Program-made: the position numbers and the translations under genes
Notes under the pieces: generated by a model
Database searches by the model: none
What the model was told of the DNA's origin: nothing
Seen by the model: the letters and a program-made list of their open reading frames with translations, nothing else
Source: Isoetes taiwanensis
Lineage: Eukaryota > Streptophyta > Lycopodiopsida > Isoetales > Isoetaceae
Length of the DNA stretch: 64,000 nucleotides
Direction of reading: 5' to 3'
Assembly (NCBI GenBank): GCA_021234155.1
Contig: JAJEKV010000009.1
Coordinates: 12,840,546-12,904,545 of the forward strand
Shown: positions 1 through 64,000 of the stretch, one piece after another
Position numbering within the stretch: position 1 is the first letter of the stretch
Layout of the letters: the number at the start of each line of letters is the position of its first letter

Positions 1-1552
1 AACATGGGCTTGCCTTTTTTGTTGCCATTTATGGAATAGATTCTCAAAATATGGTTTGAGATTGTTGAATCTCCATACCTCCTTATTGTTCAGCACCTTT
101 TTGATAGCTTTTACATGTACCATTTCTCTTCTCAATTGCTTAAAAGTGCTTTCTTGTTCAGGCTTGGACAGTTGTGAGAATTCCTCATCTTCATATTCTG
201 CCACCCCCATCATCCTCTCTCCACTTCCGGTACTATTGAGTCTCTTCATTTCTCCTGTGTAAGACATCATCAAATACATTTAGATTAGTAAGAAAGAAAT
301 CAAAACTGCCATGGAATCTACCAAACTTATCCCATGATCTGTCATAATTTTTTCCTTTTGCCAGTTTATGAGCCACGGCTGAGTCTGCAATTAAGTGAAT
401 GAATTCCTTTTTAATCCAAACCAAGGATGGATTCTTCTTTCCTATCTGAACCCTGTTTCTATGTTTCCAAAGAATCCAGCATCCTATTGTTCTAGTAGTG
501 TTTAAAATTCTGCTATTAGCATCCATAAAACTAAGTATGTTATTTTCTGTAATTGATCCCAGATTTATCTGTGCTGACCAGCTCCAAAACTCTGTAAGTT
601 TCTGACATGTGAAAACATGATTTGAAGTCTCTCTCTGACCACAATCAAGTGGGCATAATGGTGAAACCGAATTGTCAAATTTGGCTCTTTTATCATTAGT
701 TGGCAAGCTCTGATGTAGCAGTATACATTTTCCAACTTTGTGCATTAACTTTAGCCAATGTTTCCTCATCACAGTGCCACATGGAATTTGCTTTAGATGG
801 TTTGTGTACTATGATCTGTCTATACACTTCCTTGACTGAGTATATTTCTTTCCCATGTAATGTCCACTGATTTGAATTTGCACTAAAATCATCCTGTGAG
901 GCAACTTTATCCATAACTTTTCTAAATATTTCTTTGTCCACCTGTGATCCTTTAGTAATTACTGCCACTTCCTCCCAAGTTTTCCATCTATTTTGAAATC
1001 TTAAGTCCCCAAACTTCCTAAGGCCTGCAACATGCTATTGCATATATTTTTGTGGATGTTTGAAAGCTAAACAACCTTCTTCTTCTGTAGTAAGATCTGG
1101 GTGCCAAAAGAAATTGTTTCCCAAACACCTTGCATCAATTATAGGTGGTTTATAACACAAGCTTACCTCATTCCATGCTTCTAAGATCCTTTTCATTGTT
1201 TTAGATGTACCTGCACATGGTTTAATCTTAAAGAAGGCTGAGTCAGGTAACTGATATTTTATGGTAGGACTTCCCACTATTTGTGATTTTTCAACCCAAA
1301 ATTTGATTAATTTCGGTGCTGGTGATGGCTTAGGACAATAGATGGCTCTCCAAACCAACTTTGCAGCCAATGCCTATGCTTGAACAAATAAATCCTTGCA
1401 GCCTAGGCCACCATTCTTTTTGTCTTTAATTAAATCTGACCAAGCCACCTTATGATTGCCCTGCCATATGAACTTCCTAATAGCTGTCTCAATCTTGTTA
1501 TATGAACATTTGTCACCAATAATTGCTGAAGAAAAGTAGACATGTGTGCTAC
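1..1552 (-). mobile_element. Decayed LINE (L1-type) ORF2, 3' portion
   Basis: Read on the minus strand this is the C-terminal half of a non-LTR retrotransposon ORF2. From right to left come a GGLGCKDL-like RT thumb segment (about 1440-1370), the AAKLVWRAIY region (1370-1035), a SVKEVYR segment (968-700) and a zinc-finger-like RT tail (772-233). The tail has the LHQSLPTNDKR and C-x-L-x-C pattern, an HVFTCQKLTEFW segment and a final W-x-LW-x-HRNR block. The frame is broken by stops and shifts at about 1370, 1030 and 770, so this is a pseudogene. The upstream (right) side is cut at 1552/1553 where an LTR begins; no poly(A) tail is visible before the window edge. A related tail lies on the plus strand at 4695. 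Confidence 0.8.
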
Positions 1553-1989
1553 TGTTGGAAATATGTAGTTAAGGTCATTGCATAATAATGACTAGGGCTC
1601 AGACTTGTACAGTGTTATCTGCTCAAGACTTGTACAGGGAACATCATTCTACATGCATAAGTATGGTGAGAAGACTTTGAATTAGGGTGCCATGTTGATT
1701 CTTACAAGATCATGTTGTTGCATGAAACTTGTTACCTTGATACCTTATTATTATATAAGGGTAAGAGTTTAATGGTTTAAGACCATTAACTAAAAGGGTC
1801 GTTATTCCTGAAGGTCAAATATGGGATATATATTCGTGAAGGTCAAATATGGGATATATTGGATAAGATCAAATACACAGGCGGCAAAAGGATGGCAAAT
1901 TTAGAAGATAGCTAAGTCGGCCGGATTGGAAGGCATAACCGTCGATTAAACCTAATAAGAAAGAAACCTCAACCTGTAAATATTACACA
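1553..1989 (+). repeat. Copia 5' LTR (437 bp)
   Basis: The LTR begins TGTTGGAAATATG and ends TTACACA. It matches the split right-hand LTR (2711-2966 plus 4467-4690) along its whole length, with about eight substitutions seen by eye. After removing the 43 bp added in the right copy (35-bp insert plus 8-bp duplication), both LTRs are 437 bp. No primer-binding site follows; a deletion joins the LTR almost directly to pol. The five bases before it (GCTAC) do not match the five after the right LTR (GAACC), so a target-site duplication is absent. Confidence 0.9.
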
Positions 1990-2035
1990 GAGATATACAT
2001 TGATCGGATTGACCTCTGGAGGAGGAAGTTGTTGC

Positions 2036-2644
2036 AGACCTGACATTGCCTATATTGTAAATATCTTGAGCAGAAGAAACAATAATCCAAGCAAGGAACA
2101 TTGGCTTGCAGCCAAAAGAGTCTTAAGATATTTAAAAGGGACAATGGAGTATGGCATAACATTCAATTCTACTGATCTTAATTTGTATGTATACAGTGAT
2201 GCAGATTGGGGAGGGGATTTGAGCACACGAAAATCCACATCAGGGTATGTAGTATTCTTGGCAGGTGGTGCAATTTCATGGAGAAGTAAAAAGCAAAAGG
2301 CTACAGCAATGTCTTCAGCTGAAGCTGAATATGCAGCATCTTCACTTGTTGCAAAGGAGGTCACATGGTTAAGAAGACTTTTGGAAGAATTAGATTGTAA
2401 ACAAGATGATCCAACACCAATTTTGACTGATAGTCAGAGCTGCATAGCAATAGTTAAGAATCCAGTAGACCATGAAAGGACAAAACACATCGAGTTGAGT
2501 ATTCATTTTATCAGAGATTTAGCCTCAAAGAGATACATTCAAATGAAGTATGTGAGTACAGGAGAACAGGTCGCAGATATATTTACAAAAGGATTGCCTG
2601 AAGGAAAGTTTCTGCAGTTCAAATTTGATCTGAAGGTATTATGA
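2036..2644 (+). pseudogene. Copia pol remnant: end of RT plus RNase H
   Basis: About 200 codons encode the C-terminal end of a Ty1/Copia polyprotein. Visible landmarks in order are RPDIAY (end of the RT region), LRYLKGT, YSDADWGGD, RKSTSGY, the RNase H core SSAEAEYAA, LTDSQSC, and the closing ADIFTKGLP motif. All upstream gag, protease, integrase and most of RT are missing, because 5' LTR sequence ends only about 45 bp before RPDIAY. A polypurine tract (2701-2710, GAAGGAGGAA) precedes the 3' LTR. The element cannot be autonomous. The remaining frame is uninterrupted, which fits the small number of differences between the LTRs. Confidence 0.9.
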
Positions 2645-2878
2645 TCAAACAATGAAGTTAACAGTTCAGAGATAATCTCAAGGTTTCATAATTATGCAAT
2701 GAAGGAGGAATGTTGGAAATATGTAGTTAAGGTCATTGCATAATAATGACTAGGGCTCAGCCTTGTACAGTGTTATTTGCTCAAGACTTGTACAGGGAAC
2801 ATCATTCTACATGCATAAGTATGGTGAGAAGACTTTGAATTAGGGTGCCATGTTGATTCTTACAAGATCATGTTGTTG

Positions 2879-2913
2879 GTGAATAAAGCTTGTCGTCCTT
2901 CAAAAAAAAAATT
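2879..2913 (+). mobile_element. 35-bp poly(A) micro-insertion
   Basis: The 3' LTR has 43 bp that the 5' LTR lacks. They consist of 35 bp carrying AATAAA and CCTTCAAAAAAAAAA plus an 8-bp duplication TGTTGTTG (2871-2878 and 2914-2921). The CCTTC-A(n) end resembles the 3' end of the LINE at 49913-50921. I read this as an extremely 5'-truncated LINE-mediated insertion. Confidence 0.6.
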
Positions 2914-2966
2914 TGTTGTTGCATGAAAGTTGTTACCTTGATACCTTATTATTATATAAGGGTAAG

Positions 2967-4461
2967 TGATGATAGCTTGGAGCAGGAAATCATCATGTAT
3001 CTGACCAAACTGTTACAATCAACTTAATAGTGTCTTATGCACCAATGAATTCAGCCTCTATGACAGAGAAAAGAAGCAGCTAGAAGCAGCTGGAGATCTA
3101 AATGAATACAATCTGAACCATATACGAATCTTTTTGAAACAATTTGATGTTTGGGTCTGCTGAATAATAGTTGAAGCTGCGTCTACTTGCATTCAACACA
3201 AGGTCTATCAATCCTTGTGCTCCCTCTGCAACTGGATACAGCTCCCAATTCGTTTTTGATCCCCCCCAAAGATGCCAAATGAATCCACGAACCTGTTTTT
3301 TGTGCTCCCTCCCTGCCGCTTGAAATGCTCGCCTTTTCCCTGAACCGTCGGAATGCCATGCCTGAAGATGCTCCATGACTTCAGCAACTTCTATTTCTGC
3401 TCCACGATTCCAGCTATGTCGAATGCATCAGAGTTGGATTTCGGCCCATTTGTTAGGGTTTCGACAATGCTCTTAGATTTTTGTCAATAATATTATTTGC
3501 CGAAATAATAGTCACTTTTTTTTGCTCACGCTCTAAGATTCTGCTTGCTCAAGGTAAAAATGAAGTCATGTGCTCCAACTTCTGACCTATAATCACACAT
3601 CATATTGGTTACCCAAAATATTGAAATGCTGCCATATTTCTATGTGGGTACTTGCTCAAACACAGAAAATGTTGCTGCCATACTTCAGTGAGATTACTTG
3701 CCCAAAACAGTGAAACATGCAAGGTTAATATTTTTGCTACCTTGCTTGCCTTGTACCTTGATTACTCTGCATTTGCTTGTCAAGTAAAAGAACCCGTCCC
3801 AAATGACATATCTCAAAACTTGCTTGCTCAAAACACTGAAATATTGCCTGCCTGCCCATAAAACAATAATGGCTGCCATAAAATTTGCTTCTCAAACGGT
3901 GAAATGTTGCCATATCTCTGTTTGCTTGCTGAAAATGGTAACTGTGTTAAGGTCATATGCTTTGGTCTTGTGCTTTTCCCCAATGCGAGGTCTTCTATAA
4001 GTTAACATCTACATGGAGTCTTCTACGAAACATGTCCCCATAAGGGTCTTCTACAAAGCGTCCTCCGTGTTGCAGTCTTCTACAAGTGTATATCACGAAC
4101 TCACCCCATGATGGGGTCTTCAACACTGGTCTCTTCAACAAGGTTCTAATGGAACATTCTGTTGCAATCAAATCTCGCGCAAAATAATAAACGTTAGAAA
4201 TCAAGTGCAAATAAATTCCAAACAAAATTCCACTGGTTCTTTCTCGTGATGTTCCAGAAGTGCAGCAGGTCTATGCTTTGTTGCCGGCTAATGGGAAGAA
4301 GAAAGATGAAGGTACGAAAATGGTATAGGTTATAATCTAAGGTGCAACTAAGGAAAATGAAAACAAGAGAGGTGCAAAAGTGAACGGCTAAAATATAGAT
4401 AAGGAAATACTAATGGAAAAGGGATCCACGTGATCAGATATGTTGGGCTGTAAGGCCAACA
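2967..4461. mobile_element. Nested solo LTR (1,495 bp, TSD GTAAG)
   Basis: The segment starts TGATGATAGC and ends GGCCAACA (TG...CA) and is flanked by a perfect 5-bp duplication GTAAG (2962-2966 and 4462-4466), as for an LTR retrotransposon. It contains no protein motif and no second LTR, so it is most simply a solo LTR. Two sets of degenerate minirepeats are visible inside: about six copies around TTGCTCAAAACACTGAAAT (3600-3950) and about six around GGTCTTCTACAA (3985-4140). Transcription orientation cannot be decided from sequence alone. Confidence 0.8.
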
Positions 4462-4694
4462 GTAAGAGTTTAATGGTTTAAGACCATTAACTAAAAGGGT
4501 CGTTATTCCTGAAGGTCAAATATGGGATATATATTCGTGAACGTCAAATATGGGATATATTGGATAAGATCAAATACACAGGCGGCAAAAGGATGGCAGA
4601 TTTAGAAGATAGCTGAGCCGGCCGGATTGGAAGGCATAACCGTCGATTAAACCTAATAAGAAAGAAATCTCAACCTGTAAATATTACACAGAAC

Positions 4695-4975
4695 CATAGC
4701 TCTATGGTGCATTTGGCTGCACAGAAATAGAGTGGCTTTTCAACACCAGGGACCATCATTGAATTGGTTAAAAGAACAGTTTATGGGGAGACTAATCGAA
4801 ACAGCTCTTGCTCACAAAATGGATAAAGGATTGGGATATGATAAGCAGTGGGATAAAATAGGATCCTTCAAGGGTCTTTATAACTTTTTTGACCTGATTC
4901 TGAAAGAGCAAGAGGGGATGCTTAATTTTAGCATTCAGGGAGCTGAACCATGGCCGATCTCTACCTAGATACTAA
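4695..4975 (+). mobile_element. LINE ORF2 C-terminal tail
   Basis: The plus strand encodes an LW-x-HRNRVAF segment followed by LAHKMDKGLGYDKQWDKIG and NFFDLIL. This is the same terminal block found on the minus strand at 500-260 (HKLAKGKNYDRSWDKFGRF), so the two are paralogous LINE tails in opposite orientation. The piece begins abruptly at the right end of the Copia 3' LTR. An open frame runs on from 4950 to 5267 after a pyrimidine tract ending TTTTTTGCAG, but it has no recognisable family and I do not call it a gene. Confidence 0.75.
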
Positions 4976-5239
4976 TTTCAGTGCTTTCTTTTTTGCAGCT
5001 CAGCTCAACAAGATGATAGCACAACATACAGGCCGAGTATATGATGCGGATGGACAGTTGAGCATAATGGAAATTGAGGAGCATTTGATCAAGCTGAAGA
5101 TGGCTATGGTTAGAGCCAAGACTATAAAGAAGATCTTGAAAGACAATGCTGTTTGGGAACACAACACTCTGAAGCCAATATTCCGTAATCAGATAAGCGG
5201 AGCCGAGACAAAAAGGAGACACTACAAAACCAAAGCCCC

Positions 5240-5755
5240 CATTTATCGCCTATTACGACGCCCGTGAGGCCGCTTAGCATCGCCGATGATCGACGCCGAA
5301 CGCCGATAAACGACGCCTATTTCGACGCCTGAGCGCCGATAAACGACGCTTATGCTGCCGCTATACGCTGCCGCAATCATGGGCGCTTTTGCTTTACCGA
5401 CCATGACGCCGCTCAACGCCGCTGCGCATATCACGGGTCAGCCACGCCGCAAGACCGCCGCTGAGTGATCACCGCTAAATACGTCGGGCGCGTGGCGATG
5501 ATTCGCAACGCCGTTCAACGCCATCTTAAAAGTACACGCCATCATGTCCGCCCAAATATGGAGCGCTGCTGGGTATAGAAGGCCCGAAGCGGGTCGCCGC
5601 GCGTGTGAAACGCCGGGCAGCTCAACGACGCTGCCGGGCGTCGCCACCGCCGCCGCTGGTCGGTTTACCGGCCACAACTCGCCACGAAACGCCGCTCAAC
5701 GACGCCGCCGACGTATGCTACACGCACAACGCCGCTCAACGACGCATTAAGGAAT
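5240..5755. repeat. GC-rich degenerate repeat island
   Basis: About 500 bp of strongly GC- and CpG-rich sequence lies in an AT-rich setting. It is built from variants of AACGCCGCTCAACGACGC and GCCGATAAACGACGC. The best-matching copies are at about 5289-5350, 5408-5428, 5508-5523 and 5687-5750. Frames through it are low-complexity and not credible proteins. The edges are sharp: ordinary sequence to the left and extremely AT-rich sequence from 5756. Confidence 0.7.
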
Positions 5756-6200
5756 TTTGATAAAAAAAATATTTATTTAATATTATTCAATATGATTTAA
5801 CGGACGCTAATATTCATATGCAAAATTAACAAATATTTAATATAAATAAATATTTAGTAATATTTATTAATATTAATATTATCAATAATATTAATAGTAT
5901 TAATAAATATTAAATATGAACAAAATAAATCGAGAATAAATATTTAAAAAATTTAAAAATTCGAAAAATAGAAACAAATATTGATTAAATTATATTAATG
6001 GTAGATAAGCATTATTGTTTAATATGTAATTAAATGTTTAATAAATCTAAGAATAAAAAAATAGAATCGAGCATAAAATTAACATAACAAAAAAATCACA
6101 AATAATAAGAACAAAGCATAAAAATTTAAATTGAATTCAATTAATATATTTCACAATGTAATTTTGCACATTACAAAATATATTTAAGTCTTTAGTTGTT
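5756..6200. other. AT-rich stretch without genes
   Basis: The sequence is dominated by AATATTTATTAATATTAATATT-type runs with some local inverted symmetry. I see no coding frame, tRNA or mobile-element terminus. Confidence 0.7.
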
Positions 6201-7690
6201 GCTCTCTTCTTCTTCTTCTTCATTGGCTTCGCTTCATTTACCCGCATTATATTGTATCGCAACAATTAGTTCATTGTAGTCACAAATAATTATCTAATGA
6301 ATGATACACACTTCATCCCCCTTTCACGCCAAGTAGCATGCACGCTGATGGTCGCATGATCGCTTTGTTTGAAGGCCCTTTCGCGTTCATCTTTAGCGCC
6401 CTAGGGCGACCAAAGAAATGACGCCTAGTGAGAATGAGCACCAAAACTAATGTTAGTGTTCAACTCGAGAACCTACATTATAAACCAAATTTATACTTAC
6501 AAATAGCTTATCCAGAAAGCCATAACCGCCGACCCAAATCTTATTGGCACTATGGTCGCCAACTTGCTTCGGCCGTGATTCAGATCCGTCAATACCTTTG
6601 TTCTAGCTTCCCTTTCTTTGATAATATGTTGGCCTTCAAACACTACAATGTAATACAAGGACTTAGTCCACATGGCATCATCTAATTATAATGTGACTCA
6701 TGGGAGAGATGATGTACTTGAAATGCCTCATTAGTCAACTGGATAGGTCAGTGCCCACTTCTCATCTGACTCCACAGAAGCTTTGGCAAGAGCTTTCAGC
6801 GCTTTCTTCCGATTACCTCTGCAAAATATAAATAAAATATGAGTACAATGAGGTTATAATGAAGAAACGAAAAGAGCCTAATACCTGGTGGATTTAACAT
6901 GTTTACCCCCGCTTTGAACAAAGCTCCCTCCATGAGATCTCTCCCGACTTGAGCTCGATATTCTCCGCTTCTAAAATCTCCTTTGATCCTCTCTTTTTCC
7001 TCATCATAGGCTCCCGAGTTCCATTCACCCTTGTGGACGTTATGGCAAACGCTTATTTGTGACATTATTAGCCATCTTCCAAAAATTGTCGCCATCTGCA
7101 GCAAAGGTCGCGGCAACTTCTTGCTACTACACTCAACATACGACTAACATATGAATATGTGTTAGTGAACAAAAAGGGCATAATTCAAGATGAACTCACC
7201 ATATTGAAAGAGATGCCTTCGAGGAGGTGGTGCGTGTGGTGCACCATCTTTAACCGAGCTTGAAGAGGAATTGCGCCCACCCGGACGTGGGCGGCGGTCG
7301 GCGGCTCGCCTTCGTGGGGTTCATTCTCCTCGCGTTCGGAATGGGCCCAAGATTGAATTCTCAAGGAGTGTATGAGCTATGACGGAGGGTCATGGGCCCA
7401 TCATACTACTTTGTTCAACACCGGGCGCAAATCTCCATTTCAAGGGCGACATCCCGAATTGCAAGGCATTCCACCTATCTTCGTGGTTATCGCCTCGATG
7501 ATATCTGAAAGTTCCCTCGCTCTTCGCCTTCCCCGCGGATGCGAGGTCCTTTTCCGCCTCTTCGGCGGTGGTGGTGAAAGAAGATCCGCCCATAACCACG
7601 ACGGCGAACATTATGCATAGGAAAAGAAGGACGAACCGCATTTACACGCTACATTTAAAAACATTAGAACGTTAAAAATAAATGGTTAAC
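6201..7690. other. Gene-like debris, unassigned
   Basis: Short frames occur on both strands, such as minus 7116-6796 and minus 7641-7390, the latter with a hydrophobic N-terminus. None can be matched to a family and they are not joined by convincing splice sites. They lie downstream of the minus-strand kinase-like pseudogene and could be its 3' exons or the remains of a neighbouring element. No repeat termini are visible. Confidence 0.4.
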
Positions 7691-9482
7691 TTACATTTTA
7701 TCCTAGAAAAAATCCATACCAAATCCACACAATGGTGGAGGTGGCGGTGGTGGCGAAAAAAACCCGAACGACCAACTTAGCCTCTTAAAGGCCTTTGCAG
7801 GTTTAGGGTCGCTAAAGAAGGCTACCAAGCCACGCGAGAAGTAAAGTTGTGAACAATAGATATGCCATCGTGCATCCCATGGTTCTTTGGACATGTGCAA
7901 AACTTGCAAGTTATTTATATGGAGTCGCATGAATAACATAGTAGGAAAGCAACAAATGTTACAACAAACATCATTACAAAACATTGGGATTTGAATAATT
8001 AAAAGTGTCTTTATATATTTGGTTATTAGACAATTAAAAAATTTAATACTCTTAAACATGGCAAGATATACAATATTGTATTCATTATTTGAGTTGTGAC
8101 AACAACAATTTTGACATCTCCAAGGCATCCATGCACTTCATGTGTCGCCTTTGTCTCACAACCATGGTAGAAGATATTCCAACACTTTGTAAGGCTTCAA
8201 CAACTTCTAAGCTTTGGGTCGTGATGAGAATACGCCTTCACGTAGGCACATCATTCTTGTTTTTGCTCCTCCAACTTGTCAAGACGCCGTTGGTACATAT
8301 GGGTTGGATTAATCCATTGGGCATTGTTGTTATTATTAAACCACTCCATTAAATCGTCGTGATAGCTTGCACGAAATCCGGAAGCATCTCATAAATATAT
8401 CCCAATGCATAGACATCATGAATTTCGTGTCCCCATACACGATCATCATCCTTTTGATTTCTCAAACACGCTTCCTCTAACCATGGATATTTTGCTTGTC
8501 CATCCAAAGTAAGTACCGGCACTTCAACAAGGGACGACGCTCTTTGGCGTAAAATGAATTGCATTGTCCCAATCACCAATGGCCACCCACACATTTTGGT
8601 ACTCATCATCAAAATGTAATTTGACTCTCTTGCAATTAAGCTTTGTGTGAGTGAAGTGGCCTTTGTGGATCTCAACGACACCTTCCTCATAGGGCAAGAG
8701 CTATCTCCTCGAACATATGATATACAACTTCGCATTTTGCTCCTAAGTTCAGCTATATGTGTTTGTCGAGTTCTTCTTGGCTCTAGCAATTGCATTTGAC
8801 CATCTTCTAAAACGCGTGACAAGTTATTAGGTAAATAGTCAAACAAGTGTGCAAGTGTCTCTCCATTCATGAAAGGTAGAATCACCATTGGCCCTATGGT
8901 ATCCCCACTAGAGCTAGCAACTTCATATGCAAGTCCAATGGATGTAGCCAAAGGATCGCGGGCTCTTGAAGCGTATGTATCTTTGAGCCATCTCATAATA
9001 CGCCCTATCTTTTGCCCTTGAAAACCCATCCACCGAGATAGCTCATCATCTTGGAAGTGTTGTGTTCCGTTGATTTTGATTTGATACGTCGCGATGTTTG
9101 GTTTCTCCTCAATAAGGCGTATCACATCCACGGCCTCTACGGGCATGGGATCAACAAAGATTGATGTGTTCATGTGATTCTCCAAAGAAAAGTGGGGCTT
9201 GCTAGGCCCCCGCTCCACTAGAGCTTCCCCCATGCAAAGCATTTTTAATTACCTCCAACCGGCGTGCATTGAGATCCGCAATGATGTTCTTGTGATCCAA
9301 ACGCCGCTTCTTTGAGGAATTCCATGAAGCTACCCATTCCTTGACACGAGCCTCGGCATTGGGACTTTTAAGTCAAAGACCAATGCTTCAAACATGTCTT
9401 CAGCTTCATCCATGGGGTTTCCAATCATTGGCTTTACATGTGTGTCAAGGAGAGAAGTCAACATTTCTTCTTGACTGGCCAT
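7690..9482 (-). pseudogene. Protein-kinase-like pseudogene
   Basis: The minus-strand frame opens at an ATG at 9482 (MASQEEMLTSLL) and is shifted at about 9370 and again near 9250. It continues as a 290-codon frame (9242-8349). Kinase-like landmarks are visible: MVILPFMNGETLAHLFD (hinge region), ELRSKMR (helix E), then in a shifted frame FDDEYQNVWVAIGDWDNA (8620-8560, in the place of the catalytic and DFG segments). Back in the first frame comes DVYALGYIYEMLP (helix F, near 8420-8380). The expected HRD and DFG residues are altered, and at least three frame changes are needed. Frames further left (to 7690) end in a proline run and may be the C-terminus. The kinase assignment is inferred from motif order only; the exact family is not recognised. 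Confidence 0.5.
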
Positions 9483-9950
9483 TTTTGTGCTAACTCAAAT
9501 TGGCACTTCCTTTTCACATGTCGACAAAATGGTCGAAACACGTTGACCAGTTTGCATCTCCTACGGGACTTTCGTTAGCACATATCTCATTTATGACCAT
9601 GCGCCTAATCTCACTAATCATTAGTGTCTTCACAAATGGGGCCATACCTACAAACCAATTTAGATTCATTAATCTTGCTTTGTGACTTTTTCAAACCTTC
9701 ATTATGAATCTTTACCTACTTTCTTAAGAGTTAGTTTCCTTTTTTTTTTTTTTTTTTAAAAACCAACTATTTAAATTTTTTTTGCTCTTAACCACTCCAC
9801 ATCAAGGTGTTTCTTTGACATCCCTAACATCTTTAAAAACAACATTCTTAACTAGAAACCCGAAAATCAATAATGCAATTTTTTTCAAAACCACGCCTTT
9901 GTCCAATCCTAAAGATTTCTATTTATTGATATATTAATAAAAAAAATAAA

Positions 9951-10300
9951 CAAGAGTAGTGGTGAGCTTGGACCCGGAACACCTAGTCTTCCCACTCAAA
10001 GGCATGAGCCGACCATGCCCTTGTCCAAGTCTCCCAAATTTTTCTAAACTAAATACATTAATCAATAAAATTACAAGAGTAAGCGGTGAGCTTGGACCCG
10101 AACACCTAGTCTTCTCCCACTCAAAGGAGCCGACCATGCCCTTGTCCAAGTCTCCCCAATTTTTCTAAACTAAATACATTAATCAATAAAATTACAAGAG
10201 TAATCGGTGAGCTTGGACCCGGAACACCTAGTCTTCTCCACTCAAGGCAGGAGCCGACCATGCCCCTTGTCCAAGTCTCCCCAAGTTTTTTTTAACCTAA
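9951..10300. repeat. Triple tandem repeat of about 120 bp
   Basis: Three head-to-tail copies start at about 9953, 10076 and 10198. Each contains GGTGAGCTTGGACCC, AACACCTAGTCTTC, GCCGACCATGCCC and TTGTCCAAGTCTCCC, followed by an AT-rich AATACATTAATCAATAAAA spacer. The copies differ by small indels. No coding frame is shared between them. Confidence 0.9.
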
Positions 10301-13300
10301 ATAAAACATTAAAATTTTATTCTCCTACTCAAACTCAAATTCTTACCTAGAATGTCTTCGAAATTTTTCTTGAAAATTTTCAAAGAGCCCGATTTTGTTA
10401 TTAGTGTACATGCAAAAAATAAAGGCATTCAATAATTAGAAAACTTACATAAATAAAAAAAATAAAAAAAAAAAAAACAAAAAAGACGATTTACGTTGAA
10501 AAGATCATTGACATTAAAACTATTTACATTGTTAATTAAAAGAACTATATATTGACATGTAAAAAAAAATGAAAATAAAAAAAAAAAGAACATAAAAAGA
10601 AGGGGCCTTGTCTTTCAACGACGTCCCCTTCTTGTAATAAAAAATAGAGGAAGAATGGGCCTAGATCTTTCAATGGCCACGCCTTCTTCCATGGAAAAAA
10701 AAATAGAAGGAAGAAGAAGAAGAAGAAGAAGAAGAAGAAGAAGAAGAAGAAGAAGAAGAAGAAGAAGAAGAAGAAGAAGAAGAAGAAGAAGAAGAAGAAT
10801 ATTCTCTTTGAATCTTCAAATCTTCAAACTTTGAGAACTTGCTCTTGGAGTGAGTTCATGACATCTCAAAGGTTTTGATCATAGTTGCATCCATGAGCAT
10901 CCGAGAAGATGAAAGAAAAAATAATTATTGGTCTTAGAGGTTGCCTTAAAAAATTTGATGAATGTTGTTAAAAATTTGGGGAATGGTGATATCTATATGT
11001 TGAATAGAGCCATGACAAGATGGAACATTTTTAAGTACTATGGGTTAAGGACCATGCTAAGAAGCACAAACGCAAATATGAGCTACTACAAGATTGTTTC
11101 TAAGGTTGTTTTTTAAAGTGACCATCTTAAAATGCAAAAATGGTGCAAAAATGCATGTTGAAATGATGGAAATTATGCATAAAAAAGCATGTTTGGAAAT
11201 GATGGAAATTCTAATGATACTTCATAAAAGGCAAAATTATTAACGATGTTGTAATTTCTATGGACCCATAAAAAAATGATGTTACGATTTGGGGTTATAA
11301 TTTCTTTTTCATTTTTTCAACAAAAGGTCTTATTTTGGAACACTTTATAAGCTTCTTATGTCAGTTTCCTTTCTAATAACATGGTTGCAAAAAGCCAAGG
11401 CATTATTAAACGACATGCACATTAAAAATATTCATGAGAAATCGATTTTGGCATTTTGGACCTAAGTTTTATGGCCAAAATCTTGGACGATCTTTGACGA
11501 AAAATGGCGTTGGAAAAAATGTGCCTAAGAAAATATAATGAGGATTTTTGAGGAACGCCACGTCACCTATTATGCATGATTTGCCTAAATGGTCTCTATA
11601 CACATCTTTAGATGGCGATTTTGGTTTAGGGCAAAGATAATGGATGTAAAATCTAGTTGTGGATGCTTGCTTGTAGCCAAGGATCTAAATGAGTTTGTGG
11701 GATCTTATGCATGAACTGGATTTGAATCTTCTAATCCAATGAAAAAAGTAAGGACCGTTTTAATATAAATTTAGATTCAATTTTGGATTTATGCTAAATT
11801 TACAATGACCGGGATGAAAGGATCGAGGGTTAAATAGTTTGGTGTGAATTGCACCCAAATTTATTTCATAGATTTTCATGGAGCTTAACCAAAAGGAACG
11901 CAGCGACAATGATTTCATAGCATTTTTCATGGTGCTTAAACATCTGAAAGCCATAAGATGGCGGTTCCCATGATATTACTTTCTCAAGAAGCGGTTGATT
12001 AAGCCAACTGCCTTGAAAATCTAGTGGAGCTAGGGTTCTTGAGTCCATCAAAAGTATGTGGAAATAAAGCTTCAATCCATTTAGGGTTTGAGATTCAAAA
12101 GTGAATTATGTTTTTTATTTCACATTGCTTTATAATAGCCAATGAAGATATTGGTTGCTTTCTTGCATATGGTTATGCTCTAACATGATGGTAATCTTTC
12201 GCTCTAGTTTTCATGGCCATGGGCATGCTTTAAAATAATTTTGATTCCGTTTATATATCTCGCGTTTAAGATGCATGAGTAACAAATGCTTGTATCAACT
12301 CTTGGGTGACCCGCATAAGGTGCTCTAAAGGAAGGAATTTGGATAAAATAAGACTCACATGACATTGTATATTAGGACCTTTTGCCAAGGCATGTTTGAA
12401 TGCTTTAACTATGCTAAAACTTTACCCCGCCTGGATGTGTCATAAGAACGAATATTTAAGTCATGGGCGTGCTAAATGACATTTGCTTATCACGTATTTG
12501 ATTTCAAATTAATTTGCTTCTGTTGCAAATCTGAATAAACTATGCTGTGGATCACCAAATCTCTAAATAGTTTAAAATCAAACAATGACGGACGCATGTT
12601 TGACTATGGTGAAGCCATAGGTTCTCTATGATGTTGAAATTCTAGTTTTTGCTAAATTTAGTGTTTTTAAATTCTTGAAAGTTACTTTTGAAAATTTAAA
12701 TTTGAATCTTTTGAAAAATGATTTAAAAGGCGATAGTTTGAAATCTTCTTCTATATTGGAATATGTGGAAGGATTATTATGCACTATAAAACTAATTATC
12801 AAGGTTTAATCTTTAGATTTGGGACTAAACAAATTAGTCATCTCGTCTAATGGTACTACTTTGAGACCAATAAATTGAGATGTTTAAAATGTTAAGAATG
12901 TTGTTATTCCATTTCCTTTCCTTGTTAATGTTTTCCTGGGGCAAAAGGATACAATTGCGATGGTGATAAATAGACAAATGTACCTTTGGCCCTTCTATTT
13001 ACCATTATCATGCTAATTGTGTATTGATTGGCTCACAAATGCAGGGTTCTCTCCTCCAATTGTCTCTATTTTGTTTTTGAATAGTGGTCATTGATCATTT
13101 CGAGATGGGAATATTTGGATGATTAAAATTGCCGGGGTTAAAGAGTTATAAAACTGAAGACTTTAAGGATATGACTTATAAGAACTTGTTTTATCTTTTT
13201 TTGGTAAATTTAGATTTTAAAAGCCTATATATTTTTTTGATAAATAAATAAAAATTAAATGATTACTATTTGAAAAAGTTTAAGATATTTAATCTTTATA

Positions 13301-13374
13301 TATTAAAATAAGATCTAAATTTAAGTTATATTCTTATGAAATGTTGATTATATTAAAGATAATGGAAGTAGGAG
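10301..13374. other. Non-coding stretch
   Basis: No frame of convincing coding character is present. The stretch holds A-rich runs at 10457-10480 and 10560-10600, the (GAA)n tract at 10709-10799, and a short imperfect duplication near 11140-11210 (AAATGATGGAAATT twice). From 10800 to 13370 I see only AT-rich single-copy-looking sequence. Confidence 0.6.
10709..10799. repeat. (GAA)n microsatellite
   Basis: An uninterrupted run of about 30 GAA units. It follows an A-rich stretch and a short direct repeat of a TCTTTCAA-containing block. Confidence 0.95.
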
Positions 13375-13492
13375 TACCTGATGTGGCCTGGCATAAAACA
13401 CCGGGATAGATATTGGGAGACATGTCCTTACTTTGAGCGGAACTTTAAATGTTTTTTAACATTATCGCATATAGTCTTTGTAAGAACATATT
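13375..13492. repeat. Dispersed block, copy A
   Basis: About 120 bp starting GTACCTGATG and ending TAAGAACATATTGAAGAAG. It matches 16207-16345 in direct orientation with many substitutions and indels. The copies lie about 2.8 kb apart, one upstream of the Penelope-like element exons and one inside an intron. In copy A the terminal GAAGAA has expanded into a long (GAA)n tract. Confidence 0.7.
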
Positions 13493-13596
13493 GAAGAAGA
13501 AGAAGAAGAAGAAGAAGAAAGAAGAAGAAGAAGAAGAAGAAGAAGAAGAAGAAGAAGAAGAAGAAGAAGAAGAAGAAGAAGAAGAAGAAGAAGAAG
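13493..13596. repeat. (GAA)n microsatellite
   Basis: A GAA run of about 34 units with one interruption (AAAG near 13519). It sits exactly at the GAAGAAGAA end of the dispersed block that is also found at 16207. Glutamate, leucine or serine runs in frames crossing it are artefacts. Confidence 0.95.
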
Positions 13597-14334
13597 ACAA
13601 GATAATGGTCCGGGCTTGTTGGTGCCTTGGTATTGCCACAGATTCATGATACCTAATTAATGGCTAAAGCGGGTAATGATGTACTCTCGGATGATAGGGA
13701 GTGCTCTAATTCAATTGCCTCAATAGACTTTGAAGATGAAAAATATTGACAACGTGATGATATAAAACTGGACAGCAGAGGTCTGTGTTGCATGAGTAGA
13801 ACTCGGTGGTAATTAAGTGTGAATGTCTTGCTGGTGAACATAGTTTCAAACAATGGCAAAGGTGCTCAACTATGGATGCAAGGATGTGTCAAAAACTTGT
13901 ACATGGGGAATTTATAGTTGAACTTGTGACTTCTAAATATGAAGTGGAAAAGAATAATCAGTATTTACCAAGTGTACCATGCAAAAGCTGGAACCCTGGA
14001 GAATATGGCAGGTCTGCAGGCTGAGCCGTAATAAATATGGGTGCAGGCTAAAAAAAAGGGGATATACTGGTCAATGAAGCTAGACACATGGGTGCAGGCT
14101 AAAAGGGAGATATACTGGTCAATGAGGCTATGCACAATATCCCAAAAGGAAAATTTCAGTGCCGCCGGAATTGAATGGGCAACCGAAAAGTAAAAAGGGG
14201 GAACTTTGCACAAAAGCTAGGTTCTCAGAAGCAAAAATGGCACTTATTAGAGGATTGTTAAGCATCTGAGTTGTGCTCTGCGTGGCATAAGAAGGTTCAC
14301 CAGATCTTTGGTGCTATTTCGTAGTGAAGCTGAG

Positions 14335-14493
14335 ATGCCGAAAGGAGTATACGAAAGGGGACCAGGCAAAAAAGCTAAAGGACCCAACAACAACAGCTTC
14401 CTCTCAAAAAAGACTGACAAGGGGAGCTTCAGCCGAAAACCTAGCAATGGTGGAGCTTTTCAAACAGCGATAAGACGAGGATCTCTAAATCAG
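14335..14493 (+). pseudogene. PLE candidate exon A (basic N-terminus)
   Basis: The frame starts with ATG at 14335 (MPKGVYERGPGKKAKG) and encodes 53 residues rich in Lys, Arg, Gly and Ser. It ends at a CAG/GTCGGT donor-like site in phase 0. The frame is also open a little upstream, so the start is the first reasonable ATG rather than a proven one. Assignment to the PLE rests on position and phase only. Confidence 0.35.
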
Positions 14494-14706
14494 GTCGGTG
14501 GTTTCATACTGCTAAAATGGTAAATCGAAAATGCAAAAATGGGTATAAGCAGCGTTTGTACCATGCTTTGTCATGCTTTATCATTCTTAAAACAGTTTAC
14601 GACTTATGTGATGATAAATTAGTGCTGGCTGCTATAATAGGCGGTGAATACAGATATAAGTGGATATAAGTGATTGGGCTCTAAACATAGAGTGATCTTC
14701 ATGTAG

Positions 14707-15018
14707 TTAGGATATTTTGCTGTCTGCAATATGATGGAACAATATAAAAGGCCGGTGCTGCATGCGGATAGACATGTCGATATGGCTTGTGCGATTTGGC
14801 TGTGCATGGATATGAACGGATCAATGGTGCCTAGAAGTAATAACCCATGTAAGGGGTGTACTCAAGAGGCTAATGCAACTGCAATAATCTGTAGTATATG
14901 TAGGTTGCCATTAGATGCTGGCGCCTGCACAATAAGTTGGGTAGAACGAGTGATCTCCTACTGTTACATGAGCAGAAAAGAGTCTGATACAAGGGCTAGC
15001 TTGCATCTAGTTGTATAA
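14707..15018 (+). pseudogene. PLE candidate exon B (Cys-rich)
   Basis: An acceptor-like ATGTAG at 14701-14706 opens a phase-0 frame of about 104 codons. The frame contains CKGC, then CSIC and a further Cys at about 14925, a spacing that could bind zinc. No convincing donor is seen before the frame closes at 15018, so the 3' edge is uncertain. A further small exon may exist at 15681-15750 between a TTTTTTCAG acceptor and a GTGAGG donor, but its phase does not fit the next exon. Confidence 0.3.
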
Positions 15019-16206
15019 AGATTTAAGATCTATGGACCGTTTTGTTCTAATGTTCAGCAGTACAAGGGATAGATGGATGCTTTATAGACTAGAGAGATGG
15101 TGAAAGCATAAAGAGGTAATAGGATTAGCAGACTGGTTTGATGCTTTAACAACCAGAATGGTGTATGGCATCTCGGATGGGCCTATAAGAATTTGGTTCC
15201 TACTGCCATTTAATGATTTATCTGCTTAGTACATTGAGTAGTAAGGTATTTGAGGTATTAAGCTCTTAATTTTAAGTTTCATTGCTCTAATTCAATTTGA
15301 ATAACTGCAGACCTGTTTAAAGCCTAAACACAAGTTTGGGTTAGAATGGTAAAGCTTTTGGGTGTTGTAGCAGGTTGCTAAACGCTGCAATTAGTTAATC
15401 TAATATTTGTTAGACTAAATACAGATGGTAGCTCATATAAAACAGTGAACCAGGTATGTGGTTTTAGAGCTACTTAGATCTGGATAATTTCAGCATGATG
15501 TTGCCCCTGAAGTTAAGTTGATTTTCATGGGTCTACATGTATGTTATTTGCTGAAAATGATAGGTGAAGGGCGATAAGCCAGAGATTTCTATAGCGCCCC
15601 TTGGCTAGTTACCAATGTTTTGCTAACTTTGTCATTGTTTGGGTGCAGGTAACCAGAACTCTCTCTCCTGGTTTTTTCAGCTACAAATGTGGCACAATCC
15701 ATGGACCATAGGAAGAATATGGCCTTATATAGCAATTGTACATGGACTTGGTGAGGTCTTACCTTTTTAAGATGTAACTTTGATGAAAATGATCAATTTG
15801 CAGAATCATAATAATGAACGGGTAGTTCTATTTTCATACCATGATTCAATTAGTGTATTGACTATGAGGAGAAGCAAGATTTATGATGGAAATGAAAACT
15901 GAGGTTCTATAACAGAGTTGGACATGACAAGTTGTAAGTTAAGACTACGAAATACTTTATGATATTTAATGGCACACGTCAAGTTATTCTGAACCAATAC
16001 ATTAATGAAATTTATAGTGTAATTTGCTGAAACTACAGAATTTGGATGAGTATGGAAACATATTTAAGATTAAAAATTGAAATCAAGAAGGCTAAGTTAA
16101 ATAATAATACGTGAAAGGAATAAAGTATGTATAAATCAAAGAGCTGTATCATAAACAGATTTTCAGGACATAAACCATGAATATATGCATTCTGAATGGG
16201 AGTATG

Positions 16207-16345
16207 AGTACCTGATGCGGCCTGGGATCAAAACCAGGGTAGGTATTGGGGTAAATGGTCTTACTTTGTACGAGGCTTTTAGTTGTTTTACAATATCTGA
16301 CCGTAGTCGTAGTAAGAACATATTCGAAGAAGAAATTGTGACATC
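16207..16345. repeat. Dispersed block, copy B
   Basis: Starts GTACCTGATGCGGCCTGG and ends GAACATATTCGAAGAAGAAA. It is a direct-orientation copy of the block at 13375-13492 and lies in the intron between exon B and exon C of the PLE candidate. PLEs are known to carry terminal direct repeats (pseudo-LTRs), but the position inside the transcribed region argues for an independent repeat. Confidence 0.7.
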
Positions 16346-16408
16346 TATTTGCTGGAGGTATTCGGCAAGCGCATCATTTCAGAAACCATACATATAATTA
16401 GTCTAATC

Positions 16409-16525
16409 AGAGCTAAAAGCTCTAGGGTAGAAGTAACCCTTGTTTTTTCAGTCTGATATATGTAATTAGAGCTAAAGCTCTAGGGTAGATATAACCCTTG
16501 TTTTTTCATTCTGATATATGTATAA
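16409..16525. repeat. 59-bp tandem duplication
   Basis: Two copies start at 16409 and 16468. Each begins AGAGCTAAAAGCTCT or AGAGCTAAAGCTCT (near-palindromic), then TAGGGTAGA, CCCTTGTTTTTTCA and CTGATATATGTA. It lies about 100 bp upstream of the exon C acceptor. Confidence 0.9.
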
Positions 16526-16604
16526 GAAATAAGTTTAATCCATTAGGATGGTTTGATGTTTTCAAAGGAGTAACATACACCTTGCACCAAATTGTCTTTT
16601 ACAG

Positions 16605-18095
16605 TACAAAGGCATATGGATCAAACAACTGGCTGACCTAGGATATGGAGCGGTTGGAAGAGCACCTAACAGGGCTGTACAATCAATCCTATGTCTTATT
16701 CCAAATCCTGAGATACATGGGAGCATTCTACGGCTTAATTCGAGCTTACCACAGGATGCATACTCACCAGTAGTACACTTGGGCTTTAGTGCCTGGCTGG
16801 ACCTATTTCTGAAGCTGGATGGGCTGGGTATGGTGACTCATGATTGTGAGAAAATTCTGCAGCAGGTATTCAGTGATATACCAAATATTTTGGCTGACCG
16901 AACGGACCTAGATGATGTGTTAGCCATTGAGTGTAAGGCCGGTGTGGCCTATTTGGAGAAGGTCAACAAGGTTAAGGATAAGGATAGAACTTTCAATAAT
17001 GATCCAATGGTGAACGAAGAACAGACACCTGGATTCACTAAGTTCATACCAAGAGAGGACCTTGAGATAATGAAAATGGATGGGGATTGCAGCCCGACCA
17101 CTCAAAGCTTGGATCTGAGCGGTGATTTAGTAAGACTAACACTACACAACTGCCTACGTTTTCCCATCATTTCAGAGATGGCAATCGAGTGGCTGGGTGA
17201 AGAGTTTGACCATGGTTTATGGCGTAGCCAAAATTTTAGCACCCTTGCCCCCATAAGTACACAGGCATGGATCATGATTGCAGGCTTGAATAATGACCAC
17301 CTGGCAGAAGTTGATGAGGCTGCCAAAAATATGACCAAATTGGTGGACAAAGAAGAGATGGAATTTCCATTTGGGACTGCCCTCTTTGATAAGCATTGTC
17401 AGAACAATAATGGCATTACTGTTTTTACCAAAGCCCACATGGCCTATCCTGGAATTAAAAGGGAATACAATTACCTGCACAGGATTTGGAGATCATATAG
17501 TCCGTACTTTAAATGCAACTGTACTGATAATGCGGTATGCAAGGACTCTATAACTTGGTTTGACCAGGCGATATGGTTTGCATGCAACCATTTGGACCTG
17601 GTGTATCAAAAGTACTCACCTGCTGGAAGAATGGGAGCATTCCTGAACTTTATACAACAGAAGTTGAAGAGGCCAGTAATGGCCCATTTAGTGTACCTCA
17701 AGTGAGGGGCAATGATGGTAAAGATCACTAATAAATTGGCTGCTGACCCAGAGTGTAACGTGCAGGCTACATTTGGACGGTCTAAGCTGGTGGATGTATG
17801 TGAAATGATGGTGAAAGACAGAAACTTCGTACTAGCCAAACACAACATGGCTAAGGAAGAAAATACTACTGTGCAGTCATATGGCTCTGTTAGCAGACAT
17901 GAGGACTATATGCCACCTAGAGTCTCAAGAATAAGTGCAAGTTCCAGCTGCCAAATGGTTGAAAACATCACTGATGGGTCGGATTCCATTGTCAATTGTA
18001 CCAATGATGAAAATTCTGTCTGCAAGGGACCTAAACCAGGCGGGAGTGCAAGAACTGAAGCAATGAAACAGAACCTCTTGAGGTACTCCAATTAG
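16605..18095 (+). pseudogene. PLE candidate exon C (unrecognised 497-codon block)
   Basis: An acceptor TTTTACAG ends at 16604 and a single frame is then open to 18095 except for one TGA at 17703-17705. The frame ends at TAG/GTAACA (18093-18097), exactly where a donor site is expected. If the TAG was CAG and the TGA was CGA, the exon would read through and join exon D in phase 0. The protein is acidic to neutral, with a CNC-x4-VC segment near 17515, and has no domain I can name. It could be the N-terminal part of the PLE protein or an unrelated captured gene. Confidence 0.5.
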
Positions 18096-18301
18096 GTAAC
18101 AAGTGATGACACACATGTTTCATGAAAACTGGAATAGTCCAAAGTACTAATTCAGTATTTCTGTACTTATGCAGTCTCTTTGCGGGCACCAATGATGCCT
18201 TGCATACCACGTACCCGTCGTGTTCATCTTCATAGATGAAGTACTTATAAAAATATAGAGTACTTTACATATATAACAAGTTTTGTAATATGTTACCAAG
18301 A

Positions 18302-18434
18302 AATTTTGATACAGAACTTATGAGATCTCAAAAGCTTGTTGATGGCTTCTTGATGACCATAGTCTGGAATTTTGGTACAGAAATTATGAGATCTCAAAAG
18401 CTTGTGGATGGCTTCTTGATGACCATAGTTTGGA
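18302..18434. repeat. 66-bp tandem duplication in an intron
   Basis: Two nearly identical copies (18302-18367 and 18368-18434), each containing TTATGAGATCTCAAAAGCTT and GGCTTCTTGATGACCATAGT. The frame spanning both is open but is a by-product of duplication. Confidence 0.95.
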
Positions 18435-18646
18435 ATGTAATGTCCCGGTTTACTGAATATATGAAAGTTTACTATTGTAATGATGGATTATTGTCAACAT
18501 CGCAATACAAGTTCTATAATGCTGAATATAACTAGCTAATAAGTTGTAATCCATTGTGGTTACTCTAGGATGGTAATTTAAAAAAATAGCTTATGTTTTA
18601 CGGCATACAGAGTATGATGCAGACTAATTAAAACATAATATTATAG

Positions 18647-19570
18647 GTGGAGGAAGAAGATGAGGATAATGAACGTATTATCACCATTGGCTCCAGTGGT
18701 AGAAGAGTACTATCCAAAAGGGTGGGGACTACAATAAAAAAGGTCAGAATACACTTCTGTTTCTCTTCAAAAATCATTGACAGTATCAACTTGAGAGATA
18801 CCATCAAGGAATATGTATATATGAGGTTAGGAGATTATGGAAACAACCTCATGCAAAGTACGTGCATTGGCTGGAGATATGACAGCCAACTAATTGATCT
18901 GGTGTACAAGCCATTTAGGGTATTTGCTGATAATGAATTACCTAAATGTGTTTGTCATATTCCGGGTTTAGAAAAGTACATTGACCCAGCAGTCGGGCAT
19001 GTTAGAACCCTGGACATGAACATTATTAAATCAAGAAAACTGAGAAATATGTTCAGGAAGGGACTCAATTTCATCCCAGACAAACCATTAAACCTGCATA
19101 AATTCATGGAAGATGTTAAAAAAGGTGTTAACGACATGTTTGATGGGTTTGAAAAAAACGGGTTTATTATTCACCCTTATGAAGTCCAGAGCATTAAGCA
19201 TGGTTTATTGGAGTATATTAAAAACAAAGCAATGGCCAAGTTTAAACATACAGGCATGTTACATGATTCCACAAAAGATGTCAAGGTGAATAGCTGCCTG
19301 AGTTGGCTAACCAGAAACCTATATATTTCGGCTGTGGACAAGGCTGCCAATATACCTTCATTCATTTGCCCATGGCACATCAGAGACAGGGCTAGAGAAA
19401 GATTACAGGGAAAGGATTTTGTCAAGATTAATCAGGACAGGACTGAAATATTGCAGAATATCAATTATGAGCTTAAAAGTATTTTTCAACTGGAATGTCC
19501 ATATGCAGATCGTCTGCCATACTTACTGGGTTTATTTAAAGCTCACAAAAGTGAGTATCGTTGGATCTAA
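18647..19570 (+). pseudogene. PLE exon D: N-terminal RT region
   Basis: The exon follows an ATTATAG acceptor and opens with an acidic stretch (EEEDEDNERI). It then carries HVRTLDMNIIKSRKLRNMF, an LHKFMEDVKKGVNDMF helix, AVDKAANIPSFIC and LPYLLGLFKAHK followed by YRWI. These correspond to the segments preceding and including the first RT motifs in PLEs. The frame closes with TAA at 19568, immediately after RWI, because of a frameshift or substitution; related sequence continues in other frames. The adjacent intron is 551 bp (18096-18646) and contains a 66-bp tandem duplication. Confidence 0.65.
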
Positions 19571-20164
19571 ATGCCAACAGAACAATATGTACACTGCCAT
19601 CCAAAATTGTCACTAGAGGATTAAGGGGTCTTGCTGAAGTACTACCCAATGCATACATGAAAAGACTTGAAAAGAATTAATGTGCTGCTACCAGGAAAGG
19701 TCAATCCTTATTGGATTGTTAGTTCCGTGTCTGGTTATGCTGAATTTACCCAAAAGATTACAAGCATTTTTACTGCTGACATTTGAAATGCTACGAGAAC
19801 ATTCCTCTTCAAAGGAAATGATGGGATATGCAATATTATTACAGAGGTCATAAAGCTTAGCCATTGATTACTTGAGTAGTAATGGGAAAAGTATTTCTTG
19901 GTTATAGAATACTAGAAGATGATGTGGTATACACTTGGGATTGTGTGAAAACAACCGGGTAAATCATGGCAGTACCTAAACAAGGAAGAATTCTGCAATC
20001 TGAATATATGGCTGTTGAACAACTGCTTTATTATACAAGGAGAAAACATGTGGAGACAGGCATGTGGAATTCCTATGGGATTTTCATGCTCTCAGAATGG
20101 TGCAATCTCTATCTGTCATTTTTTGAAATGAAACATATTGAGAGATTGGCTTCCTTAGGGAGAT
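19571..20164 (+). pseudogene. Frameshifted RT core of the PLE
   Basis: RT-like pieces continue in alternating frames: VTRGLRGLAEVLPNAY (about 19610-19660), NPYWIVSS (19700-19725), FTADI plus CYENIPL (19770-19810), and WRQACGIPMGFSCS with CNLYLSFFEMKHIERL (20050-20145). These fit RT palm and fingers motifs in the correct order. At least four indels and several stops interrupt them. The segment ends at the N run. Confidence 0.6.
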
Positions 20165-20177
20165 NNNNNNNNNNNNN
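20165..20177. other. Assembly gap (13 N)
   Basis: Thirteen undetermined bases. RT-like sequence is present up to the gap and not recognisable after it, so the N run may hide a longer missing or misjoined segment. Confidence 0.98.
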
Positions 20178-21931
20178 GGCTTTGGGAAAGTGTGTGTTCA
20201 TGTCTTAAGTGTCGTGAGAATTTGAGCGACAACGGAACACCATGAGCTTCTTTACCAAGTATGGAATTTATGGGATTCATTCACACTTATGATTATCCTC
20301 GTGAATTTTCAAAAACCTTGTAGCTAATGGTCGTAGGCCAAGCTTCGGATTTTTCCATTCTCAAATTCTTGATTTTCACACAAACATCTGAGAGCTCGGT
20401 ATGAATTGAATAAAGTTTGTTGGTTTAAATCATTAGTTTTGCTTTTTTTGCTCCCTCATAATGATTCATTTTTTTTTGGATTTGCAAAGCAATTACTTAC
20501 TATCTGGGTCATGTTCTTCTTTGCACTTTGGGCCAAAGAATTTCTGCCCTATATTAAGTTCTTGTTGCAAATGGCCTCTTTCTCAAGTCTAGTAGAAGTT
20601 AATGTAAAGTGAATTGAGGGCGTGATAGGCTACATAAATTAAGCATGGCACATTAATGTATGATCTCATGAAACTTTTTCAAAGAATGTCCTAGCGGCAT
20701 TAATGTAAACTACATTAGCATCATATACAATCGGCACTAATAATGTAAGCATAACAGGGGTTATTTTGACAACAAACTTAAATGTAGTAAAACTTGATCA
20801 TTTCTTATGGATTTATTGTAAAACTTGATCATTTCTTAGGATTTTGTGAATATGAGAAACCATTTTATGTTATGCTTGCCTTGAGAGAAGAATATCTTCT
20901 ATTTTTTGAAACTTCTACCTCCCTTTTCTTTTTGCTTTTTACTTTGTTGTAATGATTTTTGGCACTTTGGATTCTTTGCGGCTTATTGGCTTTTGCACCT
21001 AGAGATGCAAAGAATTCTTATCCGATGGCTCAAAAATCTTAGGTTTGCCTCCTAGGCTTTTTATTTTTGTTTAGGTCCATATTAGGAAGTCACCCGCCAA
21101 ATGAAGCCTAGTAGACACCTACATGTCTTATCCTTAACACACATTTGCTCAAGCTTATAGTGATCCAATGGTTGAGATCAATCTTGGTGGGTGGTTTACT
21201 TGAGCCATAACATTGCTACTTCATAAGACCTAGGCTATTATGAAAATGGAGGATTTAGATCAATTTTGATGGTGATAGGATAGCCCAAAACTCTCCGGGC
21301 GGTGTGTAAAGGCGGCGCACATCCTCACTATTTTTGATGGCCCTCAATTTTTTTTTTCAATAACACCCCCACCGGGCTGGGGCGTTATCTACACCATATC
21401 GGGTTGCGCCCAATGGACCATAGTGAACATGTATCAGCACGAAAGTTCTACTCGTCGGGGGTTCATCATTAATATAACCCCTAGTAGTGTCCTCAGAATT
21501 GGATTACATGCACGCAGTGTTTCTAACATTGTTACATGCATAAGTGTTTGTAAAATTGTTACATGCATTTAAGCCATCCTTAGTGCTGAAAGCCTTTGTT
21601 CGGGCCCAAGGGCCCAAATTTTTCTTAATATAACAACCAACACATCACTACAATTAATATTAATTAACACAAACCATTGCATCCAACACATTTGAATTAA
21701 AATTCCCAAACCTCCTTTGATTTGGGTGCATATTCACCGCGAGGGATTACGTGAAGCGTGAGAGATCGAATGGGCATATTTGCTCTTCATTCCTTAATCC
21801 GGACCCATACATAGCGGTCTCTATTATTCCAATATGACAATTTAGTTTCAAATGGTAGATAGTAAAGATAGTTCTACTTTTGGATTGTTGCTTTGATTGT
21901 ACAACACAAATTTGCATATTCATATATTCCT

Positions 21932-21985
21932 AAACGCAGATGATGCTTGATCAAAAATAAACGCAGATGATGCTTGATCAAAAAT
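21932..21985. repeat. 27-bp perfect tandem duplication
   Basis: The unit contains ACGCAGATGATGCTTGATC and is repeated exactly, at 21932-21958 and 21959-21985. Confidence 0.95.
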
Positions 21986-22187
21986 CATCTCCGCAAAAGC
22001 TACCATATAAAAAAGGACAATGCAACAATGAAACACCACCCCTTGATTGTTACTAAAGCCCAAGAATCTTTGGGTACCATAACTAGTAATATATAATAAG
22101 ATAAGAAATGTTGCATGAAGACATTTGATCCACTAACATGTGAGTTGTCGCTTATTTTCACAATATTATTTTCCACAGATATAATAT

Positions 22188-22300
22188 AAGTGGTAAGAAC
22201 TGATTTGGAGAGTGGAGTTGTTATATAGATGTAAATTTGTGGCAAGTGGAAAGAACTGATTTGGAGAGTGGAGTTTTTTGTATAGATGTAAATTTATGGC
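22188..22300. repeat. 56-bp tandem duplication
   Basis: Two copies (22188-22243 and 22244-22300), each with GAACTGATTTGGAGAGTGGA and TATAGATGTAAATTT, differing at a few positions. Confidence 0.95.
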
Positions 22301-22439
22301 AATGAAAATCATTGTCTACAATGAAACGTTTTCGGCATTAACACATGACACCTAGGAATACCATTGCAATTTAGGAATAGACCCCTTATTTAGAACGTAA
22401 AATGGCCCTTCAGAGGAAAAACTTTCTAGAATGAAGGTA

Positions 22440-23121
22440 TAGGTCTTGAACTGCCTGGGAGACATCATGAGCTTAAACTGGAGAAATTTACCAAACCATC
22501 TCCATCAGAATCCACACCTCTTATCATGTGCTCACATTCCTTTACCTTGTGTTCTTTGGACAAAGCCTAAATTAGTTAGCACAAAGATGAAGCTCTTGAG
22601 CAATCGATGAATCCATCATTATTGGTGGTCGAAAAGGAAAGCTTGATATAACTGCTCTTCCTCCTCTTCATTCTTTGAACTTTTTATGCAATGAAATGAA
22701 CTCCCTCAAAAATCAACCAATCCATCACCATTTTCATCCACAGATTTTAGCATAAGCTCAATTTCCTCTGCAGAGCTAGGACTGTCCAGCTTTGCCATGA
22801 GCTCCTGCAGACTCTTCAATGCTGATAAAACCATCTCCATTTAAATCAAGAGTATTGAAAACTTTTTTGCATCTCCTTCCTTTCTTCTTCAAGTTGAGCT
22901 TTCATCTCCTCTTCATTCGGAGCCATGATGTTTTCCAGAGATCCTTTTGGGCTCAGAACTGAGTTAAAATGCCAATGGTCTTCTAGAAGAAAATCCACCT
23001 TTGGAGTCTCAACGTTGAGTTTCACAATGCTGTTATTTGTGGACCTCATTGAATTCAAACTGAAAGATTTAGAAAGTGAAACAGGGAATAATTCAGAAGG
23101 TGAAACCTCAGAAATTTCCAT
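22440..23121 (-). pseudogene. Calmodulin-like protein pseudogene (four EF-hands)
   Basis: On the minus strand an ATG at 23121 opens about 90 codons (MEISEVSPSEL...), a length typical of the N-terminal extension of plant CML proteins. Four EF-hand loops follow in three frames: DLNGDGFISIEE (about 22855-22820), DENGDGLVDFE (22741-22710), a FDHNNDGFIDC-like loop (22635-22598) and DSDGDGLVNFSSFKLMMS (22515-22462). Loop positions 1, 3 and 5 are canonical Asp/Asn, so calcium binding was ancestral. At least four single-base indels separate the pieces, several at homopolymers (an extra A at about 22866, an extra T near 22812, an extra G near 22706). It is either an intronless pseudogene or a real gene with uncorrected sequence errors. 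Confidence 0.8.
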
Positions 23122-23169
23122 GGCAGCAAATGAACCCCAACGAAAAAAAAGAAAAGATAACTAATACCT

Positions 23170-24470
23170 GTTAATTGCAACTGTCTTACTGTATTATATA
23201 ACCGGACCTTTAGGAAGCTGCCTGGAAGTTGCATCTGGAAAAGCTGCTCTAAGAATTTCTAGGAAGCTTCTTAGGTCCATTTTGGCCACTCAAAATTCTA
23301 CTTTTTGCTTTCCACTGCAAACCAGTTGTTACAATCCAGATTTCAGGAATTAAATTTAGAACGAGCCCATAAATCCTCAAGAAATAGCTCTAGCTTCCTC
23401 ATCCGAATCTGGCGCCAGGACAGATCGATCCGTTTAAGGCAAAAAAAGAATTCGTGGATTAATTGAAGATCCATTATTTAACTCTTCGTTTTCATGCATT
23501 TTCGTATTATGCAAAATGGATTTGTTGAAATTACACTATGTTGTCTAAACATGTGTAGTTTTTATAGAACGATGCTTATTCCCTAGGTAACAACATACGT
23601 ATTTCTCGTATTTTTTCAAACAATTAAAAAACGTTGTAAATACATATTTTTTAAATTGAACAAAAAAATACGCAAAAATTATGCTGTAGGAAAATGTGGA
23701 CAAGCCTTTTTAATGGACCAACTGCAAAGGATTTGGCAGTTTCAGCAGCTATAGATGTGGACGAAGAGCATCTAACGGAAAATTCTTAGTTTATGTTTAG
23801 GTTAGGGCAACTGGAAATGGAATTTAGGACTGCCGGAATTTGATTTTCAGAGTGCTAGTAATTGATTTTCAAGTAGCCGAAAATTTCCATTAAAAATACG
23901 TATTTTGAACATTTTTTTCCTTATGTAGCCCGCACGTGCGGGGCATGTATTTCTTCCATCCAGTTAACGTATTTGGTAACCTAGCTTATTCCTATTAGAT
24001 GCTTGCCTCTAAAAGCAATAGCAGGTTTTTGAGGAAAAATAAGGCTTTAAAAAAGAAGGGGAAAAAAGAGTACAAACAGTCATCTTAGGGGTTGTAGGAT
24101 CGCCATGTGTGAAGAATTATGGGGCAAAATAATTTTTCTTTTGCTATGAATTTTGGCGATTTAAACAAGTGTTGGATGGTGTAGACATTGCTTGCTAAAA
24201 CAATTGACACCTCATCATTTTGTATCCAACACTTTCATTTAAAAATGTTAGACACATGTGCCAAACTTTAAATATGTGCACTATAATCAACGAGGAAATG
24301 AGTGAGGTGGCATGCATTTATTATGTTGCTTCCAAGGAAGCTTCTTTTTTGCATCTGCTTGAAGCAGTCGTATCTCGCAAAAAATGGTGTCAGATCAAGG
24401 TGAGGCCTACGTCTTTGGATTTCTCTCGTTCGGAAGATTCCAAAGATTAGTGATTTTCATCGCCATTGAA
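23170..24470. other. Non-coding stretch
   Basis: No gene recognised. A perfect 14-bp palindrome CCCGCACGTGCGGG lies at 23930-23943 in otherwise AT-rich sequence. The block 23580-23920 has several TACGTATTT or AAATACGTA-like words. Confidence 0.55.
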
Positions 24471-24479
24471 GCCAATGTG

Positions 24480-24990
24480 ATAGAAATGGGAAATCTTTGT
24501 GGAATCTTAGGGAAAATGTAGAATTTTCGTCGAATTTTAGGGAATAGTGAGAGAATCTAGGGAAATTTTCGTGGAGTCAAGGAATCTCGAGAATTCTTAT
24601 AAGAATCTTCGCGAATCTAGAGGAATTTTAGAGAATCTTGAAGAATATAGAATCTTAGGAAATTTTAGAGAGCGCTCATAGAATCTTTGAGAATCTGGGG
24701 GAATTTTTATAGAATCTTAGAGAATCAAGAGGAATCCTAAGACCATCAAGGGAGCCCTCATAGAACCTCAGAGAATCTAGAGGAATCTTAAGGAATCTTC
24801 ATCCAATTTTCATGAAATCTTTATGAAATCTTAAAGAATCTAGAAAATTTTAAGGGAATCTGGGAAAATCTTCATAGAATCTTGGGAAATCCAGCAGGAT
24901 CTTAAGGAAATCTTAGAGAACCTAGAGGAATCGTACAAGAATTTTGGAAAATCCTTATAGAATCTTAGGGAACTTAAAAGAATCTTCATA
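24480..24990. repeat. Degenerate GAATCT-type satellite
   Basis: About 500 bp built from variants of AGAATCTTAGAGAATCTAG and GGAATTTTAG. Around 30 GAATC or GAATT words occur with irregular 10-16 bp spacing. No open frame of note crosses it. Confidence 0.85.
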
Positions 24991-24999
24991 GAATTTAAG

Positions 25000-25336
25000 A
25001 GTATATCTATCCTGCTCTGATGCTTGTCGCTTCTTTATGATCATGAAGTCATAGTCAACAAATTAGCTCGTCCTGTAGCACATCCCACTACTGAGGGGTC
25101 GAGATTGCTGACCATTGTAGCTTTAAAACTTTGCAGTTTTTTAGATTTCTTTCCTGCCCATTACAAGATTCAAATAGAATCCCAGCCAATAAGTGAAATA
25201 ATTGAGAGAAATATTCGTAACGGCCTTAGCTGTTGCGATAAATTTCTTGTAATGTTAACGATTTAAAAAATATTTATAGTAATTTCAACACGATTTTTTT
25301 TTACAGCTTTTGGACCAACGAATATGCAAGGCATTT
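25000..25336. other. Non-coding stretch before the LINE
   Basis: An 80-codon frame at 25024-25266 has no recognisable features. I see no repeat boundary; the 5' end of the downstream LINE may lie in this stretch. Confidence 0.4.
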
Positions 25337-25492
25337 GGACACTTCGGACGGGTGTATGTAAGGTGACAAAGCCTGCGCTTGCTTTTGACACATGGAAGCT
25401 TTCAGACGGGCATCTGTAAAGGGACAGAGGTTGTGTGTGATCAAAGTGCTTGGAGGCTTTCAGACAAGCGTCTATAGGGTGACACCCTATTC

Positions 25493-26640
25493 ATGGCAAC
25501 TCCAGTGATAGAAGAGCCGGACGAGCCCTGCGTTTCTTCATCCAACCCTGGTGCTGATACGCAGTCCCCTCTACCTAGTGCAGACATGGCAGCAAAACTT
25601 CTACTTGGAGAGTACATACATGCCATCCCCAATCGCACTGTGATGACACCGCAAAATTGACATGTGCACACCGAAAAGAGAAGCGGGCAAAGTCTCGCGT
25701 GCAACAAGCATGGCACGCGACAGGGCATATGATGATACTCTAGCCTAGCGGCAAGTCAGATCCATGCTTCACCACCACCAAACCAGGCAATTGAGGAGCA
25801 CTGGAAACAGGTTCAAGGAATGGCAGAGGGCAATAGAGCTCGAATTGCTTGCTTGGTAGAGGAGATGCAGGCCTCCATACCCAAATTGCTCAAGAGGTAG
25901 CCGGCTCTCAAAAAACAAATAAGTTTCCAAAGATGGAGACCCGCGATACAACTTCTCGGCGATGGCCTTCGCCTAGTGCACTCTAAAAGGCAGAAGGACA
26001 AGCAGGAGATAATGACAACCATCTCCCACCTTCGATCAGAGGCTGAGGAGGCTGCTACTGTGATGAGAAAAGTCCAGATCGCTTTTGAAGAGAGCCAGAA
26101 TTGAGAGCCCTTCAAACTAGGGTCGAGACACAAGAAGTGGCCATCTGCAATGAACTCTACGCTGGACTCTCGCTTGCAGAAACTGGAGCATAGCTCCGCA
26201 GCTCAAGATCGGAAGGTGCAGGAGCTGAGGGCAGCCATCACTGAACAAGGCAAGGGCCTCCATGCAGAGGCTCATGAGCAATTGCAGCGGTGCATGCGTG
26301 AATTGACAAGGTAGCAACAATTCCAGTAGGAGCTAAGCTCCCGGCTTAAGGAAGGAGAGACTACTATACCTGCCACGGCAGTCCCACCTGCCCAAGAGTT
26401 TGCACGGTGTCAGCCAGGGCCGTCTACTACTGCACCCCCAAGCCGCTCCATGCCACCACCGCCCCAATGTAGGCCACGACCATGCCCCACCGAGCAAAGA
26501 AACAACTCCTCAAGCAGCTCGGTGATTGACCCAACAATCAGAGAGTTCTAGGAGATGAGGCGGAGAAGCCACAATGTGGTGGCACTTAGCCTGACAGAAG
26601 AGGCAGGGGAGGCCTCATTAACTGGCTCCAGATGTTGACT
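25493..26640 (+). pseudogene. LINE ORF1, coiled-coil type, with nonsense codons
   Basis: A single frame beginning with ATG at 25493 (MATPVIEEPDEPC) can be followed for about 380 codons. It contains HLRSEAEEAATVMRKVQI and SRLQKLEHSSAAQDRKVQEL-type heptad stretches and a Pro-rich segment near 26390-26480. It is interrupted only by in-frame stops: TGA at about 25658, a TGA TGA pair near 25731, TAG near 25898, TGA near 26102, TAG near 26314 and 26329, and TAG near 26549. No frameshift is needed. All stops can be explained by C-to-T change of CAG or CGA codons. Function: nucleic-acid-binding chaperone of the LINE particle (inferred from position). Confidence 0.6.
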
Positions 26641-27129
26641 CTTGCTCGAATGACATTCCCCATGCTGGTACACATTATTAGGGCGAGATGCCATGGCATC
26701 CGGCCCGTACCGCCTACATGGGTAGTCACGCTCACGCGACAAGATGCTAAGTAGAAGCGGCCATCTCGCGCAAGGGGTAGGCACCAAGGGAACCGCCCCC
26801 AGATATTGACCGAGACCTGACCCCAACCCAACAAGAAAACCGCAGACACGAGTTGGCCAAAGTTAAAAGCATTCGCAGACAGGGAGGAGCTGCAGGACTG
26901 ATTCGAGGCAAGATGCAAATTTTCAGGCTGCCAAATGCTGCTGCAAATCCTGCTAACCCTCCAGCAGCCCCTGACCATGCCATTGCTTCACCTGCTACAG
27001 TGGCACGCCCTGCTCAAGTTGCATCACCTTCGATTGCTCGCGACATCTCGCCGCTTCCACCGCCATCACCCCTTCTCGCTCAGTATCGCTTAATCAATCT
27101 CCACCCGCACCCCCAACAACAAATAGAAA

Positions 27130-27956
27130 TTGTGCCTTCGCATGGTCTATTGGAATTGTCGGGCTTCCCATGGCAGAAGGGAGATAGTCTCAACTCAGTT
27201 GCCGCAGACATGGATCTCATCTTCCTCATGGAAACATGGGAGCATGCAGGATACAGGATACCCGACTTGTCAGGATTCCAGCGCTACTCAATCTTCAATG
27301 ATTGCACAGGAAAGTGGGGGCATTGGGGGGTTGCCTGCTACTACCGAACGGCCTTGGCATAATCAATCTCCTTGTTCAAGACAGATAAACACAATCGCTA
27401 CCTGTGGGTGCTTGTGCAAAACTGCAGTAGCAGACCTCTCTTTGTGGCAGCCTGCTACTTTTCACATGCAGAAAGCAACTTCTATCACACCCATTCGGAT
27501 GTCGATACGCTGGACCCCTATGTCGATCAATATGATGACATACAGCAGCATAAGGAGTTGGGCAGTGCCATACTTCTTGGAGACTTCAATGCACGCACCG
27601 GGGTTGAACAACCCATGAGATTCGATCCCTTGACTGATGATGTATTACAGCTGCATCATGCAGAAGGAGCTTGGCCACTGGCATCATATGACAATCAGAT
27701 CACGCGCTATGGTAGACAGTTGCTTTTGCTCTGTGGTATCTTTGACCTGGTAATCTGCAATGGACTGGCACAGTGGCCGTCCACCCGCAAGAGCACTTGT
27801 AGACAGGAAAACCAGGGGGGAGGATCTAGTGTGGTGGACTATGTGCTGGTGCCTGAGCAAGATATGCATGTCTTCAAGTACTTCCAGGTGGGAACAGCTA
27901 ATAGGGATGAAGAGATCGACTCAGACCACTTACCACTTTACTTGAAGTTGGCTTGA
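27130..27956 (+). pseudogene. LINE endonuclease domain
   Basis: The frame runs from MVYWNCRA (near 27145, one frame change at about 27165) through DLIFLMETWEHAGY and GVACYYR. It then passes a TAA at 27360 to a 190-codon stretch with LLGDFNARTG (27565-27600), SVVDYVLV (27830-27855) and DSDHLPLYLKLA (27915-27955). These are the catalytic landmarks of the exonuclease-endonuclease-phosphatase fold (N, E, D-x-N and SDH). The TAA replaces a likely CAA. This part nicks target DNA in LINE retrotransposition. Confidence 0.8.
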
Positions 27957-28149
27957 CAGGTTGTGCGAACCCCCTGTGCAACAATTCCTCACATGCCTCA
28001 GCTGCGATTGGATTATGAACATGCAGGGGCTTATGCCCAGATGACCTGGCAGAAATTTTGCAATATCCTACACTAGAGCAACAGACAGGTCGGCTGACTG
28101 ATGTGCTTAGGACTGCGGCAGAGAGTGCTTTGGGATAAGTCGCCCGCGA

Positions 28150-29270
28150 TGGACCTCCAGGAACACAACCTTCCCACGCAATCAATGGTTTGATGCAGAG
28201 TGCAAGGAACACAAATGTCGGCTCACCAGTCACGACCGCTTCGCCCACATGTAATGACAAGATGCATCGCCTTCCTTAAAGCTAAGAAAGCCGTACATTG
28301 CAAAAAGATCAAAGGGAAATGTTTTACCTCCTAGAACGCCATTCCGTGACCTTCCGCTAAGGGTTCTTAGAAAGCCGCGACCCACGGGAACATCACTCGA
28401 AAGCGCTGGAGGCAATACTTGCAACAGCTATACGACCCTCAGGGTGCACATGCAGCATTACCCCTACAAGAAGGCCCAGTGCTGGAAATCACAGATTCGG
28501 ACCTGGAACAAGGCTTACAGCGTCTTGGCAATGGAAAAGCGCCAGACCTGGATGGTATGCAGGCAGAATTGCTTAAGTGGGTAGGGCCGTCCATAGTACC
28601 AGTGCTGACCACCTTGTTCATCAAGGCATTACAGGAAGGCTTTCCACTGCATTGGACCAATAGCAGAGTTGTTCCCATCTATAAGGCAGGCGACCCGCAC
28701 TGCTCCAGCCAATTACCGAACAATCATGGTCGGCCGGTTTGCAAAATCGCTATCGGAATTCTCGAGCAAAAGCGGCTTGACTGGCTGGGCAGAGGCAGCA
28801 GAGGTGCGGGCCCTCACCCAGGCAGGATTCAGATCTCGACACTCAACCATTGACCACATCTTCACGTTGCAAACTCTAGTTGAAGACAGCAGGAACTGCC
28901 GTCATGATCTATATTGTTGCTTCGTGGATTTTGCCAAGGCGTTTGACGATGTGCTTTGGAAAAAACTATGGGCAAGATTGCGACAGTTGGGGGTTCCTGT
29001 AGATTTGTAGAATGTAGTGTTGCTAACACTGTTTGGGCTTTACATTGATCAATTTGGAGAGCTGGCTTGCTGATAATGGGGGCGACGGACCTCACCTTCT
29101 CCACCAGATCATCAGGCAGTTAATATATGCTGATGATGTGGGCCTCCTAGCTTACACACCAACAGACATGCAACGACATCTCGATGCCCTGGACACATTC
29201 TGCCAAGCAACGGATATGCGCGTCAACCTTGCCAAGACTAAGGTGGTTCTTATATCATCCTCACATTAGC
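28150..29270 (+). pseudogene. LINE reverse transcriptase domain
   Basis: Landmarks are NQWFDAECKEHK (28180-28215), LGNGKAPDLDG (28530-28560), VVPIYKAGDP (28660-28690), NYRTI (28708-28725) and QAGFRSRHSTIDHIF (28820-28865). They continue with LYCCFVDFAKAFDDVLWKKLW (motif A, about 28910-28975) and LIYADDVGLLAY (motif C, about 29122-29157). Motif B and the region around 28985-29050 are damaged, and several frame changes are required. The catalytic YADD is intact. Confidence 0.85.
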
Positions 29271-29555
29271 CGAGGATCCCCACCTTCAGTTTACCGAGGG
29301 TAGAATGTGGAAGTGGCATCCGCATACAAATATTTGGGAGTGGAGTTTCCTTCTACTATGCACTGAGACACATCTATACGGCTATGAGTGACGGCAGGCT
29401 GGAAGGCACTATATGGAATGCAAAACAATAGTCATAGACCGGAGTTGTATGATTGGGCCCATCAGTCACACCTGTTCAAAGTCTTAGTGGAGCCTGTCCT
29501 TTTATACGGGGTTGAAGTATGGGGCCCAGTAGTATCCCTCGCTAATTGAAATGAC

Positions 29556-30294
29556 TTGGAGCAGGTGCAGAAAGCCTTCTTGGTACAAGCACTAGGGTTG
29601 AAGTCCACAGTCCCATATCAAATTCTACTGCAGGAGACGGGATTCTTGCCTCTTCAGAGGGCGACCCTTGATTGCCACATTGTCTATTTTCAGAAGGTGG
29701 TCAATATGGACGATGCTCGTCTCCCTAATCTAGCTTATATTTTGGCAATGGGGCCGCAGCGCCTCAAGGCCTGCTAGAGGGAAAAGAGAGCTCAATGGTT
29801 GGCTAGATGGAATGTGCAGGAGCACAGGTGCATACATGTGTAAACAGAGGCAGATCACCATAGCTTGAGGTAGTATCTTGACGCTTGCTTCCTCAACAAG
29901 CTTTGGGATGCCAGTGCCCTTGAACAGGTCAAGACAACACACTACCAGCGCCACATAAACCCCACATTGGAACGAGGCCTGCAATGCTACATGCGTACCT
30001 ACTTGCCCATGAAAAGGCGCAGACTCATTGCCTCCATTCGCACAGGAGCACACCATCCTCGAATTGAGACGGGCAGATGGATTGGTGAGCCAAATGGGAG
30101 TCATTGAGGATGAATCTCATACCCTTCAAAGTTGCCCAGCATATGATCAAATCCGGACGCGCTATGCTGAGTTGGTCAGGCATGGTCAGCCGTTATATGT
30201 GACATTGAGCACGGCTTCCGTACGGGTACTGGGATTATACCTTCAGGAGGTTATGGACATGCGAGATCAGCTATGTCCTCGGACACACACTTGA
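29556..30294 (+). pseudogene. LINE C-terminal region
   Basis: Frames 29556-29777 (VQKAFLVQALGLKSTVPY) and 30028-30294 (ESHTLQSCPAYDQIRTRYAEL) fit the post-RT segment of LINE polyproteins, the latter resembling the terminal zinc-binding region (H-x3-SC). A stop and a frame change lie between them. Confidence 0.6.
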
Positions 30295-30504
30295 CATGTA
30301 TATATACATTTATTTCATGATGATGTATACTTGTACAGTTTGACAGCATTCTTATTACTGCCACGGTTTTTCCCTCGAAAACCCTTCAGGGCGGGGGTTT
30401 TTTAACCCGGACAGTAATAAGTTTGATGCGCTCCTTCTGAGTCCCATAGGCCAATTGGTCTCAGTGGACGATAAAAAGCATTCATTCATTCTTTCTTTCT
30501 TTCT

Positions 30505-31015
30505 AACAGAATATTAATAATATTTTCATTGTTCAATTGTAGAAGCATACATTTATTACATAAGATTTCAAAAGTTAGGTATACAACTACGTGAAGAGGT
30601 GCCAAGAGGAGTTTTCGTGCACACCAAATTTGTGGATAAATTTGGGGCAGATAAAAGCAACGGAGAACAAAAAGATAGTGCAGATTTTTTATGGTCAATT
30701 TGCCATATGTTTTATGTTTCATAATCCTAAAGCAATATGCGTGGAAGTATAGTTACTGTTAGGGCTTCTAATACGTAATTTTGGGCAGGGCAAGAGTTTC
30801 TGTTTAGCCATTTGAAAATTCTTTGAAATTGTTGACACCATGGCAAAGTGTGACGATGAACATGATAGCATACTTTAATCAGATGTGTTACATTCTTTAT
30901 CTACCTAGTTCGCATTTACTTTCTCTTATCTCTACCTTTCTCTATCAATCTATATTACTTTGGGTGCATCAAGTCAATCTTTGCCCCAGGATCTTATGTT
31001 TAGAAGTGCTTGAAT
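30505..31015. other. Spacer between two LINEs
   Basis: About 500 bp of AT-rich sequence with no gene or repeat recognised. It ends at the target-site duplication of the next LINE. Confidence 0.6.
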
Positions 31016-31112
31016 AACGTGCACAATTATGGAGATGATCCATATAGAAGTAGGAGGTGAGGAATGAGCGCTCTCTCACTGCGCCTCGGGATCCGTGCAT
31101 CTCCCAGCCCTG

Positions 31113-31631
31113 ATGGATGAGGCTTTGCTCGAAGCTGTTCTCCAAGGGCTGGGTTTTGTCATCTCCCCCCAGGGCCATGAGAGCACCCTTCAAGCCATTG
31201 AAGATCTGATCAGTTTAGCTGTTAGTAACCAGTCTAGAATAGGTTTTTGTAGAGCAGATTTTGATTTCTTCAACAAGTTTTTTCTCTGCATCCTTTGTTT
31301 CGACAGAGTTGGTTCCCTCAGGGTTTCTGCTCATAATTCACAGCCTAACTTAGCCCTGGGCAACAACTTTGAAAGGAATCTCTTTCTTTTAGGGGTTCCC
31401 ACAGATTTCGGGATTGATCCTCTCTATCACTGGGCAGATTTCTTTGATCTCCAGCCTGCAGAAGTTTTCGATGGGTGTGGAGGTTCGGGGTGGCGAATTA
31501 GTCCTCTTTGTTTTTTATTTCCTGTGCTCTTGGTTTTCCCCATTCTTTTCTTTTTTCTTTTTTCCTCTAGTTTTTTCCTATTTCTTGGAATTGATGCTTC
31601 TTTGATGTTTGATGGGACCCTCTCCCCCTGA
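31113..31631 (+). CDS. Upstream frame in the L1 5' UTR (ORF0-like, uncertain)
   Basis: A 172-codon frame begins with ATG at 31113, only 81 bp from the element's 5' end. The N-terminal two thirds (MDEALLEAVLQGLGFVISPQ...) look like ordinary protein. The last third is Phe/Leu-rich because it runs into the pyrimidine-rich leader. No family is recognised. It could be a translated upstream ORF or chance; its position before ORF1 is the only support. Confidence 0.3.
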   Translation: MDEALLEAVLQGLGFVISPQGHESTLQAIEDLISLAVSNQSRIGFCRADFDFFNKFFLCILCFDRVGSLRVSAHNSQPNLALGNNFERNLFLLGVPTDFGIDPLYHWADFFDLQPAEVFDGCGGSGWRISPLCFLFPVLLVFPILFFFLFSSSFFLFLGIDASLMFDGTLSP

Positions 31632-31852
31632 CTAGATCCTCGCAGGTCGTCCAGGGTACGAGCAGTCCTTTATCATTATCTAGGCAGCTTTCCCCCTTCT
31701 CTTTCCAATCATTCTTTCTCCCCTTTTCTTTGTCCTTTACCCCATCTTCGGATCTTTCGCTCTTTTCCTATTCTTTCCCCCCTCTTTTGCCTCCCTTTGC
31801 TCATATTTTCTTCTTTCTCTGTTCCGTTCTCCCCTAGAATCTCTGTGTTACC

Positions 31853-33640
31853 ATGAGAACTAAGGCATCGACGAGCAAACCGGTTATGGGAGGGTCCTCC
31901 TCATCAACAAGGATCCCGTATGAATACAAAGACACAGACCCAATTTTGATCATTCAAAGTTGGGACCAAATCTTTGTCCTAGAGGACAAAAAAGATCAAT
32001 CGTGGATAAAAATGAAAGAGCTCAAAGCTGCTTTCGATATTATCAGGGAACAGCAAGAATCAGCGGCAGATTGTATGGGAGTTCAAAAGGAAGGACAAAT
32101 CTTGGTATGCAAACTCGAAATGCAGAGATTGGAAAACCAGTATAAGGAAGGCAAAGCCAATGATCGGGACCTGGCCTGGCAGATGCTTCAGAAGATACAG
32201 GAGATGGACAACCTTTTATATCAACTCATAAGAGTCAAAACAGGGCATTCAAAAGAAGATTGTTGCAGCCTGAAGAACCAGATCTTCAGGAGATCCATGG
32301 CAGAGATGCTACGGGCAGCAAAAGGACTTGTTGAAGAACTCGAGGATCTTGGGTGGAAATCCAAAGCCTCATTTCGACTAGTGAAAATTTGGGAGGAAGC
32401 AGATGACCATGTAATTGAAGATTTCCGAAAAGGATTCAAGAAAAGGCTTCCCTCTTTTGCCACTGATACTCTTCTGAAGGAAGTTGAAATGGACTATAAA
32501 ACTTACCAACTCCCGCTCAAAGTTCCCACCAAATGCGAGATTGCTGACAATAATGGTTACTTCCATTCGACGGATTGCGCAAACTGTGACTGCCAAAACT
32601 GTACCAGCATCAAGGAGCAGAACCTGGACAAAAACAAGACAAAGGTTTCCAACTCCAAGCAAACTTTGAAGTCTTCAGTTCCCATCAGGGGAAAATACGA
32701 CAAAATCAATGGTATCTCTTACAAGAATGCTTTTTCCAATTCTTTAAATTCTGTTAATGATGCCAATGACTTTGTTGAAAAAGAAGATTTTAAAAAAGAA
32801 GAGGATATTCTGGACCTGGGTAATATTTTAGATAATATAGCCAACACCAGATATACTAATCATGGAATTCTTGTCCACTTCCCTCAGAGCTGTCCTTCCA
32901 CTAGCACTGTTAAATATTGGATTACCAAGACTCTGTTGGTTCCTATCTTATCTATCCTTAAACTGGACAGCAAGACCTATCAGATCATTTGTAGAGAAGA
33001 GAGGAAAATCACCCTCATCTCAGGTTTCCCAGTTTATATAATGAAATGGGACCCTCTCTACATTCCAGGAGACTTCTCCACGATAGCTACCACCACCTGG
33101 ATTTCTTGTCTGAATCTCCCTATGAGCTGCTGGACCGTCTCTCACCTTAGTGCTATAGCCAGCAGTCTAGGGGAAATCATCCATGTCTCGATCCCCCAAA
33201 CCAGTTTCCCCTCTGTTTGTATTCAAAAGAAAATTTATTCTAATTGGGAAGACTGTGTCCCATGCAAAATTCCTAAAAGGGGGTTTTTTGACCTCAAAAT
33301 CTCCTATTCCAAAATGCCTCTGGCTAAAAGGTCTCACCCTAGAGAGCATCATAAAGATGTTAAGATCCAGATGCAGGAGGAAACACATCATAAACAGGAG
33401 AAAACTCATCAGGTCAAGCAAGTTTGGATGCCCAAGGCTAAGAATATGGAAGACAATTGTATTAGCAAAGCTGTCTGTAACACCAGCACAAGGGATATCA
33501 GGGAAGACAAGGCTGAGTATAATATTAGTGATTCTCAAGGTAAGTATCTTCCAGATAAAGGTATTATATTCCAATTTCCCTCAAAAGTGGTGATTAGAGT
33601 TGATCCCATTAATATGAAGAAGAAGAAGAAGAGATTTTAG
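31853..33640 (+). CDS. L1 ORF1 protein (intact, 595 aa)
   Basis: One uninterrupted frame starts at ATG 31853 (MRTKASTSKPVMGGSSSS). Residues about 45-200 are helical and charged, with LEMQRLENQYKEGKA and a LLYQLIRVKTGHSKE segment. A CANCDCQNC cluster lies at about residue 247. Residues about 345-445 resemble the DUF4283-type RNA-binding domain of plant L1 ORF1, including ITLISGFPVYIMKWDPLY and a LPMSCWTVSHLSAIASSLG-like ending. A KRSHPREHHKDVK-type basic tail follows. The frame ends in a Lys run at a GAA repeat; with one base fewer or more there it would continue into an acidic tail to about 33764. It is unusual that ORF1 is intact while ORF2 is not. Confidence 0.8.
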   Translation: MRTKASTSKPVMGGSSSSTRIPYEYKDTDPILIIQSWDQIFVLEDKKDQSWIKMKELKAAFDIIREQQESAADCMGVQKEGQILVCKLEMQRLENQYKEGKANDRDLAWQMLQKIQEMDNLLYQLIRVKTGHSKEDCCSLKNQIFRRSMAEMLRAAKGLVEELEDLGWKSKASFRLVKIWEEADDHVIEDFRKGFKKRLPSFATDTLLKEVEMDYKTYQLPLKVPTKCEIADNNGYFHSTDCANCDCQNCTSIKEQNLDKNKTKVSNSKQTLKSSVPIRGKYDKINGISYKNAFSNSLNSVNDANDFVEKEDFKKEEDILDLGNILDNIANTRYTNHGILVHFPQSCPSTSTVKYWITKTLLVPILSILKLDSKTYQIICREERKITLISGFPVYIMKWDPLYIPGDFSTIATTTWISCLNLPMSCWTVSHLSAIASSLGEIIHVSIPQTSFPSVCIQKKIYSNWEDCVPCKIPKRGFFDLKISYSKMPLAKRSHPREHHKDVKIQMQEETHHKQEKTHQVKQVWMPKAKNMEDNCISKAVCNTSTRDIREDKAEYNISDSQGKYLPDKGIIFQFPSKVVIRVDPINMKKKKKRF

Positions 33641-33846
33641 ATTTTGACAAATTTGGCAAATATGAGGAAACCAGGAAAGAAGACTCAGAAGATGACTTTG
33701 ACTTTCGAGTCAATAGCAAGACTTCCACTGAAGAAGATCCGACCGTCTACAATCAACAAATGTAAGGAAGAGAGGTAAGAAAAATTTCAAAGAATATTCT
33801 TTGGGACCCCCAAGAAGATCACCAAGAAAGATCCTCCCCCCCTCCA

Positions 33847-36800
33847 ATGGATATAAGTCTTAAAGGTATAACTTGGAATATCCAAGGCATCAATTCGAAT
33901 ATCAAAAGAGGTAGATTGAAGGTTTGCCTCTGTTCCATGAATCTGGATTTCATTTTATTTCAAGAGCACAAGATTTATGATGACAACATTAATTCCATTA
34001 TTAAAGATGTTCTTCCCCGTTGACTTTCAAAGATTGGTCTCTCAAAGCTAACAACACTTTGGCAGAATTACTATAGCTTGGAGTAACAGTTTAACTTTGC
34101 CGACATTCGGATGGTAAATGATAACAAAGAAGAGATGGCAAATTATTCATGGGATGGTCGGTGACAAGAGGATTGCTTTTATTAATGTTTATGCTTATCA
34201 TCAGCCCCCGGAAAGAGTCAGCCTTTGGGAGGTCATTAATAGGAGTCTTGAGAGAATTCCTTATGATGAGTGTATTTTAGCAGGAGATTTCAACATGGTT
34301 ACCCATAGCTATATGAGAAGTGCCAATTTTAGACCCCTGACTGACAATGAATTTGCAAGTTGGAATTCTCTCCTTTACTCTCATCATCTCTCTCTGGCCA
34401 GGGTTACCCCCCACTCTTATAGTTGGAGTGACCACAGGGATCATCCTGTCTGCTGCCTTCATGACAGATTTTATCTCAGTGAGGCCCTCTGGAACAATAG
34501 CACTAGGGTCACTAATTTAACCAACTATACTATTTCTGATCATTTTCCTCAGCTCATTAATATCTGTGGCAACACTGCTCAAAGAAAGAGAAATTCTTTT
34601 TTTAAACTCAATACTAATCTTCTTGAGCTTGATGAATTTCTGCCTAATCTGCAACAGATTGTTTCTCAAGAGAGAAAACCTAATGGTAATACAGGCTGGA
34701 TGGATTGGTGGGTGAGGGTTTCCAAAAGAATCAAGAATTGGCTCAAGGTTTGGGGAAAGGAAGTCCATAGAAGCAACATTGCTCCACCTATTGATTTGAG
34801 ATCCCAGTTGGATTTAGCCTGTGGATCAAATTGAGAGATGAAATCAAAATTCAAATAGAAAGAGAAGAGATCAGAATCGCCAGAGGCTGGAAAATTAAAG
34901 CAAAGGTTAAGGAGCTTAAAGAAGATGAGAGAAGCAATTCGAAATATTTCTTCATCAAAGCTAAGGGCAGGGTTAAGAGAAATCACATTTACGTATTTCT
35001 TTGGGAAGGCAATAGCATTGATAATGATATGCACTCAAGTGTCTTTGCCAAAACTCATTTCTCCGGATTATGGGGACCGAGGAAAATATTAGAAGGGAAG
35101 ATATCGAGAATTTTGTGTGTATCCAGAAAAAGTTACTTGACCGATGAATGATGTGACTTTCTAGGCCTTTTAGTTATGAGGAAATGTCAAGGTTCTTCAG
35201 GGGAATGGAAAATGGTAAAACTCCAGGCCCTCGATGGTCTTCCAAATGAATTCAAAAGAAATCATGGGATATTCTAGGTATGGATATTGTATCCCTTGCT
35301 AATGAATTTTGATGACTAAGAAGTCGGATCAAGCAGGATCAATAGAAGTCTGATTGCTCTCATCCCAAAGATTGAGCTCCTACATTTTCTCGATTATAGA
35401 CCTATTTCCCTAACCAATGTGGTTTATAAGTTAATTACGTGTACCATTGTTGCCGACTCAAGCCCATCCTTGAAGAAGTCATTAGCAACACTCAAAGTGC
35501 CTATTTAAGAGGCGGTATATTCTAGATAATGTTGTCACGCTTCTTTAGGTATCTCTTTGGGCCAAAGATTCTAACCAACCAATTGGCCTCCTCAAATTGG
35601 ATATCACAAAGGCCTTTGACACGATAAGTTGGGCTTTTCTTTGGTGTTGCAAAAAGCTTGGTTTCTCCTGATGTAATTTCAGTTTTCCAAGCCATTCTTA
35701 GCAACTCTAGATCCGTTTGTTCTCATCAATGGGGAATGTAGCCCTTTCTTTGACATTAAAAGGGGTTAAGAAAGGTTGCCCCCTTGCACCCTTCCTCTTC
35801 TTAATTGTAATGGAAGGCCTGAATAGCCATTTTAAGAGAGCTAAGGATTTACATCTAATTAAAGGTCTTAGCCTTCCCTCCCAGGAGGCTGGAGAAATCT
35901 TAAATGTTCACTTTGCGTGATGACACTTTTCTTTTTCTTCATTTGAAGCCCACTCCATTCAAAGACACCCAAGCTATTTTAGAAGATTTTGGCAAGTGCT
36001 CTGGGGATGCAAAATCAACCCTGCCAAGACCAAGCTCATTTCAAGGCATCAAGATGAGGGTGAGCAAGCAGCTACAAATTTGGGTTGTATGTACCTCTCT
36101 CCCACTACTAAAACTAAAATTCTAGGCATCCCTTATGCTATTAGAACCAATGCTTGCAGAGCTTTGGGATGATTTACTTGATAAATTCTACGAAAGGTAG
36201 ACTCCCTTAATTCTAAATTTCTTTCTAAAAATGGGAGAGCCATTTTGGCAAATTCTGGTCATCTCCTCCTCTCAAGGGTTTACCAATCTTCTATTATGAT
36301 GGCCCCTAAGAAGGTTCTCACTAAAATGCAAGGGATTATTGGTAGATTCATTGCAGGAGGGTCTAGCAGGAGGTGCTGGATTCCTATCTCTATGGAAGAA
36401 TGTTGCAAGCACAAAAAGTTGGGAGGTCTGGGAGTTATTAATATTGAGAAACAGTGCCTCTCTGTCGCCGCTAAGTACTTTTACAGAGCCTGTAATAACC
36501 AAATCAATCACCCTGTGAGCATTCTGATCTCCCATTATGTCAAGTAAGTGCCACCCCTTTGGTTGGAGGAATCTCAAAATGCAAACTCCCATAGCATTTA
36601 CTTTTACTTTACCATTCCTACTACAAAGGCCTTTGATTATCAAAAAGTGGATTAGGGCATGGCAAAAGGTAAAGGGTATGTATACATGGAAAGAAGGTCT
36701 TTCTCAAGATCAACCAATTTTCTGGAGTCCCTCTCTCATTTTGGATGACCCTAATATTTGTCTGGCTACTAATTTCCCTATTTTAGCCAAGCAATGGACC

Positions 36801-37500
36801 AACAATGGAATAATTTATATCGTGGATATTATCGATGATTTTGTTTATCGTGAATCCAAAGATAGCAAATTTAGGAGATGACTCCGTGCAGACTTTTCAA
36901 CAAGATCACCAAAGGTTGGCGGTACCGGAGTTTGGCATGATACGATGTTCTTTGGCACATCAATGGATTCTCGTGGATATAGAGTAAACCCGCTTACGTG
37001 TACCTCAATAGGGGCCAAGAAAGCTCTATCCACGTAAAATGGAATATTGATCCGCATTGAGCTTCAAGGAACCTCGAGATTCATGTGGAAAGTCCAATTC
37101 ATCCAAAGATCAAGGTTTTATGTGGCAGCTTTGGCACAAAGCTTTGGTCACTAATAGAAAAAGGTGGAGGCTAAATATGTCCGATTCTAATATATGTGTT
37201 AGATGCATGCGGATCAAAAGATGAAGCACACCTTTTAAAACTCGCCTATGGGCGTAATGGACTTTGAGCCGGCGTAAACCGAACAACATCTGGATTGGCT
37301 AATATGCAAATAGATGAGATCTTCTTCCCGAGAACCCGAAAGGAATGGAGGAGATACATTCTTCTTTGGAGAATGTGGAAAGGAAGGAATACCCCGATCT
37401 TCAAGGAAGAAATTATCCGCCCAATGCCATTATTAAGCGTGCCCAATATGATATAAATTGGGTTTTGAAATCTTCGAATCGAACTAAGTCCTAATCCCTT
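33847..37500 (+). pseudogene. L1 ORF2 (endonuclease-reverse transcriptase), frameshifted
   Basis: ATG at 33847 opens ISLKGITWNIQGINSN, the N-terminal endonuclease motif, with LFQEHK after it. INVYAYHQPPE, CILAGDFNMV (34270-34300), SYSWSDHRDHP (34420-34445) and ISDHFPQL (34530-34555) complete the nuclease. RT landmarks are RPISLTNVVYKLI (35395-35440), LLKLDITKAFDTISW (35585-35630), GVKKGCPLAPFLFLIVMEGL (35763-35822) and FADDTFLF split by one extra G (35905-35930). A GGLGVINIE segment (36420-36450) and the terminal LLWRMWKGRNTPIF block (about 37355-37400, in a shifted frame) follow. At least eight single-base indels or stops are needed to align these parts. Confidence 0.85.
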
Positions 37501-37641
37501 TATCTAATGTTAGTTTTGCCTTTGTGTGCGTGGAAATACTCGATCATGTTCAAAAAGACCGAGGTGGAGGAGGATGAATCTCCATGCGAATCGCAATGGT
37601 CGACCTGACGATTCGGGGTTGAAATACCCAATGAGCATGGG

Positions 37642-37860
37642 GACAATTGTCAATGCAGCTGTGCTTGTACCGCTTATTTAGACGAAAGAAGATACATTCT
37701 GTGCACTGCCAAGGATAAGAAGGACAGATTCAATCCAGGGAAGGCCCATATGTGTAAATGCCCTTACTGCCTGTTCATTGTTGCCAACAAGGGCATGGGA
37801 AGAAAGGACCATTCCAAAAGAGAGCCAAAGAAAAGGAGGTACTCGGGTGAACATTGATTA
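37642..37860 (+). CDS. Cys-rich frame in the L1 3' region
   Basis: A frame reading DNCQCSCACTAYLDERRY, later HMCKCPYC, and a basic end KREPKKRRYSGEH stops at TGA 37858-37860. Eight cysteines and one histidine are arranged CxCxCxC...C...HxCxCxxC, a plausible zinc-binding module. It lies downstream of the ORF2 terminal block and could be an ORF2 C-terminal extension separated by a stop near 37606, or a separate small protein. No family is recognised. Confidence 0.4.
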
Positions 37861-38061
37861 CTGCCCTTCCAGAGTTGATCTAACTGTTTGGAACTTCCAA
37901 ATACTCTTAAGCTATAACTATAATTATGATTTTGGTTAGTTTAACTTCATCAGGGTTTACGACCTACCCTTTCCTAAAGGTCTTTCTTTAAAAAAGCTTC
38001 ATACAGCTTTTTTTTGAACTATGTACTTTACCATACGCTCTTAATATATACTTAAGCCTTC

Positions 38062-38092
<31 letters not shown>

Positions 38093-38106
38093 CGTGCACA
38101 ATTATG

Positions 38107-39770
38107 CCAACGATGATATAACAATTGTGTATATATTTCTCAGCAGGTTCATAACTATCAATTGAAAGCACATTTGTCCTTTGTGTTTGAGAAAGATTAG
38201 GTTTCATCAGCGATCTTATATCAACGACCTTACATTTTGGATCAGAGAGTTTTGCAGCTGATTTGGGATCCTGTTTTGCCTCAGCTATTCCAATTTTGGA
38301 TAGTATGAAATTCTTATCGTGTACTATGAAATTAAGACTTTTTTTAAACAACCATTGGATCAACGAATATCTAAGCCATATTTAAGACGCTATTAACAAT
38401 ATTTTGCAAATGGCTGCTGGATAATGTTGTGCAATTATAGAGCATACATTTATTGTGCAATCGTAGAGCATATATTTATTACGTTTCTCTTTGCCACCTC
38501 ACTCTTCATACGCTTTTCACCTACTTTATACCCCTTTAACTTTACCTTGCAATGCAAGTTCATCTTTGGGTAAATTCAAGGGCCACGGTCCAGAGTTTAT
38601 TTTTTGACATGGAAATTAATGATAAACCTTTTAGGATTTTGTTAAGATTATGTTTCAATGTATATATGATGCATGCATTTGTTTTAAATGCATGTTGGAC
38701 ATGTGGAGGTCAACATGCAAATAATGCATGTAACTTTTACTAAGGCATATTGTTCTTATGCCCATGGGCTTTGTAAAACGTAGATTTTCTATCTTACTAT
38801 TACCATAAGGTATTATTTATTTTAAAATAGGACATCCTAATGTTATGAGTATGGAGCCAGAAGCAATAGTTGTGGCCGAATACCCTAAAGCCCGCTTGAT
38901 AGCAACCGTTGCGGAGGGCAGATGCAATATACATTAAATCCAACAGCTTGAAAAAAAAGTTTAAATATGCATAGATAAATAATACTTTTTGTGGGAAACA
39001 CTCAAAGGGAAAAAGGAACAAAATGAGAAGATGGGTCACCTAAGTTAGAAACATAAGTATAATTTTATACATCATAATAAAAGATAGCATTGGAGTTGTT
39101 TAGGCCCCTCGCCCTATGATTGTGTTGAACCAATCCCCTGTTCTTGAAAATACCCTACTCCATTTGTAAATTTCCTTTTTGAACCTGTCCCCTTTTCTTG
39201 AAAAAATACCTCTTTGTGCATTTGCAATCCCCTATTTCTACTAATTCCCCCATTAGAATATACCTTTTTGTTCAATAATTCCCCATAGCAAAGAAAATAA
39301 TCAATTGCTCTCGAGTCCTCCGGATCCTCAATGGGGGATTTTTCAGGGGATGTGAGCACAATTTTAGTTTATATATGGGATACCAATCTTATTCCAGACC
39401 AAACCCTAACTCCCCAACACCCAATGTTCTCACATGCCAAAAAACCAATTTAAAAACTTTTGCAATAAAATACGTGTCCAACTTGAGGGATTCGGTCCGA
39501 ACCCTAAGTTGGAACAAGTTTAGATACCGACGGTTAGTAGCAAGGCTAGTGATATCATGTTTGTGCATTTGAAGAATCCATTTGAAGGTTCGAAAATGAG
39601 GCATAGATTGGGACATAGCAACTGACATGTGAAGACAATTTAAAGGGATGCCATTGGAAGAGGGCATGAGAGAACATGGGAGGAAGTAAAGCTGTGCAGA
39701 AATTTACTTTGTCAAGCTACCAACCAAGTCTGCGCCGAATAAAGACCGCCGCACGCTGCAATAAAGAACC
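38107..39770. other. Stretch without a recognised gene
   Basis: A minus-strand frame (38363-38064) running into the L1 poly(A) is partly artefact. Short frames at 39114-39359 (minus) and 39389-39667 (minus) show no family resemblance. I see no repeat termini here. The stretch should contain the promoter of the LLG-like gene; a TATA box is not clear. Confidence 0.5.
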
Positions 39771-39833
39771 ATGGATCTAGGCTTCTTCATATATCCCCGA
39801 CTTCTCTATCTATCTATCTACACAAGGGCGCAA

Positions 39834-40260
39834 ATGGGGATATTTACAGCATATGCATCGGCCTTGATGCTTTTCCTTCTGCTGCATTTGGCAACTCCTT
39901 CAGCCCACAATCTCCACATTAGCCAAAGAGCTCTGCTGCAAGCATCCAAAGGTAGTCTACTTTATTTTTGTAGTATGTCTATATGGGTCTAGAATTTTCT
40001 GACGTTTTGCTCTGGCAGCTTGCTCTGTGAGTTTTGCAACGGAGGATTTTTCTTCAGTTACCAGCGTTTGCAAGGGGCCCAAATATGAGAGCAATGTGTG
40101 CTGCCCTGCGTACACTAAACTGGCGTGCAAATACAAAGCTGAGGTGAACGACTTCTCAAGCACATGCCCTGTCGATTTCCTTGCCCGTCTCAACTATGCA
40201 GGTAACTACCCTGATGGCGTTTTCGTTGGCCGCTGTACTTCTGGCACCACTCTCTGCTGA
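39834..40260 (+). CDS. LORELEI/LLG-type secreted 8-Cys protein, two exons, no GPI tail
   Basis: Exon 1 (39834-39951) encodes a signal peptide (MGIFTAYASALMLFLLLHLA) and the family's RALLQ motif. Intron 39952-40018 (67 bp, GT...CAG) is phase 1. Exon 2 (40019-40260) encodes the conserved module: CSVSF, SVCKGPKY, CCPAYTKLACKY, NDFSSTC, LNYAGNYPDGVF, GRC and a final Cys, eight cysteines in the LLG pattern. LLG proteins are co-receptors for malectin-like receptor kinases at the plasma membrane and usually have about 165 residues with a C-terminal GPI signal. This one stops right after the eighth Cys (119 aa) with no hydrophobic tail in any frame downstream, so it would be secreted and unanchored. 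An in-frame ATG at 39771 exists, but the 39834 start places the signal peptide at the N-terminus. The only intact-looking gene in the window. Confidence 0.85.
39952..40018 (+). other. Intron of the LLG-type gene
   Basis: AAAG/GTAGTC donor and TCTGGCAG/CT acceptor. The 67-bp intron splits a codon after its first base and joins K-A-C-S-V-S-F in frame. Confidence 0.8.
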
Positions 40261-40784
40261 ACTTTGCTTCCATAGCTCGTTTTCTTCATAATATACTTTT
40301 TTTCATATTGTACAAATTTATTCTCTGAATGCTCACAAACGTTTCTTACCCTTTTGTCTATGTAATCTCATACTTTTGATGGCTAACCTTCCTCTGTATT
40401 TAATATATATCCGCTTCTACTTCTCACGCATTTGGCATTCAAGTCTATATTATATGGACCATAAACTTACTTCTATTTACCCCGATAATCTATCTTTCTT
40501 TTTCTCGTTTTTTCTTTGCTACCGCAATTTTCTCTTTAGAAATGGTGTTCTTAAATGGGCTCTATTGTTTTTTTATTTTCTTGCCCTATTTGCAATATGG
40601 ACGATTGGGGCTGTGTGTGTTCATGGTATCAATTATGATGTTGAGATCCAACATAATGAAATGTCCACATCAAAGTAATAATAGCACAAACTAAAGGTGT
40701 TTTACATCAATCCAAGTATCATAAGTTCGAGAAACTTCCTATCAAATAAGGGCTCACGATTGGGATCCAAGTGGTGAAAATGTC
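40261..40784. other. 3' flank of the LLG-type gene
   Basis: AT- and pyrimidine-rich sequence without a recognisable gene. A 100-codon frame at 40376-40678 is hydrophobic only because of T-rich composition. Confidence 0.5.
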
Positions 40785-41515
40785 AGCCTCCGGTATCACC
40801 ACGATAGATCGACGGAACTCGTTCCAGGCCCCTCTGTTTCACCGTACAGACACACGTGAGGGGCCTTGCGCCAATCCCAGACGTACGCACCCGCGACACA
40901 TCTAGGCCATCCATGGTGTTCCCCGCCTCCAGTATCACCATAAAAAGTACACGGTGATCTCGCCGTCCGGAATCACCAACGTATGATCCCAGCCTCCGGG
41001 ATCCCCTTGTCATAGCCGATAACGCTCCCGGAATCAGCCATGGTAACCCCGACGTCCAGGATCTGTGCATCCAGCGGATGTGATTCCCTCCTTCGGGATC
41101 ACCAATGCACGGCAGATATCGGCCCCCCGATATAAGGTTATCCCCACCTCCGGGATCACCACCATGGCCGATTAGGAGGGCAGGGATATGCTGCTCTCCG
41201 GGATCCCCAGTGAGGATATTTCGGTGAGGCCATCCTCCGGAATCACCAACGCATAGCAGTATAGCTGGACCATCCACGTGATGAAATCGACGCCATCCAC
41301 TCATGGTGATATATACCGAAGGGCAGGAAAACTACCAGCATTATTCCTACGGGCCCAATAGGGAGGAGCCACGTATGCGTGGCCGATAACGGGGGAGATC
41401 CCCACCTCTGGGATCCCCACGTATTTTATCCCTGAAAATTGACGGTGTGCAGTGGTCGTGGACTCGACAACGTGGGAGGTTGGAAACCACCCTCCGGGAT
41501 CCCATTGTTGTCCAG
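40785..41515. repeat. Degenerate CCTCCGGGATCACCA repeat
   Basis: At least ten variants of CCTCCGGGATCACCA or CCTCCGGAATCACCAA occur at irregular spacing of about 40-70 bp. Clear ones are near 40927, 40971, 40995, 41092, 41149, 41198, 41236, 41405 and 41491. The spacers are GC-rich and non-identical, often starting ACG or ATGG. The minus strand reads as a GGDPGGG-rich frame (41304-40783), which I take as a by-product. Confidence 0.75.
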
Positions 41516-41689
41516 AATTTCTCTACGTTCCTGCATGCCTAGATGCATTTTTGAAGCGCCCTGGCAGCTATGGACGATTTGGAGCTGGAGGAGAAGATAT
41601 CATAGGTATTTATCTGCTTAAGATTTTTTTTAGGAGGTAAAAAACATATATCTGACCTCCCATTCTCAGCTACAGGCTGAAATACATGT

Positions 41690-42690
41690 GAAGTTACCCC
41701 CTAATGGCATATTTGCCATAGTAACCTACACTGGTTTCTCGAAGAGCACCAAGTTCCTTCAGTTCATGGAGATGGAGAAATGTTTGTCTGGACCTACTAC
41801 TTTCCAACAAACTGGGTTCAAGACTTCATTCTTGGAGAGCAAAGAAATTGTGTGGCATCTTGCAGTTTCTACCTAAGGAGTTCTAATCCCGAGAGGGTGC
41901 TAAAGAGGCCAACCAGAGATTCTTATTTGATTATGAAGGTATGCATGTCTGAAACTCTATCCTCTAGTTTAATTGTGTTGTTTCTATATTAGAAAACATT
42001 GTAGCAATTTCCAGCGAGACAATAGAACTCAATCCAGCAGGCTTCTTTTTCAGAAGTATATTTCATTCTTACATGTACATGCACTACTTCCATGCACTAA
42101 TTTTCAACACTGAAAACAGATATTGGTGCACATATGGGCCCCAGGACAAGACATTGAACCCTCACGTGGTTGCTGATGGACCACCCCAACCTGGCACATG
42201 CAGGAAAAGAGTTGAGAGGAGAGAGAGAGTGTGCGTAGGAGCTGCCACTGCCATTTACTATTAGGCAACTCTACCTTCTCCCAAATTGCTCACAAGTTAC
42301 CTATTATGGGTTTAAGAATCTCCAAGGTGAGCCTTGTCATGGTAAATTTGTTGATGCAAAGAAAGGTATCAGATTCAAGCTAGCACCATGGATCTCTCAG
42401 GAATTGAGGGAATGGGTTAGAGGTAAGCTCGTGCATTGGCACACACGACGCAATGTTAGGAATATGCATGAGGAGAGGTGGAGATTTAAACTCGATGTGC
42501 ATGGCAAGAATAGTATATGCGGGGATGATGTGCTGAAGATCCGGGATGTTACAACATTGAGAAGAGTGTTGTTCGAAACACTTGGAAGCTACATGAAGAC
42601 CTTCCCACTAGCATCAACATGTGGGTGCAACAACATCAAGAGTCTGTGTTCTTGTATGAACAAGGTGAGATGTTCCAATTGGGAGTGATG
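41690..42690 (+). other. Exon-like fragments of an unknown gene or element
   Basis: Three plus-strand open blocks are present. The first (about 41780-41938, MFVWTYYFPTNWVQDF) ends at ATGAAG/GTATGC. The second (42110-42264) reads YWCTYGPQDKTLNPHVV. The third (about 42247-42688) is open for some 145 codons with CHGKFVDAKKGIRFKLAPW, WVRGKLVHWHTRRNVRNM and a Cys cluster CGCNNIKSLCSCMNKVRC. Their composition looks protein-like, but phases do not join simply and no family is recognised. They may be remnants of one gene or of a retroelement. Confidence 0.3.
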
Positions 42691-42699
42691 ACTCCATCC

Positions 42700-43935
42700 A
42701 AAGAGAGGCAATGCTAAAGTTTGGAAAGAATAGGGCCATAACCCTCAAAACTAATGACAAGAGGTACACTAGTTGTGTTCATTGATGTTGTAGATGGCCC
42801 TGGGGTTTCAGCACTGCTCCTGCCTTGGATCTAGCACAGCTCAGACGGTCGACAGGGCCTCTTGCCATCACGTTTTATAGGTGGATTTGATTTTTTGTTC
42901 GGTTTGACGCTCTAGCTCCAATCGGTCCAGCCTCACCCAAGTTCCAGTTCCAGTAGGGGCTCATCTAGCCTCATTTACATGGCGGATCTAGCCTTGGTTG
43001 GCTCTAGCATGAATTTCTCTAAAACAACCCCTCCTTCAGCATCAACCATCTGCTACCAATTCTAATGTCTCAATTTCCTTGCACTCCTGCATCTGACCCC
43101 TGCACACCATGAGCCATAGGACACCCAATAACCAGCGCTTTGGAGTGCGAATGGCCAGGACAAAACCACGACCAATAGTGCAGTCCTTGCTCCCACAACC
43201 TCCACCACATCCTCCGAGCTCCCAGTCTCGGGCTCAGCTTCATGGCCAGACACCAACTGCTCCAGTCAGTTTGCCTTCCTCTCTATTTCGGCCACATCAT
43301 TCTCTTAGGATTGGGCTCAATAACACCCTCGTATATCTTGCAGATTGTTCTTGCGATGTCTGGAGGTCAGAAATGGCTAGCCGTCATGATTACCTTTTGC
43401 TTTATGCAATCATTAGCTTAATCATGGTTCATCTGTCAAGGTTAACTGGTTGTGGCATGGTTAAGTCTTTAGCTTCCAGGATGCGTTAAGTCGCCTCCAT
43501 ATTCTTCAGCATGGCAACCACCTAAAGGGGACTGCATTCTCGGTACAGGAGGATCTTTCTCCAATACAGCTGTGCTAGCGCAGGGATGAACTTTATAGAG
43601 TAAGGGAAGTGCGCCAGCATAAGAAATGAGCAGTTTATGGAGGAGGAGCAATGGTCATTCTAGACCACTGGCCTTCCAACCCGTGGATAGATTATGTCTA
43701 GAACATTTCAATAGCACTAGTATCCTTAGCATCCATGAGCATGTTCATCCTGTTTTTTTGTACTGGAGCTTTCTGACCTTAGGTTTTCTTTGGGCCTTGG
43801 CCCTTTGTGTTCTTTGGGTTTGTTTGGGCTTTTGCCTTCTTTGCTCCGTCTGTTCAGGCTTCCGCCCACTTTTCCTGTATGGGTCCCATAACTCAATTGG
43901 GTTTCCGCGGACGATAAAAGTTTATCTTATCTAAG
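42700..43935 (+). mobile_element. LINE 3' end (3' UTR and tail)
   Basis: The end of the block (about 43860-43935) reads GGGTCCCATAACTCAATTGG, then CGCGGACGATAAAAG and TTTATCTTATC. This parallels the 3' end of the LINE at 30448-30504 (GTCCCATAGGCCAATTGG, GGACGATAAAAA). A T- and G-rich stretch precedes it. Upstream, 43109-43489 is a Pro-rich frame of uncertain origin. The 5' limit of this LINE is not determined. Confidence 0.5.
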
Positions 43936-46370
43936 TGAATTAGCAGTAAGGGCCACTTCCTATTTTTCAATATTAATAAACCCTAGGCTGCCACTATTCT
44001 CACAGCAGTCAGTCATAGAGACTAGAATCCAGCACCTCCAATTTGACCCACTTGCAATAATTTTGACAAGAAGACCCTGAAGTCTAAAGGAGATCTTCTT
44101 AGGGGCTAAGGAGATGGAGGATTGGTAAACATGAGAGGAAGAAATAACAAACGTTGCAAAATAAGCACGACCATTCTTGGATAATTATTTTCTGTTGAGC
44201 ATATCAGCCTTTTCACTAATTTTCTTAATAATATTAGTCCAGTCCGAAGGTCACTAGCATTGATTTCTCTCTTTATGTCAAAGCAAAAGGGACACCCAAA
44301 ATATTAGATTGGTTGTAAGGAGAGGAAAAGCTTGAAGATCACGTGATGTCAACTGCTATGCATCAATAGGGTTCTTCAAGTGGAGTTTTTCTATGGATTC
44401 AACTGAGGTCTCAAATGTTTCCATGGATGGATGGATTTGTTTATAAGTTGAGGCTAAGCTTAAATTTGCATGTTTAGTCTGTTAGAGGCCAGACACGTGA
44501 AGTGTAAGCATCTCTTGATTTTTTCAAGGGACTATTTATGTGATTGCTTTGAGCTACTAGTTGGGTATGTAGGATAAGATTATGTGCAGAAGGGTGGAAG
44601 CATAAATTGCTATTGTATGGGCATGACAAAGTGGAAGGCAAAATTCATGGGAAGTGGTCTAGATCCGGTCGAATTTGCAAAAAGTAGTTTTGATGGAAGC
44701 AAGGATCTATGTGGTTTCTTTTATGGTGTTTCAAGAGGCCAACAACTGCTTAAACTGCTCCGATTCAAAGAAAACATAGATGCGTCAGCAAAAATGCATG
44801 ATAAGGGCCGGATTTGCATTTTAGCAACTAGATTTGGTAAGATGAGGGCGAATTTGAGTGAATCAAAGCTTTTAAGTAGGGCCCAAAAGCTGGTCCACAA
44901 CTAAGGCAGAATAAATCCGACCTGGAAACTATTACAAATGGGACGTAGTAGCAAGAAGGGGGTCGAAATGGCCTGATCCGAGCCTATTCATGCATATTGG
45001 GGAGTCTCATAAGAGATTGGGTTTTGTTTCTTTTCTTGTTATTTATAAGGTTTGCTAGTTTATGAGAGCATATCTTATTACATATGGTTTTAGTCGTTAA
45101 AGTGGGGTATTATATGTTTTTTAGAATGTGATTAGGGCAAAATGGATTTTTTCGTTTCTTGTACGTTTGGAGTGGCGTGGATGTAATTGAGCTGCCTCAT
45201 TCCATGGTTTGATGTAGTCGTCATGTTTAGAAGGTAGTATTTCTGTTTTTAGGAAGATTTAACTACATTACATGGTGAATACAGGTGAGATAGACTATAT
45301 AAATCAAAGCTAAAAATAGGGTTTCGTTGTTCCGCATCTGCATATGCAGAAGGTAGCTTGCTTGTTATGCCTTGGTGATGATCCATTCCAGTATGTAGCC
45401 TTGGCTATGGTGGCCTCTAAGGGCAATTCTGGGGCAGTCAAAGTATTTTTCAAGTCTATGTGCGACTTGGCTTCAAATGGAAAATATGCATCATTTCTGC
45501 TACAATAGAGTTGCCCAATCAATACAGGTTTCTAGTTTTATTTCTAAGCCCTGGTCCTTTGATAAATAGTTCCTTTTGTTTTTACTTTCTTTTGTATTCC
45601 CTGGTATACAAGCAAATCATGCTGTAATAAATTTCTATTGAGCAAATGATATTGTATGATTTAGTTCTTTTTGCGTTGATCTAATGTAAGATATTTTAAT
45701 GTAGGCAGGTTGCTTCACTTGGTCTCTGTTTATCCGTTGAGATTTTATTCTTGTCTTTGCTTTTGGCTATTTATCCGAATACTTGGAATAAGCTACAAAG
45801 CCAAGCCTATCACGTAGCATCAAGATGGTTGTTGTGGTCGAAAGCGAAGAAGGTTGTGTGTTTTTAAGGGTTTGGATATTCCTGTTGATGCTATCTTCCA
45901 AGAAGCTCGAGATACAATTGCTAAGGCCTACCATTGTTCTTCACTTGCTCCTGCCAGGCGACATTTGATCTTTGAATTTTATTTGGGGGTGTTGTCTTAT
46001 GCATAAGCTGGTGGTCCTACTTAGTAGATCATAATTATTCTTTGAGATTTTAATCCCGCCTGTGTAGTTGTATCTATCCGTCTTTTGGCTTGGACTTTTA
46101 ACAAAGTTTGATGTCCTTCAAGCAGAAAGATATAGATATTTTATGATTGAAAATGCTGCTTGATTGGCACAGTGGGAAAGGGTATTGAGGCATTGACAAA
46201 GCCTCATTGATTTCTAAAAAGCAGCCTGTGTTCTTGCTTGTTGTTTGTGCTGCAGAAAAAATGTATGTGAAAATGCTCAGACTTGAAAAAGTAAGGGAAA
46301 ATCATTGTGTCCTTGCATTTGCATATGCATGGGAATAGCCCCTATCCTTTAAGGGTAGCCAGGATACTTG
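43936..46370. other. Stretch without a recognised gene
   Basis: A 106-codon frame at 44584-44904 has no recognisable motif. The rest is AT-rich sequence without visible repeat structure. Confidence 0.5.
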
Positions 46371-46409
46371 AAGCTGTGCATTGCGCAGGGGGTTCGAATC
46401 CCCCAGCTT
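46371..46409 (+). other. tRNA-like T-arm hairpin (tRNA or SINE relic)
   Basis: GGGGGTTCGAATCCCCC forms a perfect 5-bp T-stem with a canonical TTCGAAT loop and fits a Pol III B box (GGTTCGAATCC). It is enclosed by AAGCT...AGCTT, with a TGC...GCA mini-stem in between. No D-arm, anticodon arm or full acceptor stem can be folded upstream, so a functional tRNA is unlikely. Confidence 0.4.
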
Positions 46410-47440
46410 GTTTATTCATTGTACTTGCAGGTGGTGGAACTATGGCATTGGCATCTCGATTCCCAGCTATGGAAAGGCGCAAGCAAAATGTAGGCAGGCC
46501 TTTTTGTGGTCTTCCATCCTGTGGCACAGGCTGCTAGATGCTAATATAGCATCCTTATCCTTTCCTTGCTTTCTATGGCATTTCTCTATGTTAAAGGGAT
46601 TACATTCTAAGTTAAGCTTACTTCTATTCTAGAGTCAACCTTGTATTGGATTTACATTGAATGTTTGTCAAACCCCCTAAAAAATAGAGCCACTTAAGTG
46701 TTTGACCCCATCCCATGCTCAGGTGTGAGCTTTGATGCTCCCAAACGGCATATCTATGGGAATATTCCCAGAGCATGGGGCTGGGAATGCATCAGTGATA
46801 TGAATGCGATATCAGGGTAATAATAATGATATATTTGGAGTTGTTAGTTGTTGCTTTTGTTAAATTTTTGGTATATTAAAATATAGACTAAGTAACCATG
46901 GAGATAATTGGCTTGCACTTTGACTTAAGGAAAAAAAGGAATTTAACCAGTAGAGAGGATATGAGATAAGAGCTGGGAAGAATCACAACTAATAAAAACA
47001 TGCATTGTTGTTAATGGTTCAGTTGGTTTAACTAAGAACTTATGAATGTTGAAAGCTAATGAGCATACTCATAGCCAAGGGATTGTCAGATGGACCCCTT
47101 TTTACCTGGTCTCTAACGTATTATTTACGTTTGATTGCGTTGATCTTACATCCTGCGACCCAGGAGGTGTCAGACCATACCCAGCCCACACGCGGTGACT
47201 GACTATAAGTCTAGCACACCATGTGAGCCCAGTAACAACACCAGCAAGGCCCCACTTCCATATCACCATTGTGGCCATTATCTGGTGCTCAATCACAACA
47301 TAACATCCACAGCCAGATGGGCTTTTGTGCACAGACCGCAATTATTGGGGTTTATAGGATTCTAGCTAGAAACATCTTTACTTCTACTAGCCTTTAGGTC
47401 TCTACCCCCCTTAAACCGGTGCTTCAAACGGCCTCAAACG
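46410..47440. other. Stretch without a recognised gene
   Basis: No frame or repeat of note except a short palindrome TGGGAATATTCCCA near 46757-46770. GC content rises toward 47150. Confidence 0.5.
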
Positions 47441-48842
47441 AACTTGGAAAATCCAACGGGGTTCGCCCGAACCCCAAATTAACCCTGGCAAGAATTCGCT
47501 TAACTCCGGATTCGGCCGAACCCGCACCGGACGTGGTGGGAGCGCTATGGTGCACTTCCCGGCGCGGCATCATCCACCGGGTTCGCCCAAGCGAACCCAA
47601 ACCGCGGTTTGCTGGCGACCCCCACTTGCATTTAATCGACCCCCACCCGCATTTAATAGCCCCCCCGCCAAGCAAAACCCCAAACAAACCCACCGTGAGG
47701 GGGCCACTAGGCTAGGACAAGTCACCAAACCGGCCGGACCACCAGGGCATAAATTCCCGGGTTCGCCTAAGCGAACCCCATGAGGGGACCATTGCCACGC
47801 ACGTGGGTGTGGAGGTGTGGAGTTGCAATATGTTGTTTGGGTCGCCTTGTTTGTCATTCTGTTAATGTGGTTTCCATCCGGTTAACCACAGAGCAAGTCT
47901 TAGCCAAGCTTAAATCGAAAGTCTGCTTTTGTTCGTGAGCAAGACAAAAATATAGCTTGAATTGATAGCTTGAATCCATACCTTCTTTACCTTGTAAAAC
48001 GGGTCGTAGTCTCTTTACCCCGCTCGAAAGCAAGCTTTTAACCCGCTTCTTTACCATGTTCTTTATCCATTTCACGGGCGCTTTGGTTCCCTACCCTCCC
48101 TCAAAGCTCTGCTTCCCTCGAATCTTGCTTTAGTCTCTACAAAATCGTGCATGTCCGGGCAAAATCGTGCATGGCCGCTTTGTTAAAGTCGTAATCCCTT
48201 TGCTGCAGCCTAAAGATCGCTTAGCGCATCCTAAGCAACCAAGAAACCTAAGATTCAACAAAAACTCATTTAAGCCCGCCAGATCAAGCTTAGCAGAGCA
48301 AAAAGCTTCCTTACCCTCCATCAAAACTATGTTTCCCTCAAATCTTGCTTCAATCTCTCGCAAAAATCGCGGCATGTCCCGGGGCGATATCCTTAAATCA
48401 GGCCGCTTTTGTTCTGCTCGTAGCACGAGGGGAGCCATCGCCATTGCAACCAAGAAACCTAAGATTCAACAAAATTGTGCATGTTCGGGGCCGATAAAAA
48501 CCGGGCCATTTTGTTCGCTCGTCAGAGCACACGCGGGGGAGCCATCGCCATCGCCATCGAGTAATCACCGGCCTGCCATCGGGTACCGGGCCAGTCCCCG
48601 CCATTGGGTACGGGTCACGGTGGGTTCGGTTCGCTTAACCCTGTAGGGCGCCAAGCCATCCGCCGCCATCCGCCGCCATCGACGCAGATAACCCCGTTAG
48701 GGTTCGTTTGGGCAAACCCGGCAAAGAACGCCACGTGAATCGCGACACTCGCCATCGCCTTCAACCGTTCGCTGGCGATCCGGCCGGGTTCGCCCGGGCG
48801 AATTTTTCGGGTTCGCCTAAGCGAACCCGATTGGTTCGCGAA
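47440..48842. repeat. GC-rich block with repeated GGGTTCGCC hairpins
   Basis: At least seven inverted-repeat motifs of the type GGGTTCGCCTAAGCGAACCC occur: 47458-47475, 47579-47598, 47759-47778, 48622-48641 (variant), 48700-48719 (variant), 48786-48805 (variant) and 48809-48828. GTTCGCGAAC follows at 48833-48842. Stems are 6-8 bp with 2-4 base loops. Between them lies a duplicated block: AACCAAGAAACCTAAGATTC at 48236 and 48449, and CCTCAAATCTTGCTT-like words at 48115 and 48333. No credible coding frame. Confidence 0.75.
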
Positions 48843-49895
48843 CTCGGTTTCGGGAGCCAATAAAGTGCGCGCCCTTAAACCCAAAAACACAAGAGGTAAC
48901 TACCATAAATCCATACATAACCTCAACTTAAGCAATAGTAGAAGATTAACCATACATCTACTCATATAAAAGCACGAATTCATTATTTAGATAAAATACC
49001 GGGATTTTGAGAATTTTGAGTACAACCCCTCCAGCCCCACCATAAGCAAAAAGTGGTTTACTTTAATTTGAAATTTTGTCCTGCCCGCCATAGGCGGAAT
49101 TAGGTGCATCAAAAACATTGGCTTTAAAAGACATCAAAACACATCCATTTTAGGTGCATCAGCGACCAGGCCTGCAGGTTCTCCGGCGTGAGCAGATAGC
49201 TCCATGTTGGGAATGAACTTCATATTCTTTGCCATAGCCATGACTTTCTGGAATGAATTCCATATTCTCCACCATAACCAGGGCCGGATCTCACCGCCAT
49301 AGCCACAGGGCTTCCAGATTTCAAGGACATCGGCATCGGCCATATCCAAGGCCGGATCTCAAGGCCATAGCCAGGGTTTCTTCTATTCTACTGTAAAATG
49401 TCAGAGAAACAAGGATTTTCTTATCCAGTACCCGTGAGTTCAAAGATTTAGGCGTTCTACTGCGAAATGTCAAAGAAAGAGGGGATTTTCTTATCCAGTT
49501 ACTAGTGAGTTCAAAGAATTCATCTTGTCTTATTGGTATATAGGTGATTTTTACCATTTGATTGCAAATCGGCTCTGCGTTTTACTTTACATGTTTTCTC
49601 TACAAGCTTAAGTTTTGGAATACAAACCCGCTTACATCATACTCTACTTTGATCTCTTCGATTGGCTGAATACTCAATTGTTTCTGGAGTAGTTTCCGTA
49701 CAGAATCTTACAAGCTTTAATTTATGGAAGGTTTATGCTTCACGAAATCGCAATGGTGATATGGATGAGCACGATCCAGGGGACATAACCATATTCTTGC
49801 TTAAGAAAATCACCGCAGCAATTCTCTTGAGCAGGAAAAAATTGTTATTTGATGTTTTTTTTTTCTTCAGATTGTACTTTTTCTTAAGCATTTTC
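48843..49895. other. Non-coding stretch with a 68-bp duplication
   Basis: No gene. A tandem pair at 49386-49446 and 49455-49517 shares TTCTACTG, AAATGTCA, GATTTTCTTATCCAGT and GTGAGTTCAAAGA. GGCCATA and GGCCGGATCTCA words recur around 49270-49370. Confidence 0.6.
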
Positions 49896-50938
49896 AATAT
49901 TGGATAAACAAACATCGCCATGGTGGATTCCGCTCGGCCCAGGTGCTTCACCTTTGGTGATGGCGGCAACCGTCGATCCCCTTGTCCAGCGCAGGTGGGC
50001 GCAGCAGGGGGTCTTGACGGTGGGGGAGTGGTATATCGACGGCCAGCTGGCGCCCTGGTAGCTTTTTCGTCACAGGTTTTGAATTGAGGAGCGGGATTGG
50101 GCTATCTGGGCGCAGGTGGCTAATGCGCTGTCGCTGAACCCCCCCTACCATCAGGGCGTGTGTGGAGTTGTCATCCAAAAGTTGACCCCTCAAACTTCGT
50201 AAAGTCTTGTTATGAGCTTTTGGCAATTCAGGATGAGCTGCCTCCCTCGGACGGCTGGAGTCTCAGGTGCCGGGAGATGACTGGGGTAACATTTGGAGAT
50301 GGGTGTGGAACCAAATCTCGCCCCCTAAGCTTCGGGTGTTGCTGTGGCAGATAGTGCATCAGTCCCTGAGAGTGAATACGTGGGTTCACAGGATCAATCC
50401 CCTGATCAGTGATCGCTGCCCGATGTGTGGTGCTTGTGTTGAGACTCTGGAGCACTATATGTTTCTTTGCACAGAGATCCAGCCGGCATGGCAGTGGGTC
50501 CAGCGCCTCTTTCCCATCTCGCTCCATAGTCAAGAGGTTCTTTTGGGGGTGTATCCTACTGGGTGGTCTCAGCCTCAGCTCTGGCCTTCCATTTGTATAA
50601 GGCTTGGTTACTGTGGCTCATTTGGAAGCGGCGACGCCTGAAGGTGTTCAGGAATGAGGAGGTGCAGCCTGGGGTGTTGATCCCGCAATTGAGGTACAAA
50701 TTATATCTTTCTTACATGGCGTGCCCTCGTAAAGAGTAGTTCAAGGCAGCCGTATGCGAGAGGACCCTCCTCATTGTAGATAGCTTTGGCAGGTTTGTTT
50801 TATGAGTCGTACGTAGGTATGCGTGCCATTTGGGTTCTCGCCCAAGTGTGGGCAAGAGCACCCTAGTATCGCTCTTCTTGTACTTATTATATATTAATTA
50901 ACTTGATCCTTCAAAAAATAAAATATTGGATAAACAAA
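49896..50938 (+). mobile_element. 5'-truncated LINE with 17-bp target-site duplication
   Basis: AATATTGGATAAACAAA is found at 49896-49912 and 50922-50938. The 1,009 bp between them encode the terminal part of a LINE ORF2: WGNIWRWVWNQISPPKLRVL, LLWQIVHQSLRVNTWV, then CPMCGACVETLEHYMFLC (zinc-binding RT tail), and in a shifted frame LLWLIWKRRRLKVFRNEE. The element ends CTTGATCCTTCAAAAAATAAA. The frame contains a few shifts (for example near 50600). A standard target-primed insertion with 5' truncation. Confidence 0.92.
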
Positions 50939-52225
50939 ATTGCTTTAAGATGTATAAAATAAAAATGTTATTTTGTCTTTGGGTGTCAATTTGCACCCAT
51001 TTCTTGTTCTAGAAGATCGCAACTGTGATCTTTCGGAGCCCATCATGTGCAATATCTACGTTAATTACAATGCCATATATTTTAAACATGCCTTGAAAAT
51101 AAGATATATTAGCCTTCAATGTGCAAAATAATCGCGACTGCGATTTGTCCAACCTTTTTTGCTTGTGTTTGGATCATCAACCAGGTCCTTGTGAAGGTAT
51201 TTTTGTGATTTATATGGCTGGTGCAACCTATTTCAAGCTAAACGACAAATCCAAATTTCTCGATATAATGAATTCGTGCTTATAAGGACTAGAAATTCAA
51301 GCTACCTAACTGGTATCCTGGCTAGATCCGTAATCTTTTAGGATCTCCATCTCTCTGGTTTGCACAAGGTTGAACAAGCTGCTCCTCTTCCTAAATCCCC
51401 CCAAATCGATTTGGGGCAAATTCGGGTGGAGGCCCAATTTGATTAACTCTAGATTGACAAGTCCATTAGGGCCAATCGATTTTGGCCCAAATGGCACTTG
51501 CTTAATTAGACTAATTAATAATAATTAACTCTATAATTAGTTATTAATTAGCTAAGATGACAAAATTAGCTTAATTAATTAATGTACTTTTAGCATAGCT
51601 AACTTTAGACCTTTTGGTTTATTCTGTAATGGTTAATGTGCCCTTATGTACCCTTGATGACGTGCAATGGTATTTGTACCATCTTTGTATTTCGAATGCT
51701 TTCGGTGGAGCTTGGATTCTGAAGCTTGGAGTTGCTCGGCACTCCTCAAGCAAGCTAAGCTTCATTATTATGCAGTTTTTGCCCAGCTTGGGACCCACCC
51801 AATTCTTCCTTTTTTTGTAAGAGAGGTTACTATTTTGGCTTTGCAGCTTTTGTAAGCCAACAAAAGATCAAGATGGCTTTCAGGCCACACCGTAAAAGCA
51901 ACCCAAAGAATCTTGCATTCAAAAAACGACCTTGTCCTACGACTCCAGCATTTAAAAACAGAGGAATTTGCATTCGAAAAAGAAGATGGATTTGGATTTG
52001 ACTAAGCAGAGCCAAGATGGGGAGATTTGCTTTGTTTTTCTAGAGACTTTGGTTTTAGTGCCTCAGGAAATGGAAGTCACTTTGATGCACTGGAGGACAG
52101 CCTTTTGAAACAAGAAAGTTCTGCCTAGTACATTAGTCTTTGATCGGTTTTGAAGTGTTCGATGGTTTTCTAAGGAATGATTCTACTATTTTGTAGAAGC
52201 GAATGCAGGTACGACTCACTTCAGT
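50939..52225. other. Stretch without a recognised gene
   Basis: AT-rich sequence with TTAATTA-rich runs at 51500-51590 and short frames without family resemblance. A small hairpin AATCGCGACTGCGATT lies near 51130. No repeat boundaries seen. Confidence 0.5.
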
Positions 52226-52377
52226 GAGGCTTTGCCTTGCTTCTCGACTATAGAGTCGAGAATATATCTATACGTTAAAAAAACTATTCTATTCTATTCT
52301 ATTAATCAATATATTTTATAGTTGATAAGTATTTATAAGTTTTATTTCTAGAACCTAGTTGCACTTAACCAAATAAC

Positions 52378-52531
52378 CATGAATGAATGAAAGAATGAAT
52401 GAATGAATGAATGAATGAATGAATGAATGAATGAATGAATGAATGAATGAATGAATGAATGAATGAATGAATGAATGAATGAATGAATGAATGAATGAAT
52501 GAATGAATGAATGAATGAATGAATGAATGAG
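52378..52531. repeat. (GAAT)n microsatellite
   Basis: About 37 units of GAAT with one early interruption (AAAG), beginning right after the conserved AACCAAATAACCATG start segment of the insertion's first unit. Confidence 0.97.
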
Positions 52532-54239
52532 CCATATGTCCCTCCCCCTTTATTTCCAAATGGATATTACAACACTTCCTCATGTCACTTCAATAAATGA
52601 TCACTTTCATAAACCCTAACACTTTCAATAAACCCGCATGCACACCGGCCTTTTTGGGCATACAAAAACATCAAATTGCCATCTATAAACTCGAATAAGT
52701 TTTGAATGAAGATTTATAAGCCCTCATTGCTAATGTCTACCCACGACCCCAACAAGCTAAGATCCTCGCAAAGCCCTTAATGCTATAATCATAACGAATC
52801 TCAATGAACTGCACTAGTCCAAATTCATCCTCGAGGAAACCTACAAAAAGAAGAAACAACATATACATGGACCCATTCTTGGCACCAAGGCCAGTATATT
52901 CTTGGCACGAGAGCCACCACCCCAAGTCACATCACCATTACTTATCACGCCATATCCCTGGCACAAGGACCACTACGCCAAATCACAAACACCATTATGT
53001 GACACGAGGGCCATTATTCTCCACCCAAAGACCCTCCATATGAACCCTCCAAATCTATACATGGACCATTATGAGAATTGAGCAAAAGAAAACTCCAACA
53101 GTGCAGGGCTAAATAGCTTAGATGGGGGAAGGGGGGCAGGATAGGTGACCACGAAGGGAGAGGCTCAAAGATGGCTGATGAAAATGAAAGAGATGCAAAA
53201 GGCTATAAATACTCTAAGGGATTTCTCTCAACTAGCCTCGTTAATCTTGAAACGCAGATAAATCATACTTCTAGAGCCTAGTTGCGCTCAACCAAATAAC
53301 CATGCTGAAAAAAGAGGCAGAAAATTAGGAAATCGAATGACTAAACAATTAAGGGTATCATGTCATCACTTAAAAAGAAAGGAGGCAACGAAAAATGAGC
53401 ATCAGAGCAGAGCAGCTCCAAATGACTAGGATAGAGAAAAGAAGAGGCCATGGAAACAAGAGAATGAAGCTAAACACCTCCATAATATACCCAATACCTA
53501 CTCAACTTCCAATGAATATAGGGTCAGGACATACAACAAAGTGATATGACATATAAAACACTACAAAAAAATGTAGGCAAGCGACTACTATAAGGCAGAA
53601 AGAGGCTCGAAAGACAACTAGTCTGAACGGTCTTGTATACCACCGCACATTGGCACAAGGATCAACTGAGGTGGACTGCCCTTCGAACCGCCACCCGAGC
53701 ACGTAGACAACACTCGAAATTGACAAGTACATAACTACAAGGTCCAATACAAGCACACAAATAACTGTAAGAGGCCCTCCAAAGGAGCACTACAAATGCA
53801 ATTCACGTAACAAAGCCCGACGGGCCACCAACTAAAGATGCCTCTCACATCAAGCATGTAACAAACAACTCTAGAGCAAAAAATAGGAAGCGTGAGTTGA
53901 AAGGACTAACAAGAAGTGGACTAACAATTACAAACTCTAGAAAACAAAAGTTCAAGAGTTAACGACTCAAATGGGGTATGATATGACATGTACACAACTA
54001 CAAAGGGATGAAGGCATGGACTATGCTAAAGGTGGACATAAGGCTCAAAAGACAACTAGTTTGAACAATCTTGCATGAACCACCACAATATTGGCACAAG
54101 AGTCGACCAAGGCGAATTGGACTCCAAACTGCACGAGGGAACATCGACGCAACTCGTAATTAACAAGCACAAAGCTACAAGATCCATAATATGCTAGCAA
54201 CATAAGCTTAAAGGACCATATTACCATTAGCAGAATCAG

Positions 54240-55040
54240 GAAAAAAATTAAGCATAGTATATATTTTTTCATAAAAAATGATTTGGCTATTTTTCAAAAT
54301 CCTACGGTATTTTATGATATATATTTGGCTAAAGTTATTATTATCATTACATTTATATGTATTTGGACTTGGCTAAACTTTTGAATTAAATATTGCTTTA
54401 AACTTTCAATTGAATATTTTCTTCTAACTAGAAAACGAAAAAAAATGTAAATTCAGTAGTTTTAGACATATTGTACTACAATTACTACAATTACAAATAA
54501 TAATCAATATGAAAAAGCTTTAATAGATGCTCACAACATAGCTTATAACATCCAAAATCTAAACTACGTTTAATGTAATGACATCCTTCTAGATATGGCG
54601 ATCAAATTGCACTTATCTCTAACCTTTGAAGGAAGATGTTATTTTAGGCATCTATATGGATATTGGCCATCTAATGGTATATGTAATAGAAATTCATCGT
54701 TTGAAAACTACTATCACTGATGATGGTAGGTGGGAATGTGTACAAATCTTTAATAAAAAATCATTTTGTTTGGCTATTAATGATTTAACATATAAATATT
54801 GTAATATAAAGAAAGGCTAATCCCCTTTTCTTTAAGGAAAATGGGGAAAATAGTTTGGCTAATCCTAAAAAAAATAATGAAATACTTGTTTTAACTATGG
54901 CTATTTTTTATTTTTTTAAAAGAAATCTCCCTTCATAAAATTCGCCGCAAAAATTGCCTAGACCCCTTAAAAAATCGCCATTTGGCTATTAATAGCCACT
55001 AATTTTTTCCATGGCAGAAATTGTAAAAAACTAGGCTATA
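54240..55040. other. AT-rich sub-insertion
   Basis: The diverged repeat pattern of the 5.3-kb element is interrupted here by AT-rich sequence with recurring TTTGGCTATT words and a perfect palindrome TGGCTATTAATAGCCA near 54982. Repeat similarity resumes at about 55050. Probably a nested insertion; exact ends not found. Confidence 0.4.
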
Positions 55041-56322
55041 GTGTCAAATGTGACGCATAGACGAAGCTCCAACTGTCATAAAACACCATCTAAAAATGCA
55101 TGACAAGATGCAAACCATTCCTCCAAAGCCCAACAAACTAACCCAAATGAAGATGCCTCTTGTATAAAGCATGTAACTATCAACTCCAAAGAAACAGACG
55201 AGCAAGCTGGAAAGGTCAATAAGCAGTGAACTAACAATTAAAAAACATTGCAAACCAATGTGAGAATCACACAAAACTGTTAAACCTTAAAAGGGCATAC
55301 CACACTGGTTAGATCTACTCTTGTTAATACATGATTTGCAATTCGCAAAGCGAGAACCAAATCGAAATACTAAATAAAGGATGCTCCAATATTTGATTAG
55401 ACTTACCTCCATATTTGATTAGACTCATCTACTATCGACTTGTAGAAAATCACCCATCTAAGTAGTAAATAGTACAACAAATACGACAGGAACCACCCAC
55501 CAAGTCCACAAACAAAACGGGCCCAAAGGCTTTAGACATTACAATGAATACTACATCACAAGACATCGTGCAGGAATAGAATATTCTAGACATAGGAGCT
55601 TACAAGACAACTAGAGATCATGCAAAAGGCTAGTTGTTGCACCAAATGGTTGTATAAGAGAAAATGTAGTAAGAAATACCAGAATATTGTCAACAAGCAA
55701 ACGATTTTGAGGGAGACCAGCTGACAAAACAAGGTCACAAGATGACTGGGCAAAGAAAAAACTATAGAAAGTTGGTAAAGGGTGGCTAGCATACACAGCA
55801 GTAAACTGGAAGGTCAAGCGTAGAACCACACAAAGGTAAACTTCCAAAACAGAAACCTTATTACCAATACCTTCAAACGGTCAAATCCATGTCATTGCAC
55901 TATGAATCGCGATCTTCTGCATGTGCACATCGCATTAGCTTCAGAAATGAGTAGAAATGGAGCTCAAATATATAGCACTCGAATCCTATGCCTTTCAAGG
56001 AAGCTCGAAGATAAGTCGTAAACAATACAACAGGCATTCTCCACCAAGTTCACAATGAAACAAGGTTTCTATAAAGGCTTTAGACATGGCATCAATCAAA
56101 GGCATACGACAAGACATCTTGTAGCAGCATTCTAACTCGAAGAAAGGACAATAGTCACGTGTCAAACAACTAAATATGAAGCACACGAATGGATTGAGAG
56201 CTACACTTAGAAGACCATGCTGAAAAGACTTCAATTGCTGAAAACCATGGCTAATCTAGGACTACCATGACTGAGGAAAAACAAGAGCTCCCGACCAACT
56301 ATCATGAGAAAAATAGGAACTT

Positions 56323-56597
56323 GGGTTAAAGCATGTTAGGGTGTACCACTTTTGGAACCTACCTAAAATATCCACTGGGTACTCACATATGGTGACATTG
56401 CTTCATGCTCATGATAATGGGTGATATGAAAAGTGCTCTAAGACATCATGCTTTTATTACTCTCAATCATGAAGCAAAAATATTGACTATTAGCTTTGAT
56501 TTAAGTACTTTTAATATCAATTAGGTACCTGCAGAAAAAGTACTCAAAAACTACCTTTTAGATACTTTTTTTGGCACACCCTAACATGCTCTCACCC
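56323..56597. mobile_element. MITE, 275 bp, TSD ACTT
   Basis: Terminal inverted repeats of about 26 bp: the left begins GGGTTAAAGCATGTTAGGGT, and the right end is the reverse complement with three differences (GGGTGAGAGCATGTTAGGGT). ACTT flanks both sides (56319-56322 and 56598-56601). No coding capacity. The superfamily cannot be assigned from the 4-bp duplication alone. Confidence 0.8.
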
Positions 56598-58360
56598 ACT
56601 TGTAATTGCATAAGAGCGAAAAAGGTAATTGCAATTGCATAGTGCTAAACTTTGAACTTGGAACACAGTATAGCAGAGTCCAAAACAAAGCCAGGGCTTG
56701 ACAGAGATGTATTGACCAACAACTATGAGAAAAATATAGGAAAACTAAATAGAGTTAGAGTGGGAACCCTAAAACGAAATAGTCAAATCCAAAATAAAGC
56801 CAAATTTTGACAGAGCTACCCTTTGAATCCAAAGGGTGAAAATAGCAGAGAGCAAAACAAAGTCAAGATTTGGCAAAGCTAGGATTTAAACTTGGATCTA
56901 CCAACATAAAATACAAAAAAACTAATTTACAAGTCATAGGTCACACGCGGAAGAACAAGAATAAAGAAATCAAAACTGCACTAAAGCATCAATGTAGCAA
57001 GCAACAACGCATCTCTTGGATAAAAGCATAATTCTGGTCGAACGGAGGCAGTCACATGGCAAATAGGTGGTCAAGATGCTTCCCCTGGGAAGAACATGCC
57101 CTGATCGTCTGCCACTGCATATTGGTTCTACAACATCACGTTAAAATTGCGGGCTTTGCAGTGCACAGACCGTGCCCACATGAACGGGCTTTGCAGCATA
57201 CAGACCGTGTCCACATGAAATTCTAAGGACTGAAACGCCGTCAAACTCAGATCTATACAACAAGGAAGGGAAAAAGCTCACCAACAACAAGAACCAGCTG
57301 CAATCCTATCATACACTGGCGACAAGCAACTCTCGCTTCCAAAAATGTAGCACCATAGCTCCAGGCAACAAAGCTTCAAACAACTCGAAGAATCAAGCAC
57401 AGCCAATGCTATCTTTCGAAACCCTAAATCGTTCTCTGCTAGTATGCGTGCAATTTGTATGAGTTCACGAGACTAGACATATAACAAGACAGGGAGAGCA
57501 AGCAAGCTCGAGTATTGTTGAAGAGATAGAATGCGTCCAGCGCCTAGGATAGGCGACCACAAAGGGAGAGGCTCAAAGACGGCTGATGAAAATGAAAGAG
57601 ATGCAAAAGGCTATAAATACTCTAAGGGAACTCTCTCAACTAGCCTCAAGAAGCGGATTTATCTGCTAATCTTGAAACGCAGATAAATCATACTTATTTA
57701 ATATTCAAACTATATTGGTTAACTTTATTGTTTTTTATAGCATTTAAATTCCCGCCTCCTTACCCATCCTATCTCCATCCCCTTCCCTTTCAATACTTGT
57801 TAATTTCCTCTGCCTTCCCTCTCCCCACCCCTTTTCCTCTTCTCCTCCCCTTCCTTCCCTTCCCCTCCCCTCTACCTGCCCTCTGCCCCTTTTCCCCCTT
57901 CCCCTCCTCAATGTGTGCTTGTTTTACCCTCTCCTCAACATGTGCCCCCCTTCCTCTCCTCTTAGTCAGTGAGGCTTTGCCTTGCTTCTCGACTATAGAG
58001 TCGAGAATATATCTATACGAAAATATAATTATAATGCACTAATAATAGTATTGTATTCTATGTCATTAATCAATATATTTTATAGTTGATAAGTATTTAT
58101 AAGTTTTATTTATTTAATATTCAAACTATATTGGTTAACTTTATTGTTTTTATAGCATTTAAATTCCCGCCTCCATACCCATCCTATCTCCATCCCCTTT
58201 CCTTTCAATACTTGTTAATTTCCTCTGCCTTCCCACTCCCCGCTCCTCCCTCTTCTCCTCCCCTCTCCCTGCTCTCTGCCCCTTTTCCCCCTTCCCCTTC
58301 TCAATGTGTGCTTGTTTTACCCTCTCCTCAACATGTGCCCCCTTCCTCTCCTCTTAGTAG

Positions 58361-60460
58361 ATAATTTTATTTGTATCTTCATAAATTTTGTGAACTTTCT
58401 CAGCTGGTTGTTTGTAACTTTTGTGAGAAAATAACATGAACCAGTTCTTGTTGTATGATGCAAAAATATAGCAGATATTCAATGCAAAACTTAGTTTTTT
58501 TTTTCATGAGTGCCACTTTACTGAATGAGTTCCAACCGTCGGAATAAGTTCCACTTTAAGTATATGGTGCTTAAAAGAAAAACATTCTTCACATCGAAGT
58601 AGATGAAATGTTTAAGAAAGCCAAAGTGTATTCTCGAATACACTTTTGCTATTTGGGAATGGTGAAAATGTACTCTGGAATACAAGAATAAGAATAAAAA
58701 GAAAGAAAGCACTTACCAAACTAAACTCTCGTACCCTGCTTGTACAAGGGAGCCAAAATGGTTTTTGAAGTTGGCTTCAACCAGCCTAGCCTGCATGCTT
58801 GAATGGACTACAACTAATCTCCAATGATTAGCTATATTGTGATTTGTTTTAGGCCATTGATAAAATCATTTAACTCCGAATTCCTAAAAGAGTGGTCATC
58901 ATTATGATTGTCCTTTATCTTGAAGCCATAAAGGATGTCTGCAATGATAAGCATGAAATCTTGAGGCTTGATAGTCCAGACCAATTTATTGCAGTCCCCA
59001 TAAAAAATCAAGAACAGATTATTTTGGTCAAAGAAATTGAATCTCTCGTACTCAAAAGGTTCCACTTTTGAGGTCCTCCTTTCAGCAAGGTTCCTTTCTT
59101 CACGTGCAATCCTTACTAGTGTTGAAAGTATGAGTTAACTAGATTTTTCAACTTGAGCAAACACTGCAAATTTACTGCCTGAAGCACACTAGAGAAATTA
59201 AGTCAATTAATAACTTTGAATGATCTATGATCTATGCCACAAGTACTTGGTTGAAGTAAAGCACAAATTTCCTAAGGAAATCTATGAATGCAAGGGAGCC
59301 ACAATATGGTCCCTAATCCCTTGCAATATATCAAGAATTTCAACCTTCATACATAATCATAGTCATTAATGCTCCAGGTTTACTGTAGCTACGAGATTGC
59401 CTTAAACACTGTAGCAATCTCGTTTCTGCTCCGAAAACAAACCTTTGAACGTGAATACTTATTCAATGCATACGATCTACAGTGAGCTCATCGTTTAGCA
59501 ACAAATCATTCGTATTTATGCTGTTCTCCGTCGGTTTAGTTAGGATAGAAGTTCTAAGTTTAGATTGCGGTGGCTCTGAGATATCCCACAGGCGTTACTA
59601 GCAAAATCCCAACACTTACGAATTATCCCACATACGTGCACAGATAATTTCGACTTACGACCATTGAACCTTTAAACCCTTTAAAAAAAACCCCTTTCAA
59701 TCTTATGTGCTTCTTGTTTTCATGTCACCATAAGATTCAACCTTATCATTCAATGCTCTTTAAGCAAGTTATCCAACACCTCTGACCTTAGGTTAACCAT
59801 ATGCATTTGACTTCCATCTCTAAGTTCAACTGTAAGCAGAAAGATTTACATGACCATATTTCTAACAACTAGTTGTATGAAACCCTCAGGAAGGTCCTTA
59901 TTTTTCTTTTTGCTTTGTAAGTTTGGAGCAGAATTAGTAAACCTTTAAGAACAATATTAGTAAAACAAGGGAACTTACCCAGTCTTCTAAGTTTGGGGCA
60001 TATTGTATTATATGTATATCTGGTGTTGGAATGGGATAGAGTTCTCAACATCTTTCCCATGTTCGCATATTGAGTTGCTTCACTAATCACGTTTGACATG
60101 TAATTACGTTCTTTTGCTTCAAATCCTCTCCATATATTCCGTAAAAATAAAGAACTTCCTATGCATGAAACTTGATCTCGTCGAGTAAGCTCATTTTTGG
60201 TTTATATTCATTGTCAGATTGTGCATATTGGCAATGATTTTAGTTTCTTCATCAGAAAGACCACAGTAAACTACACAAAGGATTTGGGATTTAGCTTCTC
60301 CTTTTACAACTGCCTTTTTGCCTTGAAGATGTGGTTACCCCTATCACGTAGTGCATGTATTGTTCTGCTTGCTCAATATCATACTCTTTGGGGTCTGTAC
60401 ACTACTCATTGTCCACTAGCACCACCACTATTAGTGCCGTATAGATGTTAGAGTTGCTCC
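58361..60460. other. Stretch without a recognised gene
   Basis: A minus-strand frame at 59065-58832 (FEYERFNFFDQNN) is protein-like but unassigned. A 10-bp hairpin ACGAGATTGC/GCAATCTCGT lies at 59391-59423. No mobile-element termini identified. Confidence 0.5.
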
Positions 60461-60462
60461 AG

Positions 60463-60922
60463 ATTCTGTGATGGTCCTTCACCCGACACTTGTTGTTACT
60501 GAAATACTTGACACAACGCTCAAGATTCCACGGGTGCAGAACCTACATATCGTCCCCAAGCCCAAATAATATGTTGCGGTCCCCCTAAGCTACGGGTCTC
60601 TAGCTCAGGGGAATAACCTTCACCTAGAAGCAACTCGACGTGACCAACGTCGAGTCCGCACTATTGTTAAGCAATCAATACTAGCGAGTGGGCACTGATG
60701 AAGCTCACTAGTGTGGACTCGATGCTGGTCACGTCGAGTTGCTTCTAGGTGAAAGTTATTCCCCTGAGCTAAAGATCCGTAGCCTAGGGGGGCCGCAACA
60801 TATTATTTGGGCTTGGGGACGACGTGTAGGTTCTGCACACGTGGAATCTTGAGCATTGTGTTAAGTATTTCAGTGACAAGTAGTGCCGGGCGAAGGACGG
60901 CCACAAAATTGGTATCAGAGCC
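60463..60922. repeat. Head-to-head inverted LTRs with primer-binding site
   Basis: Two arms of about 195 bp (about 60466-60659 and 60712-60905) are inverted copies of each other and are separated by about 50 bp. Each arm, read outward from the centre, runs TGGACTCGA-like to a CCACA or CATCACA end. Directly beyond the right arm is TTGGTATCAGAGCC (60909-60922), the usual complement of initiator tRNA-Met used by Copia elements. The right arm is therefore a 5' LTR and the left arm an inverted LTR. No pol sequence follows. Confidence 0.75.
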
Positions 60923-61075
60923 AGTCACGGGTTGAACCTAGTCATTGTTTAAAAAAAAAGGAAAAAGAAAAAAAAAACTATGAGATCTGAACTCAAAGCA
61001 AATTTTATCTACAATGATTTTCTGGTAAGCCATCACAAAAATACTTTCAATGTCAATACACTATTTCTAAGGTAT

Positions 61076-63182
61076 AAATGGAGCACTTGATCTTGAACTA
61101 GAAATCTCATTGATAGATCGAGAAAATATGCTAGGCGGAACCCTAAAAAGCCTCCTAGGGCGGCGGCGGGCACCTTGGATTTAAATCTTGAAGCCTCCCA
61201 GGAGGCCGATTCGATCTTTGGAGGAGCGGCGATGGATGCTGCTAAACCGACCCTCCGGAGTTCTTCACAAATGCTTGAATGATATTACTTATTGGTTATA
61301 TTTGGGCGGTTTGCAGGCGGTGTTGTTTGATAGAGTATGGCCGATGCCCCTACTTCTCTCTACCGTGACGTTTTTGGCCAGAGTAAGAAATGGCATTCGG
61401 GTTATTGTCTTGTGCCCTTGGTGAAGGTCATTTCATTCGTAATAGCAAGCGCTTCATAGTCCTTGGAATCTTGAGCCCCAACATTTTTGTTGTGTTTTTC
61501 TTGGGTCCTCTAGACTGCATCTTCTACAAACTAGTGTTAGTGGTTCTTGAATAATAGTAAGCATGGTTTTTCAGCTCTGGCATAACAGGGCTTCTGTGTT
61601 GCATGTTTGTTATTCTTCAAGATCCTTTCTAGCAAATAGATAGTATAGAGCAGAGGAAGTTAGAGCTAGTTGGGAGAGGAGAGTTGGGAGCAAATGGACC
61701 ACCCCTTTGGGGCAGACCAGTGATACCTTGCAAAGCGAGGAAGGCGGAGGCGATAAGTTCATTAGTACATTATTGAAACAAGCTCCTCTAGTACTTTTAT
61801 TACAATGCATGGCGGCAGCCAAGTGCTTGGTTAACGGGTATGAAGTTGTTCTCTTGTTCCTCTGCTTACGGTCTATTATCTTTCTCTGCTTTGCTAAGCG
61901 CAAAGCATGGATCTCGATGCGCGCACTCATCATGCGGTGGTGTGCGCACTCATTGCGGTTTATGGTACCGCACTCATTGCAGTCCTGCTTGTAGTTGAAT
62001 GAAATGTTATAGAAGCAGGTCTTCTGTGTCGCTAGCCTATTACTGTTTCTATGCTAGATGAACACCTTGAATATTCAGGCTATGTTCCTTTTGTATGGCT
62101 CTAGTTTGGTGGGATAACTTATGATGTCTTCTACAGCTTGGCAGTTTCAGTATCAGGTTTGTCTTTGCATTTTCATTTGGCTGGTGCTCTTCCTACTCTT
62201 GCAATAGCAAATCAGCAGAGAATCCAATGGGCTTTGAATTTATTAAGCCGGCATTTGAAGGCCCTCTCTATTCTATGTGGATGAACTTTGTGAGAGTAAT
62301 CGTTTGCGCAGGATTTACAAGAAAATATTTCGGTGGGAAACTTAATATTGGAAATCATGTTTCAGATGATGGTAAGTTCTATCTAGGTGAGGATGCGGTG
62401 ATGAATTTGGCACTTACACTCTACGTTGGAGTTAGATCATTAAGTTTTGCTTCTTTTCAAGTGCTATCTTTGAAGCAACTATTCTTTTTAGAAGGATGTT
62501 CAGATAGGCGTGCTCTCTTGTCCCAGCCAAGAGAAGCTTTATGTGGCATTTCTATAATCTAGTGTCCCAAGAATGGCTACCTGCAGTATTAGGAGACGGG
62601 AGGCCCCTGATATATGCGCGCATGGTTCTAGTGGAGACAAGGCCACTAGGGCTAGATGTTATGGGTCAGTTTTGGCACTTCGATTCTAGAGGCGATTTAA
62701 GCATGGTGTGAGGGTTGGAGAAGAGGTAGAGCAAGGCTCCCATAGTATCCGATTGTCATTTGAAGCTGCTATTTTTTTAGAAGCTTCATCGGGATCATGG
62801 GTCAAAATTGACAGACTTTGCAAAGGCTGTCTTTGGTGCCACTAGTGATTGGAATTGTCTCATAGAGTTTGGTCTTTAAGTGCTACAACTTAGGGCCGAG
62901 TTTTTTTTTTGAGGTTAGTGGGGCGGGTTGGTTACATAAGCGACTAACTTAGGAAATTGAGGAATTATATCTTCCATAGTACTTGGTTGTTGGGAAGAGG
63001 TTTAGCTATTGCTATAGTACTTTTTGGAAAAGATGGGCCCCCCCATAGTACTAATGAGCAAGGAAGAGGTTGAGAGACCTCCAATAGAGTACTGCAGTGG
63101 CTGGCTATGTATCTTACTATGCTCTTCACTAGGTGAATAAGGGCTTTGTACCAATTTTATATTAATAAAAATAAAAATCTTA

Positions 63183-63214
<32 letters not shown>

Positions 63215-63223
63215 GGAGCACTT
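61076..63223 (+). mobile_element. Poly(A) retroposon with 13-bp target-site duplication
   Basis: AAATGGAGCACTT occurs at 61076-61088 and 63211-63223, the latter directly after a poly(A) run (63188-63213) preceded by TTAATAAAAATAAAAATC. The 2.1-kb body has no complete ORF. A Gly/Ala-rich frame near 61150-61250 and the frame 62227-62562 are unassigned. Most likely a non-autonomous LINE derivative or a decayed LINE with internal deletion. Confidence 0.75.
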
Positions 63224-64000
63224 TCTATTACAGAACTTGAGGTAGAATACAGAATAGTAACATGTCTGAACATGGTTCTGGAGTATCCTATAGTCTAATA
63301 TAGGTAGGTACAATTCATAAAGCATAATGGTTATTCCTAGCTCCACAAATGAGGTTATGTTGGAGGTATGATTGTATCATGAATCATGAGACAAAGCATC
63401 GTATAGCAAAGAATATCAACATGTTAAAGAATAGTTTTAGATTAATATTGTATCACCTAGTAAAGGTACAACTCGTGTCATTACTACTTGTGTTTAGGAA
63501 CTTAATCCATTCTCTTTTGATATCTAGTACTTCATCACCTCTTCGAGGAACTCACAATGCAAGTGAGAGTTGGAATCTCAACCTAGAATCCTCTTGTCAC
63601 ATAAAATATAACAATTTATTATTTTCCTATTATTTACAATAGTTTATAAGTGATGAAATAGATAGTGCTAGTTTGCTTAATGAATAATGGTTAAGCAAGG
63701 TAATAAACTACCTTATGTTAGGGTATGTACACGCCACAATATTCACTCGTTAAACCATTCCTATACCATTGTTACGCTCATAACAATTGCTTCCCAACCA
63801 TGTTAGAGGACCATGACATAATCTCTAATTTTCCTTTGTAATTAACTTGGGGTTAATGTTTGTATGTACATGGATTTGCAATATTGGGATGTAAATGACA
63901 AATTATATCCGATGTTTAATTATCATAGGTTGACTGCAATTAACAGTAAGCACTGTAAACACATAGGATATGCCTATGTGGATCTGACACAATTATAGCA
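63224..64000. other. Right edge, no gene recognised
   Basis: AT-rich sequence with a 97-codon frame at 63349-63642 that has no recognisable motif. No repeats seen. Confidence 0.5.

Follow-up and report, generated by a model that had tools for sequence, protein, structure and literature searches.

A Penelope-like element of Isoetes taiwanensis that seems to find its landing places through a short internal copy of its target repeat

The 64,000 nucleotides of Isoetes taiwanensis contig JAJEKV010000009.1 analysed here (positions 12,840,546 to 12,904,545; the window) hold one copy of a Penelope-like element (PLE), which is interrupted by a gap of 13 N and belongs to a multicopy retroelement, as seen in genome-wide searches of the 1.658-Gb assembly of this species (Table 1). 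The exon/intron structure is deduced from sequence conservation, and the same layout, again as read from the sequence, is kept in the genomic copies examined, which retain their introns as the initial annotation had supposed. A conserved first exon has its ATG at position 14335, where that annotation began, and the phase-0 CAG/GT end of this exon is found in 29 of 33 exon-1 instances (some of these being both pseudo-LTRs of one element). In the window ORF1 is interrupted by an in-frame TGA at 17703-17705, and frame breaks in the reverse transcriptase (RT) exon start at about 19565. A GAA tract at the equivalent 5' border is also present in the inspected loci of the GAA clade, one of two clades described below. 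Upstream of the tract lies a remnant, of which 12814-13073 matches the left flanks of loci L013 and L014 (83% and 78%) and 13361-13501 the template regions of L020 and L022 (78-79%). A solo pseudo-LTR at 10781-13520, forming an insertion polymorphism relative to locus L009, was considered and rejected, because only these two pieces resemble a pseudo-LTR and the flank in common belongs to a dispersed repeat.

Table 1. Features of the element and its surroundings, in window coordinates
Feature	Positions	Strand	Remarks
Unoccupied host-repeat copy with internal (GAA)30 (10710-10799)	10372..10846	+	Left half serves four other elements as left flank
Remnant partly resembling other pseudo-LTRs	12814..13501	+	Ends at the GAA tract; the window element directly follows
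(GAA)n tract, 5' border of the element	13493..13595		Runs 13493-13519 and 13521-13595
5' pseudo-LTR, including exon 1 and most of intron 1	13517..16334	+	Ends at the internal initiation site
Exon 1, MPKGVYERGPGKK..., basic	14335..14493	+	CAG/GT end, phase 0, after codon 53; conserved elsewhere
Intron 1 (inferred), holding the initiation site	14494..16604	+	Donor 14494, acceptor AG 16603-16604; from conservation
Internal initiation site, proposed template GAAGAAGAA	16326..16334	+	3' pseudo-LTR ends of 8 GAA-clade loci
Hairpin 3' of the template	16349..16368	+	Pairing and covariation in 18 copies
Exon 2, ORF1	16605..18095	+	About 500 aa in intact copies; conserved terminal stop 18093-18095
Intron 2 (inferred), GT..AG	18096..18646	+	551 bp, directly after the ORF1 stop
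RT exon	18647..20164	+	Open to 19570, frame disrupted from there on; gap cuts off the C-terminus
Assembly gap, 13 N	20165..20177		Element's 3' end and RT C-terminus missing as a result

The RT-like peptides HVRTLDMNII, VDKAANIPSFIC and LPYLLGLFKAHK stand in the order first described within the open part of the RT exon; CGIPMGFSCS lies further along the frame of HVRTLDMNII and CYENIPL in another frame. In intact genomic copies these peptides share a single open frame of about 690 aa, and loci L002 and L009 encode intact 689-aa homologues whose first 307 aa are 100% identical to the window RT. Genome-wide we find at least 129 RT matches, and the RT is under purifying selection (dN/dS about 0.09, 9 pairs). 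RVT_1 is weakly matched by the RT exon in 25 of 25 copies (E<=1; best 1.5e-5). When the predicted RT model is compared by fold with the PDB, all eight matches at E<=1e-3 are to telomerase (TERT), which occupies ranks 1 to 11, while a group II intron RT appears at E 0.22 only; TM-scores against the eight best TERT matches are low (0.25-0.37; rmsd 12-19). Upstream of the RT a CxC motif (C101 and C103) is invariant in 25 of 25 copies, and only about 100 aa of the RT exon precede it. No GIY-YIG match at E<=1 is detected among 25 RT, 19 ORF1 and 4 exon-1 proteins, in agreement with the initial annotation, which saw no such nuclease. The PLE-type RT proposed there is supported, and the element is best classed as a PLE with a telomerase-like RT, an assignment that draws on profile, fold and structural features.

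The block of some 500 codons upstream of the RT had been read as a new N-terminal domain fused to it across a phase-0 intron, giving one long polyprotein. The 551-bp GT-AG interval is present with its phase-0 acceptor, and the linkage of the two blocks stands: an ORF1 match lies upstream on the same strand for 78 of the 89 best RT matches, and an RT lies downstream of the one tested among 12 diverged ORF1 matches for which no RT was listed. The block does not continue into the RT exon, however, as a TAG at 18093-18095 directly precedes the GT. Among 16 ORF1 frames examined 15 carry the C-terminal stop (L015 stops early), followed closely by a GT donor in 14 of the 15 as judged by eye (the exception is L026), and the stop is kept in two copies of the TA clade, in which ORF1 is only 29-30% identical. 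ORF1 is a separate protein under purifying selection (dN/dS about 0.07, 3 pairs; at least 114 matches genome-wide) and, because its conserved stop precedes the splice donor, not an RT domain. The RT exon begins in phase 0 and has no Met before residue 59 in L009, invariant residues lie ahead of this Met, and exon 1 joins the RT exon in frame; alternative splicing is therefore likelier than fusion, exons 1 and 2 probably giving ORF1 and exons 1 and 3 the RT, and the polyprotein is very improbable. As first noted, the block belongs to no known family: Pfam yields no meaningful match for 19 ORF1 copies (best E 0.018), the PDB none by profile or by fold, and a fold search of the PDB and viral models with the predicted ORF1 structure (pLDDT 57.9) nothing at E<=1e-3. 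ORF1, which has invariant Cys, His, Asp and Glu residues, is thus a large conserved protein family with no known relative in the libraries searched.

Units of the element carry pseudo-LTRs and are often in tandem. Direct repeats are found in 19 of the 20 loci L009-L028, L020 having only a 328-bp piece and L022 only a tandem piece of the RT end; they are absent from L028 and from the gap-cut window segment. The main pseudo-LTR pairs are 92-99.9% identical. No hammerhead or other Rfam family is matched at gathering score in 15 loci, and the 7 Rfam matches up to E 10 in 6 further loci include no hammerhead; for want of Rfam support we rejected the idea that the pseudo-LTR contains a known ribozyme, hammerhead or otherwise. 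Copies are interstitial: one 53.1-Mb contig, for instance, carries them at 11.2, 40.9, 44.5 and 46.5 Mb. The loci scanned contain no telomeric repeats. The tandem arrays, spaced at about 7 kb on several contigs, and the intact frames of diverged copies would also suit a non-mobile host multigene family spread by DNA duplication. Against this, copies occur on dozens of contigs, they end at one internal site, they are inserted in repeats, and near-identical bodies sit in different immediate flanks, as do the copies of the window and of C1068 (about 99% identical over most of the body). The argument from different flanks is weakened by a copy of the L009 left flank (90.8% identical) 2.7 kb upstream of the window element, a copy which belongs to a dispersed repeat and is nearer to the flank of L018 (93.9%). 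Even so, a host family is barely credible, the least probable of the readings considered. Between L009, L014 and L024 the right flanks agree at 99-100%, and the sequence past those junctions is therefore itself a repeat.

A feature absent from the initial annotation is an internal site that matches the target microsatellite. In 11 of 25 loci (8 GAA, 3 TA) the 3' pseudo-LTR ends at one site within intron 1; four loci pass through it into a tandem unit, and the other ten, being partial, truncated or not reaching the site, are uninformative on the 3' end. The site is GAAGAAGAA in the clade flanked by (GAA)n and TATATAT in a second clade flanked by (TA)n. All eight GAA-clade ends fall exactly on the site, and window positions 13553-16334 align with the 3' pseudo-LTR of the near-identical L009 (7677-10445) at 93.4% identity, the alignment ending exactly at 16334. 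The GAA repeat runs for at least 18 nt after the junction in seven of these eight loci and for 3 nt in L024; the run is only 4 nt in L041, and junction runs overall vary from 3 to 191 nt. Site type equals flank type in 11 of 11 loci (chance 1/165 given the margins), and in 9 of 9 once L024 and L041 with their 3-4 nt runs are set aside (1/36, calculated by hand). Genome-wide, the motif plus site occurs at 151 places and reversed-pattern controls at none; 63 of the 151 continue with two more GAA. The TA motif followed by (TA)n is found at 6 places (control 0). Counting against the model set out below, the 3' pseudo-LTR of L018 ends at 8982, short of the site, and the diverged RT copy L042 lacks both a microsatellite and this 3' structure. 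Among seven extra TA-clade candidates, viewed in 700-base windows, six show no 3' end and L048 continues past the site. A hairpin downstream of the site is present and covarying in both clades: in 18 GAA-clade copies 97.6% of cells are paired and 4 of 7 pairs are changed on both sides, as are 3 of 7 in the TA clade, while the covariation measure of further pair types is not unusual, being reached by 78 and 121 of 500 shuffles.

On the best reading of these sequences, the RT begins copying at an internal template that is complementary to the target microsatellite, and the element seems to find its landing places via this short internal copy of its target repeat. We consider it fairly probable (about 0.6) that this mobile PLE, which has a telomerase-like RT and lacks a recognisable endonuclease, is directed to microsatellites by base pairing. 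Unspliced element RNA would serve as the template, with the RT, and perhaps ORF1 too, binding the region of the hairpin. A nick or break within (TTC)n or (TA)n would offer a DNA 3' end that could anneal to the short internal template and prime cDNA synthesis towards the RNA 5' end. Synthesis would finish in the repeats with which the upstream pseudo-LTR begins, leaving a new cDNA end able to anneal to the microsatellite again for second-end joining. Since the template lies within intron 1, a spliced mRNA could not serve, which would explain why introns persist in these retroelements. More tentatively, at somewhat under even odds, we propose an endonuclease-free retrotransposon that chooses its target in telomerase fashion, by pairing an intronic template, placed beside a hairpin, with exposed microsatellite DNA, and that was re-aimed by an evolutionary change between GAA and TA templates.

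The junction repeats could be present before insertion or be made by the element. If the RT, like telomerase, made repeated copies of its GAA or TA template, insertion could take place at any break; the telomerase-like fold, the 9-nt repeat template beside a hairpin and the variable junction runs are in keeping with this. Yet four elements (L009, L018, L024 and L026) have left flanks matching the host repeat at 10372-10709 (90-92%) with the tract at the identical place, an unoccupied copy in the window has (GAA)30 of its own, and both flanks of L010 match the repeat weakly, on either side of its tract. The target tract can therefore pre-exist, and repeats made wholly by the element are improbable; some repeat addition by the RT may occur besides. 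Somewhat less improbable, and still unlikely, is that the element moves by ordinary target-primed retrotransposition, with ORF1 as an endonuclease that has escaped recognition and cuts microsatellites; the template match would then be selected only for annealing once the cut is made. GIY-YIG nucleases are encoded by other PLEs (PMC11167929), and ORF1, by its conservation, its linkage to the RT and its invariant residues, could be a candidate for the missing nuclease. The Pfam and PDB searches lend this no help, and such an enzyme alone would leave the joint switch of template and target unexplained.

Telomerase uses a short internal repeat template beside RNA structure; the Isoetes element resembles it in that arrangement and in its best fold match, and differs in that the template belongs to the RNA of the element itself, entire elements are copied and the targets are interstitial microsatellites. 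The Naiad/Chlamys PLEs described in 2021 by Craig et al. are said to have an N-terminal GIY-YIG nuclease in the same protein as the RT, a CxC before the RT, a bias to microsatellite insertion and no canonical hammerhead. The invariant C101xC103 recalls them, whereas the separate ORF1, the template and target switch and the lack of a detected N-terminal GIY-YIG do not. PAc, a Penelope/Poseidon PLE of Anolis, carries a C-terminal GIY-YIG nuclease and a hammerhead ribozyme, sets a precedent for internal initiation of reverse transcription, and has a start site stated to be non-homologous to the cleaved DNA (PMC11167929). The tandem units, pseudo-LTRs and genomic 3' ends at an internal reverse-transcription start are shared with PAc; unlike it, the present element has no nuclease or hammerhead that we could find, and its start site equals the target repeat. 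Athena/Terminons of rotifers and the Selaginella elements are described as EN-deficient PLEs without GIY-YIG at chromosome ends with telomeric repeats, where RNA repeats complementary to the DNA end are thought to aid priming (PMC12477314, PMC9033089, PMC3846280). The Isoetes element is like them in having no GIY-YIG, and unlike them in that its copies are interstitial, with no telomeric repeat in the loci scanned.

PLEs, pseudo-LTRs and internal initiation are already known; what is apparently new is the joint switch of template and target between clades, the intronic location of the template, and ORF1. We find no report of the Isoetes element in the literature searched, whose coverage is incomplete, and the claim of novelty is limited accordingly. 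Taken as a whole, the observations of the initial annotation are confirmed in part, the RT, the introns and the linkage holding and the fused domain not, and its interpretation is likewise supported in part. The element bears on the interstitial insertion of nuclease-less PLEs and on the origin of internal template use by a telomerase-type enzyme, and it may reveal the way in which such elements move when no enzyme for cutting DNA can be recognised. As two clades in one genome differ alike in template and target, the question is directly testable. If the more tentative proposal is true, the element is a naturally occurring target-primed system that can be programmed through its template, and it stands functionally between PLEs and telomerase. 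A search for relatives in viral contigs returned 62 pattern matches, none of them confirmed. At the RT end, a two-hairpin structure adjoins the repeat; it could be a ribozyme, a pause site of reverse transcription or a 3'-processing signal.

We find that the bodies of the Penelope-like element (PLE) are flanked by direct repeats (pseudo-LTRs), and that the RT stop is followed by about 110 bp with conserved hairpins, by (GAA)n or (TA)n depending on the clade, and then by the downstream pseudo-LTR. Where the downstream intron-1 copy stops was mapped in 25 extracted genomic loci (L numbers, see the table); in 11 of them it ends exactly after GAAGAAGAA or TATATAT, and past the junction the same repeat runs on for at least 18 nt in nine of the 11 and for 3-4 nt in the other two, L024 and L041. 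In L019 a matching end lies about 5 kb beyond (contig C907, C907:44463112), hence its pseudo-LTR probably contains an insertion; the downstream pseudo-LTR of L018, an exception to the pattern, stops short of the site. The site and the target repeat change together between the GAA and TA clades. GAA next to GAA-clade junctions is far above background, as at least 18 nt of it adjoin seven of the eight junctions and the 64-kb window holds just five GAA/TTC runs of 12 bases or more; TA runs it holds none. In the genome searched (1,658,258,908 bases, 1110 contigs), GTAAGAACATNNTCGAAGAAGAA is found at 151 places, 63 of which go on with GAAGAA, and CTAGTCTAGTCTATATATATATATATA at six, one being L027 and another sitting on C318, with a listed RT about 5 kb upstream of it; the reversed patterns are found at none. 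Template motifs 3.36-3.63 kb apart occur on C920, C1007, C456, C64, C907, C908 and C985 (11 intervals; 60 of 100 listed places), about half of the 6.1-7.9 kb spacing also present, and probably reflect a short, non-autonomous element derived from this one.

Positions and locus lists of element ends and further features
Feature	Sequence	Number or position
Ends exactly after GAAGAAGAA	L009, L010, L013, L014, L023, L024, L025, L026	
Ends exactly after TATATAT	L027, L041, L044	
Continues as tandem unit past site	L011, L015, L016, L017	4/25
Partial, truncated or site not reached	L012, L018, L019, L020, L021, L022, L028, L039, L040, L043	10/25
RT-end hairpin structure	L009 (and equivalents)	2325-2436 (-)
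RT-end hairpin structure	L040	2778-2889 (-)
TA-clade exon 1	L027	8900-9217
TA-clade exon 1	L028	2359-2685
Unoccupied left-flank repeat	window	10372-10846
Separate open frames, by eye similar to the endonuclease and RT of a non-LTR retrotransposon	window	26781-28853
Copia-like end of retrotransposon polyprotein (by eye)	window	1916-2644

Directly 3' of the site lies a hairpin. Its cells are paired in 97.6% of cases among 18 GAA-clade copies, with both sides changed in four of seven pairs (reached by 4/500 shuffles) and a covariation score that 0/500 shuffles reach, and in 95.9% among seven TA-clade copies, with both sides changed in three of seven pairs (10/500) and a score reached by 3/500, these counts not being probabilities as the sequences are related. 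Further pair types are not unusual (78/500 and 121/500 shuffles equal that measure in the GAA and TA clades), and slid versions of the hairpin show less pairing and lower scores in both clades. A further hairpin structure, located in each clade between the RT stop and the microsatellite, has a middle strand that, by eye, can pair with the upstream or the downstream strand; it is possibly a switch, a ribozyme or an RT stop.

Frangieh et al. (PMC11167929) showed for one PLE that reverse transcription begins within the RNA, at a position lacking homology to the cleaved DNA, whereas the site here is homologous to the target. The most economical model would be that the 3' end of microsatellite DNA anneals to an internal template of the element RNA, as in telomerase. 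Breakage, a host nuclease or ORF1 could supply the DNA end, and because the site sits in intron 1, unspliced RNA alone would be usable; unspliced or antisense templates have already been discussed for PLE intron retention (PMC3846280, in part). PLEs, pseudo-LTRs and EN-deficient PLEs in plants are already known. So are the microsatellite bias and CxC motif of Naiad/Chlamys elements. Apparently new are the switching of template and target together by clade, the template in an intron, and ORF1; the literature searched, a scope outside which the main 2021 PLE paper falls, holds no earlier report of them.

The left flank is common to L009, L018, L024 and L026 (91-94%), and given that the window carries an unoccupied copy of this repeat with (GAA)30 inside, 90-92% identical to the four loci, the GAA tract can predate insertion. 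The flanks of L010 match the two sides of this copy weakly, left 71% over 165 bases and right 88-90% over 30-34 bases. Beyond the 3' junction L009, L014 and L024, elements of different families, have right flanks that are 99-100% alike, and judging from this likeness these flanks lie in a repeat, young and also with GAA tracts. Neighbouring elements share one tract in L023 (older end upstream), L019 (hairpins of the preceding unit), and L022 and L025 (tandem pieces), and a similar neighbour in one tract is suggested for the window element.

The initial annotation read ORF1 and RT as a single protein with a new N-terminal domain, joined across a phase-0 intron. However, of the 15 copies with the C-terminus shown, 14 close ORF1 with a stop and a nearby GT donor (L026 has none nearby), a phase-0 CAG|GT closes exon 1 in 29 of 33 instances, and the RT exon begins in phase 0, its first Met in L009 being residue 59, preceded by the invariant residues 32, 36, 41 and 42. 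Given these borders and their conservation, exon 1 could provide a start codon to ORF1 and, with exon 2 skipped, to RT. In the TA clade exon 1 is longer (105-109 codons) and begins MAKPGRPEG/MAGRPEG, which we take to resemble an AT-hook; weak SAP matches are seen in L027 exon 1 (E 0.04-0.07).

ORF1 (about 500 aa, exon 2) has at least 114 genomic matches. It lies upstream on the same strand at 78 of the best 89 of 129 RT matches, the other 40 being the TA clade and some fragments, and a listed RT follows 0.77-1.99 kb downstream of 78 of the 114 listed ORF1 matches. Twelve ORF1 matches with no listed RT have only 35-39% identity (C1103:2169625, C1087:497854 and ten more), and since an RT homologue follows the one checked, they probably represent a third clade. 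A Pfam search with 19 ORF1 copies gave no meaningful match (best E 0.018, 3/19), nor did the ORF1 profile and structural model match the PDB. dN/dS (Nei-Gojobori, own script) is 0.094 for RT (median, nine pairs with dS 0.05-1.5) and 0.073 for ORF1 (three such pairs), synonymous differences being below 0.7 in just 18/300 RT and 9/171 ORF1 pairs and the others saturated.

The RT exon has at least 129 matches genome-wide, many as open frames of about 700 aa. Open frames from 25 of the 26 larger loci (L009-L028, L039-L044; L021 is interrupted) were aligned, and all 25 match RVT_1 at E<=1 (best 1.5e-5), three scores of 19.6-23.2 bits lying under the curated cut-off of 29.6. The motif order, the DKA(A/S/T/G)N block and the YIDD/YMDD box presumably fit a PLE-type RT; C101 and C103 of a CxC are invariant. 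A sequence-profile search of the PDB with RT gave no match (best E 0.53). Telomerase accounts for the eleven best PDB fold matches of the AlphaFold2 RT model (pLDDT 77.7, pTM 0.70), eight at E<=1e-3 (best 2.7e-7), ahead of the next RT, one from a group II intron (E 0.22). Since TM-scores to the eight best are low (0.25-0.37), the predicted structure shows kinship of fold, telomerase being no close model of RT. L042, a diverged RT copy, has neither 3' hairpins nor a microsatellite beside RT.

In the window the first RT landmarks sit in the frame 18647-19570 and the later ones in mixed frames ahead of a 13-N gap (20165-20177). The near-identical copy on C1068 (L002/L009) is 100% identical to the window RT exon over 307 aa and open across 689 aa. 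Given that the broken stretch adjoins the gap and that the assembly combines nanopore reads with Bionano maps (PMC8566536, in part), the frame breaks may be assembly error; "Penelope" is absent from the main text of that paper. L009 and the window are about 99% identical across most of 13.6-20.16 kb; the exception is a stretch at about 14.5-15.5 kb with a difference of about 10%. Within 14500-15500 divergence reaches about 14% per 250 bp, a mosaic pseudo-LTR perhaps arising by template switching or gene conversion.
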